Positions 1 to 64,000 of a stretch of 64,000 nt of DNA are shown here, in pieces. The DNA comes from Leptolyngbya sp. NIES-2104 (GTDB lineage: Bacteria; Cyanobacteriota; Cyanobacteriia; Leptolyngbyales; Leptolyngbyaceae), in the NCBI RefSeq assembly GCF_001485215.1, contig NZ_BBWW01000001.1:4464001-4528000 (forward strand). The letters run 5' to 3'. The notes below the pieces were generated by a model that was not told the DNA's origin, ran no database searches, and saw only the letters and a list, made by a program, of their open reading frames with translations. Each line of letters opens with the position of its first letter. Positions within the stretch are counted from its first letter, which is position 1. Both the position numbers and the translations under genes were made by a program.

Positions 1-372
1 CTGCTACTGGCAGGATTGCAGTCGATTTCAAATGATCTGTATGAAGCACAAGCGATCGATGGCGCGAGTCCGTGGCAAAGTTTCCGAACAATCACCCTGC
101 CGCTTTTAATGCCGCAAGTCGTGATTGCATTGTTATTCCGGTTGGCACAATCTTTTGGAATCTTTGACTTGATTAGTGTAATGACGGGCGGGGGTCCGGG
201 CGGTGGAACTGAAACGGTTTCACTGTACATCTATTCGACGGTGATGCGCTATCTCGACTTTGGATATGGTTCAGCATTAGTTGTTGTAACCTTCCTGCTG
301 TTGGTGTTGGCGGTTGCGATCGCGTCGTTTTTCCTCACCCGATCTAGAGCTAGAGCAGCAGGAGAAGTATAA
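1..372 (+). CDS. Sugar ABC transporter permease, MalF/UgpA type (5' truncated)
   Basis: C-terminal part of an inner-membrane permease of a carbohydrate ABC importer; the reading frame is open to the first base, so the gene begins outside the window. The EAA loop that docks on the ATPase is visible near the start (EAQAIDGASPWQSF, then ITLP), followed by hydrophobic segments and a basic tail. A second permease starts 2 bases after the stop and the ATPase follows, so this is the first of three visible genes of one operon. The periplasmic binding protein is probably upstream. Substrate cannot be told from this fragment; compatible-solute or sugar uptake are both usual for the family. Confidence 0.9.
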   Translation: MLLAGLQSISNDLYEAQAIDGASPWQSFRTITLPLLMPQVVIALLFRLAQSFGIFDLISVMTGGGPGGGTETVSLYIYSTVMRYLDFGYGSALVVVTFLLLVLAVAIASFFLTRSRARAAGEV

Positions 373-374
373 TC

Positions 375-1259
375 ATGACCACTGTATTTCCAGATTCTGT
401 CGATCGACGAATGCCGGGAGGAAAAGCGACCAAAATCGGACGCAAACTGATATTACCGATCGCGGTTGCATTCACGGTGATATTTTGTCTTGCACCGATC
501 TTGTGGCAGTTGCTCACATCGGTCAAGGTGAATGCTGATATTGCTGCAATTCCAAACGTTTACTTCCCCACGCGCTATACGTTGGATCACTATCGCGAAC
601 TGTTTCAGCGTCGCCCGTTTTTGAACTACATCTTTAATAGCGCGATCGTATCGTTTGCATCGACGATATTAGCGCTGGGGGTAGGCGCTCCAGCAGCGTA
701 TGCTCTGGCGCGATTGAAGCTTCAAGGAGAGCGATGGATTCTTGCTGGTATCTTGATTGTGACCTTGTTCCCGCCGATTCTATTGTTTATCGGATTGTTA
801 GAAGTCGTTCGCTTTTTTGACTTGGGTAACAATTATCTTGCGTTGATCATTCCTTATACTGCGATTAACTTACCGCTGACGATCTTAGTGATGCGGAGCT
901 TTTTCCAGCAGTTACCGAAAGAACTCGAAGATGCTGCAAGAATTGATGGTTATAGTACGCCGCGAATGCTGCTTGAAGTCGTGTTACCGATGACGATTCC
1001 CGCATTGGTTACGACTGGAATTCTCACATTCATCTCCGCTTGGAATGAATTCATTTTTGCACTGACTTTCATTACTCGCGAAGACATGAAAACAGTTCCG
1101 GTGGCGGGCGCTCAGTTGGGTGGAGCTTCGCCGTTTGAGATTCCCTATGGACCGATCGCGGCTGCAACTGTTTTAGGTACGATTCCCCTCGTTTTACTGG
1201 TGTTGTTCTTCCAACGCCGCATCGTTCAAGGTCTAACTGCTGGAGCTGTCAAAGGATAA
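375..1259 (+). CDS. Sugar ABC transporter permease, MalG/UgpE type
   Basis: Second membrane subunit of the importer, 294 aa, close to the usual 270-300 aa. An N-terminal cytoplasmic stretch rich in Arg/Lys precedes about six membrane helices. The EAA motif is at about residues 185-200 (ELEDAARIDGYSTPRMLLEV then VLP). It pairs with the preceding permease to form the channel. The ATG lies 2 bases after the previous stop, and a GGAGAAG ribosome site sits in the end of the upstream gene, indicating translational coupling. Family membership is clear; the transported sugar is not determined. Confidence 0.92.
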   Translation: MTTVFPDSVDRRMPGGKATKIGRKLILPIAVAFTVIFCLAPILWQLLTSVKVNADIAAIPNVYFPTRYTLDHYRELFQRRPFLNYIFNSAIVSFASTILALGVGAPAAYALARLKLQGERWILAGILIVTLFPPILLFIGLLEVVRFFDLGNNYLALIIPYTAINLPLTILVMRSFFQQLPKELEDAARIDGYSTPRMLLEVVLPMTIPALVTTGILTFISAWNEFIFALTFITREDMKTVPVAGAQLGGASPFEIPYGPIAAATVLGTIPLVLLVLFFQRRIVQGLTAGAVKG

Positions 1260-1267
1260 TAACAATC

Positions 1268-2368
1268 ATGGAAAGAAACTTAGAACTCATTGATTTAAAA
1301 AAGGCTTACAGTGCGACTGTTGTTCCTGTAAAGAACATGAATTTGCAGGTGAAACAAGGTGAGTTTTTAACCTTGCTGGGTCCGTCAGGGTGTGGAAAGT
1401 CTACGATTTTGCGGTTGATTGCAGGATTGGAACAGCCAACTAGCGGACGAGTGATGATTAACGGTCGGGATGTGAGTCGGTTAAATCCGGGCGATCGTAA
1501 TATTGCAATGGTGTTTCAGAGCTACGCACTGTATCCACACATGACCGTGTACGACAACATTGCATCCGGGTTGAAGCTCCGTAAGACTCCACACGCTGAA
1601 ATCAAAGACCGAATTCGTGAAGTTGCTGATTTCCTAGGCTTGCATGAACTGATGGATCGTAAACCAGGTCAGCTCTCCGGTGGTCAACGTCAACGGGTTG
1701 CAGTTGCAAGAACTCTAGTGCGTCGTCCGGATTTGTTTTTGTTGGATGAGCCGCTCAGTAACTTAGATGCACTGTTGCGGGAACACGTTCGAGCAGAGTT
1801 GAAACAGTTATTTGGTTCGCAAAACGCGCCGATCGTCTATGTGACTCATGATCAAACGGAAGCAATGACACTTTCGACGAAGGTCGCGGTGTTGAACAAT
1901 GGTTATCTGCAACAGTTCGATCGACCCGATGTAATCTACAGTCATCCGGCAAATCAATTTGTGGCGGGCTTTATTGGCAGTCCGCAAATGAATTTTCTGC
2001 GGGTGCCTTGTAGCAATGGAAGTGCGATCGTAGGAAGTGCCAAGATTCCAGTTCCACGCGGATTTTCATCAAAAGAAGTGGTGTTGGGAATTCGTCCAGA
2101 GCATGTTCACCTAGCTGAAGGGCAGAATGAACCAACCTTAAACGGCGAAGTGTTCTTGCTTGAGAACCTAGGGATGCACGATTTGGTAAGTACTCGGATT
2201 AACAATGGTGCTGGGGAAACGATGAATGTTCGGGCGATTCTGCCTGTACATTCGGGATTGAAATCTGGTAGTGCAGTGCGATTAGGGTTCCCAGTCGATC
2301 ACATTCATTGGTTTGATGTCACGACGGGCGATCGGATCGCGACGGCTGACTCACGGGTGATGGCATAG
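1268..2368 (+). CDS. Sugar ABC transporter ATP-binding protein, MalK/UgpC family
   Basis: Cytoplasmic ATPase driving the importer, 366 aa, the usual length. The N-terminal nucleotide-binding domain shows Walker A GPSGCGKST (about residues 38-46), the signature LSGGQRQR (about 136-143) and Walker B LFLLDEP. The C-terminal third is the OB-fold/TOBE regulatory domain typical of MalK-type ATPases, with LGIRPEHV. It starts 8 bases after the permease stop. MalK-type ATPases often serve several sugar importers, so it may energise more than this one. A repeat element, not another gene, follows. Confidence 0.93.
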   Translation: MERNLELIDLKKAYSATVVPVKNMNLQVKQGEFLTLLGPSGCGKSTILRLIAGLEQPTSGRVMINGRDVSRLNPGDRNIAMVFQSYALYPHMTVYDNIASGLKLRKTPHAEIKDRIREVADFLGLHELMDRKPGQLSGGQRQRVAVARTLVRRPDLFLLDEPLSNLDALLREHVRAELKQLFGSQNAPIVYVTHDQTEAMTLSTKVAVLNNGYLQQFDRPDVIYSHPANQFVAGFIGSPQMNFLRVPCSNGSAIVGSAKIPVPRGFSSKEVVLGIRPEHVHLAEGQNEPTLNGEVFLLENLGMHDLVSTRINNGAGETMNVRAILPVHSGLKSGSAVRLGFPVDHIHWFDVTTGDRIATADSRVMA

Positions 2369-2383
2369 GGGTTTACCCTTCTC

Positions 2384-2494
2384 CTATAGCAATCCTAAGT
2401 TAGGTGGGGAGTGGGGAATAATTCCCTTTTCTTACTCCCTACCCCCTACTCCCTACTTTTCTTAGCATTTACAACTCAACCAGGATTGCTACAG
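2384..2494. repeat. MITE-like intergenic element with terminal inverted repeats
   Basis: About 111 bp. The ends are inverted copies of CTATAGCAATCCT (2384-2396 and 2482-2494) with one mismatch in 13. The interior carries degenerate ACTCCCTA-type units. No reading frame. Miniature elements of this look are common between cyanobacterial genes; no target-site duplication was established. Confidence 0.5.
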
Positions 2495-2618
2495 AAGAGA
2501 GGGACGTGAGCAAAGCTAAGCCTTTAGGATATTAGAACCTCTATCGGTGGAGCGATATGGCGTGTTCGTGAGTTCGGGTAAAACGTAAGAGGTTAAATTT
2601 TTACGGAGACTGTATCCT

Positions 2619-2993
2619 ATGAAACCAAACTATTTTGTAAAACGCTTAATCGCTGGATTATTTGCTGTGTTGATGATGGTGTCGGCTTGGGTGACGATGC
2701 CTGCTGCAAATGCAGCTTCGAGTGCTGAAGGTGCGGCTCAAGAGACTCAAGACAACTCGAAAGGCTTTGTGCGCGATGTGAGAGACAAAGTGAAAGATGC
2801 TGCAAAGAGCAATTCGATGAAAGTCGATGAGTCAACGGACAATGGTGCTGTATCTCGCAAAGCCAGAGAAGACGCAGCAACGATCCTGGAAAGAGCGGAC
2901 AAAGATGCTGAACGGACGCAAGACGCGATCGATAACAACATGGGTGCAGTGAAAAAAGCGGTTGAAGGCATCAAGGATGCTTTTAGCAAGTAA
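2619..2993 (+). CDS. Small exported protein with amphipathic helices
   Basis: 124 aa. A clear signal peptide (KRLIAGLFAVLMM, with cleavage expected after ANA at about residue 32) is followed by a highly charged, Ala-rich helical region with Lys/Asp heptad-like spacing (about 45-124), so an exported or thylakoid-lumen amphipathic protein. It resembles in composition the small low-temperature/stress-induced proteins of cyanobacteria, but I see no motif that fixes a function. The ATG is preceded by GGAG in TACGGAGACTG. A strong terminator follows 18 bases after the stop, so it is a single-gene unit. Confidence 0.75.
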   Translation: MKPNYFVKRLIAGLFAVLMMVSAWVTMPAANAASSAEGAAQETQDNSKGFVRDVRDKVKDAAKSNSMKVDESTDNGAVSRKAREDAATILERADKDAERTQDAIDNNMGAVKKAVEGIKDAFSK

Positions 2994-3010
2994 TCACTGA
3001 ACAGTCATCG

Positions 3011-3050
3011 AATCCACCAAGAGCGAAGTTCGCTCTTGGTGGATTTTTTT
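3011..3050 (+). terminator. Rho-independent terminator of the small exported protein
   Basis: A near-perfect 16-bp stem (AATCCACCAAGAGCGA against its complement, 3011-3026 and 3030-3045) with a minimal loop, followed by a run of T. It closes the transcript of the exported-protein gene. Confidence 0.92.
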
Positions 3051-3278
3051 ATGCTGGGCGAATCTTTCTTTTGGGGTATGTCAATCGATCAAGATTTAAG
3101 AGCCGTTGCGGTTGAGAAAAATCGAGCGAATTCTGACCTTCAAGCCATTCATAGTGATGGAAGTGGTCATTACTATTGGGTGGAGCGGGATGCTGGATTT
3201 AGTTCACAGGATCAGACGGATTTAGTACAGTTTTTATTGTCGATCAATGATGATCCAGCAGTCACGATCGGAGATTAG
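3051..3278 (+). CDS. Short open reading frame of doubtful status
   Basis: About 75 codons from ATG 3051, or 66 from ATG 3078. It begins directly in the T-run of a strong terminator and has no good ribosome site or promoter. The C-terminal phrase TDLVQFLLSINDDP resembles the last helix of cytochrome-c-type domains, so it may be the remnant tail of a lost gene; that is a guess. It ends about 30 bases before the methyltransferase gene. Confidence 0.25.
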   Translation: MLGESFFWGMSIDQDLRAVAVEKNRANSDLQAIHSDGSGHYYWVERDAGFSSQDQTDLVQFLLSINDDPAVTIGD

Positions 3279-3314
3279 GTAGAAAAATTTTCGCGCTTTT
3301 TTAAGGGGATGACA

Positions 3315-3962
3315 ATGATTCAGGTTTTACAGAATTGGCAGGAAGTTGAGACAGCGACCCAAGCTTTGAAACAGTCAAATTTGCCTACGCACATCACGAT
3401 TCAGAAGAATTGGGATCAGTGGTTATTGGCTCAACTTCTAGAGGAATATCATGTCGATCGACAATCGAAAATTCTCGATCTCGGATGTGGTGATTGTTGC
3501 ACATTAGAATTCCTATCTGCGCTTGGTTTTCAGGATTTACACGGCATTGATTTGAACATAAAAGCGGATTCCTCGAACTATCAGCTTTATCAAGGAGACA
3601 TTACCGCGACATCTTTCCCAGATAGCTCGTTTGATGTGGGTGTAAGTGTTTCTGTGATTGAACACGGTGTTGATTTAGATGCGTTTTTTCGTGAAGCTTA
3701 CCGGATTTTGAAACCAGGCGGATTATTGTTTGCCACAACTGATTACTGGCAGGATAAGATTTTGGTCGATCCTGCGATTCAGCCGTTTGGATTGACTTGG
3801 ACAGTGTTTTCAGGTGCAGAGATTGAAACTGCGATCGGACTTGCTAAAACTCACGGATTTGTTCTAAATAACACGAATGAGATTCCTGCTTGTGCTGAAA
3901 CGACTGTCTCCTGGTACGAGAAGAACTATACATTTATTGCACTGACGTTTCAGAAACCGTAA
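3315..3962 (+). CDS. Class I SAM-dependent methyltransferase
   Basis: 215 aa. The Rossmann-fold SAM site is clear: motif I ILDLGCGDCCT, an acidic end of strand 2 (HGIDLN), motif II around FPDSSFDVGVSVSVIEH, then the typical YRILKPGGLLF of methyltransferase-11 type enzymes. The acceptor substrate is unknown. The ATG at 3315 is preferred because AAGGGG lies 6 bases upstream; the ATG at 3309 abuts it. The 3' end overlaps the 3' end of the convergent hflX by 29 bases, so the two transcripts are antisense at their tails. Confidence 0.85.
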   Translation: MIQVLQNWQEVETATQALKQSNLPTHITIQKNWDQWLLAQLLEEYHVDRQSKILDLGCGDCCTLEFLSALGFQDLHGIDLNIKADSSNYQLYQGDITATSFPDSSFDVGVSVSVIEHGVDLDAFFREAYRILKPGGLLFATTDYWQDKILVDPAIQPFGLTWTVFSGAEIETAIGLAKTHGFVLNNTNEIPACAETTVSWYEKNYTFIALTFQKP

Positions 3963-5598
3963 GGGTATCTACAAGCTTCAGCAATCGTTGTTCTAACTCT
4001 TCTAAACCCATTCGCTCTGTTGCAGAGATGAAAATCGCATCAGGATAAGATTGCTGCACTTGTGATAAGGTTTCTGGTTTGACGCGATCGATCTTATTAA
4101 ACACAAGCACCGCATCGGGTGGCGTTGCAGGCAGTTCGGATAGTACCGTGTTTACTGACTGTAAATGCTGTTCCCACGCGGGATGAGACAGATCTAAAAC
4201 GTGCAGTAATGCCTCTGATTCAGTCACTTCCTCAAGTGTTGCCCGAAACGCATCCATCAATGCAGGCGGCAAATCGTGAATAAATCCTACTGTGTCGGTG
4301 AGTAGTAGATTTTTACGATCGTGAGTATTCGGATCAGTGATTGTCAATCGTCGAGTGGTGGGATCAAGAGTCGCGAATAGCTGATCGGCAGTGTAAACTT
4401 CAGCGCGAGTTAGTACATTCAGTAATGTCGATTTGCCTGCATTGGTGTAGCCGACTAAAGCAATGGTTGGGGAGTCTTGTCGATCGCGTTGTTGTCTAAG
4501 TCGCGCTCGGTGTGCTTGAAGCTGATTCACTTCTTGCTGAAGTTGAGTGATCTTGCGTTGAATCGTGCGGCGTTCGGTTTCAAGCTTCGTTTCACCAGGT
4601 CCACGGGTTCCAATGCCTGCACCTAGACGCGACATATCTTGCCCACGTCCACGTAATCTGGGCAGTGTGTATTCTAATTGCGCTAACTCGACTTGAAGTT
4701 TTCCGGCTTGCGATCGCGCTCTTTGAGCAAAGATATCTAAGATGACCTCGGTACGATCAACGACTCTCAGCCCGATTTGCGCTTCTAAGTTGCGGGCTTG
4801 TGTGGCTGAAATATCCTGATTGAAAACAATCACATTTGCTCCAAGGCGCTGAGCTTCTAAGGTCAGTTCCTCGACTTTTCCTTGTCCGATCACCGTTTGA
4901 GGGTGAGGATGCGATCGCTTTTGTTGAACAACTCCGAGAACTTCGCCTTTAGCACTTTCGACTAAGCGAGTAAGTTCATCAATGCTGTCTTGAAAGCGCT
5001 GATCAGACATTTTATCAGTTTGTAATCCGACCAGTAAAGCGCGATCGTGATCAAATTCAACCGTCTGCGATAGATCAAATCCAGCATCTTGAATATCTTT
5101 TTCCCAATCCTCGATTAGTTGATCGGCATCCTGTTCGATCAGTGTTTTGAGTGACATTGATTCGACTTGCCAAGGTTGATCAATATCGGGAACGAGATGC
5201 AGGAGATAGGACTGTTTGATCGATTTGTCTTGTAGCGTGAGAACCACGATCGCATCAAGTCGCTGACGTAACATTGCAATGAACGCGCTCGTATCCGGTG
5301 GCTGGAATTGAGCGACAGTGCAGCGAATTCCACTAAAGCGATCGCGGCTCCGACGCGGTAACTCTGATTCGGGCAGTCTTGTTTGCATCGGTGTACCGAT
5401 TCCGACTCGGAGCACCTGTCCACGTCGATTGACATAACAGCAAATCGGCTGATGAATCAGGTGACTGAGAGCGGCAAGTTGTTCCGCAAATTCTGAGGTG
5501 ATCAAGCTGTCACTGGCGAATCTGGTGTCGTATAGCTTTTCAATCTGTTTGATGTGAGTCGATCGAATGCCTTGTAGCTGACCGTAGACTGTTGCCAT
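3934..5598 (-). CDS. hflX: GTPase HflX, ribosome-associated
   Basis: 554 aa. HflX is a GTPase that binds the 50S subunit and splits stalled or hibernating ribosomes. An N-terminal extension of about 180 residues, common in cyanobacterial HflX, precedes the HflX domain (from about 185) with the glycine-rich linker RLRGRGQDMSRLGAGIGTRG (about 314-333). G motifs: G1 GYTNAGKST (383-391), G3 DTVGF (435-439), G4 NKID (501-504). The C-terminus includes SATE (G5). Convergent with the methyltransferase gene and divergent from the radical SAM gene. Confidence 0.95.
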   Translation of the reverse strand: MATVYGQLQGIRSTHIKQIEKLYDTRFASDSLITSEFAEQLAALSHLIHQPICCYVNRRGQVLRVGIGTPMQTRLPESELPRRSRDRFSGIRCTVAQFQPPDTSAFIAMLRQRLDAIVVLTLQDKSIKQSYLLHLVPDIDQPWQVESMSLKTLIEQDADQLIEDWEKDIQDAGFDLSQTVEFDHDRALLVGLQTDKMSDQRFQDSIDELTRLVESAKGEVLGVVQQKRSHPHPQTVIGQGKVEELTLEAQRLGANVIVFNQDISATQARNLEAQIGLRVVDRTEVILDIFAQRARSQAGKLQVELAQLEYTLPRLRGRGQDMSRLGAGIGTRGPGETKLETERRTIQRKITQLQQEVNQLQAHRARLRQQRDRQDSPTIALVGYTNAGKSTLLNVLTRAEVYTADQLFATLDPTTRRLTITDPNTHDRKNLLLTDTVGFIHDLPPALMDAFRATLEEVTESEALLHVLDLSHPAWEQHLQSVNTVLSELPATPPDAVLVFNKIDRVKPETLSQVQQSYPDAIFISATERMGLEELEQRLLKLVDTLTVSETSVQ

Positions 5599-5782
5599 TG
5601 AAGATCCCTAATGCGCTATTTCTAAGTTAGAAATTTGCAGCGTTTTGATCGTCTGACTAATGATTGACATTGATTAAGGGTTGTGCGAGATTTTGTACAA
5701 CCCTGTTGGGTTTAGGCGATGTGCTCCAATCATTCGAGACTTCTCAGTTTTCCATTGTCGATCGCGAACGGAGAGCGATTTC

Positions 5783-7390
5783 ATGACTACGCTTGTTCAA
5801 TCTCCTAGCTCAGTTGAACAAAAGAGCCGATACATTCCCACGAATCACCGTAAAATTCTCTGCATTTTTCCAACCTATAGCCGCTCTTTCGGCACGTTTC
5901 ATCATGCGTTTGGGCTGAAGGGTGTAAAAGCATTTATGCCGCCTCAAGGATTGCTGATTGTGGCAGCTTATTTGCCCCAAGAATGGGATGTGAGATTTAT
6001 TGATGAAAATATTCGTCCTGCAACGGCGGCAGACTATCGATGGGCAGATGTCGTGATTGTGAGTGGAATGCACATTCAGCGATCGCAGATTCAACAAATT
6101 AACGAACGCGCACATCGAGCCGGAAAAATTACGGTGCTGGGTGGTCCTTCAGTTTCGGGCTGTCCGGAGTACTATCCTGATTTTGATATTTTGCATCTGG
6201 GAGAGTTGGGCGATGCAACGGATCAGATGATTGAATGGCTCGATCTCACGATTGAGCGACCGAGTGAGCAAATTCGCTTTGAGACAAGCGATCGCTTACC
6301 GCTGTCCGAGTTTCCGACTCCGGCTTATCACAAGTTAAATTTGAATCAGTACTTTCTGGCTAACATTCAGTTTTCTAGTGGTTGTCCGTATCAATGTGAG
6401 TTCTGTGACATTCCAGCCTTGTATGGACGTGATCCGCGATTGAAGTCGCCCGCACAGGTTCTACGCGAATTGGATGCAATGTTAGAGGCAGGCAATCCAG
6501 GAGCGGTCTATTTCGTTGACGATAACTTTGTGGGAAATCGTAGAGCGGTGATGGAACTATTGCCGCATTTGATCGAGTGGCAGAAAACGAATGGCTATCC
6601 GGTGCAATTTGCTTGTGAAGCCACATTGAATTTGGCACAGAGTCCGAAGCTGTTGGAAATGATGCGAGAGGCTTATTTTTGTACCGTGTTTTGTGGGATT
6701 GAAACACCGGAGCCAGAAGCATTACGAGCGATTTCTAAAACGCAGAATTTAAGCTTGCCGATTTTGGAAGCGGTGAAGACGCTGAATCGATATGGAATGG
6801 AAGTCGTATCGGGGATTATTTTGGGATTTGATACAGATACACCTGAGACAGTCGATCGCATTTTAGAATTCGTTCGAGAGTCGCAGATTCCGATGCTGAC
6901 GATCAATTTACTGTATGCGTTGCCGAAAACGCCGCTGTGGGAGCGATTGAATGCAGAGGGGCGGATTATTTCAGATACAGGGCGAGAGTCGAATATTGAT
7001 TTTCTAATGCCGTATGAGCGAGTTGTTGAAATGTGGCAGCGCTGTATTGCGATCGCGTATGAGCCTGAGTTTTTATACGATCGATTTGCGTATCAATGCC
7101 AGCATACCTATCCGAATCGAATCAAAGTGCCGAATAGTCCAGCGAGAACGGCTCCGGATAAAGTGCGGCGCGGATTGATGATGCTGGCGAAGATTTTGCT
7201 GAGAGTAGGTGTGTTTAGTCACTATCGTGATACGTTTTGGCAGATGGCTTCACCTGCTTTGAAAAAGACAAAGATTGAGCAAGTGATCCACATTGGATTA
7301 GTGGGACATCATTTGATTCAATTTACGCAGGAATCAACGAAAGGGTTGGAATCGGCTTCGTTTTATTCGCAGAGGTTTCGAGGACATTGA
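5783..7390 (+). CDS. B12-binding radical SAM protein (DUF4070 type)
   Basis: 535 aa from ATG 5783, chosen because GGAGAG lies 7 bases upstream; an in-frame GTG at 5681 would add 34 atypical residues. Order: cobalamin-binding Rossmann-like domain (about 30-160), radical SAM core with the 4Fe-4S motif Cys201-x3-Cys205-x2-Cys208 (SSGCPYQCEFCDIP), then a C-terminal region typical of the DUF4070 group (about 380-520). The family includes methylases such as the hopanoid C-2 methylase HpnP, and other radical SAM enzymes of unknown substrate; the sequence alone does not assign it. Single gene, followed by a MITE-like repeat. Confidence 0.85.
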   Translation: MTTLVQSPSSVEQKSRYIPTNHRKILCIFPTYSRSFGTFHHAFGLKGVKAFMPPQGLLIVAAYLPQEWDVRFIDENIRPATAADYRWADVVIVSGMHIQRSQIQQINERAHRAGKITVLGGPSVSGCPEYYPDFDILHLGELGDATDQMIEWLDLTIERPSEQIRFETSDRLPLSEFPTPAYHKLNLNQYFLANIQFSSGCPYQCEFCDIPALYGRDPRLKSPAQVLRELDAMLEAGNPGAVYFVDDNFVGNRRAVMELLPHLIEWQKTNGYPVQFACEATLNLAQSPKLLEMMREAYFCTVFCGIETPEPEALRAISKTQNLSLPILEAVKTLNRYGMEVVSGIILGFDTDTPETVDRILEFVRESQIPMLTINLLYALPKTPLWERLNAEGRIISDTGRESNIDFLMPYERVVEMWQRCIAIAYEPEFLYDRFAYQCQHTYPNRIKVPNSPARTAPDKVRRGLMMLAKILLRVGVFSHYRDTFWQMASPALKKTKIEQVIHIGLVGHHLIQFTQESTKGLESASFYSQRFRGH

Positions 7391-7428
7391 TTATTCGGGA
7401 CTTATTCAGGTTCGTCGCAATAAGAGGA

Positions 7429-7620
7429 TGTTTGAAAAGTTGTCGTTCGTTGCAACGTCCCGCCCTGAAATGAATTTCGGGCTAGTCGGCGCAAGTCCAT
7501 TTCAATGGACTAAGAACTTGAAACCGCCTCTTAGTCTACTTCAGTAGACTTTCCACGATTAGCCCGAAATTCATTTCAGGGCGAGAGGCAATCGAAGCGA
7601 CTTTCTATACTTTTCAAACA
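7429..7620. repeat. 192-bp MITE-like element with nested inverted repeats
   Basis: Outer ends TGTTTGAAAAGT and ACTTTTCAAACA are perfect 12-bp inverted repeats (7429-7440, 7609-7620). Inside, two 28-bp arms (7461-7488 and 7556-7583) are inverted with one mismatch, and between them are two small hairpins (AGTCCATT...AATGGACT at 7494-7511; AGTCTACT...AGTAGACT at 7533-7550). No protein is encoded. A shortened relative lies at 58276-58355. Confidence 0.7.
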
Positions 7621-7672
7621 CCCGCTAAGAATGTACCGGATTAGTTTGTCATTAACCTGGTATATGCGAATC

Positions 7673-8056
7673 TTAGTCCTGGATATAATCTCGATCGCTA
7701 AACAAACACTGTTCAGCCCGCACAAATTCCCGCCCCAAATACGCCGCATGATCCAGCCGACTCACACAGGAATTCTCCGGCTCTTCAAAAATCTCGATAC
7801 ATAGTTCCTTTGCCGTTCTACCTTTGAAAATCGCGATCGGCTTCCGCTTCAACTCACCACTACAAGGCAACGGTTCCCCCGTCTCTGGATCGCAAGCCAA
7901 ACCCTTCTCGTTGATCGTGTTGCTGTAGTGTTCTGCACAGATCAACCGAGAAGCTCGATCGACATAAATAATAAAGTAGCCGTTGGGATCAAGTTCGATG
8001 TAGCGATTTGATAATTTGTCATCGAAAACAACGGGATCAAAAACAGCTTGAGTCAT
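7673..8056 (-). CDS. DUF4346 family protein
   Basis: 127 aa, a single conserved domain with the phrases ELDPNGYFIIYVDR, GLACDPETGEPL, GRTAKELC and HAAYLGREFVRAE, which I recognise as the cyanobacterial DUF4346 family. Its biochemical role is not established. It sits 32 bases downstream of the PF04339 acyltransferase-like gene on the same strand and is probably cotranscribed. It has no signal peptide and no membrane segment, so it is cytoplasmic. Confidence 0.7.
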   Translation of the reverse strand: MTQAVFDPVVFDDKLSNRYIELDPNGYFIIYVDRASRLICAEHYSNTINEKGLACDPETGEPLPCSGELKRKPIAIFKGRTAKELCIEIFEEPENSCVSRLDHAAYLGREFVRAEQCLFSDRDYIQD

Positions 8057-8088
8057 GTCACCTAAAAATATGGATCTGCTAGATTATT

Positions 8089-9279
8089 CTAAATTTTGAA
8101 GTCGATCGTTTGCTGCTTAAACGGCAATTCTTGATTAATTGCATCAATTTCTTGCTGTTCGAGATCATTAATTTGATCAATGTGCGATCGCAAAATCTGC
8201 GACAAGCGACTGTTATAAAATCGATGCAAAGAATGATTCGGAGTCGCTGGAAATCCGCGCCGCTTCTTGTGTCTGCCGCCTGCACCCGGATCAAACAGTT
8301 GAATTCCGTTCTGAATTCCCCATTCGATCGGCGCATAGTAACACGCATCGAAATGTAAGCAATCGATTTCCTCAGTACAGCCCCAATATCGACCGTATAA
8401 GCGATCGCCTTTTGTCAAACAAAACGACATGCCGATCGGGTAATCATTTCCTTCTGCATACGCCGCAAAAAACACAACCCGATGCCGATACGTCAAATAA
8501 AGCTGCTCAAAGAACTTTTTAGTAAGATATTTACTGCCCCACCAGCCGAATTTATCGCACGTATCGCTGTAGAAGCTGTACATCGTCGGAAACAACGATC
8601 GCGGAATGTCATCCCCTGTAAACGTCTTAAAAGACAGTCCCGCATTCACAACTGCTTTTCGTTCCCGCTTAATGTTGCGCCGCTGATTCGCATTAAACGC
8701 ATTCAAATAATCATCAAACGCCTGATAACCATCGTTCGCCCAAATAAAACTGTGATGCAGCCACGAGCTAAAACCATGACGCTCCATCAGCGATCGCCAA
8801 TCGGGATCAACATAGAGAAAATTACAGCCCGAAATCCGATTACGCGAACAAAAATGATCGATCGCGCCCACCATTATTTCAGTCAGTTCATCCTCATCTT
8901 CACCTGGTGCAATCAAAAATCGATAGCCTTCCGCTGGCGTAAACGGCGACATTCCCAACAGCTTTGGGTAATACTGAATGCCTAAACGATCGGCTAAATC
9001 CGCCCATTGGTGATCAAACACGAATTCACCGTAGCTGTGACCCTTGATGTACAAAGGAGCCGCTGCAATCAGTTCACGATCGCGCCACACGGTTAGATGG
9101 TTTGGCATCCAGCCGGATCGAGCCGTCGTGCTGCCAGAAGTCTCCATCGTGTGCAACCAGTCCCACTCTAAAAACGGCGTTTTGAGCGGCATCGCTAGTG
9201 CATCCCAAGCCGATTGTGGAACCTCAGAAATCTTATTAATCCAAGCGATCGAAGTACGGGGCTGGAATTGTTCAACCAT
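8089..9279 (-). CDS. GNAT-fold peptidogalycan-type protein (PF04339 family)
   Basis: 396 aa, the usual length. The phrases TPFLEWDWLHTMETSGS, PLYIKGHSYGEFVFD, the RRNIKRERK stretch and the C-terminal FDPGAGGRHKKRRGF block identify the PF04339 family of acyltransferase-fold proteins related to the FemAB/peptidogalycan group. The substrate is unknown; transfer of an amino acid or acyl group from an activated donor is the family expectation. First gene of a two-gene unit with the DUF4346 gene. Confidence 0.8.
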   Translation of the reverse strand: MVEQFQPRTSIAWINKISEVPQSAWDALAMPLKTPFLEWDWLHTMETSGSTTARSGWMPNHLTVWRDRELIAAAPLYIKGHSYGEFVFDHQWADLADRLGIQYYPKLLGMSPFTPAEGYRFLIAPGEDEDELTEIMVGAIDHFCSRNRISGCNFLYVDPDWRSLMERHGFSSWLHHSFIWANDGYQAFDDYLNAFNANQRRNIKRERKAVVNAGLSFKTFTGDDIPRSLFPTMYSFYSDTCDKFGWWGSKYLTKKFFEQLYLTYRHRVVFFAAYAEGNDYPIGMSFCLTKGDRLYGRYWGCTEEIDCLHFDACYYAPIEWGIQNGIQLFDPGAGGRHKKRRGFPATPNHSLHRFYNSRLSQILRSHIDQINDLEQQEIDAINQELPFKQQTIDFKI

Positions 9280-9628
9280 AACCAGGAATCAGTAGCTTCA
9301 TACAGCGTAATAGATTTGTCTGAATCTGGCACAGCAGCACAAAATTCCCCACAAAATTCCCCTTTGAGGGAATGCCATTTAGAAAAATTCCGTGAACAAT
9401 GGCAAGAAATCGATAACCCCGTTAAAGTGAGAACAGATTTTAAGCGTAAACTCGCTCAAAATCACTGATCTAGCGGATGAATCTATCGTTTTATATCGAT
9501 AAATTTATCCATTGGCGTTCTAGAACATCACGTTCACGATCGCGGTAAGCTTTGACTAGGCGTTACTTTTATCATCGGTCCTGCTCTACTTGTGCTAATC
9601 CGTTCCCTTATCCGGTAATCAAGGGCTT
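9280..9628. other. Intergenic region between divergent genes
   Basis: 349 bp between the divergent acyltransferase-like and histidine kinase genes. It holds an adjacent direct repeat (ACAAAATTCCCC twice, about 9339-9362) and presumably both promoters. I see no convincing gene or terminator. Confidence 0.4.
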
Positions 9629-11680
9629 ATGGCAAAGTCACGACAATCTTCATTCCGGCGCATCCTGCTGAGACGCTTATTATTGCTCAGCATTCCGGTG
9701 CTATTGACGGGTGAAGTGGTCGCTTATAAAAAAGCAAGATCTGGACTGCTCGAAACCGCTCGCCAAAATCTCACTGCCAGCGCTGCTCGTAAAGCAGAAT
9801 CGCTACAAACCTCGATCGCGAATCTGCGATCGAATCTCGCGCTTGCGGCAACCTCTTCATCGCTGCAATCCGACTCTCCCCAATCCACCTACAACTTTCT
9901 CGAACAGCTTCAACGCACTTCTCCGATCGCGCTTCAGTGCATTCAACTCATCAATATCAAAGACAGAACCGTAAAAGCGAGCACTTGCGGCAATCAACCA
10001 ATCGCCCAATTTCCGCTTGATCCCTGGGCAAGTTTAAAGGCTTCCAGTATTGCTGATGCCAAAAATATCCAAGTGTCGCTTTCTCAACCGACGCGAGTCG
10101 CGGGTGAACTCTCGGTCGATCATCAACTTAATCTAGTTTTGAGCGCTCCGGTCACGATCCGATCGAATAATCAAGACACCCGATATGCTCTGAGTGTCCA
10201 AGCCTCGCTTTACTCCAAGCCAGAACCCGCGCTTAACGGCATGACCACGGGTTACACGGTTGTAATCGACGATACAGGCGTAATTTTGGCACATCCGATC
10301 GCAGAACGGGTGAACAAGAATATTCGCCAGGAAGCGAACGCTCAACAGCTTCAGCAAGTGTTTGAAACTGCGATCGCCAATAGTACAGTTGGCAATCGCG
10401 CCACCAACCAGCAAGAATCGCTTGCGCCCATTCCATTTGAAGAAAACGGTGTGGAATGGATGGCAGGAGGCAGCACGATTCAAGTCGCCCTCAAAAACGG
10501 AGAATCTTCCACCTGGGTTGTTTTAGCGGCGACTTCGGTCGATAGTGCTCTTTACGGTTTAGGTGAGATTAAGCAGGTTCTGATCATTCTCACACTCGGA
10601 CTGTTGACCGCGATTCTCCTTGCGACCTTGTATCTGACTCGTGATCTTGCACTCCCGATCGAACAATTGAGCGAATACGCGCTTAAGATTCGGCAACGCT
10701 TCGACGGCGAACGTGCTCCGAAGAATTTCAAAGTGCGAGAACTTAACTATCTGGCTGAAGCGCTCGATAACATGATCGATCGCTTAGAAGAACGTGCCAG
10801 TGAACTCGAAGCCGCTTGGCAAGAAGCCCAATCCGCTAATCAAGTCAAAAGTGAATTTCTCGCCACGACCTCTCACGAATTGCGAACGCCCTTAAACGGC
10901 ATCATTGGCTGTATTCAACTGGTGCGCGATGGTTTTTGTGACAGTCGTGAAGAAGAACTCGAATTTCTCAACCAAGCGGACAAATCCGCCAAGCATTTAC
11001 TGCAAATCATCAATGATTTACTAGATTTAGCGAAGATCGAGGCTGGAAAAGCGGATTTGAACTTGCAGCCGATCGATGTTCGGAATCTCTGCCAGGAATG
11101 TCTCAAAATGGTGCAGCCAACTGCTGATCTCAAGCGGTTGAAGCTGATGTTTCACTTTAATGCAGAGTGCGATCGCGTTTCGGTGGATGGTTTGCGAGTG
11201 AGCCAAATGGTGATCAACTTACTTTCAAACGCAGTGAAATTCACGCCTGAAGGTGGAACCGTTTCGCTGGTAGCTCGAATCGGATACGGCTATCAACTCG
11301 CTCAAGATGTCAGACCCGATCGCAGTCCGATTAATCAAGAAACTTCTTACCTTTGCCTTGAAGTCGAGGATTCCGGGATCGGCATTCCTAAAGACCGCTG
11401 GCACTTACTATTCAGACCGTTCCAGCAAATCGATTCCTCGATGACCCGTAAACATGAAGGGACTGGTTTAGGATTGGCACTCACCAAACGACTTGCAGAA
11501 ATGCACGGAGGCACTCTTTCGTTTTGGTCAGTTCCTGATAAAGGCAGCACGTTCAGAATTTGGCTCCCGTGGACAGAGCCGACTGCTGGGAAACAGAAAA
11601 CGACGATCGATGAAAGCTCGATCGCTTCACCGCTAGAACAGCCATTGAGAAAAATTGAAGAATTAGGAACACGCGGCTGA
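9629..11680 (+). CDS. Membrane-bound sensor histidine kinase
   Basis: 683 aa. Domains in order: N-terminal membrane helix (about 16-33), extracytoplasmic Cache-like sensor (about 35-300), second membrane helix (about 315-336), HAMP linker (about 337-390), HisKA with the phospho-acceptor in SHELRTPLNG (His416), and HATPase_c with N-box NLLSNAVKF (about 530-538), G1 DSGIGIP (581-587) and G2 GTGLGLAL (611-618). It autophosphorylates in response to an unknown periplasmic signal. No response regulator is nearby, so it is an orphan kinase whose partner lies elsewhere. Single-gene unit. Confidence 0.93.
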   Translation: MAKSRQSSFRRILLRRLLLLSIPVLLTGEVVAYKKARSGLLETARQNLTASAARKAESLQTSIANLRSNLALAATSSSLQSDSPQSTYNFLEQLQRTSPIALQCIQLINIKDRTVKASTCGNQPIAQFPLDPWASLKASSIADAKNIQVSLSQPTRVAGELSVDHQLNLVLSAPVTIRSNNQDTRYALSVQASLYSKPEPALNGMTTGYTVVIDDTGVILAHPIAERVNKNIRQEANAQQLQQVFETAIANSTVGNRATNQQESLAPIPFEENGVEWMAGGSTIQVALKNGESSTWVVLAATSVDSALYGLGEIKQVLIILTLGLLTAILLATLYLTRDLALPIEQLSEYALKIRQRFDGERAPKNFKVRELNYLAEALDNMIDRLEERASELEAAWQEAQSANQVKSEFLATTSHELRTPLNGIIGCIQLVRDGFCDSREEELEFLNQADKSAKHLLQIINDLLDLAKIEAGKADLNLQPIDVRNLCQECLKMVQPTADLKRLKLMFHFNAECDRVSVDGLRVSQMVINLLSNAVKFTPEGGTVSLVARIGYGYQLAQDVRPDRSPINQETSYLCLEVEDSGIGIPKDRWHLLFRPFQQIDSSMTRKHEGTGLGLALTKRLAEMHGGTLSFWSVPDKGSTFRIWLPWTEPTAGKQKTTIDESSIASPLEQPLRKIEELGTRG

Positions 11681-11824
11681 CGTTTTTCAGATTTATAAGT
11701 TTTCTATACGACTGGAACAAATCCAACGCGGGTAGCGACGAATACTTATAAGTCACGATTTCCAGAATTGAAGTTTTTGATTCTGTAGCGTTCCTTAAAC
11801 CTATTCGATTTACCTGCTCAATCT

Positions 11825-12670
11825 ATGAAACCCGCGATTCTTGTTGCTGCTACTGTTGGAATTGCATTGAGTTCTATTTTGCCTGTTCGTGCGGAGGGTG
11901 CTGAGTCAATTCGGCAACTGCTAGAAACTCGATCGTGCATCAATTGCGATCTCCGTGATGCCGATTTGCAAGGAAAAAACTTGCGGGGTGTGAATCTACG
12001 CGGTGCAAACTTACGGGGTGCAGACCTGAGACGAACAAATCTCAGCGGTGCAAATCTCACAAATGCAGATCTTCAGGAAGCGAATCTTAGAGGTGCAGAT
12101 TTGCAGAGAGCAGATTTATCGAATGCCGATTTGAAAGATGCCAATCTGCGGGATGCAATTTTGACTTATGCGGAGTTGTTCGGCGTGAACTTGCGCGGGA
12201 CGAACATCGAAGAAGCTCGATCGAGTCAAATTTCCGAAGAGATTCGCAGAATTTACCGCGACATTACCGGACGCAATTCGGATAGCTACAAAGTGCGGGA
12301 ATATGTTCGAGAACTCGCAGAAGGTCGATCGTTGTCGCATATTCGACGGGAGATTGCTCGGAGCGATGAAGCCAGAGACGCGATCGAGGAACTATACGAA
12401 GATATTTTTGGACGTAGAGCCGACGCAAGCGGATTGCGGACTTGGACTCGATATTTAGAAGGGGAATCTCGATCGCTGTTTGATATCCGCCGCGAATTAG
12501 TTCGCAGTCCAGAAGTCCGTGATGCGATTAATCGGATTTATCAAGAGCTTCTAGGACGCGATGCCGATGTGCGGGGAATGCGGACATGGCTAGATCAGCT
12601 TCGACAAGGACGATCGCTTTCTGATGTTCGATCGCGCATTGCCAGCAGCAACGAAGCAAAACGCAAATAG
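11825..12670 (+). CDS. Exported pentapeptide-repeat protein with DUF4214-like repeats
   Basis: 281 aa. A signal peptide (cleavage near VRA-EG, about residue 23) is followed by about 20 pentapeptide units of A(D/N)LxX type (about 40-130), which fold as a right-handed quadrilateral beta-helix. The C-terminal half is three tandem about 45-residue helical repeats with the pattern [11 protein letters not shown], then RTW, then [14 protein letters not shown], resembling DUF4214. The fusion suggests an extracellular or periplasmic scaffold or binding protein; the ligand is unknown. The stop is 2 bases from the stop of convergent mutY. Confidence 0.8.
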
Positions 12671-12672
12671 TA

Positions 12673-13812
12673 TTATTTTCTCAGCGCTTCAATGATTTTG
12701 ATGTTGGCTCTGGGAAAGGGGAATGCGGAAAGTTCATCGATCGTGACCCAGCGAATCTCATCGCACTCGATCGCTTGCGGTTCTCCAGAAATGTGCTGAC
12801 AATGATGCACATTCAATGAAACGCGAAAATGCGTGTAAGTGTGATCAACCGTGATCAGATGCTCACCGACTTCGATTTCGATACCCAGTTCTTCTTGAAT
12901 TTCGCGCTTGATACAGTGTTCGATCGTTTCACCCGGTTCCACTTTCCCGCCCGGAAATTCCCACAGTCCACCGAGTAGCCCTTCGGCTTTTCGTCGATCG
13001 ATTAAAACCTTTCCTTCATTCCAAATCACCGCCACTCCAATCACTTTGTGTGGAATCGGCGCACGAGTTTCTGACATAGGAAGCTCCGCCTGAACTCCTC
13101 GATTGTACGCCTCACAGTGCGATCGCCAAGGACAAATTAAACAAGCTGGATTTTTCGGAGTGCAAACTGTCGCTCCTAAATCCATCAACGCTTGATTAAA
13201 ATCGCGCCCATTCTCTGGATCAATCAACGTCTCGGAAAGCTCCCAGAGTTGCGACATCGATCGGCTCGGTGGCACGTCCAATGCAATCAATCGGGCTAAA
13301 ACTCGCTTCACATTGCCATCTAAAATCGCTAGAGGTTGATTGAATGCAGCACTGAGAATTCCGCCTGCGGTGGTGCGTCCGATCCCCGGAAGTTTCAGAA
13401 CCGTTTCTAAATCGGTTGGAAACTGTCCCTCATAGTCTTGTAAAACTTGTTGCGCCGCTCGATGAAAGTTTCGGGCACGAGCATAGTACCCCAGACCTTC
13501 CCAAGCTTTCAGAACCGTTTGAAGATCGGCATTCGCGAACGATTTGATCGAGGGAAATTGCCGCATCCACCGTTCAAAATACGGAATTACCGTTTTCACC
13601 TGAGTTTGCTGAAGCATAATCTCAGAAACCCAGATCGCATAAGGATCGCGTGTATTTCTCCACGGCAGCGACCGACCCGATTCGACATACCAAGATAACA
13701 ACGACGATCGCAGTTCTGACACGACAAAATTCGGCAGAGAGAAACTCCCTGCCGATGACTGTTGATTCGACGATCGATTATTCGGCATCGATCGATTGAA
13801 AGGACTTCTCAA
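12673..13812 (-). CDS. mutY: A/G-specific adenine DNA glycosylase MutY with C-terminal NUDIX domain
   Basis: 379 aa. Removes adenine mispaired with 8-oxoguanine or G. The HhH-GPD domain carries MLQQTQVKTVIPYFERW (catalytic Glu just before it, in SEIM), the hairpin LPGIGRTTAGGI, catalytic Asp in LDGNVKR, and the 4Fe-4S ligands C-x6-C-x2-C-x5-C. The C-terminal MutT-like domain has an intact NUDIX box (GGKVEPGETIEHCIKREIQE). The start at 13812 lies inside the 3' end of the upstream DUF760 gene (35-base overlap); an in-frame ATG at 13788 is an alternative. Likely cotranscribed with DUF760. Confidence 0.95.
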   Translation of the reverse strand: MRSPFNRSMPNNRSSNQQSSAGSFSLPNFVVSELRSSLLSWYVESGRSLPWRNTRDPYAIWVSEIMLQQTQVKTVIPYFERWMRQFPSIKSFANADLQTVLKAWEGLGYYARARNFHRAAQQVLQDYEGQFPTDLETVLKLPGIGRTTAGGILSAAFNQPLAILDGNVKRVLARLIALDVPPSRSMSQLWELSETLIDPENGRDFNQALMDLGATVCTPKNPACLICPWRSHCEAYNRGVQAELPMSETRAPIPHKVIGVAVIWNEGKVLIDRRKAEGLLGGLWEFPGGKVEPGETIEHCIKREIQEELGIEIEVGEHLITVDHTYTHFRVSLNVHHCQHISGEPQAIECDEIRWVTIDELSAFPFPRANIKIIEALRK

Positions 13813-14107
13813 ACGCTAACCGCTGTTCTGCGCTCTTGAGAAAATAGCCGCTCATCATCGCAGAAGCAAGCAGGCGACCGAATGCTTCACGGCTCGTGGT
13901 AATCGTCACTTCAAAATTCTCTGGCGGCAGACCCCCCAACAAACCGATAATATTGCGCTCCATCACTTGCAGAACTTCGGGCGATGAAGGCTTTGAGAGT
14001 TGAGCGATCGTTTCAGGATCGAGCGATTGAACATACTGTAAGAACTTGCCGTTCAATTCGTCCGCGCCTTGAATAAACTCAGGAAGTTGATTAGATGTCT
14101 CGTTCAC
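13778..14107 (-). CDS. DUF760 family protein
   Basis: 109 aa from a GTG at 14107, chosen because GAGGT lies 7 bases upstream; longer in-frame starts add unrelated residues. The core SPEVLQVMERNIIGLLGGLP, then VTITTSREAFGRLLASAMMSGYFL, is the DUF760 domain of cyanobacteria and plastids. In plants, members bind or regulate chloroplast proteins; the cyanobacterial role is unknown. Soluble, cytoplasmic. Overlaps mutY by 35 bases, indicating coupled expression. Confidence 0.82.
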   Translation of the reverse strand: MNETSNQLPEFIQGADELNGKFLQYVQSLDPETIAQLSKPSSPEVLQVMERNIIGLLGGLPPENFEVTITTSREAFGRLLASAMMSGYFLKSAEQRLAFEKSFQSIDAE

Positions 14108-14486
14108 GGTGCCTACCTCGCAACTGAGGAATTTGATATACATACTGTAACAAAGCCAGATTTCCCCCACAGTCGGTAGAACCGAACCATCCATGTTCGG
14201 AAATACTGTAAGTCGCGATTCTAAAGCACTATCCTTAAAAAACGCAAAGCGCGATCGCCAACTCCACATCTACCTCATGATAGATAACGTATAAATGCAG
14301 ATCATTGATTTGATAGATTGTATCAAAAGTCACCTTTAACTGATTAAGATTGTTTATGGATAACAGTTCTAGTGAAAAGATCAGCTAAAATTATTTATGC
14401 AGTGGAATCTTTCCGCTGATCCCTGGGTTAACTAGGAAAGAATCAGGGCTTCCTGCTAATCCGTGTCGAATTGGTTAAATTCATCT
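14108..14486. other. Intergenic region upstream of two small divergent genes
   Basis: About 380 bp, AT-rich (14270-14400), holding the presumed promoters of the DUF760-mutY unit and of the rightward small membrane protein. No gene, terminator or known RNA motif recognised. Confidence 0.35.
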
Positions 14487-14666
14487 ATGCACATCGGGAG
14501 TGAGACCGCCGCTCCGGGACGATCCAGCAAACCTTCGAGCCACGCCGTGGCGAATCTCGTCGGAACTGCGATCGCGCTGATTACACTTGTTCTACCTCTA
14601 TTCGTGATCGCTCATTACACACCGGAAAGTCCCCCACAAGCGAGTCCCACCCGAATGAATAACTAA
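14487..14666 (+). CDS. Small single-span membrane protein
   Basis: 59 aa from ATG 14487; an in-frame GTG at 14463 would give 67. One membrane helix (about residues 24-44, NLVGTAIALITLVLPLFVIAHY) flanked by a Ser/Pro-rich N-terminus and a short Pro-rich tail. Family not recognised. Codon use and frame look real, but no strong ribosome site is visible at either start. It precedes the DUF3318 gene by 134 bases. Confidence 0.5.
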   Translation: MHIGSETAAPGRSSKPSSHAVANLVGTAIALITLVLPLFVIAHYTPESPPQASPTRMNN

Positions 14667-14800
14667 CCTTCAAAAGATCGGTTCATACGACTTGCTTGAT
14701 AAAGGTTTCATCAGGCAGAATGAACATTACCTACCCTTAATCCGTGGAATCGCGCTTGATCGTTTTTAGAGGTTAGGAATTCATTTCTGAGGCTGATTAC

Positions 14801-15445
14801 ATGACATCTTATGCAACCTCGTCCGCTAGAGCCGATATGAGCGAGTTACGTCGCTTGAAAACCCTGCTGCCTCCAGAACTGCAAAGCTGGGTGACGATCG
14901 AGACGACAACCGCCGTGAATCCCCCTTTGATTACCAGCGAAGAAATTGGTCGCGACGAAGTGGAGATCCAAATCGATATGCCGAAATGGGATCAACTGGC
15001 GATCGACCAGCGCAATCTCTTGTTTTGGCACGAAGTTGCACGTATCCAAGCCGACACGATCCCCAAAGACGGCTGGGAAATGGCGGCGTTAGCGATCGGC
15101 TTAGGTGGCGCGGTCGGTGAACTTTGGGTTCAAGATGGTCTGCTGCTGCTCTTAGCGATGGGATTGTCTGGGGTGGCAGGCTGGAGACTGTACCAGAAAA
15201 ATAACAGTGATAAGACGGTCAAAGAAGCGATCGAAGCTGATGAACGAGCGATTCAATTGGCGACCCGATTTGGTTACACGCTGCCGAATGCTTATAAAAG
15301 CTTGGGGAGTGCGTTGAAAACTTTGATCGATCAAACTCCGAAGAAGAAATTGCGATCGTGCTATCAGGCCCGCCTTGATGCCTTGAAGAAGAGTGCAGCG
15401 AAAGCGAAAGCAAAAATGCGATCGGCGGCTCCTTCTGATTTCTAA
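14801..15445 (+). CDS. DUF3318 family membrane protein
   Basis: 214 aa. The N-terminal soluble part (MSELRRLKTLLPPELQSWV, then MPKWDQLAIDQRNLLFWHEVARIQ) is the signature of the cyanobacterial DUF3318 family; the HEVAR stretch resembles a degenerate zinc-peptidase helix. Two membrane helices follow (about 92-130), then a basic C-terminal cytoplasmic tail rich in Lys/Ala. Function unknown. A strong terminator 50 bases downstream ends the unit. Confidence 0.82.
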   Translation: MTSYATSSARADMSELRRLKTLLPPELQSWVTIETTTAVNPPLITSEEIGRDEVEIQIDMPKWDQLAIDQRNLLFWHEVARIQADTIPKDGWEMAALAIGLGGAVGELWVQDGLLLLLAMGLSGVAGWRLYQKNNSDKTVKEAIEADERAIQLATRFGYTLPNAYKSLGSALKTLIDQTPKKKLRSCYQARLDALKKSAAKAKAKMRSAAPSDF

Positions 15446-15494
15446 TCTACAAGTTATTTCAATTCAACGCGCTCCAAGTTGTAATGAGAGAACA

Positions 15495-15525
15495 AGAAAA
15501 GCCGTCCTTCTAGGACGGCTTTTCT
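15495..15525 (+). terminator. Rho-independent terminator after the DUF3318 gene
   Basis: Perfect 14-bp stem (AGAAAAGCCGTCCT and its complement) with TCT loop; the A/T-rich outer stem also provides the U-tract, so it could work in both directions. Confidence 0.9.
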
Positions 15526-15668
15526 GACCCATTTTTCTGATAAAGCCTCAATATGTAACAAATTCAGAATAGGCTTTGATTAAGCGTTACATCCGTTTTT
15601 TGTTGCGGTCACTATGATAGATTGCGAGGCGTTCTGAGGAGTGCCAGCATCGGGTTCAGGAGACAGAC

Positions 15669-16748
15669 ATGGCTTTTAATATTAATGCGCTTAACCTTCC
15701 AACGATTCAACGAGGGTCAACCGGGGCAGCCGTGGGTGCATGGCAGCGATTTTTACAAGATCAAAATTTCGCGATCGGAGCCGTTGATAATGGCTTCGGC
15801 AATGTAACCGACAAAGTAACCAGAGATTACCAGCAGAAAAGTGGGTTAGTTGCCGATGGCGTTGTCGGTCGAGGAACTTATGTCAAAGCGCTATCACAAG
15901 GATTTATTTACCGGGTTGCGAATCTGACCGCAGCAACGTTACTCAGGTATTTGAACTATGGAATCGCAGAAACGCAAGATTTACAGCGTAGTCTCAATGC
16001 GATCGGGCGATTGAATCCGCCGTTAACGATCGATGGAAATTTCGGCTTGGGCAGCACCAAAGGCATGTCCGAGGCTTACAAAATTCTCGATGTCAATTTT
16101 CGTCCGCGTTTGGATGCTCAACTGTCTACCCAAACGAAACAGCGATTAGGAGCCGACTATGCGCCTGGATTGGCGATTCTGACCGAGTACGCTCGACGAC
16201 AACGATCAAGATTGAGCGGGGCGCAGTGGGTGAGATTTTTTCCGGCAAGTAGCTCGATCGATGATTTAGCGTCACCCTTTCGCCAACGAGTTCGCGCCTT
16301 TGAAAAAGCCTTACGAGACGGAGGCGCATCGATTACCGTCGTCAATACCTACCGCCCTCCTCAACGGGCTTACATGATGCACTATGCAGTGCAGTTGAAC
16401 AATCGCGACATCGCGCCGTGGGATGTGCCGCCGATGGTCGGAGTCGATATCGACTGGGTGCATTACACCGATGCGGCTTCTTATCAGGCGGCGCGAGACA
16501 TGGTGAATGCCTTTGATATTGGGAGCAATCCAGCCGCCTTAGTTTCTCGACATACTCAAGCACTCGCGATCGATTGGATTGTGACTTGGAAGCCTCCGAT
16601 GCGGATTCGGAATGGCAACGGGCAAACGGTGACGATCGGTGCTCCGGGTGAAGCTTACGATAATGCGGACTTGTGGCAAGTGGGTGCAAGTTATGGGGTG
16701 TACAAGCTAGAGTATGACCCGCCTCATTGGTCAGTCGATGGATTTTAA
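15669..16748 (+). CDS. Peptidoglycan-binding protein with M15/endolysin-like peptidase domain
   Basis: 359 aa. Two N-terminal PG_binding_1-like modules (about 5-75 and 85-160; QRGSTGAAVGAWQRFLQD and DGVVGRGT), then a C-terminal domain with the zinc signature of LAS metallopeptidases: RPPQRAY, SRHTQALAIDW (His and Asp ligands) and DPPHWS (third His). Expected activity is a peptidoglycan D,D- or L,D-type cleavage. No classical signal peptide is seen, unusual for a wall enzyme, so export may be non-classical or phage-like. AGGAG lies 7 bases before the ATG. Confidence 0.78.
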   Translation: MAFNINALNLPTIQRGSTGAAVGAWQRFLQDQNFAIGAVDNGFGNVTDKVTRDYQQKSGLVADGVVGRGTYVKALSQGFIYRVANLTAATLLRYLNYGIAETQDLQRSLNAIGRLNPPLTIDGNFGLGSTKGMSEAYKILDVNFRPRLDAQLSTQTKQRLGADYAPGLAILTEYARRQRSRLSGAQWVRFFPASSSIDDLASPFRQRVRAFEKALRDGGASITVVNTYRPPQRAYMMHYAVQLNNRDIAPWDVPPMVGVDIDWVHYTDAASYQAARDMVNAFDIGSNPAALVSRHTQALAIDWIVTWKPPMRIRNGNGQTVTIGAPGEAYDNADLWQVGASYGVYKLEYDPPHWSVDGF

Positions 16749-16761
16749 CTTGGAAGATCAG

Positions 16762-16791
16762 GCACAAATCTCGATAGACTGGGATTTGTGC
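16762..16791. other. Intergenic hairpin between peptidase and crtH
   Basis: GCACAAATC and GATTTGTGC form a perfect 9-bp stem with a 12-base loop. There is no T-run after it, so it is at best a weak terminator or a processing site just ahead of crtH. Confidence 0.4.
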
Positions 16792-16813
16792 AGTTGAGCG
16801 ATCGTAAAATTTC

Positions 16814-18316
16814 ATGAGTTCCACCGAGTACGATGTCATTGTGATTGGGTCAGGGATTGGCGGATTGGTGAGCGCCACCCAACTCGCAGCCAAGGGAGCA
16901 AAAGTCTTGGTGTTAGAGCGCTATTTGATTCCGGGAGGGAGCGCCGGATATTTCGATCGTGATGACGGATATCGCTTTGATGTCGGTGCCTCGATGATTT
17001 TCGGATTCGGAGATAAGGGAACAACGAATCTGCTCACTCGTGCATTGGATGGGGTGGGAATGTCGATCGAAACGATTCCCGATCCGGTTCAGGTTCACTA
17101 TCATTTGCCCGATGGTTTAGATCTCAAAGTTCATCGTGATTACGAAAAGTTTTTGCAAGAACTTATCGCCTATTTTCCACAGGAAGAGAAGGGAATTCGG
17201 CAATTCTACGATGAATGCTGGAAGGTGTTTAACTGCCTGAATGCAATGGAGTTGCTCTCACTCGAAGAGCCGCGATATTTAACTCGCGTATTTTTTCAGC
17301 ATCCCTTCGCTTGTCTAGGTTTGGTGAAATATCTGCCTCAAAATGCAGGAGACATTGCCCGAAAATACATTCGCGATCCGCAGCTTCTAAAGTTTATCGA
17401 TGCGGAATGTTATATCTGGTCGGTTGTGCCTGCCGATCGTACTCCGATGATTAATGCGGGAATGGTATTTAGCGATCGACATTACGGCGGAATCAACTAT
17501 CCAAAGGGCGGAGTCGGTCAAATCGCTCAAAAATTAGTCGAAGGATTAGAAAACGCTGGTAGTCATATCAAATACAAAGCGAGAGTGACAGAAATTCTCA
17601 CCGAGAACGATCGCGCAGTGGGTGTCAAGATTGCTTCCGGTGAAACATTCCGAGCAAAGCGAATTGTTTCAAATGCAACACGCTGGGATACATTCGAGAA
17701 GCTACTTCCTTCAACGCAAAAGCCAACGGCTGAGAAAAAATGGAATCAACGCTATCAGCAATCTCCTAGCTTCCTCAGCTTACATTTAGGCGTGAAAGCA
17801 GAATCACTACCTGCCGGAATCGAATGCCATCACATTCTGTTAGAAAACTGGGATGACATGGAAGCAGAGCAAGGAACGATCTTTGTATCAATTCCGACCT
17901 TGCTTGATCCGAGCCTTGCACCAGAGGGACACCACATCATTCACACTTTCACACCGAGTTGGATGCAGGAATGGGAAGACCTTTCTCCGAATGAATACGC
18001 CGAGAAAAAAGAACAGGCGGCGAATCGGTTGATCGATCGATTAACTCAAATTATTCCCGATCTCGATCGCGGTTTAGATTTCCAAGAAGTCGGAACACCG
18101 AGAACACATCGCCGCTTTTTAGGACGAGACAACGGGACTTACGGACCTGTTCCCTCGCGTAAATTGTTGGGACTGCTGGGAATGCCGTTTAACCGAACTG
18201 CGATCGCGAATCTCTATTGCGTTGGTGACAGTACCTTCCCCGGACAGGGCTTGAATGCAGTCGCTTTTTCAGGATTTGCCTGCGCTCACCGAATTGCGAT
18301 CGATTTGGGATTATGA
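16814..18316 (+). CDS. crtH: Carotenoid (prolycopene) isomerase CrtH/CrtISO
   Basis: 500 aa flavoprotein converting poly-cis lycopene to all-trans lycopene in carotenoid synthesis. The N-terminal FAD site [14 protein letters not shown] (about 9-22) is followed by [18 protein letters not shown], and [21 protein letters not shown] is characteristic of CRTISO rather than CrtI/CrtP desaturases. The C-terminal FAD block [19 protein letters not shown] is intact. Membrane-associated. Its last 6 bases overlap the end of the convergent RelE-type toxin gene. All-trans carotenoid made through this step is the precursor of retinal that the rhodopsin in this window would need. Confidence 0.93.
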
Positions 18317-18574
18317 GTTGTATGCTTCGCTGCGATGGGCGATCGCAACAACCGAAACCTGCAATCGCTCATCATCTACTGCATAAATCACCCTGTAATC
18401 TCCAATCCGATAGCGAAAGTAACCGGAGTACTCGCCTTTGAGCGTTTTAATATTCGGATGTGAGCGCGGAGACTGCTCTAAGTTCTCGAAACAGCGGGCG
18501 ATTTTTTTGGCTAAAGCCTTGTCAGCATTAATGTAAAATTCTTGAGCGTCAGGGTGAAGGTTTACTTCATACAT
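18311..18574 (-). CDS. RelE/ParE-type toxin
   Basis: 87 aa. The RelE fold is recognisable from [37 protein letters not shown] and a C-terminal [11 protein letters not shown]. RelE-type toxins cleave mRNA on the ribosome. It lies directly downstream of its antitoxin gene, overlapping it by 8 bases, and its stop overlaps the end of crtH. Confidence 0.88.
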
Positions 18575-18836
18575 CAGAGCGCAGATTTCTCCAATTTCTG
18601 TACTCAGTTTTAGATGTAGATTGATTCTGCTGAATCCGTTCTAGCAATCCGGTAATTGCCAAAAGTTCTTGAGTTGCAGATTCACTCTCGATATCTGCTA
18701 AGTAAGCCGCAAAATCAACCAACACCTTGAGACGCTCTACCGACAATTCCTTTAGGGAACGATCAAGCTGATGTTGAAGTTCGTTCATCGATACCAAATC
18801 CAACGCTTCTACGTCATCGATCAAGGAATCACTCAT
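18567..18836 (-). CDS. Antitoxin of the RelE-type module
   Basis: 89 aa. Helical, acidic protein with LSVERLKVLVDFAAYLADIESESATQELL, a pattern common in cyanobacterial antitoxins preceding RelE toxins. Expected to bind and neutralise the toxin and to repress the operon. It is the first gene of the pair; the 8-base overlap implies coupled translation. Confidence 0.8.
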   Translation of the reverse strand: MSDSLIDDVEALDLVSMNELQHQLDRSLKELSVERLKVLVDFAAYLADIESESATQELLAITGLLERIQQNQSTSKTEYRNWRNLRSDV

Positions 18837-18894
18837 ATTGTTGGACTTCTAATCTCAAGCGGTTGCATCCATTGTACCAAGTGGTAAAAATTGT

Positions 18895-19329
18895 TTATTT
18901 CTTCTGGGGCGATCGACAAGCGTATTCCATCACCTTATGGCTACTACTTCCCGGTTTCGGCTGAATCAGCATTCCATCATTGCCATAGTCGAACTTCTGA
19001 ATCAGCTTGCGATTCGTGGTGTAAGCATTCACTTTTCTGAGGCGTTGCGATTGATTCGAGCAATCGGCTGACCAGCGAATCACAGCACCATGTAGAGGCT
19101 GATCGACTTTCACATCGAGTAGGGCATTGTTCGCTTCTGGAAACTCGCGATATTCCCAATACCAAACGATCGAGCCATTGCGCTGAATCGAACTCGCATC
19201 GACGAAGAAGCGATCTTTCACCGAATTCTCAGTAATTCTTGTCCATTGAGCCGATTGAGCGAATGCGCCATTGCCCATCAGCAAAACAGCACTGCTTAGG
19301 AATGCAGCAGAAAATTGAATCAGTTTCAT
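18895..19329 (-). CDS. Exported surface-adhesin-E-like protein
   Basis: 144 aa from ATG 19329, which begins a clean signal peptide (KLIQFSAAFLSSAVLL, cleavage near AFA-Q); the longer frame would run into the upstream gene. The mature part (WTRITENSVKDRFFVDASSI, Trp-rich strands, two Cys likely forming a disulfide) resembles the short surface-adhesin protein E family. Role unknown. It follows the TPR-tailed exported gene by 7 bases, so the two are an operon. Confidence 0.7.
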   Translation of the reverse strand: MKLIQFSAAFLSSAVLLMGNGAFAQSAQWTRITENSVKDRFFVDASSIQRNGSIVWYWEYREFPEANNALLDVKVDQPLHGAVIRWSADCSNQSQRLRKVNAYTTNRKLIQKFDYGNDGMLIQPKPGSSSHKVMEYACRSPQKK

Positions 19330-19336
19330 AGCGGGA

Positions 19337-20008
19337 TTAGCGATTAGGTTTTTCAGTGATGGGGGTCGTTCGATTAGATCCGCCTTGTGCAGTTCCAAGA
19401 TTGCGGAGAGCCTGGAGCGCGAATTTATCCTGTGGGCGTTCGTCTAATGCTCGTTGAAAATAGAGTCGTGCCGTCTTCTGATCCTTACGCTGAGCGGCAT
19501 CATAGCCAGCATTCATGTAGCGCTCGTAAAAAGTTTCCTTTTTCGCTGGTTTTTCAGTCGAGGCGGTTTGGTAGGCACTGAGCGCTTTTTGAACATAAGG
19601 CGCAATTTCGCGGGCGCTGAACTTGTTCGAGTCTCCGGTCATCCACCACGCCGCAACTCGTTGAACCGCGATCGTTTGATTATTCCCGATCGCTCTTGCA
19701 TCTTGTTTGATCACATCTCGCACAATGCAAGTGACAATCGATCGAGCCGTGTCTGGATTTGCCTGAAATTCAGCCGGGGTAATTTCTCGACCGCCGCACG
19801 CTTTAGACCAGCGGGGAATATTGGAAGGTTTCACTTGCCAATCGCTATAAAGTCCAGTATTTGGCTCCTCTGGCTTTGAGGCTTGGCGTAGGGCTTCGAC
19901 GATGAGATCGACCTGCGTGTCACTTAATTGGGCGGAGACAGGAACCGCGATTAAACCGAAAATACCGATCGCGATCGAGCTTCCGATTAGCTGTTTACAA
20001 ACGTGCAT
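19337..20008 (-). CDS. Exported protein with C-terminal TPR-like repeat
   Basis: 223 aa. Signal peptide (SIAIGIFGLIAVPVSA), then a domain with CGGREITPAEFQANPDTARSIV and Trp-Trp in a helical region, and at the C-terminus a TPR-like helix pair (AGYDAAQRKDQKTARLYFQR, ALDERPQDKFALQALRNLG). Periplasmic or secreted; function not recognised. First gene of a two-gene unit with the adhesin-E-like gene. Confidence 0.68.
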   Translation of the reverse strand: MHVCKQLIGSSIAIGIFGLIAVPVSAQLSDTQVDLIVEALRQASKPEEPNTGLYSDWQVKPSNIPRWSKACGGREITPAEFQANPDTARSIVTCIVRDVIKQDARAIGNNQTIAVQRVAAWWMTGDSNKFSAREIAPYVQKALSAYQTASTEKPAKKETFYERYMNAGYDAAQRKDQKTARLYFQRALDERPQDKFALQALRNLGTAQGGSNRTTPITEKPNR

Positions 20009-20192
20009 GGCGGTAAATTTTGCATTAAATGGAAAATACGATCGTAGACTTCGTTTTGATTTGAAAGTTTCAGTTTGACAAGGCGCATCTTGTCAACAAA
20101 TTAATAGAGCGATCCTGACATCAAAAAACTATGAAGGATGAGTGCAAAAAGGTCAAGCGGGAACAGGAAGAGCGATCGCGTTCTATTTCAAA

Positions 20193-20221
20193 CAAAAAGA
20201 GGGGTAGAATTCTACCCCTCT
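20193..20221 (-). terminator. Terminator of the CAAD-domain gene
   Basis: Perfect 12-bp palindrome AGAGGGGTAGAA/TTCTACCCCTCT at 20198-20221. Read leftward it is followed by a T-run (TTTTTG), so it ends the leftward CAAD gene. Confidence 0.88.
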
Positions 20222-20241
20222 TCTGTCGCTTTTATGGGATT

Positions 20242-20676
20242 TTACTGGCTGACACGCCCGACCACTTGGTCTTTTAACTTGTTGAATTCTTGCCCTAACT
20301 CCTGACGGTTCGAGGCTTTGAGCAAATAGCGATACACAAACCAAATGCTGTAACCGAGTCCGACGAGTTCAAAGGTCGGCTGTAAAAGGGGCACATCGTT
20401 GATTGCGCCCAAGAGTGCGAGGGTGAGCTTGACCGATACGATCGAGCCAAAAATCAGTCCAACTGTCACGAGCGGCTTGCGGTACTCGGTAAAAAATTTG
20501 CCAACATATTCCGGTAGCGTTGCCAAAACCGAGTAGGTTTTATCAGCAATTTCGCGCCATTGTTCGTTGCTCGAATCAGAAGACATCGGGGCGAGCGATC
20601 CGGCTTGATCCATTTTGATCGTCGAGGGAGTTTCAACGACGGTGGGGGTTTCCACTTCTTTCACTTCAGGTTCCAT
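20242..20676 (-). CDS. CAAD-domain (CURT1-like) thylakoid membrane protein
   Basis: 144 aa from ATG 20676, preferred because AAGG lies 8 bases upstream. An acidic, Pro/Thr-rich N-terminus is followed by the CAAD domain: an amphipathic helix, two membrane helices (about 77-98 and 104-125; KPLVTVGLIFGSIVSVKLTLALLGAIND), and a C-terminal amphipathic helix. CAAD/CURT1 proteins oligomerise and curve thylakoid membranes; the same domain is appended to some cyanobacterial aminoacyl-tRNA synthetases. Here it is free-standing. Monocistronic, with its own terminator. Confidence 0.85.
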   Translation of the reverse strand: MEPEVKEVETPTVVETPSTIKMDQAGSLAPMSSDSSNEQWREIADKTYSVLATLPEYVGKFFTEYRKPLVTVGLIFGSIVSVKLTLALLGAINDVPLLQPTFELVGLGYSIWFVYRYLLKASNRQELGQEFNKLKDQVVGRVSQ

Positions 20677-20969
20677 ACTAAACACCTTGGAAACAATAAC
20701 CTAGTTGGGTTTTGCTGGCAGAAAAATTTCCAGCATTTGGACAGTAGCAGAATTCAAATTCGATTTTCGCTATCTTTCAAACATAGCGAAAGTTCAGGGC
20801 TGAACTTGTCACTTGCAAGATAGATAATCACTCACAAATCTGAATTCTGTAAACCCTACCTTTGAGGAGATTTACCTCTAGGCTGAAAGATTCAGGCTTA
20901 AAATAGTCTCTTTGTTCTAGTGTGATTAGCTTATCACGTTGAGTCACGATCGGGAAATCACAAATTCTT

Positions 20970-21596
20970 TCACAAATCACAAAATTCTTGAATTGCTTGC
21001 CAGATCGATTCTTCTTGATCAACCAGGCTATGGTCGCTGTCGAGTTCAATCAATTCCACCCACGATCGCGCTCTTGCATACGATCGACTTTGCTCGATCG
21101 GAATTGTTTCATCTCGAATTCCATGTACGACCAAAGTCGGAATCGGTTTCTGAAGCTCGTTTTCGTCGTATCTTTCTAAATCTGAAATAATGTCGTAGTT
21201 CAATGGTAGTGATCCACCTGTCCCGTATTGATAAATCATGATTGCCTGCCCGGATCGCCATTTTTCTAACTGAGCAGGCGCAAACGTGGGAAGCCAGTGA
21301 TTTAAGTAATTGAATGCGGGGGCGAGGAGAACAATACGATCGACTTGCTCACACTGCTGAGCGATCCAAGCCGCTGTTAATCCGTCAAAGCTAGAGCCAA
21401 TCAGTGTTATAGGTCCTTCTGAGATTAAGCTTTTGACCTGTTCGACCTGCCGAGTGAGGGTCAAATGTTGAAAATCGTTTTGATTGAAATCGGGAATTTC
21501 AAGGGAGAGATGAAGGGATTGGAAGCGATCGCGCAATTGGCGGGCTTTTGTCGATCGAGGACTTGATGCAAATCCATGCAAGTAGAAATACTTCAT
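20970..21596 (-). CDS. YqiA/YcfP-family alpha/beta hydrolase
   Basis: 208 aa. Compact alpha/beta hydrolase: MKYFYLHGFASSPRSTKA at the N-terminus (oxyanion region), a nucleophile elbow GSSFDG (about 67-72), a catalytic Asp in HGIRDETIP and His in DSDHSL. The elbow has Asp where relatives usually have Gly (GSSLGG/GSSFGG), so activity may be altered. Probable short-chain esterase. 12 bases downstream of the SIMPL-domain gene on the same strand. Confidence 0.82.
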   Translation of the reverse strand: MKYFYLHGFASSPRSTKARQLRDRFQSLHLSLEIPDFNQNDFQHLTLTRQVEQVKSLISEGPITLIGSSFDGLTAAWIAQQCEQVDRIVLLAPAFNYLNHWLPTFAPAQLEKWRSGQAIMIYQYGTGGSLPLNYDIISDLERYDENELQKPIPTLVVHGIRDETIPIEQSRSYARARSWVELIELDSDHSLVDQEESIWQAIQEFCDL

Positions 21597-21608
21597 CTCT
21601 CCAATCTT

Positions 21609-22346
21609 TTAGTAACTAATCTGCAAGGTTACTGAACCTTCGACGCGCTGTTCGCCACCTACGACAGGACTTGGACTCGGAGCTGCTGCCGCCTGCATTC
21701 TTGCTCTTGGAGCCACATCTTGGAAAATGGGTTGCGGAGCGACTGCGTTATTGATTTGAACGTTGACGATTTCCTTACGAGTCAGATTCAAGGCGCTAAA
21801 GACGGCATCCGCTTGAGCGTTGGCTTCTTGAGTTGCTTTCTGGAGCGCACGTTTTTGAGCCGCTGCTGTTGCCTCATCGGTTGCCGTAAAGCTCACGCTA
21901 TCAATCCGACTCGCTCCCGCTTTCACCGCTTCATCGATAATTTCTCCGGCTCTCTCAGTCGGAACTCGGAACGAAACATTATTCGAGCCGACATATCCGA
22001 CTAAAGTTTGGCGATTGTTGGTGTAGTCGTAGCGCGGATTCAGATTGATTCCAGTGGTTTCGAGCTTATCAACTGGGCGCGATTTTAAGAAACTCACGAC
22101 CGAATTCGATCGACGAGCCACTTCTCGCTGGACATCATTCGCGGTTTTGCCTTCGACTTCCACCCCTAATCGAACTTGCGCGATCGTCGTTTGAATGTCC
22201 TCAAATCCTCGACCAGTCACGGTTAAAGTTCGCACCAATTTCTCCTGTGCATAAACGGGGCTGATCATTGAGAAGCCAACGATTCCAAGCGCGATGGGAA
22301 CTGCACTTAATCGTTTCCAAGGTGATTTTTGAATGGTACTCATCAT
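21609..22346 (-). CDS. SIMPL-domain (DUF541) periplasmic protein
   Basis: 245 aa. Signal peptide (AVPIALGIVGFSMISPVYA), then the SIMPL/DUF541 domain recognisable from TLTVTGRGFEDIQTTIAQV, LVGYVGSNNVSFRVP and AGASRIDSVSF. Family members occur in bacterial envelopes and are linked to oxidative stress tolerance and outer-membrane lipoprotein assembly; the exact role here is not known. Two adjacent ATG codons at the start. Likely cotranscribed with the YqiA-type hydrolase. Confidence 0.85.
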   Translation of the reverse strand: MMSTIQKSPWKRLSAVPIALGIVGFSMISPVYAQEKLVRTLTVTGRGFEDIQTTIAQVRLGVEVEGKTANDVQREVARRSNSVVSFLKSRPVDKLETTGINLNPRYDYTNNRQTLVGYVGSNNVSFRVPTERAGEIIDEAVKAGASRIDSVSFTATDEATAAAQKRALQKATQEANAQADAVFSALNLTRKEIVNVQINNAVAPQPIFQDVAPRARMQAAAAPSPSPVVGGEQRVEGSVTLQISY

Positions 22347-22425
22347 CTGAATTGCTGTACTTAAGAATGTACCTACTCTGCCATCGAACTTGGGAAATAA
22401 TGCGATCGGTTACGCTTTTCGCAAC

Positions 22426-23862
22426 TTAAGTTTGATTCTGTTTGCGCTCATGAAGCTGTAATAAGATTTCGGCGTGCTTCTCCTTCGTAATCGGGTAGAA
22501 ATATGCCAACACTAACCCAATCACCAAAACGACGAGCGGAGCCGGACCGACTAAAATCCGAATCGCCCATAATGCTGATTCTGGCTGAATGGGAGCGGGT
22601 TGACCTGCGACGCTTTCGGTAAAACCAGATTTTTGCAGCACCCAGCCGACGATAAATAAGCCGATCGCTAACGCCACTTTTTGCAGCAGCACCATAAAGC
22701 CGTAAAATACGCCTTCGCGCCGTTGTCCAGTCTGCAACTCATCAAGTTCAATCACATCTGGAATCATTGACCAAGGAATCAAATAAGCGGTGGATACCCC
22801 AAACCCAGCTAACACCGCCAACCCATACATCAGAATGATCTGTCCAGGTTGCAGAAGGAATAATCCGATTTGTGCGATCGTCCAAACCGTCATTCCCATA
22901 AAATAAACCGCTTTTTTTCCATACCGCTTACTCATCGCACTCCAAACAAAGAGCATGACTAATGCCGTCACTTGAACGGCAATGATCACCTGTGTAAAAT
23001 CTGAATCACCCAACCCCATCCAGTTTTTGACAAAGTAGGGAATCACCGCCACCGTGTTTTGAACTGCCAACCAAGAGCAAAGGTAAATCCCAATCACATA
23101 CAAAAATGGACGATTGCTAAACGCGATTTTGAGTTGCTCCAAATAAGGAAGGGGTGTTTCAACAGGCAAAGCGCGACGCTGACGTTCCAATGCTTGAACC
23201 CGCTTCCGCGTTCCCCAAACGCACCAGTACAGGGGCAGCACCGAAATCACCGCACAAACCCCACCTAGCACTAAATATTGCTGAATCGGATTTTGCTTAA
23301 ATGCCTGAAAAATCAAGAGCGCCAGAATCAGCGAAAGAATACTCCCGCTAATCGAGAACGCAAATCGGTAGCTACTCAAGCTAGTCCGCTCATCATAATC
23401 CTGAGTTAATTCTGCGGTCATTGCGGTATAGGGCAAATTGACCGCTGTGTAAAAGCTATTGAAAAACAGCCCGATCGCGACATAGTACAGAAACAACGCC
23501 CACTGATTGATCTCAGGATTGCCACTAAACTGAGGAACAAGCCACTGGAGAAAAAAGAATATGCCAAAAGGGATCGCGCCAAAAATCATCCAGGGATGCC
23601 TTCGTCCCCAACGACTCTGAGTGCGATCGCTCCACATCCCAATAATGGGATCATTGATCGCATCCCAAATTTTGCCAATCATCAGAATGCTGCCTGCGAT
23701 TCCAGGTTTGAGTCCCGCGACGTTTGTGAAAAAAATCAGCAAAAAAACGCCTGTGATATTTGCGGTAATCGCAGGACCCAGATCGCCAGCTCCATAAGCT
23801 AACTTTGTCGGAAAACTCAGTTTTTCAGAAAGAAACGATCGATCATCAGCAGAATTATTCAT
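22426..23862 (-). CDS. MFS transporter of the GPH (MelB-like) family
   Basis: 478 aa with about 12 membrane helices. N-terminal LAYGAGDLGPAI and the loop MIGKIWDAINDPIIGMWSDRTQSRWGRRHPWM are hallmarks of the glycoside-pentoside-hexuronide:cation symporters; the central loop is long and basic (about 210-230). Likely takes up a sugar or related solute with Na+ or H+, but cyanobacterial members are poorly studied. Single gene, divergent from the phosphoribosyltransferase gene 99 bases away. Confidence 0.88.
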   Translation of the reverse strand: MNNSADDRSFLSEKLSFPTKLAYGAGDLGPAITANITGVFLLIFFTNVAGLKPGIAGSILMIGKIWDAINDPIIGMWSDRTQSRWGRRHPWMIFGAIPFGIFFFLQWLVPQFSGNPEINQWALFLYYVAIGLFFNSFYTAVNLPYTAMTAELTQDYDERTSLSSYRFAFSISGSILSLILALLIFQAFKQNPIQQYLVLGGVCAVISVLPLYWCVWGTRKRVQALERQRRALPVETPLPYLEQLKIAFSNRPFLYVIGIYLCSWLAVQNTVAVIPYFVKNWMGLGDSDFTQVIIAVQVTALVMLFVWSAMSKRYGKKAVYFMGMTVWTIAQIGLFLLQPGQIILMYGLAVLAGFGVSTAYLIPWSMIPDVIELDELQTGQRREGVFYGFMVLLQKVALAIGLFIVGWVLQKSGFTESVAGQPAPIQPESALWAIRILVGPAPLVVLVIGLVLAYFYPITKEKHAEILLQLHERKQNQT

Positions 23863-23961
23863 AACAAGGTCGCGGAATCCGGGGTAACAGTTGTATTATT
23901 TTCATCGTCTTCGTCTGCGATCGTGCACGATGAAGAAAAACTTATCTATTTTGACTCCACT

Positions 23962-24489
23962 ATGCCGGATTCCACTCAGTCCGATCTTCATGTCAGTTGG
24001 TCAGATTACCACCAATCCATCGAAAAACTCGCGGCGCAGATTTATCGATCGGACTGGCAGTTTAACCAAATCGTCTGCTTGGCAAAGGGCGGCTTACGAG
24101 TCGGTGATGTACTTGCCCGAATCTTCGATGTCCCGCTTGCGATCTTATCGACTTCCTCGTATCGAGGCAGTAGCCAGTCAAGAAGTTCTCTCGTGTTCTC
24201 AAAAGATTTAACGATGACTTCACTGAGTTTAGGAAGTCATGTGTTGCTCGTTGATGATTTGGTCGATTCTGGGGTGACGTTGCAAAAAACGATTCCTTGG
24301 CTCGATCGACATTACGGTTTCTACATCGAAGAAGTTCGCACCGCTGTACTCTGGTACAAAGCCTGCTCCGTGATCAAACCTGATTACTATGTGGATTATT
24401 TGGAGCATAATCCCTGGATTCATCAGCCGTTTGAGAAATACGAGAAGATGGAGCCGTCAGAACTCCTTAATCTGTCTGAGAGCGACTGA
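23962..24489 (+). CDS. Purine-type phosphoribosyltransferase
   Basis: 175 aa from ATG 23962; an in-frame GTG at 23923 would add 13 residues. The PRPP-binding loop HVLLVDDLVDSGVTL (about residues 107-121) and the upstream CLAKGGLRVGDVLAR segment match xanthine/hypoxanthine-guanine phosphoribosyltransferases. It would salvage a purine base using PRPP. The acetyltransferase gene starts 2 bases after its stop, forming a two-gene operon. Confidence 0.85.
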   Translation: MPDSTQSDLHVSWSDYHQSIEKLAAQIYRSDWQFNQIVCLAKGGLRVGDVLARIFDVPLAILSTSSYRGSSQSRSSLVFSKDLTMTSLSLGSHVLLVDDLVDSGVTLQKTIPWLDRHYGFYIEEVRTAVLWYKACSVIKPDYYVDYLEHNPWIHQPFEKYEKMEPSELLNLSESD

Positions 24490-24491
24490 TC

Positions 24492-25124
24492 ATGTATGGA
24501 GCAGACCCAAAAGATAAACACCCAATGAAGGGATTTCCGCAAATCTGCTTCATTCAAAACACGGTGTCAAATCCAAATATCATCATTGGCGACTACACAT
24601 ATTACGATGACCCTGAAGATTCAGAAGATTTCGAGCGCAATGTTTTGTACCACTTTCCATTCATCGGCGATCGTCTAATCATCGGAAAGTTTTGTGCTTT
24701 GGCAAGAGGTGTCAAGTTCATTATGAACGGCGCAAATCACAAATTAGATGGCTTCTCGACTTATCCGTTTTATATCTTCGGCAATGGCTGGGAAAAAGTG
24801 GCTCCTCAAACTGAAGAACTTCCCTACAAAGGCGATACTGTCATCGGTAACGATGTGTGGATTGGTTATGAAGCAGTGATTATGCCAGGGGTGCAAGTCG
24901 GAGACGGAGCGATCGTTGCAGCAAAGTCAGTTGTCGTTAGTGATGTGTCACCGTACAGCATTGTTGGAGGTAATCCGGCTAAATGTATTCGATCGCGCTT
25001 TAAGCATGAAGTGATCCAAGCACTGCTTGAAATTGCTTGGTGGAACTGGAACATCGAGAAAGTGACTCGCAACTTAGAGAAAATCGTAGCGGCAGATATT
25101 GAGGCTTTAATCAATTGCAAGTAG
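24492..25124 (+). CDS. Left-handed beta-helix acetyltransferase, Vat/CatB-like
   Basis: 210 aa. Hexapeptide-repeat acyltransferase: phrases IIGDYTYYDDP, RLIIGKFCALARGVKFIMNGANH (with the catalytic His) and VWIGYEAVIMPGVQVGDGAIV are typical of the xenobiotic (streptogramin/chloramphenicol) acetyltransferase branch. Natural substrate in cyanobacteria is unknown; drug resistance is not implied. Two bases after the phosphoribosyltransferase gene. A hairpin 50 bases downstream serves the convergent ycf35. Confidence 0.88.
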   Translation: MYGADPKDKHPMKGFPQICFIQNTVSNPNIIIGDYTYYDDPEDSEDFERNVLYHFPFIGDRLIIGKFCALARGVKFIMNGANHKLDGFSTYPFYIFGNGWEKVAPQTEELPYKGDTVIGNDVWIGYEAVIMPGVQVGDGAIVAAKSVVVSDVSPYSIVGGNPAKCIRSRFKHEVIQALLEIAWWNWNIEKVTRNLEKIVAADIEALINCK

Positions 25125-25170
25125 AGCAAAATAAGCAGGCTTGAGTTCGCCATGCCCAAATCTAAACACA

Positions 25171-25202
25171 AAAAAACGGGTTAACTGTGAGAAGTTAACC
25201 CG
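25171..25202 (-). terminator. Terminator of the ycf46-ycf35 unit
   Basis: Stem CGGGTTAACT/AGTTAACCCG (25177-25186, 25193-25202) with a 6-base loop; read leftward it is followed by six or more T residues. Confidence 0.88.
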
Positions 25203-25226
25203 CCAGCTTGGGAACGCGCAGAGAAA

Positions 25227-25580
25227 CTATTTTTGAACAACCAATTTCACGTTTGCATTGTTCAAGCCAGGACGCTTGACTTCAGCCAAGGTCTTGTTGA
25301 CAGCGTACTTCTGGTTGATCGAGTTGATCAGTTCGGTTTGATTGTGCTTCTTCGCCACACCCCAAAGGTCAGCGATCAAATCAAACGAACCGTCAGCATT
25401 GCGCGACCAGCCCAAATCGTATTCGCCATCGAGAACTGCAACGATGTCAGAGCGAACCCGCTGTCCGTTGTAGCCACGAACATCAGCTTCAGTCTTAACC
25501 GAAATGCCCAGATCGCGGAGCGAGGACTTCAGGATTTCAGCATCAGTGATCTTGGTGCGAAGAGTGCTAAAGTGAGACAT
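25227..25580 (-). CDS. ycf35: Ycf35 (DUF1257) protein
   Basis: 117 aa from ATG 25580, fixed by GGAGGAA 7 bases upstream. MSHFSTLRTKI, VRGYNGQ, VAVLDGEYDLGWSRNADGSFDLIADLWG are the DUF1257/Ycf35 signature, conserved in cyanobacteria and red-lineage plastids. Function unproven. It is downstream of ycf46 on the same strand, separated by 153 bases containing three possible hairpins, including inverted CGTTTTGAA (25635-25643, 25663-25671) and GCTAGC (25681-25686, 25694-25699). Confidence 0.88.
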   Translation of the reverse strand: MSHFSTLRTKITDAEILKSSLRDLGISVKTEADVRGYNGQRVRSDIVAVLDGEYDLGWSRNADGSFDLIADLWGVAKKHNQTELINSINQKYAVNKTLAEVKRPGLNNANVKLVVQK

Positions 25581-25733
25581 GTTGGGTTTCCTCCGTGGAA
25601 AAGTTGATAACAACGACAACGTTTAGGTTTAAGACGTTTTGAACCCGGAGCGTACTCAAGCATTCAAAACGGTTCAGACTGCTAGCTGATGATGCTAGCC
25701 CTTCATCCTGTTGGGAAGACAGGAGAAAGCTTG

Positions 25734-27242
25734 TTAGAACTCAAGCCGCTGATATTCAGCAACTGAGGCTGCCGCAGGTCGCGCTCGCTGCCTAGCCCAA
25801 TCCCGAAGGGCTGTCACCTGCTCAGTCATTGTCTTGGACAGCGGCAATGTGGCTCTCGATGCCGCGATAATGTCCAATTGGGTAAACTCTCGATCTTGAG
25901 CGAATGCTTCGTACATTGCTGCGACTAAAGCTTGCTCAATTTCTGCTCCCGAAAAGCCGTCGCACACGTTGGCGAGTTGGTCGAGGTCGAATCGCTCGAT
26001 CTCTCTGCGGCGTTTCGCGAGATGAATTCTGAAAATCTCTTTGCGCTCCTCCGCGTTCGGCAGGTCTACGAAGAAGATTTCATCGAATCGACCTTTTCTG
26101 AGGAATTCTCCTGGAAGCCGCTCGACTCGGTTCGCGGTTGCCATCACGAAGACCGGAGAAGTTTTCTCCTGCATCCAGGTGAGGAATGAACCGAAGATCC
26201 GACTAGAGGTTCCCCCATCAGAATCGGCTGATCCAGTGGTTCCGGCGAACGCCTTGTCCATCTCATCAATGAACAGGATCGCGGGTGAAATCGATTCCGC
26301 AGTTTTGAGAGCGTTGCGAAGGTTGGCTTCCGACCGACCGACCATCGAGCCGTCATATACTCGACCCATATCGAGTCTCAGAAGCGGCAATCCCCACAGT
26401 CGGGAGGTCGTTTTCGCAATCAGCGACTTTCCACAACCCGGAACCCCTAGAATCAGCATCCCCTTCGGTTGGGGCAGTCCATATTCTCTGGCTCTTTCGG
26501 TGAAGGCATCCGATCGCTGTCTCAACCAGTGCTTTAATTCGTCAAGTCCACCGACCGAATCGATCGTTTCATCTTCTTCGATGTACTCTAGAATGCCGTT
26601 GCGTCGAATTAGCTGCTTTTTCTCAGAGAGAACGATATCAACTTCTTCTTCGGTCAAGCGTCCAGCGGTGACTTGCGCTTTGCGGTAAACTTTTTCTGCC
26701 TCGTCGCGGGTCAGACCTAACGCAGCTTTGAGGAGCTTTTCGCGGGTTTCGGTCGTAATCCGGCGAGTGCGGACGAGATCTAACTGTGCAGTGAGAACTT
26801 GATTCAACTCGGTCATGTTGGGAAGCGGGAAGTCAATGACGACGACCTCTTTCTCCAACTCGATCGGGATGTTCTGCATCGGAGACATGAGCACGATCGC
26901 TTTTTGAGTGCCTTTGAAACTGGCAATTGCATCACGCAACCACCGAGTCACCGCAGGCGAATCAATAAACGGGTGCAAATCTTTGAAGACGAAGATGCCG
27001 GGTTCCCGTTGGCGCATCACCCATTCGATCGCAGCTTCTGGTGAAACTGTATTGTGTTGAGTCACGCTACGGGGCTGACCATATTCGACAATCCCGTGTG
27101 TCACTGTCCACAAATACAACCGCTTGGGGGGCTTTGTTTGAGCAAGAATCGAGATCGCTTGCTCTGCCCGCTCTTCTTCCGAAGTTACAAGATAAATTAA
27201 AGGATATTGAGCCTGTAACAGGATATTTAGCTCTTCTTGCAT
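25734..27242 (-). CDS. ycf46: Ycf46 AAA+ ATPase
   Basis: 502 aa. An N-terminal domain (about 1-200) precedes one AAA+ module: Walker A GVPGCGKS (266-273), Walker B AILFIDEMDK (321-330) and an arginine-finger region RKGRFDE (about 382-388). Conserved in cyanobacteria and algal plastids; in Synechocystis its loss has been linked to photosynthesis and inorganic-carbon uptake. It sits between a ribbon-helix-helix gene upstream and ycf35 downstream, all on one strand, suggesting a functional unit. Confidence 0.93.
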   Translation of the reverse strand: MQEELNILLQAQYPLIYLVTSEEERAEQAISILAQTKPPKRLYLWTVTHGIVEYGQPRSVTQHNTVSPEAAIEWVMRQREPGIFVFKDLHPFIDSPAVTRWLRDAIASFKGTQKAIVLMSPMQNIPIELEKEVVVIDFPLPNMTELNQVLTAQLDLVRTRRITTETREKLLKAALGLTRDEAEKVYRKAQVTAGRLTEEEVDIVLSEKKQLIRRNGILEYIEEDETIDSVGGLDELKHWLRQRSDAFTERAREYGLPQPKGMLILGVPGCGKSLIAKTTSRLWGLPLLRLDMGRVYDGSMVGRSEANLRNALKTAESISPAILFIDEMDKAFAGTTGSADSDGGTSSRIFGSFLTWMQEKTSPVFVMATANRVERLPGEFLRKGRFDEIFFVDLPNAEERKEIFRIHLAKRRREIERFDLDQLANVCDGFSGAEIEQALVAAMYEAFAQDREFTQLDIIAASRATLPLSKTMTEQVTALRDWARQRARPAAASVAEYQRLEF

Positions 27243-27313
27243 AACCGCGACCCACTAAAAACGGTGCAGATGTGTAAAGCGAACCAGGCTGCGGACTCTG
27301 AATCGGGATGACC

Positions 27314-27628
27314 CTAGCAGGGAACGACCACCTTTTCTTCGATTGAAACGGTCGATAGCTCATCTTGAAGAACGGAGCTTTGCCCTAAAGCGGTTAACTC
27401 GCCGTTCCGTAATACAACCGGAGTGGTACAACTGGGACAGTCATAAATCCGGTGCGTTTGTCCATGAGCTTCTTCTTGCTGCTCAACTACCTCCGGGTAA
27501 GTGAGGTAAAAGCTGAGTGCCCTCTCTGCGAGGATTGACATCGCCTCGGAACTCATCGCCGCTTGGATTTTTAGCTTGCGGTGTAATTCGGGCGGGAGAT
27601 ACAGCGTAACTTTCTGCTTGTCTTGCAT
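27314..27628 (-). CDS. Ribbon-helix-helix-like protein with a CxxC motif
   Basis: 104 aa from the ATG at 27628; the frame upstream of it does not look like protein. The N-terminus KVTLYLPPELHRKLKIQAA, then SILAERALSFYL, is the beta-strand/helix/helix pattern of CopG/Arc-type DNA-binding or antitoxin-like proteins. The C-terminal half has one CPSC pair and a terminal Cys, possibly binding a metal as a dimer. It lies 71 bases upstream of ycf46 on the same strand and could regulate that unit. Confidence 0.65.
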   Translation of the reverse strand: MQDKQKVTLYLPPELHRKLKIQAAMSSEAMSILAERALSFYLTYPEVVEQQEEAHGQTHRIYDCPSCTTPVVLRNGELTALGQSSVLQDELSTVSIEEKVVVPC

Positions 27629-27737
27629 AGAACTTTCAGTCGTTTTACCCGGGTATGCAAATACAATATCTGCCAGATTCAGGGCTGTCAAGACGGTAAG
27701 CCAGCATAACAGCATTATTGTTACAATCGTTTACATT

Positions 27738-28232
27738 ATGAAGTATGGTTTGAGTTGGATTTTAGTCGGGGTGTTGGGGCTGACGGGCTGTGATGGCTTG
27801 CCGTTCGGACGCTCTGAGCCGCAGCAAAATCGGTTGCCCGATCGATGGCAGACGTATCGGAATCCTCGGTTTGGGTTCGAGTTTTTGTATCCGGAGGGCT
27901 GGGTTGATTCGATTCCGCCAGAGAATCAAGATGGAATTGCGTTTAGTGATCCGAGGAATAACGGGTTTGAGATTCGGAGTTGGGCGAAGTTAATGCGATC
28001 GACGACTCCTGCAAAAAATTCCCCTGCGAAACCGACTCCGAACTTTACAACGGAGCAGGGAATACCGGGACGCTTAGAGGTGAAGGTGGAAAAGCAGACG
28101 AGTACGATGATGCTGACGGTTTATCACAAGGACGTGGAGTATCACTGGCGCGGCGTGGCTCCGAGTTCGCAGTTTGGTAACTTTTATCGATTTTTCTCGT
28201 TTATTGCGAGTCGGTATCGGGTTCCGGAGTGA
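27738..28232 (+). CDS. Predicted lipoprotein
   Basis: 164 aa from ATG 27738. An N-terminal signal with lipobox LTGC (Cys about residue 18) indicates lipid attachment at the membrane. The mature part has NPRFGFEFLYPEGW and an Arg/Trp-rich strand pattern (about 45-164), similar to PsbP-like or photosystem-associated lipoproteins in the phrase YPEGW, but the resemblance is weak. Function not assigned. Divergent from the ribbon-helix-helix gene with 109 bases between starts. Confidence 0.65.
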   Translation: MKYGLSWILVGVLGLTGCDGLPFGRSEPQQNRLPDRWQTYRNPRFGFEFLYPEGWVDSIPPENQDGIAFSDPRNNGFEIRSWAKLMRSTTPAKNSPAKPTPNFTTEQGIPGRLEVKVEKQTSTMMLTVYHKDVEYHWRGVAPSSQFGNFYRFFSFIASRYRVPE

Positions 28233-28489
28233 GAGAGGAAGTTTGTCGATCGGGTTGTATCGACTTGCAAGTCTAGATAAAAAGTATCTTCAAAATTCCC
28301 GTATATTCATCTGTATAAACGTTCTTTGTAAAAATTTTTGTATACTATTCCAGATTGCTGCGATGACCCAAAAATCTTCTGCATAGTGCGTCAATGTGAA
28401 TGATGTGCAGAAACTTCCGCATGATTAGACGGCGCTACTTGCATCTCAACCTAAACAAACCTAGGCGATATCTTTACTAATAACGCAAC

Positions 28490-28759
28490 ATGGACGAAGA
28501 CCTCGAACAACTGACCCGCGCTGAGCTTGTTGCTGAGATTAAAAAGCTCAGGAATGGCATTCGTAAACATCGTGATACCTCTAGCCATGAGTTATGTTGG
28601 CATCATCCTGACCTATGGGGACTGCTGCCAGAAAAGACTGACCCTACTCCGGTGGTGCCGGAGTGGTCAAAGTTTCTTGAAGGCTGCTTGAAATATCGGC
28701 AATCGCTCGACGAACAAGCTCCGAACGCACAACGCACTAACCAATCTTATGGTGAGTAG
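28490..28759 (+). CDS. Small conserved protein of unknown function
   Basis: 89 aa. The arrangement LTRAELVAEIKKLRNGIRKH, then HELCWHHPDLWGLLPE, then PEWSKFLEGCLKYRQSLDEQ is a small family I recognise as widespread but unnamed. The His/Cys/Trp-rich centre (CWHHP) could bind metal. The N-terminus is a probable coiled coil. No operon partner; it begins the accessory stretch of toxin-antitoxin genes. Confidence 0.65.
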   Translation: MDEDLEQLTRAELVAEIKKLRNGIRKHRDTSSHELCWHHPDLWGLLPEKTDPTPVVPEWSKFLEGCLKYRQSLDEQAPNAQRTNQSYGE

Positions 28760-28837
28760 TCATAGGACAAACGTCTAACAAACCGCTGCTTTGGAACAAC
28801 GAGATTGGTCAGTTGAGTTGAAACGGTATCGTATCCA

Positions 28838-29284
28838 GTGAGCCTTGTTCTCAAGCTAATTTATCGCGAATCTTCACAAAATCGCGATCGCGCTTTAACT
28901 ACTCAAGCTAAAGTAAAAAGACACTTTTGCAACAAACTGAAGCCGATCGCAATTCGACAACCCCGCTATCCCAAAGAAGAATATGTTCGGTGCGGCAATG
29001 ACATTTACGAGACTCAAGATTGTCATTTTGCGATAATAGACTTGAACCAATCGGTGCTTGAGTTAGCAGAGCAGTTTTTGGAACGCAGTAATCTTCCTGC
29101 AAAAGCGGATGTGGATGCTGTTCACATTGCTGCTGCGACCGTTCATGGTATGGATTACTTGCTCACATGGAACTGCAAGCACATTGCAAATGCTCAAATT
29201 CAGGGCAAGTTAGCAGAGATTAGCCTTGATTTCGGGTACGAGTTGCCGATTCTTTGTACAGCCTATGAACTTCTTGGAGGTTAA
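28838..29284 (+). pseudogene. Chimeric remnant: antitoxin start fused to PIN-toxin end
   Basis: 148 codons, open but composite. Residues 1-35 come from a HIP1-containing repeat (28865-28900) and are unlikely to be original protein. Residues 36-60 (IAIRQPRYPKEEYVRCGNDIYE) match the start of the antitoxin-like protein encoded at 40629 (TIRQRRYSKEELAQRGQKLYE). Residues 61-148 match the second half of a PIN-domain toxin (DAVHIAAATVHGMDYLLTWNCKHIANA); the first half, with the first catalytic Asp, is missing. I read this as an internal deletion that joined two neighbouring genes, hence probably an inactive toxin. Confidence 0.6.
28865..28900. repeat. HIP1-paired repeat, copy 1
   Basis: First of three related segments built on CGCGAAtcttcacaaaa followed by GCGATCGC and an A/T-rich end; relatives at 29528-29575 and 29908-29955. 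It now forms the first codons of the chimeric PIN frame. Confidence 0.45.
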
Positions 29285-29511
29285 TGATGTTTCAGGATGA
29301 GATTGTCGAAGAGATCCATAGAATTCGTGAAGAGTATTCACGTTCATTTGACCATGACTTAAAAGCCATCTTCGCTGATTTGCAAAAGCAACAAGCTGAA
29401 AGCGGCAGAGAAGTTGTAAATTTATCGCGCCAGCCAGGTTCGACAACACGTTGGAGCGGACGGAAGAGAGACTTAGGCGAGGATGCACAAAGTATTACCC
29501 ACTCAACTTAG
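29284..29511 (+). CDS. Small antitoxin-like partner of the PIN remnant
   Basis: 75 aa. Starts at ATG 29284 overlapping the stop of the PIN remnant (TAATG), or at the ATG 3 bases later. The core DEIVEEIHRIREEYSRSFDHDLKAIFADLQKQQAESGREVV is a small family that regularly follows PIN or RelE toxins in cyanobacteria, presumed to be the antitoxin. The last about 25 residues (RQPGSTTRWSGRKRD) are not typical and may be run-on sequence after a lost stop. Confidence 0.6.
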   Translation: MMFQDEIVEEIHRIREEYSRSFDHDLKAIFADLQKQQAESGREVVNLSRQPGSTTRWSGRKRDLGEDAQSITHST

Positions 29512-29527
29512 CCGTTGAGCGATTTGA

Positions 29528-29575
29528 CGATCGCAAATCTCCACAAAAGCGCGATCGCACTTCAATTTATCTGAA
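29528..29575. repeat. HIP1-paired repeat, copy 2
   Basis: Two near-HIP1 octamers about 20 bases apart with AATCTCCACAAAA between them and CTTCAATTTA after the second. Similar to 29908-29955 with a handful of differences and one indel. Confidence 0.5.
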
Positions 29576-29586
29576 AAACTAGAGCA

Positions 29587-29874
29587 ATGAACAAGCTTGA
29601 AACCTTTCCTTGGGACGCGGCAGACCATCTAGAAACTAAAGAGGATGTTGCGGCATATCTTGAAGCTGCCCTTGAAGACGGTGATCCTGCTCTGGTAGCC
29701 GCAGTACTTGGGGACATTGCTCGATCGAAAGGAATGACAAACATTGCCCGTGAAACAGGATTAGGACGAGAAAGCCTGTACAAAGCTTTATCGAGCGAAG
29801 GGAACTCAGAATTTGTAACGGTTCTCAAGGTAGTGAAAGCACTGGGTTTACGTCTACAAGTTGTCGCTGGATAG
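29587..29874 (+). CDS. Orphan HigA-like addiction-module antidote protein
   Basis: 95 aa. Recognisable as the 'addiction module antidote' HTH family: ETFPWDAADHLETKEDVAAYLEAA then a Cro-like HTH (MTNIARETGLGRESLYKALS) and the C-terminal ALGLRLQVV. The toxin gene that normally lies just upstream is absent; the preceding 75 bases are a HIP1-paired repeat. It may still act as a repressor or as an anti-addiction protein for a toxin elsewhere. Confidence 0.83.
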   Translation: MNKLETFPWDAADHLETKEDVAAYLEAALEDGDPALVAAVLGDIARSKGMTNIARETGLGRESLYKALSSEGNSEFVTVLKVVKALGLRLQVVAG

Positions 29875-29907
29875 GTGAAACACTCAGGCTAATCGAGTCG
29901 TGAGGTC

Positions 29908-29955
29908 GCGATCGCAGATTTCCACAGAAGGGCGATCGCACTTCAATCTGCTGAA
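29908..29955. repeat. HIP1-paired repeat, copy 3
   Basis: Two GCGATCGC octamers (29908-29915 and 29932-29939) around AGATTTCCACAGAAGG, then CTTCAATCTGCTGAA. It is the last accessory feature before hisF. Confidence 0.5.
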
Positions 29956-29999
29956 CCACGATAATGGTACGATTCTCTCTACTGAACAGAGAATCGGTC

Positions 30000-30770
30000 A
30001 TGCTGGCGAAACGAATTCTGCCTTGTCTAGATGTGAAAGCGGGGCGTGTGGTTAAAGGAATTAACTTTGTAGATTTGCGGGATGCGGGTGATCCGGTTGA
30101 ACTCGCGCAGGCTTACAACGAGGCAGGGGCGGATGAGCTTGTGTTTCTAGATATCACTGCCACGCATGAAGACCGAGACATTATTTACGATGTGGTGTAC
30201 CGGACAGCGGAACAGGTGTTTATTCCGTTGACAGTTGGGGGCGGGATTCAGAATCTCGACACGATTAAGAAATTGCTGAGAGCGGGAGCCGATAAAGTCA
30301 GTATTAACTCGGCGGCGGTGCGTGACCCGGATTTGATTAATCGGGCAAGCGATCGATTCGGCGTTCAATGTATTGTGGTGGCGATCGATGCTCGAAGAAG
30401 AGAAGACCCGACGAATCCAGGATGGGATGTGTACGTGCGCGGCGGTCGGGAAAATACGGGGATTGATGCGATCGCGTGGGCGAAAGAAGTCGCAGAACGT
30501 GGAGCCGGAGAATTACTGATTACCAGCATGGATGCAGATGGAACGCAGGCGGGGTATGACTTGGATTTGACGAGTACGATCGCGAATCAAGTCGAAATTC
30601 CTGTAATCGCGTCTGGCGGGGCGGGAAATTGTGAACATATTTATCAAGCCTTAACGAATGGGAAGGCGGAAGCGGCATTGCTGGCTTCTTTGCTGCATTA
30701 CGGGCAGTTGAGTGTGGAACAGATAAAGACATACTTAAGCGAACGGCAGGTTTCGGTCAGACAGTCCTAG
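30000..30770 (+). CDS. hisF: Imidazole glycerol phosphate synthase cyclase subunit HisF
   Basis: 256 aa, full length. TIM-barrel cyclase that, with HisH, makes imidazole glycerol phosphate and AICAR in histidine synthesis. Catalytic Asp11 is in [14 protein letters not shown]; the second Asp lies in VVAIDAR; phosphate-binding loops VGGGI and ASGGAG are intact. ATG 30000 is chosen over the upstream in-frame GTG/ATG because conserved homology begins here (MLAKRIL). Not in a his operon, as is usual in cyanobacteria. Confidence 0.96.
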
Positions 30771-30899
30771 AATGACGAGACTTGGAGAGATTCAGCCGAC
30801 TGATAAGAATTTGCTACCACCAAAATCAGAGAAACTGTTTACTCGATCGTGCTCTTACCGAGGTCTACTTTTCTGAGCGTCTGTTACAATACGTAAACT

Positions 30900-31220
30900 A
30901 TGGTGATAACAATCTTATTTATTGTCATTGCTCTTGTGGCTTGGGCGCTTCACCTCATGCAGGAAGCGATCGAGCAAAAAGAGTTTTCCCTGATGCTGGC
31001 GGGTACATTGGTCGCAATGTCCGCGACAGCACTTGTTGGCGTTTACTTTGTGATGGGCAATTACATGGGCTATCTCAGTCACCTTTCGCCTCAAGAAGCA
31101 GCGATGAATCAAGAGGCATACGAATCGGTGGCGCGATATCTCGAAGAACAAGATCAGCTTTATATGAGTGCTTCGGCTTCTCGATCGATTTCTCAAGTCG
31201 TGCGAAACATTTCGCCATAA
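30900..31220 (+). CDS. Small two-helix membrane protein
   Basis: 106 aa. Two membrane helices (about 1-19 and 30-52, with an EAIEQKEFS loop) and a soluble acidic C-terminal half (LSPQEAAMNQEAYESVARYLEEQD). I do not recognise a named family; proteins like this occur near rca in cyanobacteria, but I cannot verify that here. A TACAAT hexamer lies about 10 bases before the ATG, implying a very short leader. Followed by a terminator. Confidence 0.65.
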   Translation: MVITILFIVIALVAWALHLMQEAIEQKEFSLMLAGTLVAMSATALVGVYFVMGNYMGYLSHLSPQEAAMNQEAYESVARYLEEQDQLYMSASASRSISQVVRNISP

Positions 31221-31248
31221 GATACGATCATAGTTATCAAGTTTTAAC

Positions 31249-31279
31249 AAATGGGGTGAGTCAAACTTGCCCCATTTTT
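31249..31279 (+). terminator. Rho-independent terminator before rca
   Basis: AAATGGGG (31249-31256) pairs with CCCCATTT (31270-31277) and the loop can extend the stem; followed by TTTTT. Separates the small membrane protein from rca. Confidence 0.82.
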
Positions 31280-31290
31280 AGTGAGCCGCT

Positions 31291-32556
31291 ATGAGTTACT
31301 ACATTTCTCCGCGTTTTCTCGATAAGTTATCGGTTCATATCACTAAGAATTTTCTATTGCTGCCAAATGTGAAAGCGCCATTGATTCTGGGAGTTCACGG
31401 ACGCAAAGGGGAAGGAAAATCGTTTCAGTGTGATCTCGTGTTTGAACGGATGGGAATTGAAGCCGTTTATATGTCGGCGGGAGAGTTGGAAAGTCCTGAT
31501 GCGGGAGATCCAGCGCGATTGATTCGATTGCGATATCGGGAAGCTGCGGAATATGTGAAAGTGCGTGGCAAAATGTCGGTTTTGCTGATTAATGATTTTG
31601 ATGCGGGTGCGGGACGGGTGGATCAGTTCACTCAGTACACCGTGAATACGCAGTTGGTACACGGAACGCTGATGAATATTGCGGATAATCCGACGAATGT
31701 TCAGCTTCCGGGGAGTTATGATTCTGAGCCGATACAGCGAATTCCGATTATTTTGACGGGGAATGATTTCTCGACGTTGTATGCGCCCTTGACTCGTGAC
31801 GGGCGGATGGATAAGTTTTTCTGGGAACCCGATCGAGCAGATCGAATCGGAATTGTCGGCGGAATTTTTGAAATCGATCAGGTGCCAAAAAGCGATATTG
31901 AAAAGCTAGTCGATCAGTTTCCAAATCAAGCGATCGATTTCTTTGGTGCATTGCGATCGCGCCTTTACGATGAGCAAATTCGCCGCTTCATTAACGATGT
32001 GGGCATCGATCGGATTTCTCAGCGCGTGGTGAACAGTACTGAAGCACCTCCAGAATTCCGCAGACCCGACTTTAGTTTGTCGCATTTGATCGAAGTCGGA
32101 ACCGCGATCGGACAAGAGCAAAAACGACTTCAAGAGTTGCGCTTGGTTGAGGAATACAATCAGACGGTTCGCAATCGGGGACTCGGTGAAATTAAGAGGA
32201 ATCCGCAACCTGTTCAAAATAGTGCAATGGTTTCGGAGCCTGTTCGATCGCCCGCGGTTCCAGCATCGAGCAGCTATAACGGTCAGCCTTCGAGTACACG
32301 ATTGACTCCGGAGATTGTGAGCGAAGTTAATCAAATTCTGCGACAGGGACAGCGGTTAGGCATTGAAGTAGTCGATGCCCGACGGTTTAGAACGAATTCT
32401 TGGAACTGTTACGGGATGTTTGAAGGAGATGGAGCAGCGGCGATTTCTGCGTTAGAAACTTGCTTAGATGAGAATCAGAAAAATTATGTGCGGATTGTGG
32501 GAATTCGCGATCGACAACGGGTGATTGAATTGATCGTGCATCGCCCTAACCAATAG
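31291..32556 (+). CDS. rca: Rubisco activase with C-terminal RbcS-like domain
   Basis: 421 aa. AAA+ ATPase (about 1-290) that removes inhibitory sugar phosphates from Rubisco: Walker A GRKGEGKS (37-44), Walker B VLLINDFDAG (97-106). A Pro/Ser-rich linker (about 303-335) leads to a small-subunit-like (SSUL) domain (337-421; TRLTPEIVSEVNQILRQG, FRTNSWNCYG, RIVGIRDRQR), which in cyanobacterial Rca mediates Rubisco binding and carboxysome recruitment. The last 50 bases (32507-32556) recur at 33229-33278 and in part at 34372-34403. Confidence 0.93.
   Translation: MSYYISPRFLDKLSVHITKNFLLLPNVKAPLILGVHGRKGEGKSFQCDLVFERMGIEAVYMSAGELESPDAGDPARLIRLRYREAAEYVKVRGKMSVLLINDFDAGAGRVDQFTQYTVNTQLVHGTLMNIADNPTNVQLPGSYDSEPIQRIPIILTGNDFSTLYAPLTRDGRMDKFFWEPDRADRIGIVGGIFEIDQVPKSDIEKLVDQFPNQAIDFFGALRSRLYDEQIRRFINDVGIDRISQRVVNSTEAPPEFRRPDFSLSHLIEVGTAIGQEQKRLQELRLVEEYNQTVRNRGLGEIKRNPQPVQNSAMVSEPVRSPAVPASSSYNGQPSSTRLTPEIVSEVNQILRQGQRLGIEVVDARRFRTNSWNCYGMFEGDGAAAISALETCLDENQKNYVRIVGIRDRQRVIELIVHRPNQ
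32507..32556 (+). repeat. rca 3'-end repeat, copy A (inside rca)
   Basis: Last 50 bases of rca, encoding DRQRVIELIVHRPNQ and the stop. 45 of 50 positions match copy B at 33229-33278. Confidence 0.85.
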
Positions 32557-32603
32557 TTCGCTAAGTTTTCGGGGTGTAGTAATAGTTCCAAGTGTAGGTA
32601 TTT

Positions 32604-33167
32604 ATGTTGTGTTTGCAGGCGGGAAGTTACGACATTGTGATCAATGACAATCCTGCCTACATAGTGGGATCAGTTGATAATGTGCGAACCTATAGTCATC
32701 AGTACTGGTTGGGTGAACAGGAATATTATCCATCTGCAAAGTATGAGGTAGGGCTAATAAAGCATGGTGCAGAAATAGCATCTTGTATTGTGCTTGGTAC
32801 GCACGGAGCGACTGGAGTGCACGAGCATTCAGCCCTATTACACAATCAGTCTTGCATCGTTGCAGTGAGTGCATTCATCTGCGCTTTAGCTATTCCGTCT
32901 TTACAGCTTGAATGGCAAGTGCAAGTAGACTGGGCAACTTGCTTTGGTATATATCACGCAGCAAGGCATGACTGCTACATCTCGCACGGCGAATGCGACA
33001 TCGCCTGTGTCTCCTGCGAAGGAAAATTGCTTTAGAGTGTCAGTGGTAAAGACATATTCACTAACGGCTTTTATCTAGATGATGACTACGTTGAAGTCAT
33101 TGATTGGAACGATGAAATGTATCGCATTGACATACGCTCAGGTGATAGCTATCTTGTTGCGAGCTAA
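32604..33167 (+). pseudogene. Conserved hypothetical gene interrupted by an in-frame TAG
   Basis: Codons 1-143 (32604-33032) read MLCLQAGSYDIVINDNPAYI to CEGKLL, then TAG at 33033-33035, then 43 more codons in the same frame (SVSGKDIFTNGFYLDDDYVE ... SYLVAS) ending at TAA 33165-33167. The continuation is protein-like and seems to belong to the same family, so a Trp (TGG) to amber change is likely. Function of the intact family is unknown. It lies between rca and copy B of the rca-end repeat, in the accessory stretch. Confidence 0.72.
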
Positions 33168-33197
33168 CCCTTTATTGCACAGAGTACTAAAATCTGT

Positions 33198-33278
33198 TGA
33201 ACTAGATGTTCGATCGAACAAATCTGGAGCGATCGACAACGGGTGATTGAATCGATCGTGCATCGTCCTGACTGATAG
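33198..33278 (+). repeat. rca 3'-end repeat, copy B
   Basis: 33229-33278 matches the rca end at 45/50 bases and still reads DRQRVIESIVHRPD-stop. The 31 bases in front (33198-33228), with the palindrome TGTTCGATCGAACA, are shared with copy C but not with rca. Confidence 0.85.
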
Positions 33279-33288
33279 GAATAGAGCA

Positions 33289-33858
33289 ATGACATTAATG
33301 CAGAGTCAGAATTTACAGTTCGAGCCACTTACTGCCATCCATGCTGACGCTCTCTTTCCCATTCTGAATACATCCTCCGTCCTCGCCTTTATCGATCCAA
33401 CAGGAGAACCACCATCGTTGGAGGAACTTAGGGCGGAATACGCCGCCCGTGAGCGTGGTCCGGTGGATTTGATAACGCCTGCCGAGAAATGGTTCAACGT
33501 GGCAATCTATTTGAAAGCTGATTCTCCTACAGTGGTCGGTCGGCTTGAGGCAACAAGCTACGGCGAGTGGGGCGAGATTGCATACTTGTTGGGTGAAGCT
33601 TGGTGGGGAAAGGGGTTGGCATTTGAGGCAATGTCTTGGTGGCATGACTATCTTGAGTCACTTGTGCCAGAAGCTCAGTGGTGGGCTACAGTACACCCGG
33701 AGAACCAAAGGAGCATTCGGCTTCTGACACGTCTAAGGTACGAAGAGATCGATCCGAGCAGGCGACCGAACCTGCAATCCTATGACCCAGGAGATCTCTG
33801 CTTCGTTCGATCGGCTCCTGCTAAATCACAATTACAGCGATCGCCAATTCATAAGTGA
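33289..33858 (+). CDS. GNAT-family acetyltransferase
   Basis: 189 aa from ATG 33289; an upstream in-frame start at 33247 would translate the rca-end repeat and is rejected. The RimJ/RimL-like GNAT pattern is seen in LRAEYAARERG, WFNVAIYLKADSPTVVGRLE, GEIAYLLGEAWWGKGLAFEAM (acetyl-CoA loop) and HPENQRSIRLLTRL. Acceptor unknown. Located between copies B and C of the rca-end repeat, upstream of a toxin-antitoxin pair; probably acquired. Confidence 0.8.
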   Translation: MTLMQSQNLQFEPLTAIHADALFPILNTSSVLAFIDPTGEPPSLEELRAEYAARERGPVDLITPAEKWFNVAIYLKADSPTVVGRLEATSYGEWGEIAYLLGEAWWGKGLAFEAMSWWHDYLESLVPEAQWWATVHPENQRSIRLLTRLRYEEIDPSRRPNLQSYDPGDLCFVRSAPAKSQLQRSPIHK

Positions 33859-33882
33859 TAATACGACTACGATTCTTGAAAC

Positions 33883-34113
33883 ATGAATTCTATGAATACT
33901 CGATTAGAAGTTGAGTCAGCAATCAAGCAATTGCCAGAAAATGAAGCGCGTGATCTTGCAAGATGGCTGCAAGAGTATCTCGATGAAATGTGGGATCGAC
34001 AAATCGAAGCCGATCTTGCATCAGGAAAATTAGATCGTCTGATTGCGAGGGCAGAGTCAGATATTGCAACTAACAACGTGAGGGATTTGGATGAAGTCCT
34101 TCGCGACGGCTGA
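33883..34113 (+). CDS. Antitoxin of a RelE/HigB-like module
   Basis: 76 aa (or 73 from the ATG at 33892). Acidic helical protein: AIKQLPENEARDLARWLQEYLDEMWDRQIEADLASGKLDRL is the standard pattern of antitoxins that precede small RelE-like toxins in cyanobacteria. Its end overlaps the toxin start by 23 bases, so translation is coupled. Confidence 0.82.
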   Translation: MNSMNTRLEVESAIKQLPENEARDLARWLQEYLDEMWDRQIEADLASGKLDRLIARAESDIATNNVRDLDEVLRDG

Positions 34114-34348
34114 CTTTTGGGAAGCTTATGCCGAACTGTCACCTGAAATGAAACAGCAAGCGCGGAAAGCTTACAAGCTCTGGAAGGAGAACTCACTTCA
34201 TCCATCTCTACGTTTCAAGAAAGTCGGTAAAAAGCTTTGGTCTGCTCGAATCAGTGGTGAATATCGGGCATTAGCCTTGAAAGAAGGTGACGATTATTAC
34301 TGGTTTTGGATCGGTGAACATGATGAGTATGAAAGTCTTTTGAACTAG
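34091..34348 (+). CDS. RelE/ParE-superfamily toxin
   Basis: 85 aa. MKSFATADFWEAYAELSPEM, then LWKENSLHPSLRFKKV, LWSARISGEYRALA and FWIGEHDEYE match the plasmid-stabilisation RelE-like toxins, ribosome-dependent mRNA interferases in characterised members. The stop codon lies within copy C of the rca-end repeat, which suggests the module moved together with that repeat. Confidence 0.85.
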   Translation: MKSFATADFWEAYAELSPEMKQQARKAYKLWKENSLHPSLRFKKVGKKLWSARISGEYRALALKEGDDYYWFWIGEHDEYESLLN

Positions 34349-34403
34349 GTGTTCGATCGAACAAATCTGGAGTGATCGACAATGGGTGAGTGAATTGATC
34401 GTG
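34341..34403 (+). repeat. rca 3'-end repeat, copy C
   Basis: 58 of 63 bases match copy B (33198-33260). The rca-like part (34372-34403) matches rca at 29/32 but the frame no longer stops properly. Contains the same palindrome TGTTCGATCGAACA. Confidence 0.82.
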
Positions 34404-34547
34404 AGCGTCGGTTTATCGAGCATGAAGCGGCGCTGTGGAAGTCTCATAGGCTTACAAGGTAAGATTAAGCATCATATGACTGGTCGTTTTCCTGGATTAG
34501 TTGCAGGAAGCAGGAAAAGCCTCAAGATTTCTCAACTCTATCAAGCT

Positions 34548-34775
34548 ATGGAAACAAAACAAATCACCGTTCGCGTCAATCTAGAAGCTGCTCATATCTT
34601 TGAAGCCGCATCGGAAGAGCAAAGGCGTAAAATTGAGGCGTTACTCAGCTTAAAACTGACCCAAGCAACTCGTAAGAAACGGGCGCTAGAGGAAGTCATG
34701 GATGATATCAGCCAGAAAGCACAGGAGCGAGGATTAACCCCAGAAATCTTGGACGCAATTCTAAATGAGCCGTAA
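34548..34775 (+). CDS. Antitoxin-like partner of a PIN toxin
   Basis: 75 aa from ATG 34548; longer in-frame starts at 34386 translate the rca-end repeat and unrelated sequence. KQITVRVNLEAAHIFEAASEEQRRKIEALLSLKL then RALEEVMDDISQKAQERGL is the small helical family preceding COG1569 PIN toxins. Overlaps the toxin by 11 bases. Confidence 0.78.
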   Translation: METKQITVRVNLEAAHIFEAASEEQRRKIEALLSLKLTQATRKKRALEEVMDDISQKAQERGLTPEILDAILNEP

Positions 34776-35187
34776 GGTGCGTTACGTATTTGATACAAAT
34801 GTAATTGTAAGTTCGTTACTGTTTAAGAGCGGTAACCCCTCGAAAGCATTTCGGTATGCTCTAAAACACGGAGAGATTTTGGTATCGCTTGAATTGTTAG
34901 AAGAGCTTAGCGATGTACTTGGGCGAGAAAAATTTGATCGCTTTGTGACGAGTGAAGAACGTGACGAGTTTTTGGAGACGTTTGTTGAGCGAGCAACACT
35001 GGTTGAGATTATTGAAAGGGTGCAAGAGTGCCGAGATCCTAAAGACGATAAGATTTTAGAACTCGCATTGAACGGACAAGCAGAGTACATTGTGAGTGGT
35101 GATAAAGATTTACTGGTGCTTAATCCGTTTCGTGATGTGAAGATAGTCACGGCGGAGGAATTCTTAAGAGCCGTTGAGATTGGTTGA
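34765..35187 (+). CDS. PIN-domain toxin (COG1569 family)
   Basis: 140 aa. PIN ribonuclease signature: first Asp in YVFDTNVIVSSLL, Glu in LELLEELSDVL, and the final acidic cluster in CRDPKDDKILELAL and IVSGDKDLLVL. Expected to cleave RNA when free of its antitoxin, the overlapping upstream gene. All catalytic acidic residues appear present, so this module looks intact. Confidence 0.88.
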   Translation: MSRKVRYVFDTNVIVSSLLFKSGNPSKAFRYALKHGEILVSLELLEELSDVLGREKFDRFVTSEERDEFLETFVERATLVEIIERVQECRDPKDDKILELALNGQAEYIVSGDKDLLVLNPFRDVKIVTAEEFLRAVEIG

Positions 35188-35323
35188 GCTATCACAGTAG
35201 CACGACGCGTCAATGCAGGAGACAAATAGAGTCTTCGCGCTTCGTTTCAAGTACTCTCGTCGCCGCAGTTCGCGCTCTTACGGAGTGAGGATTGCGATCG
35301 AGACTGAGATCGTACACCCACTC

Positions 35324-35779
35324 TTAATTCGGCAGGTATTCAGAATTCAGCACCTGCTCAGAAAGATAAGGACAGCTCACAGGAAAAGTCTCTAAGAGCA
35401 ATCCAGTTTCATCTGCTGCCTGTTCACGAGCATTCGCATAACATTCATCAAAGACTTCTTGAAGGTAGGGAACTAAGCTTGGTGAATCTTTCAAGTCATC
35501 ATTAACACGCCGCCGATGTTCTCGAATACTGCCGCGCCAACTGCCACTTCTATACTCTGGTTGATATTGCCATTTCAGCAGGTGAAGCAGAATGACGATG
35601 AGGTTACTTTTAAGGCTTTTTCGCTCCCGTCTCGACATATCTTCGATTTCTTCGATCAGGTTTTGCCAATCGACACAAGCATAATTTTGATTTCGTAATT
35701 GCTCCGCTGTTGTCTCAATCCAGCAAACAAAATCGATTTCATAAAGACTTTTTTGGCTAGTTTCTAGTTCAGTTGACAT
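35324..35779 (-). CDS. DUF29 family protein
   Basis: 151 aa. The pattern YEIDFVCWIETTAEQLRNQNY, then WQNLIEEIEDMSRRERKSLKSNL and LLHLLKWQYQPEYRSGSWRGSI is the DUF29 family, very abundant in cyanobacteria, of unknown function. Fully helical, soluble. It marks the right edge of the first accessory stretch and is followed upstream by the hydrolase/2H phosphoesterase pair. Confidence 0.9.
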   Translation of the reverse strand: MSTELETSQKSLYEIDFVCWIETTAEQLRNQNYACVDWQNLIEEIEDMSRRERKSLKSNLIVILLHLLKWQYQPEYRSGSWRGSIREHRRRVNDDLKDSPSLVPYLQEVFDECYANAREQAADETGLLLETFPVSCPYLSEQVLNSEYLPN

Positions 35780-35797
35780 CGCTTTGCCTTATGGATG

Positions 35798-36670
35798 TTA
35801 AGTGTTTAATCGCACAAATCCCTCAATACTTCCCACAAATTCCTGAGTCGATTCGTAAGGTAAGACATTTCGACCCGGAATAATCACACCTTCGCAATTC
35901 GGGAATTTTTCGAGGTAATCATTTAAGCGATCGCTGACTTTTTCCCCTTTCCCCTCACGGCTAATACTCGAAGCTTTATCACCAAACACCGCTAAAACAG
36001 GTTGCTGAATTTTCGACATTCGTTCGGTGTAATCTTGCCGCCAAAATCCAGATAGAAACGCAAATACCGCATGACGACTTTCTAAATCGTTCGATCCTTG
36101 CTTCAACATCGCTAACCATTCCGAATCGACCTGAGCTTCATCAGCAAACAATTGACGAATCGAAAAATTTCTCAAAAATTCGCTCCGACGAGCATATCGA
36201 TAAAAGGCATTTCCGAAAGGGGAATCGAACAGATTCCAGGCGATTCGATGAGAGGTTTCTGAAGTGTCTCGGCTCAACAGCGACATTGCAGGAGAACCGC
36301 TGAACACGATCGCTTTTACCAAAGTCGGCTCGATCGTGGCAAGTTCGATCGCAACCGGACATAACGCACCCTGAGCAATGACGATCGCAGGTGTTTTGAC
36401 CACCCGATGCAGAAAGGATTGCAATTGTTGTGCCCAATCGATCGGAGCGTAGGCAATTCGCGGCATATCAGACTCGCCGCAGCCTAGTAAATCGGGATTG
36501 TAAATCGAATTCTGCTGCCCAGCGTCGATGAATCTGCGCCAAAATTGCCGCGAGAGTCCAACGCCGATCGGATGAATCAACAGTAACGGAACGCCCTGAC
36601 CCTCGTGAAAGTCATACGCACATCGATACTGATTCCATTGATAAAACTGAGTTTTGTTTAGCTGCTTCAT
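35798..36670 (-). CDS. Alpha/beta hydrolase-fold protein lacking the usual nucleophile
   Basis: 290 aa. Fold markers: LLLIHPIGVGLSRQFW (oxyanion region), NPDLLGCGESD, and a C-terminal strand with FGDKAS. At the nucleophile elbow the sequence is IAQGALCP, that is Gly-Ala where Ser would stand in GxSxG, so classical Ser hydrolase activity is unlikely. May bind a ligand or partner. Overlaps the 2H phosphoesterase gene by 4 bases (ATGA), a translationally coupled pair. Confidence 0.8.
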   Translation of the reverse strand: MKQLNKTQFYQWNQYRCAYDFHEGQGVPLLLIHPIGVGLSRQFWRRFIDAGQQNSIYNPDLLGCGESDMPRIAYAPIDWAQQLQSFLHRVVKTPAIVIAQGALCPVAIELATIEPTLVKAIVFSGSPAMSLLSRDTSETSHRIAWNLFDSPFGNAFYRYARRSEFLRNFSIRQLFADEAQVDSEWLAMLKQGSNDLESRHAVFAFLSGFWRQDYTERMSKIQQPVLAVFGDKASSISREGKGEKVSDRLNDYLEKFPNCEGVIIPGRNVLPYESTQEFVGSIEGFVRLNT

Positions 36671-37224
36671 GTCTCCATCTTAAAAGGAAATTCAGCGTGA
36701 ATTTGCCAACGTTGTCCGTCATGTTTGAGCAACGTCAGATGAGAAGCGATGAATTCAAAGCGAAGCGATCGATCTTTGAACTCTTGCCATGCGAGTTTGA
36801 AATTCTGTTTCGTCAGATCCCGGAACGCAACCGTCATATGAGGCGCATACGGGCGGGATTTTTCTCGTGAGTCAACCAGCGCGATCGACCTTTCTAAGTG
36901 TTCAATGAAACGGCGGTGGAGCGTCAGAAGTGCATCAGTGCGATCGACGTTGATATAAATCACTCGTGGCGGAAACGCGCCGAAACCATCGAGAATAATC
37001 GGGATTGGGCATTGAGACTGCGCGAAAGCTTCGATACACTCACTCAGTATCGCGAAATGTTCATGTTTCCATCGAAACGGCGGCTGTAGCGTGATATGCG
37101 GAGGTGATTTGAATGCGTGGCGACTGTCATAATACTGATCAAAATGGCATTTAACTCCGGTAGCATGTTGTTGAATTGCTTGTGGGGGAAGCAGCGCGAT
37201 AAAGAAAAGTGGCTCTGTGTTCAT
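36667..37224 (-). CDS. 2'-5' RNA ligase-superfamily (2H) phosphoesterase
   Basis: 185 aa. Both HxT catalytic motifs of the 2H superfamily are present: PPHITLQPP (about 42-50) and YAPHMTVAF (about 126-134). Members hydrolyse 2',3'-cyclic phosphates or ligate RNA; substrate here unknown. First gene of the pair with the hydrolase-like gene. Confidence 0.85.
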   Translation of the reverse strand: MNTEPLFFIALLPPQAIQQHATGVKCHFDQYYDSRHAFKSPPHITLQPPFRWKHEHFAILSECIEAFAQSQCPIPIILDGFGAFPPRVIYINVDRTDALLTLHRRFIEHLERSIALVDSREKSRPYAPHMTVAFRDLTKQNFKLAWQEFKDRSLRFEFIASHLTLLKHDGQRWQIHAEFPFKMET

Positions 37225-37357
37225 AGATTGCTTCGGGTACGAAAAATCAGACTTACACCCCTTAAGTTCTTGTAAAACTTTACTCTAATGCTGTAGGCAT
37301 CCGTTTTAAGCTACAGCATAGGTTCCTGTTGATAAAAATGATAGAGGAAATGGGTCA

Positions 37358-37624
37358 ATGCCTTGGTTCGTCAAAATTGAAGAAGGAATCGTCGATAAAG
37401 CGACGTTTGATCAATACGTTCCAGCCCATAAAGCATTTGTCAAAGACCTGATCGATAAGGGGTACGAGGCAAAAACTGGATATTGGGGCTGTTTTGGTGG
37501 GGGGATGTTGATGTTCAAGGCAAAATCGATGGATGAAGCCGAAAAAATCATTAAAGAAGATCCGCTGATTCGCAATCAGTGTGTGCATTACAAGCTCTAT
37601 GAATGGAAAGTCGTGGTCGAATGA
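37358..37624 (+). CDS. YciI-like domain protein
   Basis: 88 aa, a ferredoxin-like fold. MPWFVKIEEGIVDKATFDQYVPAHKAFVKDLIDKGYEAKTGYWG is the YciI pattern with the conserved His in PAHKAF, and MDEAEKIIKEDPLI follows. Some relatives act on small aromatic compounds; function here unknown. Followed by the SRP RNA gene. Confidence 0.85.
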   Translation: MPWFVKIEEGIVDKATFDQYVPAHKAFVKDLIDKGYEAKTGYWGCFGGGMLMFKAKSMDEAEKIIKEDPLIRNQCVHYKLYEWKVVVE

Positions 37625-37672
37625 GTGGCGAAAATGTCATCACTCGATCGAGAAGAGTGCTATGCTAGAAAG

Positions 37673-37769
37673 CGACTCGGATCTATGCGATTGTAACGCC
37701 CAAACTTTGTCAGGACCGGAAGGTAGCAGCAATACGGGATGCTTATGATAGGCGTAGTCTCCGGGTCAC
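37673..37769 (+). ncRNA. ffs: Signal recognition particle RNA (small bacterial type)
   Basis: About 97 nt. The universally conserved apical loop GTCAGGACCGGAAGGTAGCA at 37710-37729 and its flanking stem identify SRP RNA, which binds Ffh to target nascent membrane proteins. Outer pairing GACT (37674-37677) with GGTC (37764-37767). A -10 box TATGCT (37661-37666) lies about 7 bases before the 5' end. Exact ends are approximate. Confidence 0.92.
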
Positions 37770-37878
37770 CTTTGTTTTAAAGGTCGGTTTTCCATACCGA
37801 ATTCAGGGAAGTTTTACACTGGGCAACTCACGAATTTCTGCCTATCTTGGAGAAAAGAGTACCAGGAGCGCGATCGTT

Positions 37879-38241
37879 ATGGGTTTGGGTGATTTAGTTC
37901 AAAAAGCAATGTATCTGGGCATTGGAGTTGCTTCCTATGCGGGCGAGAAGGCGGGGGAGAAATTGACCGAACTCCGGGCACAGGTGCAGAAGGTGGCTGA
38001 TGAGATGGTCGAACGGGGCGAGATGAATGCGGAAGAAGGTCGCAAGTTCGTCGATGACATGATGAAACGAGCGCAGCAAGCCAATCCAAATGTTGCTGTC
38101 GAGGAGAATCGCCCGACCGAGCCGCGCAAAATTGAGATTTTAGATGAAGAAGAGCCGACCCCAACGCAAACCACGGTGAATGACATGCGGCAACAGGTGG
38201 CGGATTTGCAGGAAGAATTGCGGCGATTGCAGAAAAATTAA
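37879..38241 (+). CDS. Phasin-like coiled-coil protein
   Basis: 120 aa. MGLGDLVQKAMYLGIGVASYAGEKAGEKL, then a long amphipathic helix with ADEMVERGEMNAEEGRKFVDDMM, an acidic Pro-rich hinge and a C-terminal coiled coil (NDMRQQVADLQEELRRL). The pattern resembles phasin or PhaF-like granule-associated proteins found widely in cyanobacteria; PHA granule binding is not shown. A weak hairpin follows (about 38301-38334). Confidence 0.72.
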   Translation: MGLGDLVQKAMYLGIGVASYAGEKAGEKLTELRAQVQKVADEMVERGEMNAEEGRKFVDDMMKRAQQANPNVAVEENRPTEPRKIEILDEEEPTPTQTTVNDMRQQVADLQEELRRLQKN

Positions 38242-38333
38242 TGTTTGAACGATTTGTCGGGTGTGGAATGTCCGATTAAATAGAATATTTGAGTAAACGA
38301 ATCATCCTCGGTGCGTCATTCATCGGGGATTCG

Positions 38334-39491
38334 TCATTTTTTAACAGTCGTTGAAAAATCCTCAAACCATCCCCTCCGCTTGAAATAAAGGATGAGGGAA
38401 ACCGCGATCGTAATCATTACGCCCCAACACATCACATATCCCCAATACCAATTCAATTCCGGCATATTGAACGGTGATTTTTCGGGATTAAAATTCATTC
38501 CATAAATTCCAGCCACAAAGGTCAACGGAATAAAGATCGTCGAAATCACCGTTAGAACTTTCATGATTTCATTCATCCGATTGCTCACCGAAGAGAGATA
38601 CACATCCATCAAACTCGCGGCAAGTTCTCGATAAGTCTCCACCATATCCAACACTTGAACGGTGTGATCGTAACAATCGCGCAGATAAACTCTGACATCA
38701 TCGCTCACTAAATCTGAGCTGCTGTCACGCACCAAGGAATTAATCGCATCTCTCAAGGGCCAAATCGATCGACGTAACGCCAACAGTTCCCGCTTAATCG
38801 CGTGAATTTTTTCTAACGTTTGTCGCGTTGGACTGGCAACCACTTCGTCTTCAAGCTCTTCGATATTTTCTCCATAAACTTCGAGGATCGGGAAAAAGCC
38901 ATCAATGATTGCGTCTAATAGTGCATAGGCGAGATAGTCCGCTTTACGTTTGCAGATTGTGCCTTTAGCGGTACGAATTCGATCGCGCACCATATCAAAA
39001 CAATCATGCTCCGGCTCTTCCTGCACCGTCAGCAAATAGTGTTTTCCAAGAATGAAACTTACCTGCTCAGAGTAAAATCCTTTACCCGATTCTTTCAGCA
39101 CCACCATCCGAGCAATGATCAAAAGTTGATCCCCGTATTCCTCAGTTTTCGGACGCTGAGGAACATTGACCACATCTTCTAACACGAGTGGATGTAAGCC
39201 AAAAACGCGCCCTAACCTGAGTAGAATGTCTTCGCTGCCTAATCCTTTCACATCGACCCACGAGACCGATTCTGTATCGAGGTAAGGCGTACACTCTTCC
39301 GGTTCTTCGATCTGAATGCGAACGGCTTTTCCGTCGTTGTAATCGATCAAAACGATAACGGGGGGTTCGGCATCGTTGTCGATCGTCAGCGTACCGGGAA
39401 TGGTGCCGGGGGCATCGTAGTGATAATCGATCGTAGAATCATCGTCAGGCTGAGTGATGAAGCGAGAAGGTTGAAGACGCTTTCCGACCAT
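38334..39491 (-). CDS. corA: CorA-family magnesium/cobalt transporter
   Basis: 385 aa. A large cytoplasmic N-terminal domain (LEDVVNVPQRPKTEEYGDQL) is followed by a long helix and two C-terminal membrane helices, with the selectivity motif GMN in GIYGMNF and a basic C-terminal tail. It forms pentameric Mg2+ channels in the inner membrane. Single gene, divergent from the MlaE-like permease. Confidence 0.92.
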   Translation of the reverse strand: MVGKRLQPSRFITQPDDDSTIDYHYDAPGTIPGTLTIDNDAEPPVIVLIDYNDGKAVRIQIEEPEECTPYLDTESVSWVDVKGLGSEDILLRLGRVFGLHPLVLEDVVNVPQRPKTEEYGDQLLIIARMVVLKESGKGFYSEQVSFILGKHYLLTVQEEPEHDCFDMVRDRIRTAKGTICKRKADYLAYALLDAIIDGFFPILEVYGENIEELEDEVVASPTRQTLEKIHAIKRELLALRRSIWPLRDAINSLVRDSSSDLVSDDVRVYLRDCYDHTVQVLDMVETYRELAASLMDVYLSSVSNRMNEIMKVLTVISTIFIPLTFVAGIYGMNFNPEKSPFNMPELNWYWGYVMCWGVMITIAVSLILYFKRRGWFEDFSTTVKK

Positions 39492-39586
39492 GCAGAGTCC
39501 CCTTACAATTTACGGTGAGTCCGTCACAATTAGTTATAGACGAAATTTGATATGCTCTTATCGAGTTTGAAACAGGTAGTGTCCCT

Positions 39587-40390
39587 TTGACTGAATCGCC
39601 CCAGCCTTCTCCGTCTGCTCTTGGAACTTGGAGTCGTCGTTTAATTGCCGCTATTTTGTTAGGAGGGCAGGTGATTGTGCATTTGCTGTCCGGCAAGATT
39701 CATCGTCGAAATACGATCGAGCAAATGGCAACCGTCGGACCCGAATCATTACTGATTGCGTTGGTGACAGCGGCGTTTGTGGGGGCAGTGTTCACGATTC
39801 AGGTAGCGCGAGAGTTTATCAATCTGGGAGCGGGAACGGCAGTTGGGGGAGTGTTGGCGATTTCATTATCGCGTGAATTGGCTCCGGTGCTGACGGCGGT
39901 TGTGTTGGCGGGACGAGTCGGCTCGGCGTTTGCGGCAGAGATTGGAACGATGAAGGTGACGGAGCAGATCGATGCCCTGTACATGTTGCGGACTGATCCG
40001 ATCAATTATCTTGTCATTCCTCGCGTGGTAGCTTGCTGTGTGATGTTGCCGATTCTGACATTGCTCTCGCTTGTGACCGGAATGCTCGGCGGAATGCTCG
40101 TTGCCAACTTGCTCTATGGAATTTCAAATACTGTCTTCCTCAATTCAGCGAAGAACTTTCTCAGTGTTTGGGATTTGTGTAGTTCGCCGATTAAAGGATT
40201 AGTGTTTGGCTCGATGATTGCGGTGATCGGGTCGAGTTGGGGACTGACGACGACAGGCGGGGCGAAAGGGGTTGGACAATCGACGACGACAGCGGTGGTG
40301 ACTTCGCTGCTGGCAATTTTTATCGTGAATTTCTTTTTGTCCTGGCTGATGTTTCAAGGTCCGGGGAGTGCGCTTGGTAGGGGTTTATAA
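39587..40390 (+). CDS. MlaE/YrbE-type ABC permease
   Basis: 267 aa. PF02405 permease of lipid-transporting ABC systems (Mla/TGD1-like): VGPESLLIALVTAAFVGAVFTIQVAREFI and LSRELAPVLTAVVLAGRVGSAFAAEIGTMKVTEQIDAL are the conserved core. In cyanobacteria and plastids such proteins move lipids between membranes. Starts at a TTG; CAGGTAG lies upstream. The ATPase and substrate-binding (MCE) genes are not adjacent. Confidence 0.88.
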   Translation: MTESPQPSPSALGTWSRRLIAAILLGGQVIVHLLSGKIHRRNTIEQMATVGPESLLIALVTAAFVGAVFTIQVAREFINLGAGTAVGGVLAISLSRELAPVLTAVVLAGRVGSAFAAEIGTMKVTEQIDALYMLRTDPINYLVIPRVVACCVMLPILTLLSLVTGMLGGMLVANLLYGISNTVFLNSAKNFLSVWDLCSSPIKGLVFGSMIAVIGSSWGLTTTGGAKGVGQSTTTAVVTSLLAIFIVNFFLSWLMFQGPGSALGRGL

Positions 40391-40628
40391 TGGGCTGCAA
40401 AAATTGATTGAAGCGGTATTGGCGGGTGGCTCGATCGCTAATTTCAGAAACCAAGATGTAACACTAACCAAATGCCTTATGAGATTGCTGGTTGCTCCAA
40501 GTAGCCTCTGCTTTAATCTTGTAAGCTGAGTGGAGTATTGCGAAGCCCGACACACGTCAAAATCTCAATACAGCCATTGCTCTCTCCAAGCTAAAATCGA
40601 AGAAGCAAGACACATTGAGGTTGACCCT

Positions 40629-40901
40629 ATGACAATTCGCCAACGACGTTACAGCAAAGAAGAGTTGGCTCAACGTGGGCAGAAACTCTATGAGTCTGGC
40701 ATTCGGCAGCAAGTCGAAGCGGGAAATGAGGGCAAGATTGTGGCGATCGACATCGAAACCGGAAATTTTGAGGTTGATGAAACAGTGATAGCGGCTACCA
40801 ATCGGCTATTTGAGCGCAATCCTGATGCTCAGCCTTTTGGAATTCGGATCGGACACCGCGCCGTGTATCACTTTGGTTCGCGGAGCTTGAAAAAGAATTA
40901 A
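40629..40901 (+). CDS. Small antitoxin-like partner of a retropepsin-like protein
   Basis: 90 aa from ATG 40629. TIRQRRYSKEELAQRGQKLYE, then KIVAIDIETGNFEVDETVIAATNRLFERNPDAQPFGIRIGHRAVYHFG is a small conserved cyanobacterial family. Its stop overlaps the start of the aspartic-protease-like gene by one base (TAATG), the geometry of toxin-antitoxin pairs. The same N-terminal block survives in the chimeric remnant at 28838. Function unproven. Confidence 0.7.
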   Translation: MTIRQRRYSKEELAQRGQKLYESGIRQQVEAGNEGKIVAIDIETGNFEVDETVIAATNRLFERNPDAQPFGIRIGHRAVYHFGSRSLKKN

Positions 40902-41269
40902 TGATACATGGAGTGGTGAATTTACGCCGGGAAGCCACGCTTTTCCTTGTGGTTGGTAACTCATTTGGTCAACGAGAAGCCATCAATACCGTAATTGATA
41001 CTGGGTTTGATGGCTTTCTGTCTTTGCCATCTGAAATTATCGTTCGCCTTGAAGTACCTTGGACGATTTCCAATCCAGCGACTCTGGGTGATGGCAGCGA
41101 AGTCTTATTTGATTTTTACACTGCAACAGTCATTTGGAATGGACAATACCGCGAGATCGATATCGCAGCATCAGAGACAGAACCACTCCTCGGAATGGCG
41201 ATGCTCTACGGTTATCGATTGCAGGTTGATAAGGTTGAGGGCGGTATCGTTAAGATCGAAGCATTGTGA
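40901..41269 (+). CDS. Retropepsin-like clan AA aspartic protease
   Basis: 122 aa, one retropepsin-sized lobe. The catalytic triplet is in NTVIDTGFDGFLSLP (Asp-Thr-Gly), followed by ATLGDGSEVLFDFYTATVIW and the C-terminal PLLGMAMLYGYRLQV, the usual small cyanobacterial clan AA family. It would act as a homodimer. Coupled to the 90-aa upstream gene. Confidence 0.82.
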   Translation: MIHGVVNLRREATLFLVVGNSFGQREAINTVIDTGFDGFLSLPSEIIVRLEVPWTISNPATLGDGSEVLFDFYTATVIWNGQYREIDIAASETEPLLGMAMLYGYRLQVDKVEGGIVKIEAL

Positions 41270-41282
41270 TTCCATTGAGAAG

Positions 41283-41309
41283 CTTCGATTTCTTGGCGAG
41301 TGCGATCGC
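41283..41309. repeat. HIP1-anchored repeat, copy 1
   Basis: 27 bases ending in GCGATCGC; matches the copies at 42073-42099 and 42868-42894 with three differences. Lies between two toxin-antitoxin-like modules. Confidence 0.55.
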
Positions 41310-41328
41310 TTCAAAAGTAGGTTGTGAT

Positions 41329-41667
41329 TCAGCTAGGACGAACAATACGAATCAATTTGCCCTGTAGAGATTCTTCTTGTGCGATCGCTGTATCAATTCG
41401 ATGTGCCAGTGCTTCCCAATCACGATCGTTGGTGCAGGCGATAATTCCGGCGTGATCCGTCTTGAGACGATGGAGTTTGAAGAAGTCTTTGCGGTTTTGG
41501 GTCAGGATAGCACGCTGTTCGAGGGTTGCAAAAGCAAGCACTTCTGAATCAGGAATTCTCTGATTGGCTTTGCCTGCGTCCTGAACGGTCAAAACGTCGT
41601 GTCCTAGAGTTCGCAGGAATTCTACAACTGGGTAGGGGTACTGCTCATCAGCATAGAGACGAGCCAT
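41329..41667 (-). CDS. DUF5615 PIN-like protein
   Basis: 112 aa. RLYADEQYPYPVVEFLRTLGHDVLTVQD, AILTQNRKDFFKLHR and HAGIIACT are the DUF5615 (Mut7-C-like PIN) signature, with acidic residues in YADEQ. It is the presumed RNase toxin of the pair with the DUF433 gene 4 bases upstream. Confidence 0.88.
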   Translation of the reverse strand: MARLYADEQYPYPVVEFLRTLGHDVLTVQDAGKANQRIPDSEVLAFATLEQRAILTQNRKDFFKLHRLKTDHAGIIACTNDRDWEALAHRIDTAIAQEESLQGKLIRIVRPS

Positions 41668-41671
41668 CTGC

Positions 41672-42010
41672 TTACAGTTCCTCTTCCATTACGGCATTGT
41701 TCGCTTGAATTTCTGCTTCAATCTCGCTGGGGGCGGCGGCAGCGTATGCCCAGGCATGAGCCAGGTCAGTGGCGGTGAGAGAGGGATAGCTGGTCAGAAG
41801 GTCAGCTTCGCTGTAACCTAGACGACGAGCTTCGACCAGTCCCCAAACGGTGATTCGAGTTTCTGCAATGCAAGCACTACCCCCACAGACTCCTGGCGTT
41901 TTCTCGATGCCCTCGATCGTCGTTTTGCCCTGGGAAAGCAGTTCGATCACTTGTGCTTTTTCTTCATCAGACAGGGCAAGCAATTTGGGTTTGAGTTCCT
42001 TCAGCGTCAT
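41672..42010 (-). CDS. DUF433 antitoxin
   Basis: 112 aa. The DUF433 core TPGVCGGSACIAETRITVWGLVEARRLGYSEADLLTSYPSLTATDLAHAWAYA contains an HTH-like fold; the N-terminal KELKPKLLALSDEEKAQVIELL is a dimerisation helix. DUF433 and DUF5615 genes form common VapBC-like toxin-antitoxin pairs. First gene of the pair. Confidence 0.88.
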   Translation of the reverse strand: MTLKELKPKLLALSDEEKAQVIELLSQGKTTIEGIEKTPGVCGGSACIAETRITVWGLVEARRLGYSEADLLTSYPSLTATDLAHAWAYAAAAPSEIEAEIQANNAVMEEEL

Positions 42011-42068
42011 GGCGGAGTCAGAAAGCTATAGATTTCATTGTAATCAGTCTGCTAATCTCCACAGGATG

Positions 42069-42099
42069 TTGTCTTCGATTTGTTGACGGGTGCGATCGC
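42069..42099. repeat. HIP1-anchored repeat, copy 2
   Basis: 31 bases from TTGTCTTCG through GCGATCGC, identical to 42864-42894. Sits between the DUF433 module and the next VapBC module. Confidence 0.7.
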
Positions 42100-42165
42100 C
42101 ACGAATGCTTCAAGTTAATGAATGAGTAACGGGTAAAATAGTGTTTATTAATTCAAGCTAATTCA

Positions 42166-42393
42166 ATGACGATTACGACGAATGACCTTCCTGAGGCTCT
42201 GCAAGCAATCCTGCTAGAACTTCAACGAACCAATACACCTCTTACCGTGACTCATGAGGGCAAACCTATCGCGATCATTACTCCAGCGCAATCTCGTAAA
42301 CCCCGTCCTGCTGCTGGATGTATGAAAGGTCGCGGTGAAATCTTAGGTGATATCGTTTCTCCCCTGGAGCAGCCTTGGGAAGTGCTGCAATGA
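42166..42393 (+). CDS. Phd/YefM-type antitoxin
   Basis: 75 aa. Short Phd-like fold: LPEALQAILLELQRTNTPLTVTHEGKPIAII then a Pro/Arg-rich tail. Overlaps the PIN toxin gene by 4 bases (ATGA). Expected to neutralise the toxin and repress the operon. Confidence 0.82.
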   Translation: MTITTNDLPEALQAILLELQRTNTPLTVTHEGKPIAIITPAQSRKPRPAAGCMKGRGEILGDIVSPLEQPWEVLQ

Positions 42394-42779
42394 AAATCCT
42401 GTTGGACACACACATTTGGCTATGGTATCTCTTTGATGACCCACAACTTTCCCAAAACTTGAAGAATGTGATCTCAGATTCTGACACTGAATTATGGCTG
42501 AGTCCTATCACCATCTGGGAAGTCATGCTTCTTGCGGAGAAAGGAAAGCTATCGTTGCCACCTGATCCGATGACTTGGATCAATCAAGCTTTGTGGGAAT
42601 TGGAAAGCCAGCAAGCTGTACTCAATCATGAAATTGCGATCCTTAGTCGTCAATTGGCTTGCTCTCACCAAGACCCAGCGGATCGCTTCATTGCTGCTAC
42701 TGCAATTCACTACAATCTACAGCTAGCAACAGTCGATCAAACTTTAATCAGAACGCCTTCTTTGCAAACGATTCATTGA
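42390..42779 (+). CDS. VapC-type PIN toxin
   Basis: 129 aa from ATG 42390. ILLDTHIWLWYLFDDPQLS (first Asp), SPITIWEVMLLAEKGKLSLP (Glu) and DPADRFIAATAIHYNLQLATVDQ (later Asp residues) make a complete PIN site of the DTHIWLW subgroup. RNase toxin of the VapBC pair with the overlapping upstream gene. Confidence 0.9.
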   Translation: MKILLDTHIWLWYLFDDPQLSQNLKNVISDSDTELWLSPITIWEVMLLAEKGKLSLPPDPMTWINQALWELESQQAVLNHEIAILSRQLACSHQDPADRFIAATAIHYNLQLATVDQTLIRTPSLQTIH

Positions 42780-42863
42780 TCTGCGATCGCGCTGTCCAAA
42801 ATTCTTTACTCTCCATACAGGTCTGGTAGCCGTTCTCGCAGTGTGGCGATCGGTAACAGCAGA

Positions 42864-42894
42864 TTGTCTTCGATTTGTTGACGGGTGCGATCGC
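42864..42894. repeat. HIP1-anchored repeat, copy 3
   Basis: Identical over 31 bases to 42069-42099. Read leftward, it and the following bases to about 42809 keep an open frame (RTRQQIEDNLLLPIATLRER), so the repeat may derive from a gene end. Confidence 0.65.
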
Positions 42895-42896
42895 GC

Positions 42897-43982
42897 CTAT
42901 GATTTTTGTTCGGGTGGCAAGCCTAGCTTTTGTCGAAAGTCTTCATCGTAGTCAGCTTTTTCCCAGTTTCGGGCAGTTTTGATTTGATCTAGAGTTAGAC
43001 CTTGAGCATTTTTTAATGATGCGTTAAAGAGATTTGCTCTGCGAAATTTTGCCCTATTCAGGTTTGCCATATCGAAACATACCTTTGACAAGTCTGCACC
43101 TGTAAAGTCTGCCATATTAAGATTGGCTCCGATAAAAGATGCCCCAGTAAGATCTGCATCTATAAATACCGCTCCAGTTAAATTTGCTTCATCCAGGGTT
43201 GCACTGTATAGCTTTGAGTTGAAGAAACGAGCCAAGGAGAGTTCTGCTTTTCGTAATGTTGCCTCTTGTAAATTCACGTTTGAAAGATTTGCTCCAGTGA
43301 GATTTGTATTGCGGAGGTCTGCTACTATCAGCGCAGTAGATGTGAGGTCAAGACTTACTCCCTGCGGATCTCTTCTTGCATCCCGTCGCCCAATTACCGT
43401 CAGAGCAGTTTGGATAACTGGATCGAGGATTCCATCATTCTCAATCTCTGAAAACATTTCTCCCGTCTCTTCGTCAAAATACGAATCACGCATAGGTGAC
43501 TTCTCTCGAACAAACGAAGTCAGAATTTCCATGACTACCCAATGATCTTCCAAAGAATCTCTTGCAATTCGTTCAAGAGCATAAATAGCTCCTAATTGAA
43601 TGTAGATACTTGTTTCATTGCCCAACTGATTAATTGCCTGAGTAAATCGCTCTGTAACCTGCTTCTCTTCAGCGACCGATACATTACGCTGAGTCGCTTT
43701 TAGATTCTGCAATGAGACATAAGCAGTGACAAATAGGAGAAGTCCTCCAACTGCTTGAACTAAACTTCCATCAATCGTGTTCTCTAAACCGATGCGGTCT
43801 TTCACTAAAGACACTTTATCCTTACCGTTTGGCAATTGAGCAATTTGCTGCTGAAGGTTATTCACTCTCTGCTGCTGAACGTACCAGTATCCTCCTAAAA
43901 GCGCCGTTGCACCCAGACCAAGGAATACACGAGCAACATTCCGCCAAACTTGGTTTCTTCGCATCCTCGTACAGTTTCCCAA
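42897..43982 (-). CDS. Membrane-anchored pentapeptide-repeat protein
   Basis: 361 aa. Two membrane helices near the N-terminus (about 16-34 and 79-96) with a coiled-coil loop (VNNLQQQIAQLPNG), a helical middle (TERFTQAINQLGNETSIYIQLGAIYALERIARDS), then about 20 pentapeptide units (about 215-330, A(N/D)LxX) forming a beta-helix. The middle block recurs in many cyanobacterial pentapeptide membrane proteins. Role unknown. Confidence 0.85.
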   Translation of the reverse strand: MGNCTRMRRNQVWRNVARVFLGLGATALLGGYWYVQQQRVNNLQQQIAQLPNGKDKVSLVKDRIGLENTIDGSLVQAVGGLLLFVTAYVSLQNLKATQRNVSVAEEKQVTERFTQAINQLGNETSIYIQLGAIYALERIARDSLEDHWVVMEILTSFVREKSPMRDSYFDEETGEMFSEIENDGILDPVIQTALTVIGRRDARRDPQGVSLDLTSTALIVADLRNTNLTGANLSNVNLQEATLRKAELSLARFFNSKLYSATLDEANLTGAVFIDADLTGASFIGANLNMADFTGADLSKVCFDMANLNRAKFRRANLFNASLKNAQGLTLDQIKTARNWEKADYDEDFRQKLGLPPEQKS

Positions 43983-44350
43983 ACCCTACTATGTCTCAAT
44001 ACAACAGCAGGGTCACGGAAATCGGTAATTTTAGAGAAAACATTACCTCTCAACTTTCCAACTGACGATCGAGCAATTTAAGAATCTCAGCCCTAACCGA
44101 CTCTAGTGGCTCTTCCCATCGATCTAGACAACCAAAAATAATTTTTCTTCTCAGAACGCCTGTACTTCTGAGCAGTTTTTTTGTATTGTATTGGCATTCA
44201 GGGAAAAATCACTTGCAAGTCAGAGGCGCGATGCAGATTGATCCGCCAAAATGATCTTGACGCTTTTCTACATCTAGTGTTTCATAGTGAAGCGACTCAA
44301 ATAGAGACGCTACATCTAAAAAGTGAATTGCCCTTATCTGAGACAGTCCT
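43983..44350. other. Intergenic region with an isolated rightward hairpin
   Basis: 368 bp. Besides the presumed promoters of the divergent genes it holds a terminator-like hairpin (44150-44182). No convincing gene: the only rightward frame (44181-44366) has no ribosome site and odd composition. Confidence 0.4.
44150..44182 (+). terminator. Orphan rightward terminator-like hairpin
   Basis: CTCAGAA (44150-44156) pairs with TTCTGAG (44166-44172), then CAGTTTTTTT. No rightward gene is upstream for over 1 kb except the antisense side of the pentapeptide gene, so it may end a small RNA or act as a leader attenuator. Confidence 0.55.
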
Positions 44351-44887
44351 ATGGTTTCGCAAGTAGAAACGCCTGTGTTTGATGCTTCACGATCGCGCAA
44401 TCTTAGCGTTGAAGGATTAGTGCAGGTGTTTACCACGTTTCACCGCAGTTTCTTTACGGGTGTGCTGGCTCAGGCGATGCGAATTGCTGGACAAGGAACC
44501 CCCGTTTTAGTGGTGCAGTTTCTCAAAGGCGGGATTGGTCAGGGATACGATCGACCGATGCAGTTGAGCCAAAATCTCGATTGGATTCGATGTAATGTGA
44601 ATCGCTGCATTGATAGTCCGCAGATTAGTGAGGAAGAAGCTCGATCGTTGTTAGACCTCTGGCAACATACGCGCCGGGTGGTTGAGCAGAATCGATACGA
44701 TCTGGTGGTGCTGGACGAATTGAGTTTGGCGATTCACTTTGGATTGATTCCAGAAGCGGAAGTGCTCGACTTTTTGCGATCGCGTCCGCGTCATGTGGAT
44801 GTGATTCTCACAGGTCCCAATATGCCCGAAGCGATTTTAGATGTAGCCGATCAAATTACAGAACTGCGTCGCACTCACCAACCCTAA
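44351..44887 (+). CDS. CobA/BtuR-like protein without a Walker A motif
   Basis: 178 aa. Overall it follows the ATP:cob(I)alamin adenosyltransferase fold: LVQVFTTF at the P-loop position, VLVVQFLKGG, and the Walker-B-like DLVVLDELSLAIHFGLI and VDVILTGPN. The P-loop itself (GNGKGKTT in CobA) reads TTFHRSFFT, so ATP binding of the usual kind is unlikely. Probably a paralogue with a changed role. The dcd gene follows 15 bases later. Confidence 0.8.
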   Translation: MVSQVETPVFDASRSRNLSVEGLVQVFTTFHRSFFTGVLAQAMRIAGQGTPVLVVQFLKGGIGQGYDRPMQLSQNLDWIRCNVNRCIDSPQISEEEARSLLDLWQHTRRVVEQNRYDLVVLDELSLAIHFGLIPEAEVLDFLRSRPRHVDVILTGPNMPEAILDVADQITELRRTHQP

Positions 44888-44902
44888 ACTACGCTAAGCA
44901 TC

Positions 44903-45484
44903 ATGATCAAGAACGATAACTGGATTACGCAAATGGCACAGCAGGGAATGATTGCGCCATTTGAACCTCAGCTTGTACGCCGGATTCATGGTTTGCCTGT
45001 GATTTCGTATGGGTTGAGTAGCTACGGTTACGATCTGCGGTTGTCTCCGTCTGAGTTTCGCATCTTCAAACACATTCCTGGAACCGTCGTTGATCCGAAG
45101 AATTTTAGCGATGCGAACTTGGAGCCTGCACCGCTACATCAAGATGATAATGGCAGCTTTTTTATTTTGCCTGCTCATTCGTATGGTTTGGGCGTTGCGC
45201 TGGAACGGTTGGAAGTGCCGGACAATGTAACGGTGATTTGTATCGGAAAATCGACGTATGCGCGGATTGGACTGATTGCGAATCTGACTCCAGCCGAAGC
45301 AGGTTGGCGGGGACATTTAACACTTGAGTTCTCGAATTCGTCGAGTGCTGACTGTCGGATTTATGCAAGCGAAGGGATTGTTCAGTTGTTGTTCCTTGAA
45401 GGTGCACCTTGTGCGGTGAGTTACGACGATCGACGCGGTAAGTATCAAGACCAAGTTGAGCGGGTGACACTAGCGCGAGTTTAG
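44903..45484 (+). CDS. dcd: dCTP deaminase
   Basis: 193 aa. Converts dCTP to dUTP in pyrimidine nucleotide synthesis. The conserved SYGYDLRLS at the N-terminus, GKSTYARIGLIANLTPAEAGWRG with the catalytic Glu in PAEAG, and HLTLEFSN identify the trimeric dCTP deaminase family. Likely cotranscribed with the CobA-like gene. Confidence 0.94.
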   Translation: MIKNDNWITQMAQQGMIAPFEPQLVRRIHGLPVISYGLSSYGYDLRLSPSEFRIFKHIPGTVVDPKNFSDANLEPAPLHQDDNGSFFILPAHSYGLGVALERLEVPDNVTVICIGKSTYARIGLIANLTPAEAGWRGHLTLEFSNSSSADCRIYASEGIVQLLFLEGAPCAVSYDDRRGKYQDQVERVTLARV

Positions 45485-45528
45485 AAAGGAAAGCGATCGC
45501 ATCTTTGAGGGTACGATCGCTCTATTTG

Positions 45529-46230
45529 CTAAATCGGTAAGCGATCGATATCGCGATTCGCACCAATCACAACGATCGCGGTTCCTTTCGTTAAATAGGT
45601 GTTGGGGTCAGGGTTAATCACAAACTTACCTTTGTGGCTGAAGGCAAGTAGGTTTAAACCGAAATGCGATCGCAATCTCAGTTCTGCGATCGTTTTTCCG
45701 TGGAAGTTTTCGGGTGCAATTAATTCGACGATGCTGTTTTCCGGATCAAGCTCGAAGCGTTCTAGAATTCCGGGTTTGGTCAGCGATCGAGCTAATTCAC
45801 AGCCCATTTCATGCTCTGGAAACACGACGTGATCCGCGCCTACTTTTTTCAGTAGTTTTTCATGGATCTCTGACGAAGCTTTTGCCACTACGTGTCGTAC
45901 ACCGCCTTCTTTGACGTTCATGGTGGTGATGATGCTTTCTTGAACGTAATTCCCGATCGCGACAATCACCGTATCCTGCTCGAAAATTCCGGCTTCTCTC
46001 AGTGCAGCAGGCTGAGTCGAATCAATTTGACGCGCATGTGTGGCAATGCGATCGTTCAAGGCTTGATCGACTTTGTTTCTATCAGAATCCACCGCCAAAA
46101 CTTCGTAACCGGAATTGTGCATACTAGAGCAGACTGCGCGACCGAACCGACCTAAGCCGATCACTGCAAACTGCCGATTTCTCTGGTCTGATCGTAAACT
46201 ATGAAAAAATCCTAGAGAAGATAAATTCAC
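45529..46230 (-). CDS. ktrA: K+ uptake regulatory subunit KtrA/TrkA-type
   Basis: 233 aa. An RCK N domain with NAD-binding loop AVIGLGRFGRAVC (about 22-34) is followed by an RCK C domain (about 150-233). It gates the membrane subunit in response to nucleotides. Lies 51 bases downstream of ktrB on the same strand; together they form a sodium-dependent Ktr potassium uptake system, important for osmotic adaptation in Synechocystis. Confidence 0.9.
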   Translation of the reverse strand: MNLSSLGFFHSLRSDQRNRQFAVIGLGRFGRAVCSSMHNSGYEVLAVDSDRNKVDQALNDRIATHARQIDSTQPAALREAGIFEQDTVIVAIGNYVQESIITTMNVKEGGVRHVVAKASSEIHEKLLKKVGADHVVFPEHEMGCELARSLTKPGILERFELDPENSIVELIAPENFHGKTIAELRLRSHFGLNLLAFSHKGKFVINPDPNTYLTKGTAIVVIGANRDIDRLPI

Positions 46231-46281
46231 GATCTGTTATGCCTCTTAAATGTCTCGATCGTTCATGATAGTTTGAAAATG

Positions 46282-47622
46282 TTATCCAACGAGTAAATTT
46301 TCTTCAGGATAATTTACAAAACTCGGTTTTGGGTCGCCTAAGATCGCACCCATCAACATCAAAATCCCGACCCGTCCGGTATACATGACCATGACGATCA
46401 GCAATTGACCTGAAACTGATAAATTTCCAGTTCCAAAAGCAGTTAAGCCGACGGTTGCAAAGGCAGAAACCGCTTCAAACAAAATATTAATAAAGTTCAG
46501 TTCTGGGTCAGTGAGTGCGATTAAAACGGTGGCAGTGATGACGGTTGCGATCGAGCCAATCAAGACGCTAATCGCTTTGAGAATGAGCGCCATCGGGATT
46601 TGTCGCTTCGATGTGAGTACGACTTCTTTTCCTTGCAGTACTGCTTTTGTGCAGTCGAGTAATATTCTTAGCGTTGTTGTTTTGATTCCGCCGCCTGTAC
46701 CACCCGGACTCGCACCGATGAACATAAACGCGATCGTAATAAACAATCCCGCTGTTGTCATTTTCGTAATGTCGATCGTGTTAAATCCAGCAGTTCGAGG
46801 TGTGACCGATTGAAACCAAGCTGCCATCAACTTTTGAGGAAAATTCAAAGGTCCTAATGTGGCAGGATTGCGAAACTCTGTGGCGAAAAATGCGATCGTT
46901 CCCATAATCAACAGCGCGATCGTGGTACTGGTTGCGACTCTAAAATTCAGCGAAAACATATGTCTTCTGGGATTGCGACTCATGCGATCGCGTCCCCACA
47001 AATACAGTTCCATGATCACCTGATAGCCAATGCCACCAAAGATGATTAATCCCGTGATGGTGAAATTGACGATCGGATTTGTCACATACTGCACCAAGCT
47101 ATCCGAGAACAAGCCGAACCCCGCATTATTAAACGCATTAACGCTATGAAAAACTGATTGCCAGAGTGCGACAAGCGGCTGATCGCGAAACTGCGGTAGA
47201 AAAACGGTCATCAGCAAAATTACGCCTGTGAGTTCAAATAAAAGCGTCGTAGCAATAATCGATCGTAGTAATCCCGGTAATCCTGACAATTCCTGCACAT
47301 CGAGCGATTGTTGTACCGCAATTTTGTCTCTTAATCCCAATCGCTTACCCAACACTAATAAGAGAACCGTTGTTGCAGTCATGTAGCCGAGTCCACCCAC
47401 CTGCACCAACAGCATGATAAAAAGCTGTCCCCAAAATGAATAAAACTTGCCGACATCGACCACAGACAATCCAGTCACGCATACGGCAGAAGTCGCGGTA
47501 AATAGAGCAGTGACCGGACTATTCCAAGCTCCTGAAGCAGTAGAAAACGGCAACATGAGTAGACAGGTGCCGATGGAAATCATCGCGAGAAAACCAAGAC
47601 AAATCGTACGGGAAACAGTCAT
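46282..47622 (-). CDS. ktrB: K+ transporter subunit KtrB (TrkH superfamily)
   Basis: 446 aa, with four repeated M1-P-M2 units and filter-like loops (SAVCVTGLSVVDVG, NAFNNAGFGLFSD, TPRTAGFNTIDI, SAFATVGLTAFGTG). The GGTGGG stretch in PGGTGGGIKTTT is the mobile loop region. Inner-membrane potassium uptake channel paired with the ktrA product. First gene of the unit. Confidence 0.93.
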   Translation of the reverse strand: MTVSRTICLGFLAMISIGTCLLMLPFSTASGAWNSPVTALFTATSAVCVTGLSVVDVGKFYSFWGQLFIMLLVQVGGLGYMTATTVLLLVLGKRLGLRDKIAVQQSLDVQELSGLPGLLRSIIATTLLFELTGVILLMTVFLPQFRDQPLVALWQSVFHSVNAFNNAGFGLFSDSLVQYVTNPIVNFTITGLIIFGGIGYQVIMELYLWGRDRMSRNPRRHMFSLNFRVATSTTIALLIMGTIAFFATEFRNPATLGPLNFPQKLMAAWFQSVTPRTAGFNTIDITKMTTAGLFITIAFMFIGASPGGTGGGIKTTTLRILLDCTKAVLQGKEVVLTSKRQIPMALILKAISVLIGSIATVITATVLIALTDPELNFINILFEAVSAFATVGLTAFGTGNLSVSGQLLIVMVMYTGRVGILMLMGAILGDPKPSFVNYPEENLLVG

Positions 47623-47902
47623 AAATCTGGAACGAGAAAGAGACGATCGAGCGTTACTTTAATCAATTGTGCTGTAGATTTTTTATCTAAATCAATCAAA
47701 CTTTGGATTTAGTTTCCCACGGTTCGATCGCTTTCGATGCAGGATCTGATTGAAGCAGGCAGTCTTTTCCAGTAGTTAAATGAAAAAGTGCTCGGTGAAG
47801 TCTTAAACAAACCTAATAGCAGTAAGGGATCAAGCAATTCCAGTGCCAAAATTAAGCGTACTTTTTCTACTGCTTTAATTAACGATTTTTGGAGATCTAC
47901 TT

Positions 47903-48121
47903 ATGCCCGCTAAGTTTCGATTCCTGCAAGTTTCAACCCCGATCGCGAATATTCAGGTTGAAAGTGATACCGCCATTATCTCTGAAGGGTTGATCGCGAT
48001 CGCGCTTCCACTCGGATTATTTCTCGGCGTGCTTGTGCGTAAAACTCAACAACGTCGTCTTCTGAGATACCAGATTGAACTCCTCGAACGACTTTGGCAG
48101 AAAAGCAGCGATCGTGTTTAG
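47903..48121 (+). CDS. Small single-span membrane protein upstream of the rhodopsin
   Basis: 72 aa. One membrane helix (about 27-44, GLIAIALPLGLFLGVLV) preceded by a polar N-terminus and followed by a strongly basic tail (RKTQQRRLLRYQIELLERL). GGAG is 7 bases before the ATG. No known family. It ends 118 bases before the rhodopsin start on the same strand and could share its transcript. Confidence 0.55.
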   Translation: MPAKFRFLQVSTPIANIQVESDTAIISEGLIAIALPLGLFLGVLVRKTQQRRLLRYQIELLERLWQKSSDRV

Positions 48122-48192
48122 TCGATTCATCCGAAGAGTAAGTAATGCGGTTGTGCTTCATCTTTCGAGAGTCAGAGGTATTTTTATTCTGT

Positions 48193-48238
48193 GCGCCCTA
48201 TAGTGTCGATAAAACAGTAAAACGTAAGGATAGGGCGC
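48193..48238 (+). promoter_or_regulatory. Inverted repeat in the rhodopsin leader
   Basis: GCGCCCTAT (48193-48201) and ATAGGGCGC (48230-48238) are perfect 9-bp inverted repeats; the right arm ends one base before the ATG, and AAGGA lies at its left edge. In RNA the stem would cover the start region. Confidence 0.6.
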
Positions 48239-48239
48239 G

Positions 48240-48950
48240 ATGACACAGCAAGCTTGGCTCTGGATCGGTTGTCTTAGTATGGCAGCGGGAGCAATTTTCT
48301 TCGGATTTGGAGCAGAACGCGCTAAGAACGATCGCTGGCAAGTTGTTTATGTTCTGAACTTCTTTATTTGTGCGATCGCGTCGGTGCTCTATTTAGCGAT
48401 GACCCAGCGGCAAGGATTTAGCGTGATCTTCGATCGACCGTCGTTTTGGGTGCGCTATGTGACGTGGACGTTTTCAACGCCGTTAACGATCGTACTGCTG
48501 AGCTATTTAGGCAGAACGAAACCGATTATCCTGGCAAGTATGGTCGGTGCGGATGTTTTGATGATTGCGACCGGGTTCGTGGCGGCGATTTCTCCCAAAC
48601 CGATTACAAATCTTTGGTACATCGTAAGCTGTGGGTTTTATTTGGGATTGGCGTATTTGTTGCTGAAACATTATCGAGGGCAAGCGATCGAGCATTTCCC
48701 GCGTTCTAAATCGGTTTTTAATCGATTGCTTACAGTGCACTTGGTAATCTGGTCGCTGTATCCGGTGGTTTGGATTCTAGCGGGAACTGGAATCAATGTG
48801 ATCAACAGCACGACGGAAACAGCGTTGTATATGATTCTGGATGTCTCTGCAAAAGTGGGATTTGGATTTTTAGCGCTGAGTTCGTTGCAGAAATTAGAGA
48901 AGGCGGGAATTCAGGAATTGGGATTCGATCGCGTTCCCGTTTCGCAGTAG
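48240..48950 (+). CDS. Microbial (type 1) rhodopsin with a Thr-Ser-Leu helix C motif
   Basis: 236 aa, seven membrane helices. The retinal Schiff-base Lys205 is in LDVSAKVGFG (Asp201 is the bacteriorhodopsin Asp212 equivalent). Helix C reads RYVTWTFSTPLTIVLL: Arg72, Thr75, Ser79 and Leu86 stand where the proton pump bacteriorhodopsin has Arg82, Asp85, Thr89, Asp96. Thr at the acceptor position is the hallmark of chloride pumps (halorhodopsins; cyanobacterial ones are TSD). Trp76 and Trp178 of the retinal pocket are kept. Hence probably a light-driven anion pump or an anion-sensitive photoreceptor. It ends 1 base before the convergent urtE stop. Confidence 0.92.
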   Translation: MTQQAWLWIGCLSMAAGAIFFGFGAERAKNDRWQVVYVLNFFICAIASVLYLAMTQRQGFSVIFDRPSFWVRYVTWTFSTPLTIVLLSYLGRTKPIILASMVGADVLMIATGFVAAISPKPITNLWYIVSCGFYLGLAYLLLKHYRGQAIEHFPRSKSVFNRLLTVHLVIWSLYPVVWILAGTGINVINSTTETALYMILDVSAKVGFGFLALSSLQKLEKAGIQELGFDRVPVSQ

Positions 48951-48951
48951 T

Positions 48952-49704
48952 CTACACCGCCAAAAATCGCTGAACCACTTCATTGCTCAATTCTTGGGTC
49001 GAACCCGATGCCACGATCCCGCCTTTCTGCATCGCATAGTACCAATCGGCTTGGCGCACAAAATGTAAATGTTGCTCAACCAACAACACTGAAATGCCAG
49101 TCGTCTCAACAATCCGACGCACAGCGGCTTCGATTTCGAGAATGATCGAAGGTTGAATTCCTTCGGTCGGTTCATCGAGTACCAGTAAGCGAGGTTGACC
49201 CATCAGAGCACGAGCGATCGCTAATTGTTGCTGTTGTCCTCCGCTCAAATCGCCGCCCATCCGTCCTAACATCGTCTTCAGCACCGGAAATAGCTCGAAA
49301 ATTTCATCGGGAATTTCAGCGCTTTTATTCCGTTTCGGTAAGGCTTCGAGTCCAAGAATCAGATTTTCTTTAACCGTGAGCCGTGGGATCACTTCTCGTC
49401 CTTGGGGAACGTAGCCAATTCCCAGACGGGCGCGTTGATCGGGCGATTTAGTCGTGATTGGTTGACTTGCGAGAACAATCGAACCCGATCGCGGTTTTAA
49501 CAATCCCATGATCGTTTTGAGCAACGTCGTTTTACCGACACCGTTTCGCCCGATTAAACAGACCATTTTGCCCGGATGAACGGTCATATCTACGCCGCGA
49601 AGAATGTGACTTTCTCCGTAATACACATTCAGACCGGAAACTTCTAGCATTGGATCTGCTGTACTCGATCCCATTGGTTCTAGCGTGGTGTTGGTATAGC
49701 TCAT
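48952..49704 (-). CDS. urtE: Urea ABC transporter ATP-binding protein UrtE
   Basis: 250 aa. LivF-type ATPase: Walker A GRNGVGKTT, signature LSGGQQQQ, Walker B LLVLDEP, and the branched-chain-type EGIQPSIILEIE. Last gene of the urtABCDE operon; 6 bases after urtD. With UrtD it powers uptake of urea at low concentration. Confidence 0.93.
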   Translation of the reverse strand: MSYTNTTLEPMGSSTADPMLEVSGLNVYYGESHILRGVDMTVHPGKMVCLIGRNGVGKTTLLKTIMGLLKPRSGSIVLASQPITTKSPDQRARLGIGYVPQGREVIPRLTVKENLILGLEALPKRNKSAEIPDEIFELFPVLKTMLGRMGGDLSGGQQQQLAIARALMGQPRLLVLDEPTEGIQPSIILEIEAAVRRIVETTGISVLLVEQHLHFVRQADWYYAMQKGGIVASGSTQELSNEVVQRFLAV

Positions 49705-49710
49705 AGTATT

Positions 49711-50466
49711 CTACGCTGCGTGATCTTCTTGTTGTCCGAGATATACTTCGATGACTCGCGGATCGTTTTGCACTTCGTCCATTGTGCCTTCGCACAAAAC
49801 ACTTCCTTGGTGAAGCACAGTAACTTGTCTCGCGATTTGTCGAACGAATTCCATATCGTGTTCGATCACGATGATCGAATGACTTTCCGCCAGTGCTAAA
49901 AGTAAATCTCCGACTTTCTCAGTTTCTTCATCGGTTAATCCCGCGACAGGCTCATCGACGAGAAGCAAATCAGGGGATTGAGCCACTAACATTCCAATCT
50001 CTAAGCGTTGTTTCTCACCATGAGACAGCAATGCGGCTTTGATATCTGCTTTGAGATCTAGCCCGATCGTTTCGAGTAATCCCGCGACAGTCCGCTGTTC
50101 TGCGACGGGACGTTTACCCACGATCGCATTCCACACCGTCTTATTCCGATTGCACGACAGTTCCAAATTTTCGCGCGGGGTGAGATTGAGATAAACACGC
50201 GGCGTTTGAAACTTTCGCCCCACTCCCAACTGAGAGATCTGATGCTCTTTCAAGCCTTTGGTATTTCGACCTTTGAAATGAACTGTCCCGATCGTTGGTT
50301 GCGTTTTGCCTGTGATCGTATCGAGAAAGGTCGTTTTTCCGGCTCCATTCGGACCAATAATCACGCGCAGTTCGCCTTCGTTCAGGTCGAAATTGAGATT
50401 ATTAATCGCCTTGAAGCCATCAAAACTAACCGTCAGATTTTCGATTTGCAAGATTTTCCCGCTCAT
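49711..50466 (-). CDS. urtD: Urea ABC transporter ATP-binding protein UrtD
   Basis: 251 aa. LivG-type ATPase: Walker A GPNGAGKTT, signature LSHGEKQR (a form typical of UrtD), Walker B LLLVDEPVAGLTDEE. The start at 50466 is preceded by GGAAG and lies within the end of urtC (41-base overlap), so translation of the two is coupled. Confidence 0.93.
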   Translation of the reverse strand: MSGKILQIENLTVSFDGFKAINNLNFDLNEGELRVIIGPNGAGKTTFLDTITGKTQPTIGTVHFKGRNTKGLKEHQISQLGVGRKFQTPRVYLNLTPRENLELSCNRNKTVWNAIVGKRPVAEQRTVAGLLETIGLDLKADIKAALLSHGEKQRLEIGMLVAQSPDLLLVDEPVAGLTDEETEKVGDLLLALAESHSIIVIEHDMEFVRQIARQVTVLHQGSVLCEGTMDEVQNDPRVIEVYLGQQEDHAA

Positions 50467-51601
50467 ATTGCACTTCCGGATCTTCTTCTAAGCTTGGATA
50501 AGTTGCGAGTTTGCGCTTGCCCAGGAACTTCGATCGCACAAGGTCTACGCCTTCATTGCGAATCCAGCCAATGATTCCACCCGGCAAGACCGTCACCACC
50601 GTTAAGAACAGCGCACCTTGGAAAAAGTACCAGATCTCTGGAAACTTTTCGCTAAAAAGGCTCTTAGCAAAGTTCACAATCAGCGTTCCAAGAATTGCAC
50701 CAACCAAACTGGCACGACCCCCGACCGCCACCCAGATCACCATCTCGATCGAGAATGCAATATCCATCGCTTTCGGTGAAATGATCCCAGACTGTACCGT
50801 AAACAGTGCGCCCGCAATCCCCGCCAGTGCTGCCGAAACCGCAAACGTGAGCACCTTAAAGCCCGTCGGATCGTATCCCGAAAATCTCAGCCGAGGTTCA
50901 TCATCCCGAACCGCGACTAAAAGCTTTCCAAGTTTGCCGCTAGTCAACCACCGACAGAGCGCGTAAGCTCCCACTAAAAACCAAACTGTCGTCATGTAGA
51001 ATATCCACTGCATGGAAACATCACCGACAGTCTGACCAAAGAAAGTCGCCGTATCGGTCTTCAATCCATTCGTTCCATTGATCAGTTTTTGCTGACCGTT
51101 GAAGAAATTGAAGAACACGATCAAAGCAGCTTGCGTCAGGATCGAAAAGTAAACGCCTCGAATCCGGTTGCGAAACACTAAGTAACCCAGAATTGCGCCC
51201 ACAATTGCAGGCAGAGCCACGATCGCAAATAGCGTAAACGGAAACGAATAGAACGGAATCCAAAACGCCGGAAGCTGATTCACACCATACAGCGTAAAGA
51301 AATCCGGTAGCTGTCCAGCGGGAATCTGCAACTGAAGAAACATTGCGATCGCATATCCACCCAAAGCAAAGAACAATCCATGTCCCAAGCTCAAGATTCC
51401 GGTGTAGCCCCAGATCAAGTCAATTCCAAGTGCTACGATCGCTAATGCTAAAAAGCGCCCTAGCAAGTTCACCCGAAAGGCTTGACCGATTCCAATCAAA
51501 ACATTCGGCACAATAAAGATCAGCGCAAGCGCGATCGCGACAACAATGGCAGCTTCGACTAAGATCGATCGCTGCTTATACCAAGGCGCTCCTGTGTTCA
51601 C
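50426..51601 (-). CDS. urtC: Urea ABC transporter permease UrtC
   Basis: 391 aa. LivM-type permease with about ten membrane helices; LGIDLIWGYTGILSLGHGLFFALGGYA and RDDEPRLRFSGYDPTGFKVL are typical. The C-terminal extension (about 360-391, RKLATYPSLEEDPEVQYERE) is cytoplasmic. 12 bases after urtB. Confidence 0.93.
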   Translation of the reverse strand: MNTGAPWYKQRSILVEAAIVVAIALALIFIVPNVLIGIGQAFRVNLLGRFLALAIVALGIDLIWGYTGILSLGHGLFFALGGYAIAMFLQLQIPAGQLPDFFTLYGVNQLPAFWIPFYSFPFTLFAIVALPAIVGAILGYLVFRNRIRGVYFSILTQAALIVFFNFFNGQQKLINGTNGLKTDTATFFGQTVGDVSMQWIFYMTTVWFLVGAYALCRWLTSGKLGKLLVAVRDDEPRLRFSGYDPTGFKVLTFAVSAALAGIAGALFTVQSGIISPKAMDIAFSIEMVIWVAVGGRASLVGAILGTLIVNFAKSLFSEKFPEIWYFFQGALFLTVVTVLPGGIIGWIRNEGVDLVRSKFLGKRKLATYPSLEEDPEVQYERENLANRKSDG

Positions 51602-51613
51602 GATAATTTCTCC

Positions 51614-52768
51614 CTAAGCATCCACGGTTCTTCCTTTCTGCGGGAATAGTCCAGCCGGACGGAATTGCAGAAACACAATGATGAGTGCAAATACCATCAC
51701 TTTTGCCATGCTGATCGTCGAGAAAAATCGGAAGAATTCAGACAATGGCGGAAAGAAGCTAAACGCATCGACTAACACATTCGATCCAATGATGTAGCTG
51801 GCAGTCCCGATCGCGAGTGCTGCAATGATGCTACCAACTAATTTTCCAACTCCGCCCACAACGACGATCATGAACGTATCCACGATGTAGTTCTGTCCGG
51901 TATTGGGTCCAACTGATCCGAGTAAGCTTACGGCACAACCTGCAATTCCAGCGAGTCCCGACCCGATCGCAAATGCCAACGCATCAACTTTCTGAGTCGG
52001 AATGCCCAAACACGCACTCATATTTCGGTTCTGGGTCACGGCTCGAATTCGTAAGCCCCAAGGCGTTTTATTCAAGAACCAGAACACACCGAGCACCGCA
52101 GCGATCGTCAAAAAGATAATGAAAATCCGGGCGTACGAGAACTGAGTTCCCGCGATCGACAATCCGCCCCGCAACCATATTGGAGCGGTCACATCCACGT
52201 TTTGCGCTCCGAACCAAGGTTTAGTCGCAGCTAGTCCGTAGAGTTGTCCAACAGTGTTACTCACCGCGAGTGCAACCGCAGCCGAGAGCGGTAACAGAAT
52301 AGCGATCGACCATCCTCGAATCTGCTCATAGTTCGGACGACGCGCCAAAATCCACATCGCGCCAAAGTACAAAGCACAGAACACAGCAATCAGAGTGACT
52401 AGTTGCCAACTAATACTTCGTACCAACTGTTGCAAAATCAAGCTCACACCCCAAGTTGCCAGCAAGGTTTCGAGCGGTCGCCCATAGAGATAGCGAATGA
52501 CTCCCCGCTCTAGAATGATCCCAAATATTGCAGTGACGATAAAAGCAGCAATCAGTGCAATGAAAATGTAAGCATCAAACAAAGGCGTACCTTTGAGCGC
52601 ATTTTGTATCACGAAGGTCGTGTAAGCACCGAGCATCATAAACTCACCGTGTGCCATGTTGATCACACCCATGAGTCCAAATACGATCGCTAACCCCAAT
52701 GCCGCAAGCAACAACACCGAGCCGACGCTAATCCCACTGAAAATTCCGTTTAAGAGTCCTGCTAGCAA
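51614..52768 (-). CDS. urtB: Urea ABC transporter permease UrtB
   Basis: 384 aa. LivH-type permease: GLMGVINMAHGEFMMLGAYT and RNMSACLGIPTQKVDALAF are the conserved blocks. Forms the channel with UrtC. Separated from urtA by 85 bases carrying two competing hairpins, which may lower expression of the membrane genes relative to the binding protein. Confidence 0.93.
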   Translation of the reverse strand: MLAGLLNGIFSGISVGSVLLLAALGLAIVFGLMGVINMAHGEFMMLGAYTTFVIQNALKGTPLFDAYIFIALIAAFIVTAIFGIILERGVIRYLYGRPLETLLATWGVSLILQQLVRSISWQLVTLIAVFCALYFGAMWILARRPNYEQIRGWSIAILLPLSAAVALAVSNTVGQLYGLAATKPWFGAQNVDVTAPIWLRGGLSIAGTQFSYARIFIIFLTIAAVLGVFWFLNKTPWGLRIRAVTQNRNMSACLGIPTQKVDALAFAIGSGLAGIAGCAVSLLGSVGPNTGQNYIVDTFMIVVVGGVGKLVGSIIAALAIGTASYIIGSNVLVDAFSFFPPLSEFFRFFSTISMAKVMVFALIIVFLQFRPAGLFPQKGRTVDA

Positions 52769-52799
52769 AGCTTTCTCCGTGTTTTGCTAAATGAACCAA

Positions 52800-52849
52800 C
52801 TCGTAGGGTTAATCAAATTAGCCCTACGAGATAGCGTACTAATTTGATT
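52800..52849 (-). promoter_or_regulatory. Two mutually exclusive hairpins between urtA and urtB
   Basis: CTCGTAGGG (52800-52808) can pair with CCCTACGAG (52822-52830), and AATCAAATTA (52811-52820) with TAATTTGATT (52840-52849). The arms interlock, so only one stem can form fully at a time. No T-run follows; a stabiliser or switch rather than a simple terminator. Confidence 0.6.
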
Positions 52850-52853
52850 GGCT

Positions 52854-54173
52854 CTAGGTGGTCTTGAACTTACCGCCTTTTGCAGGATCAGACCAATCAC
52901 AAGAGAAGCCCTTCGTTTCTGCAACGAATTGGTTCCACGGCACAGGTTTCACCGCTTCCTTGGACTCAGACACAATCCTGAATAGTCCATCTGCTGCGAC
53001 TTCACCAATCCGAACGTATTTCGATAAGTGGTGATTCGAGTTCAATGTCACCTTACCTTCAGGCGCATCGAAAGTCTGTCCGTAAGCTGCGGTTTTCACT
53101 TTATCGAGATCATCCGCAGTACCCGCTTTTTCAACTGCTTGCTTCCACAGATAAACCATGATGTAAGCCGCTTCCATCGGGTCATTCACCACGCGATCGT
53201 TGCCGTATTTCGCCTTGAACGCTTCGACGAATTTCTTACTTGCAGGCGTATCCACGGTTTGGAAATAGTTCCACGCCGCATAGTGACCTTTGAGATAGTC
53301 AACCCCGATCGCTTTGACTTCTTCTTCCGCGATACTGACCGACATCGACGGATACTTATCAGGAGACAATCCCGATGCTTGCAACTCTTTGAAGAATGCC
53401 ACGTTGGTGTCACCGTTCAAGCTGTTGTAGATCACGCCACCGTTCGGCATGGCTTGCTTGATCTTGTCTACTACAGGCTTGACTTCGGTGTTACCTAGAG
53501 GAATGTAGTCTTCGCCCTTAGTGGTTCCACCTTGTGCGCCCAATTGTGCCTTGATAATGGTGTTTGCGGTACGAGGGAAAACGTAATCTGATCCCACCAA
53601 GTAGAAGTCTTTGCCTTTGTTCTTCAGCAACCATTCAACTGAAGGTTCAATCTGTTGGTTCGGGGCTGCACCCGTGTAGAAGACATTGTTCGAGCATTCT
53701 TGTCCTTCATACTGCACCGGATACCAGAGCAGGTGTTTCTTCGACTCGAACACAGGCAGAACCGCTTTACGACTGGCAGAAGTCCAACAACCAAACACAG
53801 TCGCAACTTTGTCTTGGTCGATCAATTTCTTCGCTTTTTCCGCGAAGGTGGGCCAATCGGAGTTTCCATCTTCAACGACGGCTTCGATTTGTTTGCCCAA
53901 CACGCCGCCTGATTTGTTAATTTCTTCGATCGCTAATTGTTCGGCATCAACGACACTCTTTTCAGAGATCGCCATCGTGCCAGAAAGCGAGTGCAGAATT
54001 CCGACTTTAATCGTGTTACCCGATGCAGTGGTGTTAGCAGCAGGAGAAGCAGCAGGAGCACTGCTCGTTGATCCCGTGGTTCCTTGCGGCGGAGTACAAG
54101 ACTTTAACAGAATGCTCCCCGCAGCGGTGGAGCCAAGGATGATAAATTCGCGCCGTCCAAATGATTTTGTCAT
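52854..54173 (-). CDS. urtA: Urea-binding protein UrtA
   Basis: 439 aa from ATG 54173. The N-terminus has a twin-arginine-like motif GRREFIILG and a lipobox ending in Cys26 (ILLKSC), so probably a Tat-exported lipoprotein. The periplasmic binding fold follows: VGILHSLSGTMAISEKSV, DWPTFAEKAKKLI, VEWLLKNKGKDFYLVGSDYVFPRTAN are UrtA hallmarks. First gene of the urea operon, with an NtcA-type promoter about 120-160 bases upstream. Confidence 0.94.
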   Translation of the reverse strand: MTKSFGRREFIILGSTAAGSILLKSCTPPQGTTGSTSSAPAASPAANTTASGNTIKVGILHSLSGTMAISEKSVVDAEQLAIEEINKSGGVLGKQIEAVVEDGNSDWPTFAEKAKKLIDQDKVATVFGCWTSASRKAVLPVFESKKHLLWYPVQYEGQECSNNVFYTGAAPNQQIEPSVEWLLKNKGKDFYLVGSDYVFPRTANTIIKAQLGAQGGTTKGEDYIPLGNTEVKPVVDKIKQAMPNGGVIYNSLNGDTNVAFFKELQASGLSPDKYPSMSVSIAEEEVKAIGVDYLKGHYAAWNYFQTVDTPASKKFVEAFKAKYGNDRVVNDPMEAAYIMVYLWKQAVEKAGTADDLDKVKTAAYGQTFDAPEGKVTLNSNHHLSKYVRIGEVAADGLFRIVSESKEAVKPVPWNQFVAETKGFSCDWSDPAKGGKFKTT

Positions 54174-54293
54174 GTCCAAAAGGTGTAGTGACGTGTTGAA
54201 CCAAGCCAAAGCGATCGACAATCAAGAGACTGTCTCTGCAAAGGAGCGATCCGCAGATTTATCGCAGTTTCAAGCTTCAGTAATATCTCTGAA

Positions 54294-54335
54294 ATACTAG
54301 GGCTTGGATTTTCAGCGAATTGTATACCAAGTCAC
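54294..54335 (-). promoter_or_regulatory. NtcA-type promoter of the urt operon
   Basis: Read leftward: GTG-ACTTGGTA-TAC (54335-54322) fits the NtcA box GTA-N8-TAC with one change, and TAGTAT (54299-54294) fits a -10 box, exactly 22 bases apart, the usual spacing of NtcA-activated promoters. urt genes are known NtcA targets in other cyanobacteria. Confidence 0.7.
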
Positions 54336-54353
54336 TTTTTAATGATTGTTTTG

Positions 54354-54986
54354 TTATTTTTGCTTCAGATTCAGTCCTGCGTAGGTTGACACAAACTCAA
54401 TGATTTTATCTAAACCGTGACGATTTTTGAGATTTGTAAAGATAAATGGTTTTTCTCCCCGCATTCGTTTTGCATCTCGCTCCATGACTTGCAAGTCTGC
54501 GCCGACAAAGGGAGCTAAATCAATTTTGTTAATGACTAAAAGATCGGACTTCGTGATACCCGGTCCACCCTTGCGCGGGATCTTATCACCACCAGCAACA
54601 TCAATTACATAAATATTGAGATCCACCAGTTCCGGGCTGAAAGTTGCTGCTAAGTTATCTCCGCCACTTTCCACAAAAATCAGTTCTAAGTTTTGGAATC
54701 GTTTTTCGAGTTGCTCGATCGCGGCTAAATTCATCGACGCATCTTCGCGAATTGCCGTATGGGGACAGCCTCCGGTTTCCACTCCAAGAATGCGATCGGG
54801 ATCAAGCGCTTGCGATCGCACTAAAAATTTCGCGTCTTCCTGGGTGTAAATGTCATTGGTGACCACGGCGATTTGATAGCGATCGCGCATTGCTTTACAA
54901 AGTGCATCGACTAACGCCGTTTTACCAGAACCCACAGGACCCGCAATCCCGACTCGGAAAGCAGTAGAAACTAGAGTTTGTGTCAT
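54354..54986 (-). CDS. ureG: Urease accessory GTPase UreG
   Basis: 210 aa. GTPase that drives nickel insertion into urease: P-loop [23 protein letters not shown], metal-binding [13 protein letters not shown] and NKIDLAP. No other urease gene is within the window. Its position just beyond the urt promoter links urea uptake and hydrolysis, though it has its own start region facing the AraC gene. Confidence 0.95.
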
Positions 54987-55071
54987 GAGAACTTCTTAAA
55001 ATTTCGCTGATCTTAATGAGATACCACGGGATTGATCGATTACGGTGAAAGAAAATCATCACTTTAGAATT

Positions 55072-55938
55072 ATGTTGATTGACTTTGCTAAAGAAGGAGT
55101 CAGCGGATATCAACGAGTCTTCGATCGTGCTCCCGAATTAACGAGTGTAGCGACGGGTTGGGATGGAATCGGCTTTGGGTATGACTACATGCCACCCGGA
55201 GAAACGACCGAAGTGATATCCATGCAACATACGCTTGCTATCTTTACGCATACGAGCAAATCTCAATGGGCAGAGCGATCGATTGATGGCAAGTTCCACC
55301 GCGAACAAGTTGCGAACGGCAATATGATTCTGGTTCCGGCTCAGGTTGGCTGTCAGAGTCGCTGGTTTGATTGGGGTGGAGTGATTTTCTTTAGCTTTGA
55401 TCCCTTCAAAGTGCATCAAGCGATCGAGCATTCTCACATTGAACTCATTCCACAATTTGCACTCAATGATCCGCTCGTTCATCAAATCGGACTATCACTT
55501 AAACTGATTTTAGAGCGTGATAGTTTTGTAAGTCGCCTGTATGGTGAATCGTTAACCAATACGTTAATCATTCATTTAGCAGAGTACTATTCAACGCGGC
55601 GAATTTCCATTCAAGAATATACAACTGATTTATCTCGATTTCGTTCTGTAATTGATTATATTTACGCTCATTTGGATCAGGATTTGGGATTGAGTGAATT
55701 AGCTGCGATCGCGAAAATGAGTCCACACTATTTTTCTCAGCTATTCAAACAAGCAACTGGATTGACCCCGCATCAGTTTGTGATTCGGGCGCGGGTCGAA
55801 CGGGCAAAGGAATTATTGATTCGAGGAATGTCGATCGCAGAAGTTGCCAAACAAGTCGGATTCGTCGATCAAAGTCATCTGCATCGACATTGTAAAAAGC
55901 TGCTGGGAGTCACACCGAGAATGATTCAAAAATCGTAG
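55072..55938 (+). CDS. AraC-family transcriptional regulator
   Basis: 288 aa from ATG 55072 (GTG 55045 gives 297). An N-terminal cupin-like sensing domain (about 1-170) is followed by two HTH motifs (about 185-288; LGLSELAAIAKMSPHYFSQLFKQATGLTPHQFV, then IAEVAKQVGFVDQSHLHRHCKK). Ligand unknown. Divergent from ureG, which is a possible target along with itself. Confidence 0.88.
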   Translation: MLIDFAKEGVSGYQRVFDRAPELTSVATGWDGIGFGYDYMPPGETTEVISMQHTLAIFTHTSKSQWAERSIDGKFHREQVANGNMILVPAQVGCQSRWFDWGGVIFFSFDPFKVHQAIEHSHIELIPQFALNDPLVHQIGLSLKLILERDSFVSRLYGESLTNTLIIHLAEYYSTRRISIQEYTTDLSRFRSVIDYIYAHLDQDLGLSELAAIAKMSPHYFSQLFKQATGLTPHQFVIRARVERAKELLIRGMSIAEVAKQVGFVDQSHLHRHCKKLLGVTPRMIQKS

Positions 55939-56023
55939 GAAGAATCTACAAAAAACGGACGAATTTACAAGACTGATTTGAATGAATTTCTGATAGTGAA
56001 AATAAATATCAGGAGTTCAAACA

Positions 56024-57208
56024 ATGGGCTGGATCGAAACTAAAACTGAACCGATGGTGATCAATATAGGACCTCACCATCCTGCAATGCACGGTTGTTT
56101 TCGCATCATTGTCACGTTAGATGGCGAAGATGTGATCGATTGCGAACCTGTGATCGGTTATCTTCATCGCGGCATGGAAAAGATCGCTGAAAACCGCACC
56201 ACGACGATGTTTATTCCCTACACGAGTCGATGGGACTACTACGGCGGTATGTTCAACGAAGCAGTCACAGTGAATGCTGTGGAGAAACTTGCTCAAATCG
56301 AAGTTCCAAAACGCGCTCGATATATTCGGATGATTTTGCTCGAACTTACCCGGATTGTGAATCACTTATTGTGGCTCGGTCCGTTTGTGGGAGATGTGGG
56401 AACGCAAGCATTGTTTTTTCCGACGATGCGCGATCGAGAACTCATCCTCGATCTCTTTGAAGCGGTTTCTGGCTACCGCATGATCAATCACAACTATTTT
56501 CGCGTGGGAGGAGTGGCAGCCGATTTGCCGTATGGATGGGTTGATAAGTGTGCGGATTTCTGTGAGTACATGCCGCCAAAACTGGATGAATATGATCGAT
56601 TAATGAGTGATAACCCGATTTTCAGACGGCGGACTGAAGGGGTGGGCGTGCTCGATCGAGAAACTGCAATCAATTGGGGAGTCACTGGACCCATGTTACG
56701 GGCTTCGGGCGTGAAATGGGACTTACGTAAAGTGGATCACTACGAATGCTATGACGAACTCGACTGGAACATTCAGTGGGAAACCGCAGGTGATTGTTAT
56801 GCCCGATATCTTGTCCGAATTCGAGAAATGCGAGAGTCAATCAAAATCATTCAGCAAACTCTAAAAGCTTTACCTGGTGGTACTTATGAAAATTTAGAAG
56901 CGAAACGAATGGCAGCAGGTCCGAAATCTGAGTGGAATAGCACTGACTATCAATTCATTGCTAAAAAAATTGCACCTACTTTCAAAATTCCGAAAGGTGA
57001 ACATTATGTGCGAGTGGAATCGGGTCGAGGCGAACTCGGAATTTTCATTATCGGGGATGACAACGTATTTCCGTGGCGGTGGAAGATTCGTCCTGGAGAC
57101 TACAACAATCTGCAATTGCTACCTCAATTAGTGCAGGGAACCAAGGTTGCAGATATTTTTGTGATTTTAGCGAGTATCGATTTAGTCATGGGGTCAGTCG
57201 ATCGCTAA
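56024..57208 (+). CDS. ndhH: NAD(P)H-quinone oxidoreductase subunit H
   Basis: 394 aa, full length. Core peripheral-arm subunit of NDH-1 (49-kDa homologue), lining the quinone pocket. [40 protein letters not shown] and the C-terminal DLVMGSVDR are intact. NDH-1 serves respiration, cyclic electron flow and CO2 uptake. AGGAG lies 8 bases before the ATG. Single gene. Confidence 0.96.
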
Positions 57209-57303
57209 AAAACCCGCCATAATGAAACCAATCAGCGAAATCGATCAATATCGACCCAAATTTCACTGTATCCTCATAGAGAGTTTTAAGGAAATCAGCG
57301 ATC

Positions 57304-57669
57304 GTGGCGACAAAAGGACAACCCGTTTCTAAAGGCTTTGGGGTAGGGCTTCAAATCTGGCTCTTGTTCCTGATCAGCCTCTATGGATTGGGTTATCCAG
57401 CACTTTTCAGTATTGCGCTCGGTGCGATCGGGGGGACTGCCAGCGGTTTTATTGTCGATTGGTGGCTTTCTAAAGAAGAAAACATCGAACCGACCCGCAA
57501 ACCTGCCAGCGACACAGGCGTTGAAGAAGAAACGCGACTCCGCAAACGTCGCCACAATTCTGCCCTGAATCACCGCAAACGCCGCAAAGAACGCGAACCT
57601 GTGACGCTGAAAACAATTACGAAATTCTTCCAGCGTCCCCAGGAAGATCGCAACGAGGACAACAGTTAG
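57304..57669 (+). CDS. Small membrane protein with basic tail
   Basis: 121 aa from GTG 57304. Two close membrane helices (about 15-54, WLLFLISLYGLGYPALFSIALGAIGG) then a long basic, Arg/Lys-rich soluble tail (about 80-121; RLRKRRHNSALNHRKRRKER). Family not recognised, though similar short proteins are common in cyanobacteria. Its stop overlaps the convergent 57-aa gene by 4 bases. Confidence 0.62.
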   Translation: MATKGQPVSKGFGVGLQIWLLFLISLYGLGYPALFSIALGAIGGTASGFIVDWWLSKEENIEPTRKPASDTGVEEETRLRKRRHNSALNHRKRRKEREPVTLKTITKFFQRPQEDRNEDNS

Positions 57670-57839
57670 TCACCTGGATCGAAAACGATTTCGTAGATGG
57701 CTTCGGCATTTAGTCGGTTTAAGGCTTGAACGTGGTCGATCGCATCATTTCGCTTGCGACATCGGCACACGACAATTCGCTGCATTTTTGGCAACAGTTG
57801 AACAACGCACCAGGGAGAAAGACGCTCTTGATAAGTCAT
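57666..57839 (-). CDS. Short conserved-looking protein, 57 aa
   Basis: Starts MTYQERLSPWCVVQLL and ends IYEIVFDPGD. GGAGGT lies 6 bases before the ATG, an excellent ribosome site. The pattern (MTY-ERL-PW, LPxxQRIVVxRxRxRxDA, EIVFDP) is one I associate with small cyanobacterial proteins of unknown function. Basic and soluble. The alternative rightward frame (57726-57971) is less protein-like. Confidence 0.75.
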   Translation of the reverse strand: MTYQERLSPWCVVQLLPKMQRIVVCRCRKRNDAIDHVQALNRLNAEAIYEIVFDPGD

Positions 57840-57972
57840 CGTCTACCTCCGCGCCAAAGTGCAGAAGTTTCAACGCATGACGAAACTCTTGGTATCATGT
57901 CTGTACCTCATTTGTGGGTGAGATCGTTCTTGAGTTTTCCAGGCTGGGGGACGATCTGTTTGGTTCATTAGA

Positions 57973-58018
57973 GACTCAATCGAGTCTTTCCAACTTTATT
58001 AAAGGACTCAATTGAGTC
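57973..58018. promoter_or_regulatory. Pair of operator-like palindromes before the XRE gene
   Basis: GACTCAATCGAGTC (57973-57986) and GACTCAATTGAGTC (58005-58018) are near-identical palindromes whose centres are 32 bp apart, about three helical turns. The second ends 16 bases before the ATG of the HTH gene. Probable autoregulatory sites. Confidence 0.7.
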
Positions 58019-58034
58019 TTTGTCAATTGTTTCG

Positions 58035-58247
58035 ATGGGATTAATCAGGCTAAGAATTCGCGAGTTTGCAGATGAGCGAGGATGGACACTGAAGGAAGTT
58101 GCAGAACGCTCTGGACTAAATTACAGCACTGTAAAAAACTACGTTCAACGTGACGCAATGACGATGACGGATTACACAGCGATTCTTAAATTGGCGCGTG
58201 CATTTGGAGTGTCGATCGAAGAACTCGTCGAAGTGTTGGAAGAGTAA
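58035..58247 (+). CDS. XRE-family HTH transcriptional regulator
   Basis: 70 aa from ATG 58035; upstream in-frame starts would run through the operator. One Cro/C1-type helix-turn-helix fills the protein: IREFADERGWTLKEVAERSGLNYSTVKNYVQ then LARAFGVSIEELVEVL. Dimerising DNA-binding protein, likely repressor of its own gene through the two palindromes in front of it. No partner gene is adjacent. Confidence 0.85.
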   Translation: MGLIRLRIREFADERGWTLKEVAERSGLNYSTVKNYVQRDAMTMTDYTAILKLARAFGVSIEELVEVLEE

Positions 58248-58275
58248 CATCTTCGAGAATATTTGAGCACTCTTC

Positions 58276-58355
58276 GTCGTTGGCACAGCCCGCCCTGAAA
58301 CGAATTTCAGGGCGAGAGTCCAACGTAGCGAAAAAACTCTCCATACGTCTGAAAC
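58276..58355. repeat. Shortened relative of the 7429-7620 element
   Basis: CGCCCTGAAA (58291-58300) and TTTCAGGGCG (58305-58314) form one hairpin; the outer flanks (CGTCGTTG; GAAACACCC) resemble those of the longer element. The internal hairpins are missing, so this looks like a deletion form. Confidence 0.55.
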
Positions 58356-58361
58356 ACCCCC

Positions 58362-59441
58362 TTAACCGCACTGTCCCCGCTGTCGCAACAGATGATCACA
58401 CAGCACCAACGCCACCATCGCCTCAACCATCGGAACCGCTCTCGGCAACACACACGGATCATGTCTACCCTTCGCCGCTAACGTCACCGCCTCCCCCGTA
58501 TTCGTCACAGTCTTCTGTTCCTTCCGAATCGTCGCAGTCGGCTTAAACGCCACTCGAATCACAATATTTTCCCCGTTCGAGATGCCCCCCTGCACCCCGC
58601 CCGATCGATTCGTCACAGTCCGAATTCGTCCTTCCTCATCGGTGTAAAACTCGTCATTATGTTCGCTCCCAGTCATCAGCGTTCCAGCAAATCCCGAACC
58701 GATTTCAAATCCCTTCGTCGCTGGAAGAGACATCACCGCTTTCGCCAAATCCGCCTCTAACTTGTCAAACACAGGCTCACCCAATCCGATCGGAACTTGA
58801 CGCGCTACACACTCGACCACGCCGCCGATCGAGTCTCCCTGTCCGCCCATTTGCTGAATTAGATCGATCATCCGCTCTGCACAATCCGCATCAGGACAGC
58901 GAACAATATTGCTTTCAACTTGTTCTAGAGTGACCGTATTCGGATCGATCGCGCTTTCAAGGTCTTTAATCCGTTTCACGTATCCAACAATTTCGACACC
59001 GAACTGGTTAAGAATTTTTTTCGCGATCGCACCTGCCGCCACCCGTCCGATTGTTTCTCGTGCCGACGATCGACCGCCACCCGCCACCGCTCGGATGCCA
59101 TACTTCGCGTCGTAAGTCGCATCTGCATGAGACGGACGATACTTTACTGCCATATCGCTGTAATCTTGCGATCGCTGGTCTTTGTTGCGAACCAAAATCG
59201 CGATCGGCGTTCCTAATGTTTTCCCGTCCACAATTCCAGACAAAATCTCGCACTGATCCGCTTCATTTCGAGGAGTCGTAATCTTGCTCTGACCCGGACG
59301 ACGACGATCGAGTTCGACCTGAATTTCTTCTGCTGAGAGTTCGATCAACGGCGGACACCCATCGATCACCACCCCAACGCCGCCACCATGCGACTCACCA
59401 AAAGTACTAATCCGAAATAAATGCCCGAACGTGCTACCCAT
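58362..59441 (-). CDS. aroC: Chorismate synthase
   Basis: 359 aa. Final step of the shikimate pathway (EPSP to chorismate, FMN-dependent). [45 protein letters not shown] and [15 protein letters not shown] are the conserved signatures. Monocistronic on the leftward strand. Confidence 0.96.
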
Positions 59442-59570
59442 TGTGAATTTTCTGCTTGATTAAGGTTTCGATCGTACCGGAAAAGTGCCTACCTCAAGAT
59501 AGATCCTCTACTTTTATGAATCTTTAGCCCTTCAATCTCGTCTTTTATAGAAAGGGGAATTCAATTAACA

Positions 59571-60098
59571 ATGATGTCTTTAAAAACTACGCTTCTAGGT
59601 CTTGGAATGGCACTCTTGCTCAGCACACCTGCATTAGCGGCTGAGCGAGTCATTTTCAAATATAAAATTCTACGCGAATCCGTTTCGGTGCCAGAACTGA
59701 CGACGTTCGCCCAAACAGGTCAAGTTTCACCGGATTTGCAAACTTATTTTCGTTTGTCGGGTCAGCGTCCTGAAACCGTTCGTCAAACGCTGACTCGTCC
59801 GATCAAAGTTGATCCGGTCTTGCTCGATCGCGTTCTCAATAGCCCACTTGGAAACGGTGTTCTCGATCAGCTCGGTCAAGCAATCCAAACTCCAAAAGGT
59901 GGAGCCGAACGCCAAGCCCTCCGAGCCGCTCTAACGCTTTCTGCCAGCGGTGACAGTACGATCACAATTTTAGAAATTCTGCAAAACTATCCGACTCAGG
60001 AAGTGGTGGTCGATGGCGATCGCATTGAAACGGCATACCGTCGATTAAATGAATTTGTCGATCGCTTACGAAATCCGCTGGGTCGTATTTTCCGCTAA
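59571..60098 (+). CDS. Exported protein of the DUF1400 type
   Basis: 175 aa. Signal peptide (LLGLGMALLLSTPALA, cleavage near residue 23), then AERVIFKYKILRESVSVPELTTFAQTG, PIKVDPVLLDRVLNSPLGN and LEILQNYPTQEVVVDGDRI, the pattern of DUF1400, usually the N-terminal part of exported alpha/beta hydrolases in cyanobacteria. Here the domain is free-standing with no hydrolase part. Confidence 0.82.
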   Translation: MMSLKTTLLGLGMALLLSTPALAAERVIFKYKILRESVSVPELTTFAQTGQVSPDLQTYFRLSGQRPETVRQTLTRPIKVDPVLLDRVLNSPLGNGVLDQLGQAIQTPKGGAERQALRAALTLSASGDSTITILEILQNYPTQEVVVDGDRIETAYRRLNEFVDRLRNPLGRIFR

Positions 60099-60100
60099 AA

Positions 60101-60130
60101 AACAAAGCAGTTGATCGTATGATCAACTGC
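60101..60130 (-). terminator. Terminator of the 63-aa gene
   Basis: GCAGTTGATC/GATCAACTGC stem (60107-60116, 60121-60130) with GTAT loop; read leftward it is followed by TTTGTTTTTT. Confidence 0.85.
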
Positions 60131-60152
60131 TCAACTAGAAATCAAAAAAATC

Positions 60153-60344
60153 TTAGTAAGCCAAGGTTTCAAGCGTCTCGCGCAAATATTGGTGTACCAG
60201 AGCATCCAAATCGGTTTCCTGACAAGTCCGATCGATTTGCCAGCGTTGAAAGCCAGAACTTTCTGCGATCGCTAACTTCAAACTGTTCCACATCTGAGAG
60301 TCACTGAGTTGGGCAGAGTCGATTGAATTAGAAGAATTTGCCAT
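60153..60344 (-). CDS. Small conserved cyanobacterial-type protein, 63 aa
   Basis: Starts at ATG 60344, with AAGGT 8 bases upstream. MANSSNSIDSAQLSDSQMW, then LKLAIAESSGFQRWQ and VHQYLRETLETLAY. Soluble, helical; no named family recognised. Own terminator downstream. Divergent from the 43-codon frame in front of ggt. Confidence 0.65.
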   Translation of the reverse strand: MANSSNSIDSAQLSDSQMWNSLKLAIAESSGFQRWQIDRTCQETDLDALVHQYLRETLETLAY

Positions 60345-60377
60345 GAGATACCTTAGTGTGAGAGAGCAACAGACGAT

Positions 60378-60509
60378 GTGGAGCATTTTATCAAACGCCT
60401 GCAATACATCCAGGATAACCTACATACCTGTAGTGTCTGTACTCCTGAAGACATTTTGAGCCAAGCCATCGGTATGTCAGAATTTGGCAAATACCGAAAA
60501 ATTGTATGA
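60378..60509 (+). CDS. Possible 43-aa protein coupled to ggt
   Basis: GTG start; reads VEHFIKRLQYIQDNLHTC, then SVCTPEDILSQAIGMSEFGK and YRKIV. It has a CxxC pair and protein-like composition. Its stop overlaps the ggt ATG (ATGA), typical of coupled genes. The ribosome site is weak and a stop lies 21 bases upstream in frame. Confidence 0.45.
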   Translation: MEHFIKRLQYIQDNLHTCSVCTPEDILSQAIGMSEFGKYRKIV

Positions 60510-62188
60510 AACGCTTTTTCTTTCTGAGTTTGATCGCGATCGTCACCGTCGTTCCAGTTGCCCGATCGTTTCCGCTCGATCAAACCTCTCAAGGCATGGT
60601 GACATCCGCCCATCCCTTAGCGTCCGAGGCAGGTTTATCGATGCTCAAACAAGGCGGAAATGCGATCGATGCTGCTGTCGCGACCACGTTAGCAATTTCA
60701 GTCGTAGAACCTTTCTCAGCGGGAATCGGGGGCGGTGGATTTCTCTTGTTCCATCAAGCTCAGAAGCAAGAAATGAAAGCGCTTGATTTTCGGGAACGTG
60801 CGCCGATTAAAGCGACCCAAAATATGTACTTAGATGCTCAGGGAAAGCCGCGTCCGAATGCCAGTACAGATGGATATTTAGCGGTTGCGACACCGGGAAC
60901 GATCGCAGGACTTTATCAAGCGCATCGGCAATATGGAAAACTGCCCTGGAAAACCGTTGTCGCTCCCGCGATCGCAATCGCGGAATCTGGCTTTCCTGTG
61001 AGTCATCGATTCACCGAAGCTGTGGAATTTCGCAAACTTCAGAACCCGGAAGCCCGCCGGATTTTTACTCGCAATGGGCAACTCTACCGACCGGGTGAAA
61101 TTCTCAAACAGCCCGATTTAGCCGCGACTTTGAAAGCGATCTCGACTGATCCAAACAGCTTTTATCAAGGCAAGATTGCGAGTGCGATCGCTCAAGATAT
61201 GCGCTCGAACAACGGTCTAATCACTCTTGAAGATCTCAAACAATATCGTCCAATCTGGCGCACTCCGGTCTGTGGAAATTTCCGCCAGTCGCGGGTTTGT
61301 TCGATGCCGCCACCTTCTTCAGGTGGAGTTCATCTCCTGCAAATTCTCAATCTCATCAGCGACACCGATCTTAAATCACTCGGTTGGCGCAATCCTGATG
61401 CCCTGCATTTATTCGTGGAATCGATGCGAATTGCTTACGCCGATCGCGCCACTTACTTAGGCGATCCCGATTTTGTCAAAGTTCCAGTGAATGCCCTAAT
61501 CAGTCCCGAATATGCCAAACTGCGACGACGAGAAATCGATCCGAAAAAAGCGGCAACCCAAGTTAAACCGGGCGATCCAGCCATTATTCAGAAACTTTCA
61601 CGTGAATCAACCGAAACGAGTCATCTAACCGTTGTGGATCGCGATCGCAATGCCGTTAGTCTCACATTTACAATCAATCTCGGATTTGGTGCAGGCATTG
61701 TCGCCAAAGGGACCGGAATCGTTCTAAACAACGAAATGGATGATTTTGCGATCGCGCCAAACACTCCCAATGCGTTCGGATTAGTTGGAGGACAAGCGAA
61801 CGCGATCGCACCCCGAAAAACGCCGCTTTCCAGCATGACTCCGACGATCGTCACCGAAAATGGCAAACTCCGAATGGCAGTCGGCGCACCGGGCGGCAGC
61901 ACAATCATCACCACTGTTTTGCAAACGATTCTGAATGTCTTGGTATATGACATGGATGTGAGAAACGCGATCGCGGCTCCTCGAATTCACCACCAATGGC
62001 AACCAAATCAATTGAACGTTGAGGAGCGCGGGCTTGACCCATTAACGATCGCAGAATTAGAACGGCGAGGACACAAGATTCGACAGCGCGGAAAATGGGG
62101 AAATGCAAATGCGATCGTCGTTCTGCCAGATGGTTCGCTTGCAGGAGCGGCTGATCCACGCGGTGAAGGGGTTGCGGCTGGATACTAG
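60506..62188 (+). CDS. ggt: Gamma-glutamyltransferase
   Basis: 560 aa. Signal peptide (KRFFFLSLIAIVTVVPVA), so periplasmic. MVTSAHPLASEAGLSMLKQGGNAIDAAVA at the start, the autocleavage site and nucleophile Thr in ETSHLTVVD (about 372-380), and PLSSMTPTIV near the end are conserved. The precursor self-cleaves into large and small subunits and hydrolyses or transfers the gamma-glutamyl group of glutathione. Confidence 0.95.
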   Translation: MKRFFFLSLIAIVTVVPVARSFPLDQTSQGMVTSAHPLASEAGLSMLKQGGNAIDAAVATTLAISVVEPFSAGIGGGGFLLFHQAQKQEMKALDFRERAPIKATQNMYLDAQGKPRPNASTDGYLAVATPGTIAGLYQAHRQYGKLPWKTVVAPAIAIAESGFPVSHRFTEAVEFRKLQNPEARRIFTRNGQLYRPGEILKQPDLAATLKAISTDPNSFYQGKIASAIAQDMRSNNGLITLEDLKQYRPIWRTPVCGNFRQSRVCSMPPPSSGGVHLLQILNLISDTDLKSLGWRNPDALHLFVESMRIAYADRATYLGDPDFVKVPVNALISPEYAKLRRREIDPKKAATQVKPGDPAIIQKLSRESTETSHLTVVDRDRNAVSLTFTINLGFGAGIVAKGTGIVLNNEMDDFAIAPNTPNAFGLVGGQANAIAPRKTPLSSMTPTIVTENGKLRMAVGAPGGSTIITTVLQTILNVLVYDMDVRNAIAAPRIHHQWQPNQLNVEERGLDPLTIAELERRGHKIRQRGKWGNANAIVVLPDGSLAGAADPRGEGVAAGY

Positions 62189-62217
62189 ATCAATTCAACG
62201 TTGATGATGCTGTGTTG

Positions 62218-62766
62218 TTATCGTCGAATTAGTTTTGCAACATCTATTTGAATATCTGGGAAACATACAGGGCTAATGTTGCCGCTGGTTAGCGTTGACT
62301 TCTGCTGATACTTTCCCTGGACTGGTTCACGAAAGACTATCAGTTCTCTAGTTCTAAGATTAATCACCCAATATTCAACGATGCCTGCTTCCGCATAAAC
62401 CTTACTTTTGATCTTCAAATCCTTCTCTAGACTTGAATCCGAGTATTCAATCAGCCAAAAAATGTTTTCGGGGTAGGGATGATGATCGAAGTAAATGTCC
62501 TCTTGTGGGTCAACAATGGCTAAATCGGGTTCAGGCTCCGAGCGGTTGGACAATGTGATCGGATGTCCCACGCGCACGATCGCCCGTTCATCAAGAAGGC
62601 GCTGCAAATAGCGAGATGAGCGATCGCTAAGTGACGAGTGAGGAACGCCTTCAGGGGACATATCGATCAATTCTCCATCCAATAATTCAACGGGCACTTC
62701 ATCAAACACACCCGCCTCTACCGCTTGGTGATAACGGTCGATTGTCCATTTGTGAATGATGTTCAT
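62218..62766 (-). CDS. Uma2-family (DUF820) putative endonuclease
   Basis: 182 aa. PD-(D/E)xK-type fold: VPVELLDGELIDMSPEG, EPEPDLAIV, IFWLIEYSDSSLEKDLKIKSKVYAEAGIVEYWVIN with the conserved Glu and Lys. Very numerous in cyanobacterial genomes; biological role unproven. Single gene. Confidence 0.9.
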   Translation of the reverse strand: MNIIHKWTIDRYHQAVEAGVFDEVPVELLDGELIDMSPEGVPHSSLSDRSSRYLQRLLDERAIVRVGHPITLSNRSEPEPDLAIVDPQEDIYFDHHPYPENIFWLIEYSDSSLEKDLKIKSKVYAEAGIVEYWVINLRTRELIVFREPVQGKYQQKSTLTSGNISPVCFPDIQIDVAKLIRR

Positions 62767-62823
62767 CTGCGATCGTGCCTCCCGTGTAGATTCTTCTGGG
62801 CGCTACTTCTGAAGCGTAACATC

Positions 62824-62852
62824 AAAAAAAGGAGCATTTAATCAAATGCTCC
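62824..62852 (-). terminator. Terminator of ycf66
   Basis: GGAGCATTT/AAATGCTCC stem (62831-62839, 62844-62852); read leftward it is followed by seven T residues. Confidence 0.9.
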
Positions 62853-62876
62853 CCTTTCAAACTTGATTCAGTTCAG

Positions 62877-63575
62877 TTATTCGCCCCAACCATCGTTTCG
62901 ATTCGTGTCGATCGGGCGATAGTCCACATACCCCCCATCATCGGGCTGGTTGATATCTTCGATCGCATTATTCCGGCGCGGACGAGCATTATTTCTAGCG
63001 GAACTGCGACGAGTCGGACGAGCCTCTTCACGCGGCTCCTCGAACGACTCATCCCGACGCGATCGAGGATTCTTCGAGGCAGGTCTTAAACGGGGTTCTT
63101 CTGCGCGGCTTGAGCGCTCCCGAATTGGCGGACGATCGTCGTACTCATCTTCACGTGCAGGTCTGCGACGGTTGCCTTCTCGTAATGGAGTCCGAGATTC
63201 GCGATTCGGAAAGCTCACGGTGTAAGGCTCATCTTCAAACGCTGCCGTATATTGAGAGCTAACAGGTCGATCGTCATCTACGATCGGGGTCGTACGTTTC
63301 GCCTGCTCGGTCGAGATCTGGCGCAGTCTCAAATTCTCAAACACAAAATAGATCGCGGCTCCACTCAGCAGCACTTGACCAAACTGCATAATCGGATCAA
63401 ACCGCCAGCCATAGAAGATCAAAATCAATCCACAGAGCAGCCCGACTGCCGAAAAGAAAATATCGGAATCACGGGCAATTTGGGGACGAAAGGATCGCAC
63501 AGCGTAAAGGGAAGCCCCGCCCACCGCTAGGACAATCCCAGAGATACTTGCCAAATTGAACTGAAAATTAACCAT
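62877..63575 (-). CDS. ycf66: Ycf66 family protein
   Basis: 232 aa. Three hydrophobic helices in the first about 80 residues (SGIVLAVGGASLYAVRSFRPQIARD, FYGWRFDPIMQFGQVLLSGAAIYFVFENL) are the Ycf66 core; the C-terminal 150 residues are a disordered Arg/Glu/Pro-rich tail. Found in cyanobacteria and some plastids; function unknown. Lies 171 bases downstream of psbX, a conserved neighbour. Confidence 0.85.
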   Translation of the reverse strand: MVNFQFNLASISGIVLAVGGASLYAVRSFRPQIARDSDIFFSAVGLLCGLILIFYGWRFDPIMQFGQVLLSGAAIYFVFENLRLRQISTEQAKRTTPIVDDDRPVSSQYTAAFEDEPYTVSFPNRESRTPLREGNRRRPAREDEYDDRPPIRERSSRAEEPRLRPASKNPRSRRDESFEEPREEARPTRRSSARNNARPRRNNAIEDINQPDDGGYVDYRPIDTNRNDGWGE

Positions 63576-63746
63576 GTCCGGTCTCCAAGGATAAGTCCAT
63601 GTTAGCGGCTTCTATCCAATTTCTCCACGAGAATCACACTTTTGGATAAGCGAAAACCTCAGTCTGAGCGACAAGCGTCAGGCTCTGAGGTTTCACTCCA
63701 ATATAACTGGTCGAATCAAGTTGACCAGAGTTTCTATCCAAAATTT

Positions 63747-63866
63747 CTAGGAACGTTGAATCTTATCTTTCTGACTGACGAAAATGAGAAACGCAGTCGC
63801 AGGAATCACAACGATCGCAACACCTGCTGCCAAACTAAGTAGAAAATTCATCAAAGAAGGGGTCAT
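63747..63866 (-). CDS. psbX: Photosystem II reaction center protein X
   Basis: 39 aa: [20 protein letters not shown] and, at the end, [14 protein letters not shown]. One membrane helix; N- and C-terminal phrases MTPSL and SQKDKIQRS are diagnostic of PsbX, a small PSII subunit near the QB site. GGAG and AAGGA lie upstream of the ATG. Upstream of ycf66 on the same strand, as in many cyanobacteria. Confidence 0.93.
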
Positions 63867-64000
63867 ACTGCTCCGTCCTTATCAACAACACGCAAGTCAT
63901 CATAATTTTAATGGTTTGTCATGTTTTTGTATAGCGCAGAGATCCAGCAAGAGACAGCATTTTCTAGGGTGCGCTTCTCGGTAGAATGAAATTAGAGTTA

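Follow-up and report, generated by a model that had tools for sequence, protein, structure and literature searches.

The rhodopsin gene of Leptolyngbya sp. NIES-2104 raises the question of what ion, if any, is moved by a retinal protein whose helix C carries Thr, Ser and Leu, with neither the proton acceptor nor the proton donor of a bacteriorhodopsin (BR)-type pump. We examined the gene within a 64,000-nt stretch of the forward strand (here, the window), corresponding to positions 4,464,001 to 4,528,000 of contig NZ_BBWW01000001.1 in assembly GCF_001485215.1. The analysis establishes that the gene is intact, conserved and under purifying selection, and it establishes the family, motif, predicted fold and clade of the product. 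The open reading frame occupies exactly 48240-48950 on the plus strand, runs from ATG to TAG with no internal stop, and encodes 236 amino acids. Its product matches the Pfam domain Bac_rhodopsin (PF01036) with E=3.1e-47 and 161 bits, against a cut-off of 24.6, and this is the sole PF01036 match in the genome (6.39 Mb, 99.96% complete). Together with the seven predicted helices and the invariant K205, this domain places the protein among the type 1 rhodopsins.

Strong purifying selection acts on the gene: pairwise dN/dS values within the genus are 0.04-0.08, although these are rough, as most pairs have a dS close to 1 or higher. The intact reading frame and this selection rule out a pseudogene. 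A mobile or viral origin was also rejected: a pattern method gave no relative in viral contigs, and plasmids carry only distant bacteriorhodopsins. No convincing promoter- or terminator-like site was seen near the gene. Just upstream lies a 72-aa open reading frame (47903-48121), which has no Pfam hit and a 73% identical match in the same place in one relative.

We next turn to the residues themselves. A preliminary description, made from the letters of the sequence, had reported a helix C with Thr, Ser and Leu at the donor site, and both the codons and an ungapped alignment bear this out. The stretch R72-YVTWTFSTPLTIV-L86 (48453..48497, plus strand) reads R72-Y-V-T75-W76-T-F-S79-T-P-L-T83-I-V-L86. 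In this stretch, T75 (ACG, 48462-48464), S79 (TCA, 48474-48476) and L86 (CTG, 48495-48497) correspond to BR positions 85, 89 and 96, giving the three-letter motif TSL, and T83 corresponds to BR position 93. A misaligned third position, which the same description had named as a way for the motif to fail, is ruled out, as the helix is ungapped and the Leu is common to 12 further distinct relatives. Further along the plus strand, the segment from the counterion D201 to the retinal Schiff-base lysine K205 spans 48840..48854, with codons GAT starting at 48840 and AAA at 48852. In a 41-protein alignment, D201, K205 and the Trp residues W76, W171 and W178 are invariant, in agreement with the earlier reading that the Lys, the Asp and the pocket Trp residues are kept. 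Its prediction of a rhodopsin that would bind retinal is likewise supported.

To which family does such a protein belong? The closest matches in the PDB are two cyanobacterial anion pumps, SyHR (E=2.4e-81) and MrHR (E=4.9e-80), with cyanorhodopsins next and far weaker at about E=1e-43. Searching the PDB with a 41-sequence profile gave the same ranking, with SyHR and MrHR at E of about 1e-114, far above all others. An AlphaFold2 model (pLDDT 92.6) superimposes on MrHR and SyHR with an rmsd of 0.5-0.7 A and a TM score of 0.92-0.93, at 54-55% identity. We also built a maximum-likelihood tree without the motif and clade-diagnostic columns and without archaeal halorhodopsins. In this tree, one branch (starred, support 100/97) divides 47 cyanobacterial halorhodopsins (CyHRs), with the window protein nested among them, from cyanorhodopsin and archaeal proton pumps. 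This is the placement in the MrHR/SyHR family that the preliminary description had proposed to check. Taken together, the reading frame, the PF01036 domain, the match to SyHR (PDB 7zou) and the predicted structure identify the gene at 48240..48950 as an intact CyHR of the TSL subtype.

The comparison with the characterised members can be made residue by residue. SyHR of Synechocystis sp. PCC 7509 (PDB 7zou, motif TSD) is 55% identical to the window protein, with an rmsd of 0.7 A, and shares with it the T and S of the motif, R71, H167, T183, E193, D201 and K205. From SyHR to the window protein, however, D85 changes to L, L82 to T, N104 to D, T137 to L, S204 to A, S212 to A and T198 to M, and R161 near the end of helix F is replaced by Asn. 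MrHR of Mastigocladopsis repens (PDB 6xl3 and 6k6i, also TSD) is 54% identical, with an rmsd of 0.6 A and a conserved anion site and His, but differs in having Asp rather than Leu as the third motif residue and Glu182 where the window protein has Thr. Archaeal halorhodopsins (TSA) share the Thr/Ser chloride site and a non-acidic third residue (PMC9617919), yet they form a distant clade and are without the CyHR histidine, the counterpart of H167 being Thr218 in NpHR.

The preliminary description had held a cyanobacterial TSL form to be undescribed, and here it was wrong: TSL is named among the CyHR motifs in PMC5877348 (2018) and PMC9617919 (2022), and published descriptions allow TSV, TSL and TSI. 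To gauge how common such motifs are, we sampled CyHRs by searching about 980 genomes and scanning genome contigs once. The sample comprises one CyHR fragment and 45 distinct full-length proteins, of which 19 are TSD, 13 TSL, 6 TSI, 2 TSV, 2 TST, 2 SSI and 1 TTV. Since the published descriptions already allow TSV, TSL and TSI, and since 26 of the 45 lack the third-site Asp, this residue is a common CyHR trait and not a defining one. In the two SSI proteins, Ser replaces the first Thr, and neither SSI nor TST appears in the CyHR motif lists of the literature searched. One TSD CyHR on a long contig has an in-frame TAA in the homologous region near the C-terminal end and may be a truncated or decaying copy.

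Each of the 13 TSL proteins is from a different genome, and these genomes represent five genera and three families. Six of the proteins, with the window protein among them, cluster at 88-100% identity within the window genus; the other seven, one of which is from the same genus, are 64-71% identical to the window protein. All 13 form one clade, which has support of 97/98 and 96/97 in two trees and branches close to the base of the CyHRs. The TST proteins join it in the best tree with weak support (46/0 and 81/0), so we do not claim that TSL and TST are monophyletic. By parsimony, presence or absence of the third-site Asp changes at least four times on the CyHR tree.

Is this protein then a pump, and for what? 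We consider it probable, at roughly 70%, that the window protein is, by analogy with its relatives, an SyHR-type pump that uses light to move anions (chloride) inward. It has what a halorhodopsin chloride site calls for, namely a neutral Thr or Ser at BR85 (T75) and Ser or Thr at BR89 (S79). In addition, the anion-site and exit residues R71, T74, S78, H167, E193, D201 and K205 (SyHR numbering) are all unchanged. These include the helix F histidine H167 (48738..48740, plus strand), which occurs in every CyHR sampled and is the proposed anion-exit residue (PMC11995866, PMC9617919).

One alternative is that the protein pumps protons outward even though position 85 is Thr. T74D alone suffices to make MrHR pump protons, and a proton-pump-like Asp, D105, is kept on helix D. 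The Asp at BR85 of CyR- or BR-type outward pumps is nonetheless absent: T75 offers no proton acceptor and L86 no donor, and those natural members of the CyHR clade that have been characterised with any transport are anion pumps. We therefore regard a proton pump as highly improbable, in line with the earlier argument from the motif that Thr at the acceptor site excludes a normal one.

For the anion pump, we infer retinal binding, Cl- as the substrate, the direction of transport, the exit route and slow late steps from characterised relatives. All-trans retinal would be bound to K205, and in the dark state Cl- would sit beside the protonated Schiff base, where T75 and S79 would hold it close to R72 and D201 and it would stand in for the missing carboxylate counterion. 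Photoisomerisation would carry Cl- past the Schiff base; it would then leave on the cytoplasmic side via the region of H167, which is required for efficient transport in SyHR (PMC11995866), and fresh Cl- would enter from the extracellular basin. L86 would take the place of an Asp lying off the exit route. As to the source of the chromophore, the genome has three carotenoid oxygenases, one of them with the Synechocystis apocarotenoid-15,15'-oxygenase as its best PDB match (E 4.6e-65), and an enzyme of this kind is a plausible candidate for supplying retinal.

The most conspicuous departure from the predominant TSD motif is L86, where the Asp at BR96 is missing. Loss of this residue (D85 in SyHR) would be tolerated because it lies off the exit route, the anion leaving via H167. 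PMC9617919 calls D85 "not conserved within the family" and notes that substitution of its MrHR equivalent had little effect on the photocycle. Moreover, the Myxosarcina sp. GI1 protein (TTV), which has no third-site acid, pumps Cl- in E. coli (PMC7979833). On these three grounds, the missing acid is by itself no argument against pumping. The BacHR of Cyanothece sp. PCC 7425 (TSV), likewise a cyanobacterial halorhodopsin without the acid, bound retinal (566 nm) and showed no transport in E. coli; by analogy, loss of the acid may sometimes accompany loss of pumping. Both of these proteins have Val at the third site rather than Leu, and the TTV and TSV proteins that represent these motifs in our tree, which are other than the two published sequences, lie outside the TSL clade and have Leu at BR93 and Asn at BR115.

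Setting the 13 TSL proteins against the 32 CyHRs in the tree that are neither TSL nor TST, we looked for columns with no residue shared between the groups. At SyHR L82 (BR L93), Thr is found in 13/13 TSL and Gln in 2/2 TST proteins, versus Leu in 32/32 others. The D85 and L100 columns have Leu and Met, respectively, in the TSL clade; T137 is Leu in TSL and Met in TST; and A105 is Val or Ile in TSL, as in most of the outgroup. At SyHR N104 (BR D115), Asp is found in all TSL and TST proteins, including D105 of the window protein (48552..48554, plus strand, helix D), and in every outgroup proton pump, versus Asn in all 32 other CyHRs. Thus, while the preliminary description was right that the third site holds no acidic residue, the protein does have a helix D Asp with no counterpart in TSD members. 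The idea that the acid relocated to helix D to make up for its loss from helix C, with N104 to D as a gain, is ruled out by the outgroup, as all of its proton pumps have Asp; for the same reason, Asn at BR115 is the derived state of the other CyHR branch. Together with the tree, these sequence comparisons suggest that TSL and TST branched early, retaining some proton-pump-like residues.

The Thr at BR93 bears on a further alternative, that the protein is a slow-cycling anion-binding light sensor or a degenerate pump, in which this Thr and the lost cytoplasmic Asp prolong the late intermediates. BR L93 contacts the retinal 13-methyl group, and its replacement by Ala or Thr slows N and O decay (Subramaniam 1991, as cited in PMC3411786), and SyHR L82 shifts with retinal in the trapped K state (PMC9617919). 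With the fixation of T83 across the TSL clade and the silent TSV relative, these data give the alternative some weight. The TSL clade also departs from the tested pumps at the pocket and cytoplasmic positions 82, 85, 104, 137 and 204, which speaks against a pump, as does M198 (48831..48833, plus strand), a residue private to this genome that lies in the extracellular anion entry basin where all other CyHRs compared have Thr. Against this alternative, however, no transducer, kinase or other partner gene adjoins the rhodopsin; none of the anion-site and exit residues has changed, and purifying selection maintains the gene; and L93A bacteriorhodopsin retains its proton transport efficiency (PMC3411786). 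We therefore think a sensor or degenerate pump improbable. In the chloride pump that we favor, T83 near the 13-methyl group would probably slow the late N/O part of the photocycle. Our literature search, which covered few subscription papers, found no functional assay of any TSL protein.

Another possibility is that an SyHR-type pump carries sulfate or another oxyanion inward as well as halides. The key site is T183 (48786..48788, plus strand; Thr183 in SyHR, Glu182 in MrHR), which separates sulfate from chloride-only pumping (PMC9525653, PMC9617919). MrHR, which hardly pumps sulfate, has Glu here, and E182T raised its sulfate pumping about 11-fold. The sulfate-linked SyHR residues T183, E193, R71 (here R72) and H167 are all present in the window protein, which has no Glu at this site. 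Thr is nevertheless the commonest state at 183 among the sampled CyHRs and hence not diagnostic; T137, which makes a second hydrophilic cavity in SyHR, is Leu, the basin-lining T198 is Met and SyHR R161 is Asn. Given how frequent Thr is at 183 and the differences at T137 and T198, sulfate transport is a tentative possibility, which we judge rather unlikely.

The rhodopsin gene and urtE, which belongs to a urea ABC transporter cluster (urtA-E and ureG; region 48240-54986), are arranged tail-to-tail, and a TrkH/TrkA potassium-uptake pair is found upstream of the rhodopsin on the opposite strand. The urt neighbor is kept in 5/5 genomes of the genus in which this orthologue has enough flanking sequence. 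It is also present in two TST genomes from another order, in which ureG-urtABCDE follows downstream of the rhodopsin gene. True urt genes were found in none of the 28 other CyHR neighborhoods looked at. The convergent orientation argues against a shared rhodopsin-urt operon in the window genus, and the adjacency may reflect an inherited position or coincidence. Separately, one membrane protein family, which we take to be DevC-like, recurs near CyHR genes in several genomes.

A broader conjecture is that TSL and TST proteins are a functionally distinct early CyHR branch. Here the ancestral Asp at BR115, the Thr or Gln at BR93 and the absence of the cytoplasmic Asp would give a slow photocycle and a different color or range of substrates (sulfate or another oxyanion, for instance), coupled in some genera to the urea-transporter locus. 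Gln at the BR93 site, the state of the two TST proteins, makes proteorhodopsins blue-shifted. We offer this conjecture as speculative and consider it unlikely as a whole.

As of 2022, experimental characterisation within the clade was limited to two TSD proteins (PMC9617919). Our finding adds no new kind of rhodopsin; the protein belongs to a TSL sub-branch with testable differences from the characterised CyHRs. One hypothesis holds that the cytoplasmic Asp prevents chloride backflow in cyanobacterial chloride pumps (PMC9617919), and a natural clade without this Asp, along with the other, separate losses elsewhere on the tree, allows a direct test of that hypothesis. With Thr or Gln fixed at the BR93 site, which affects color and kinetics, these proteins are also candidates for slow or color-shifted chloride pumps.
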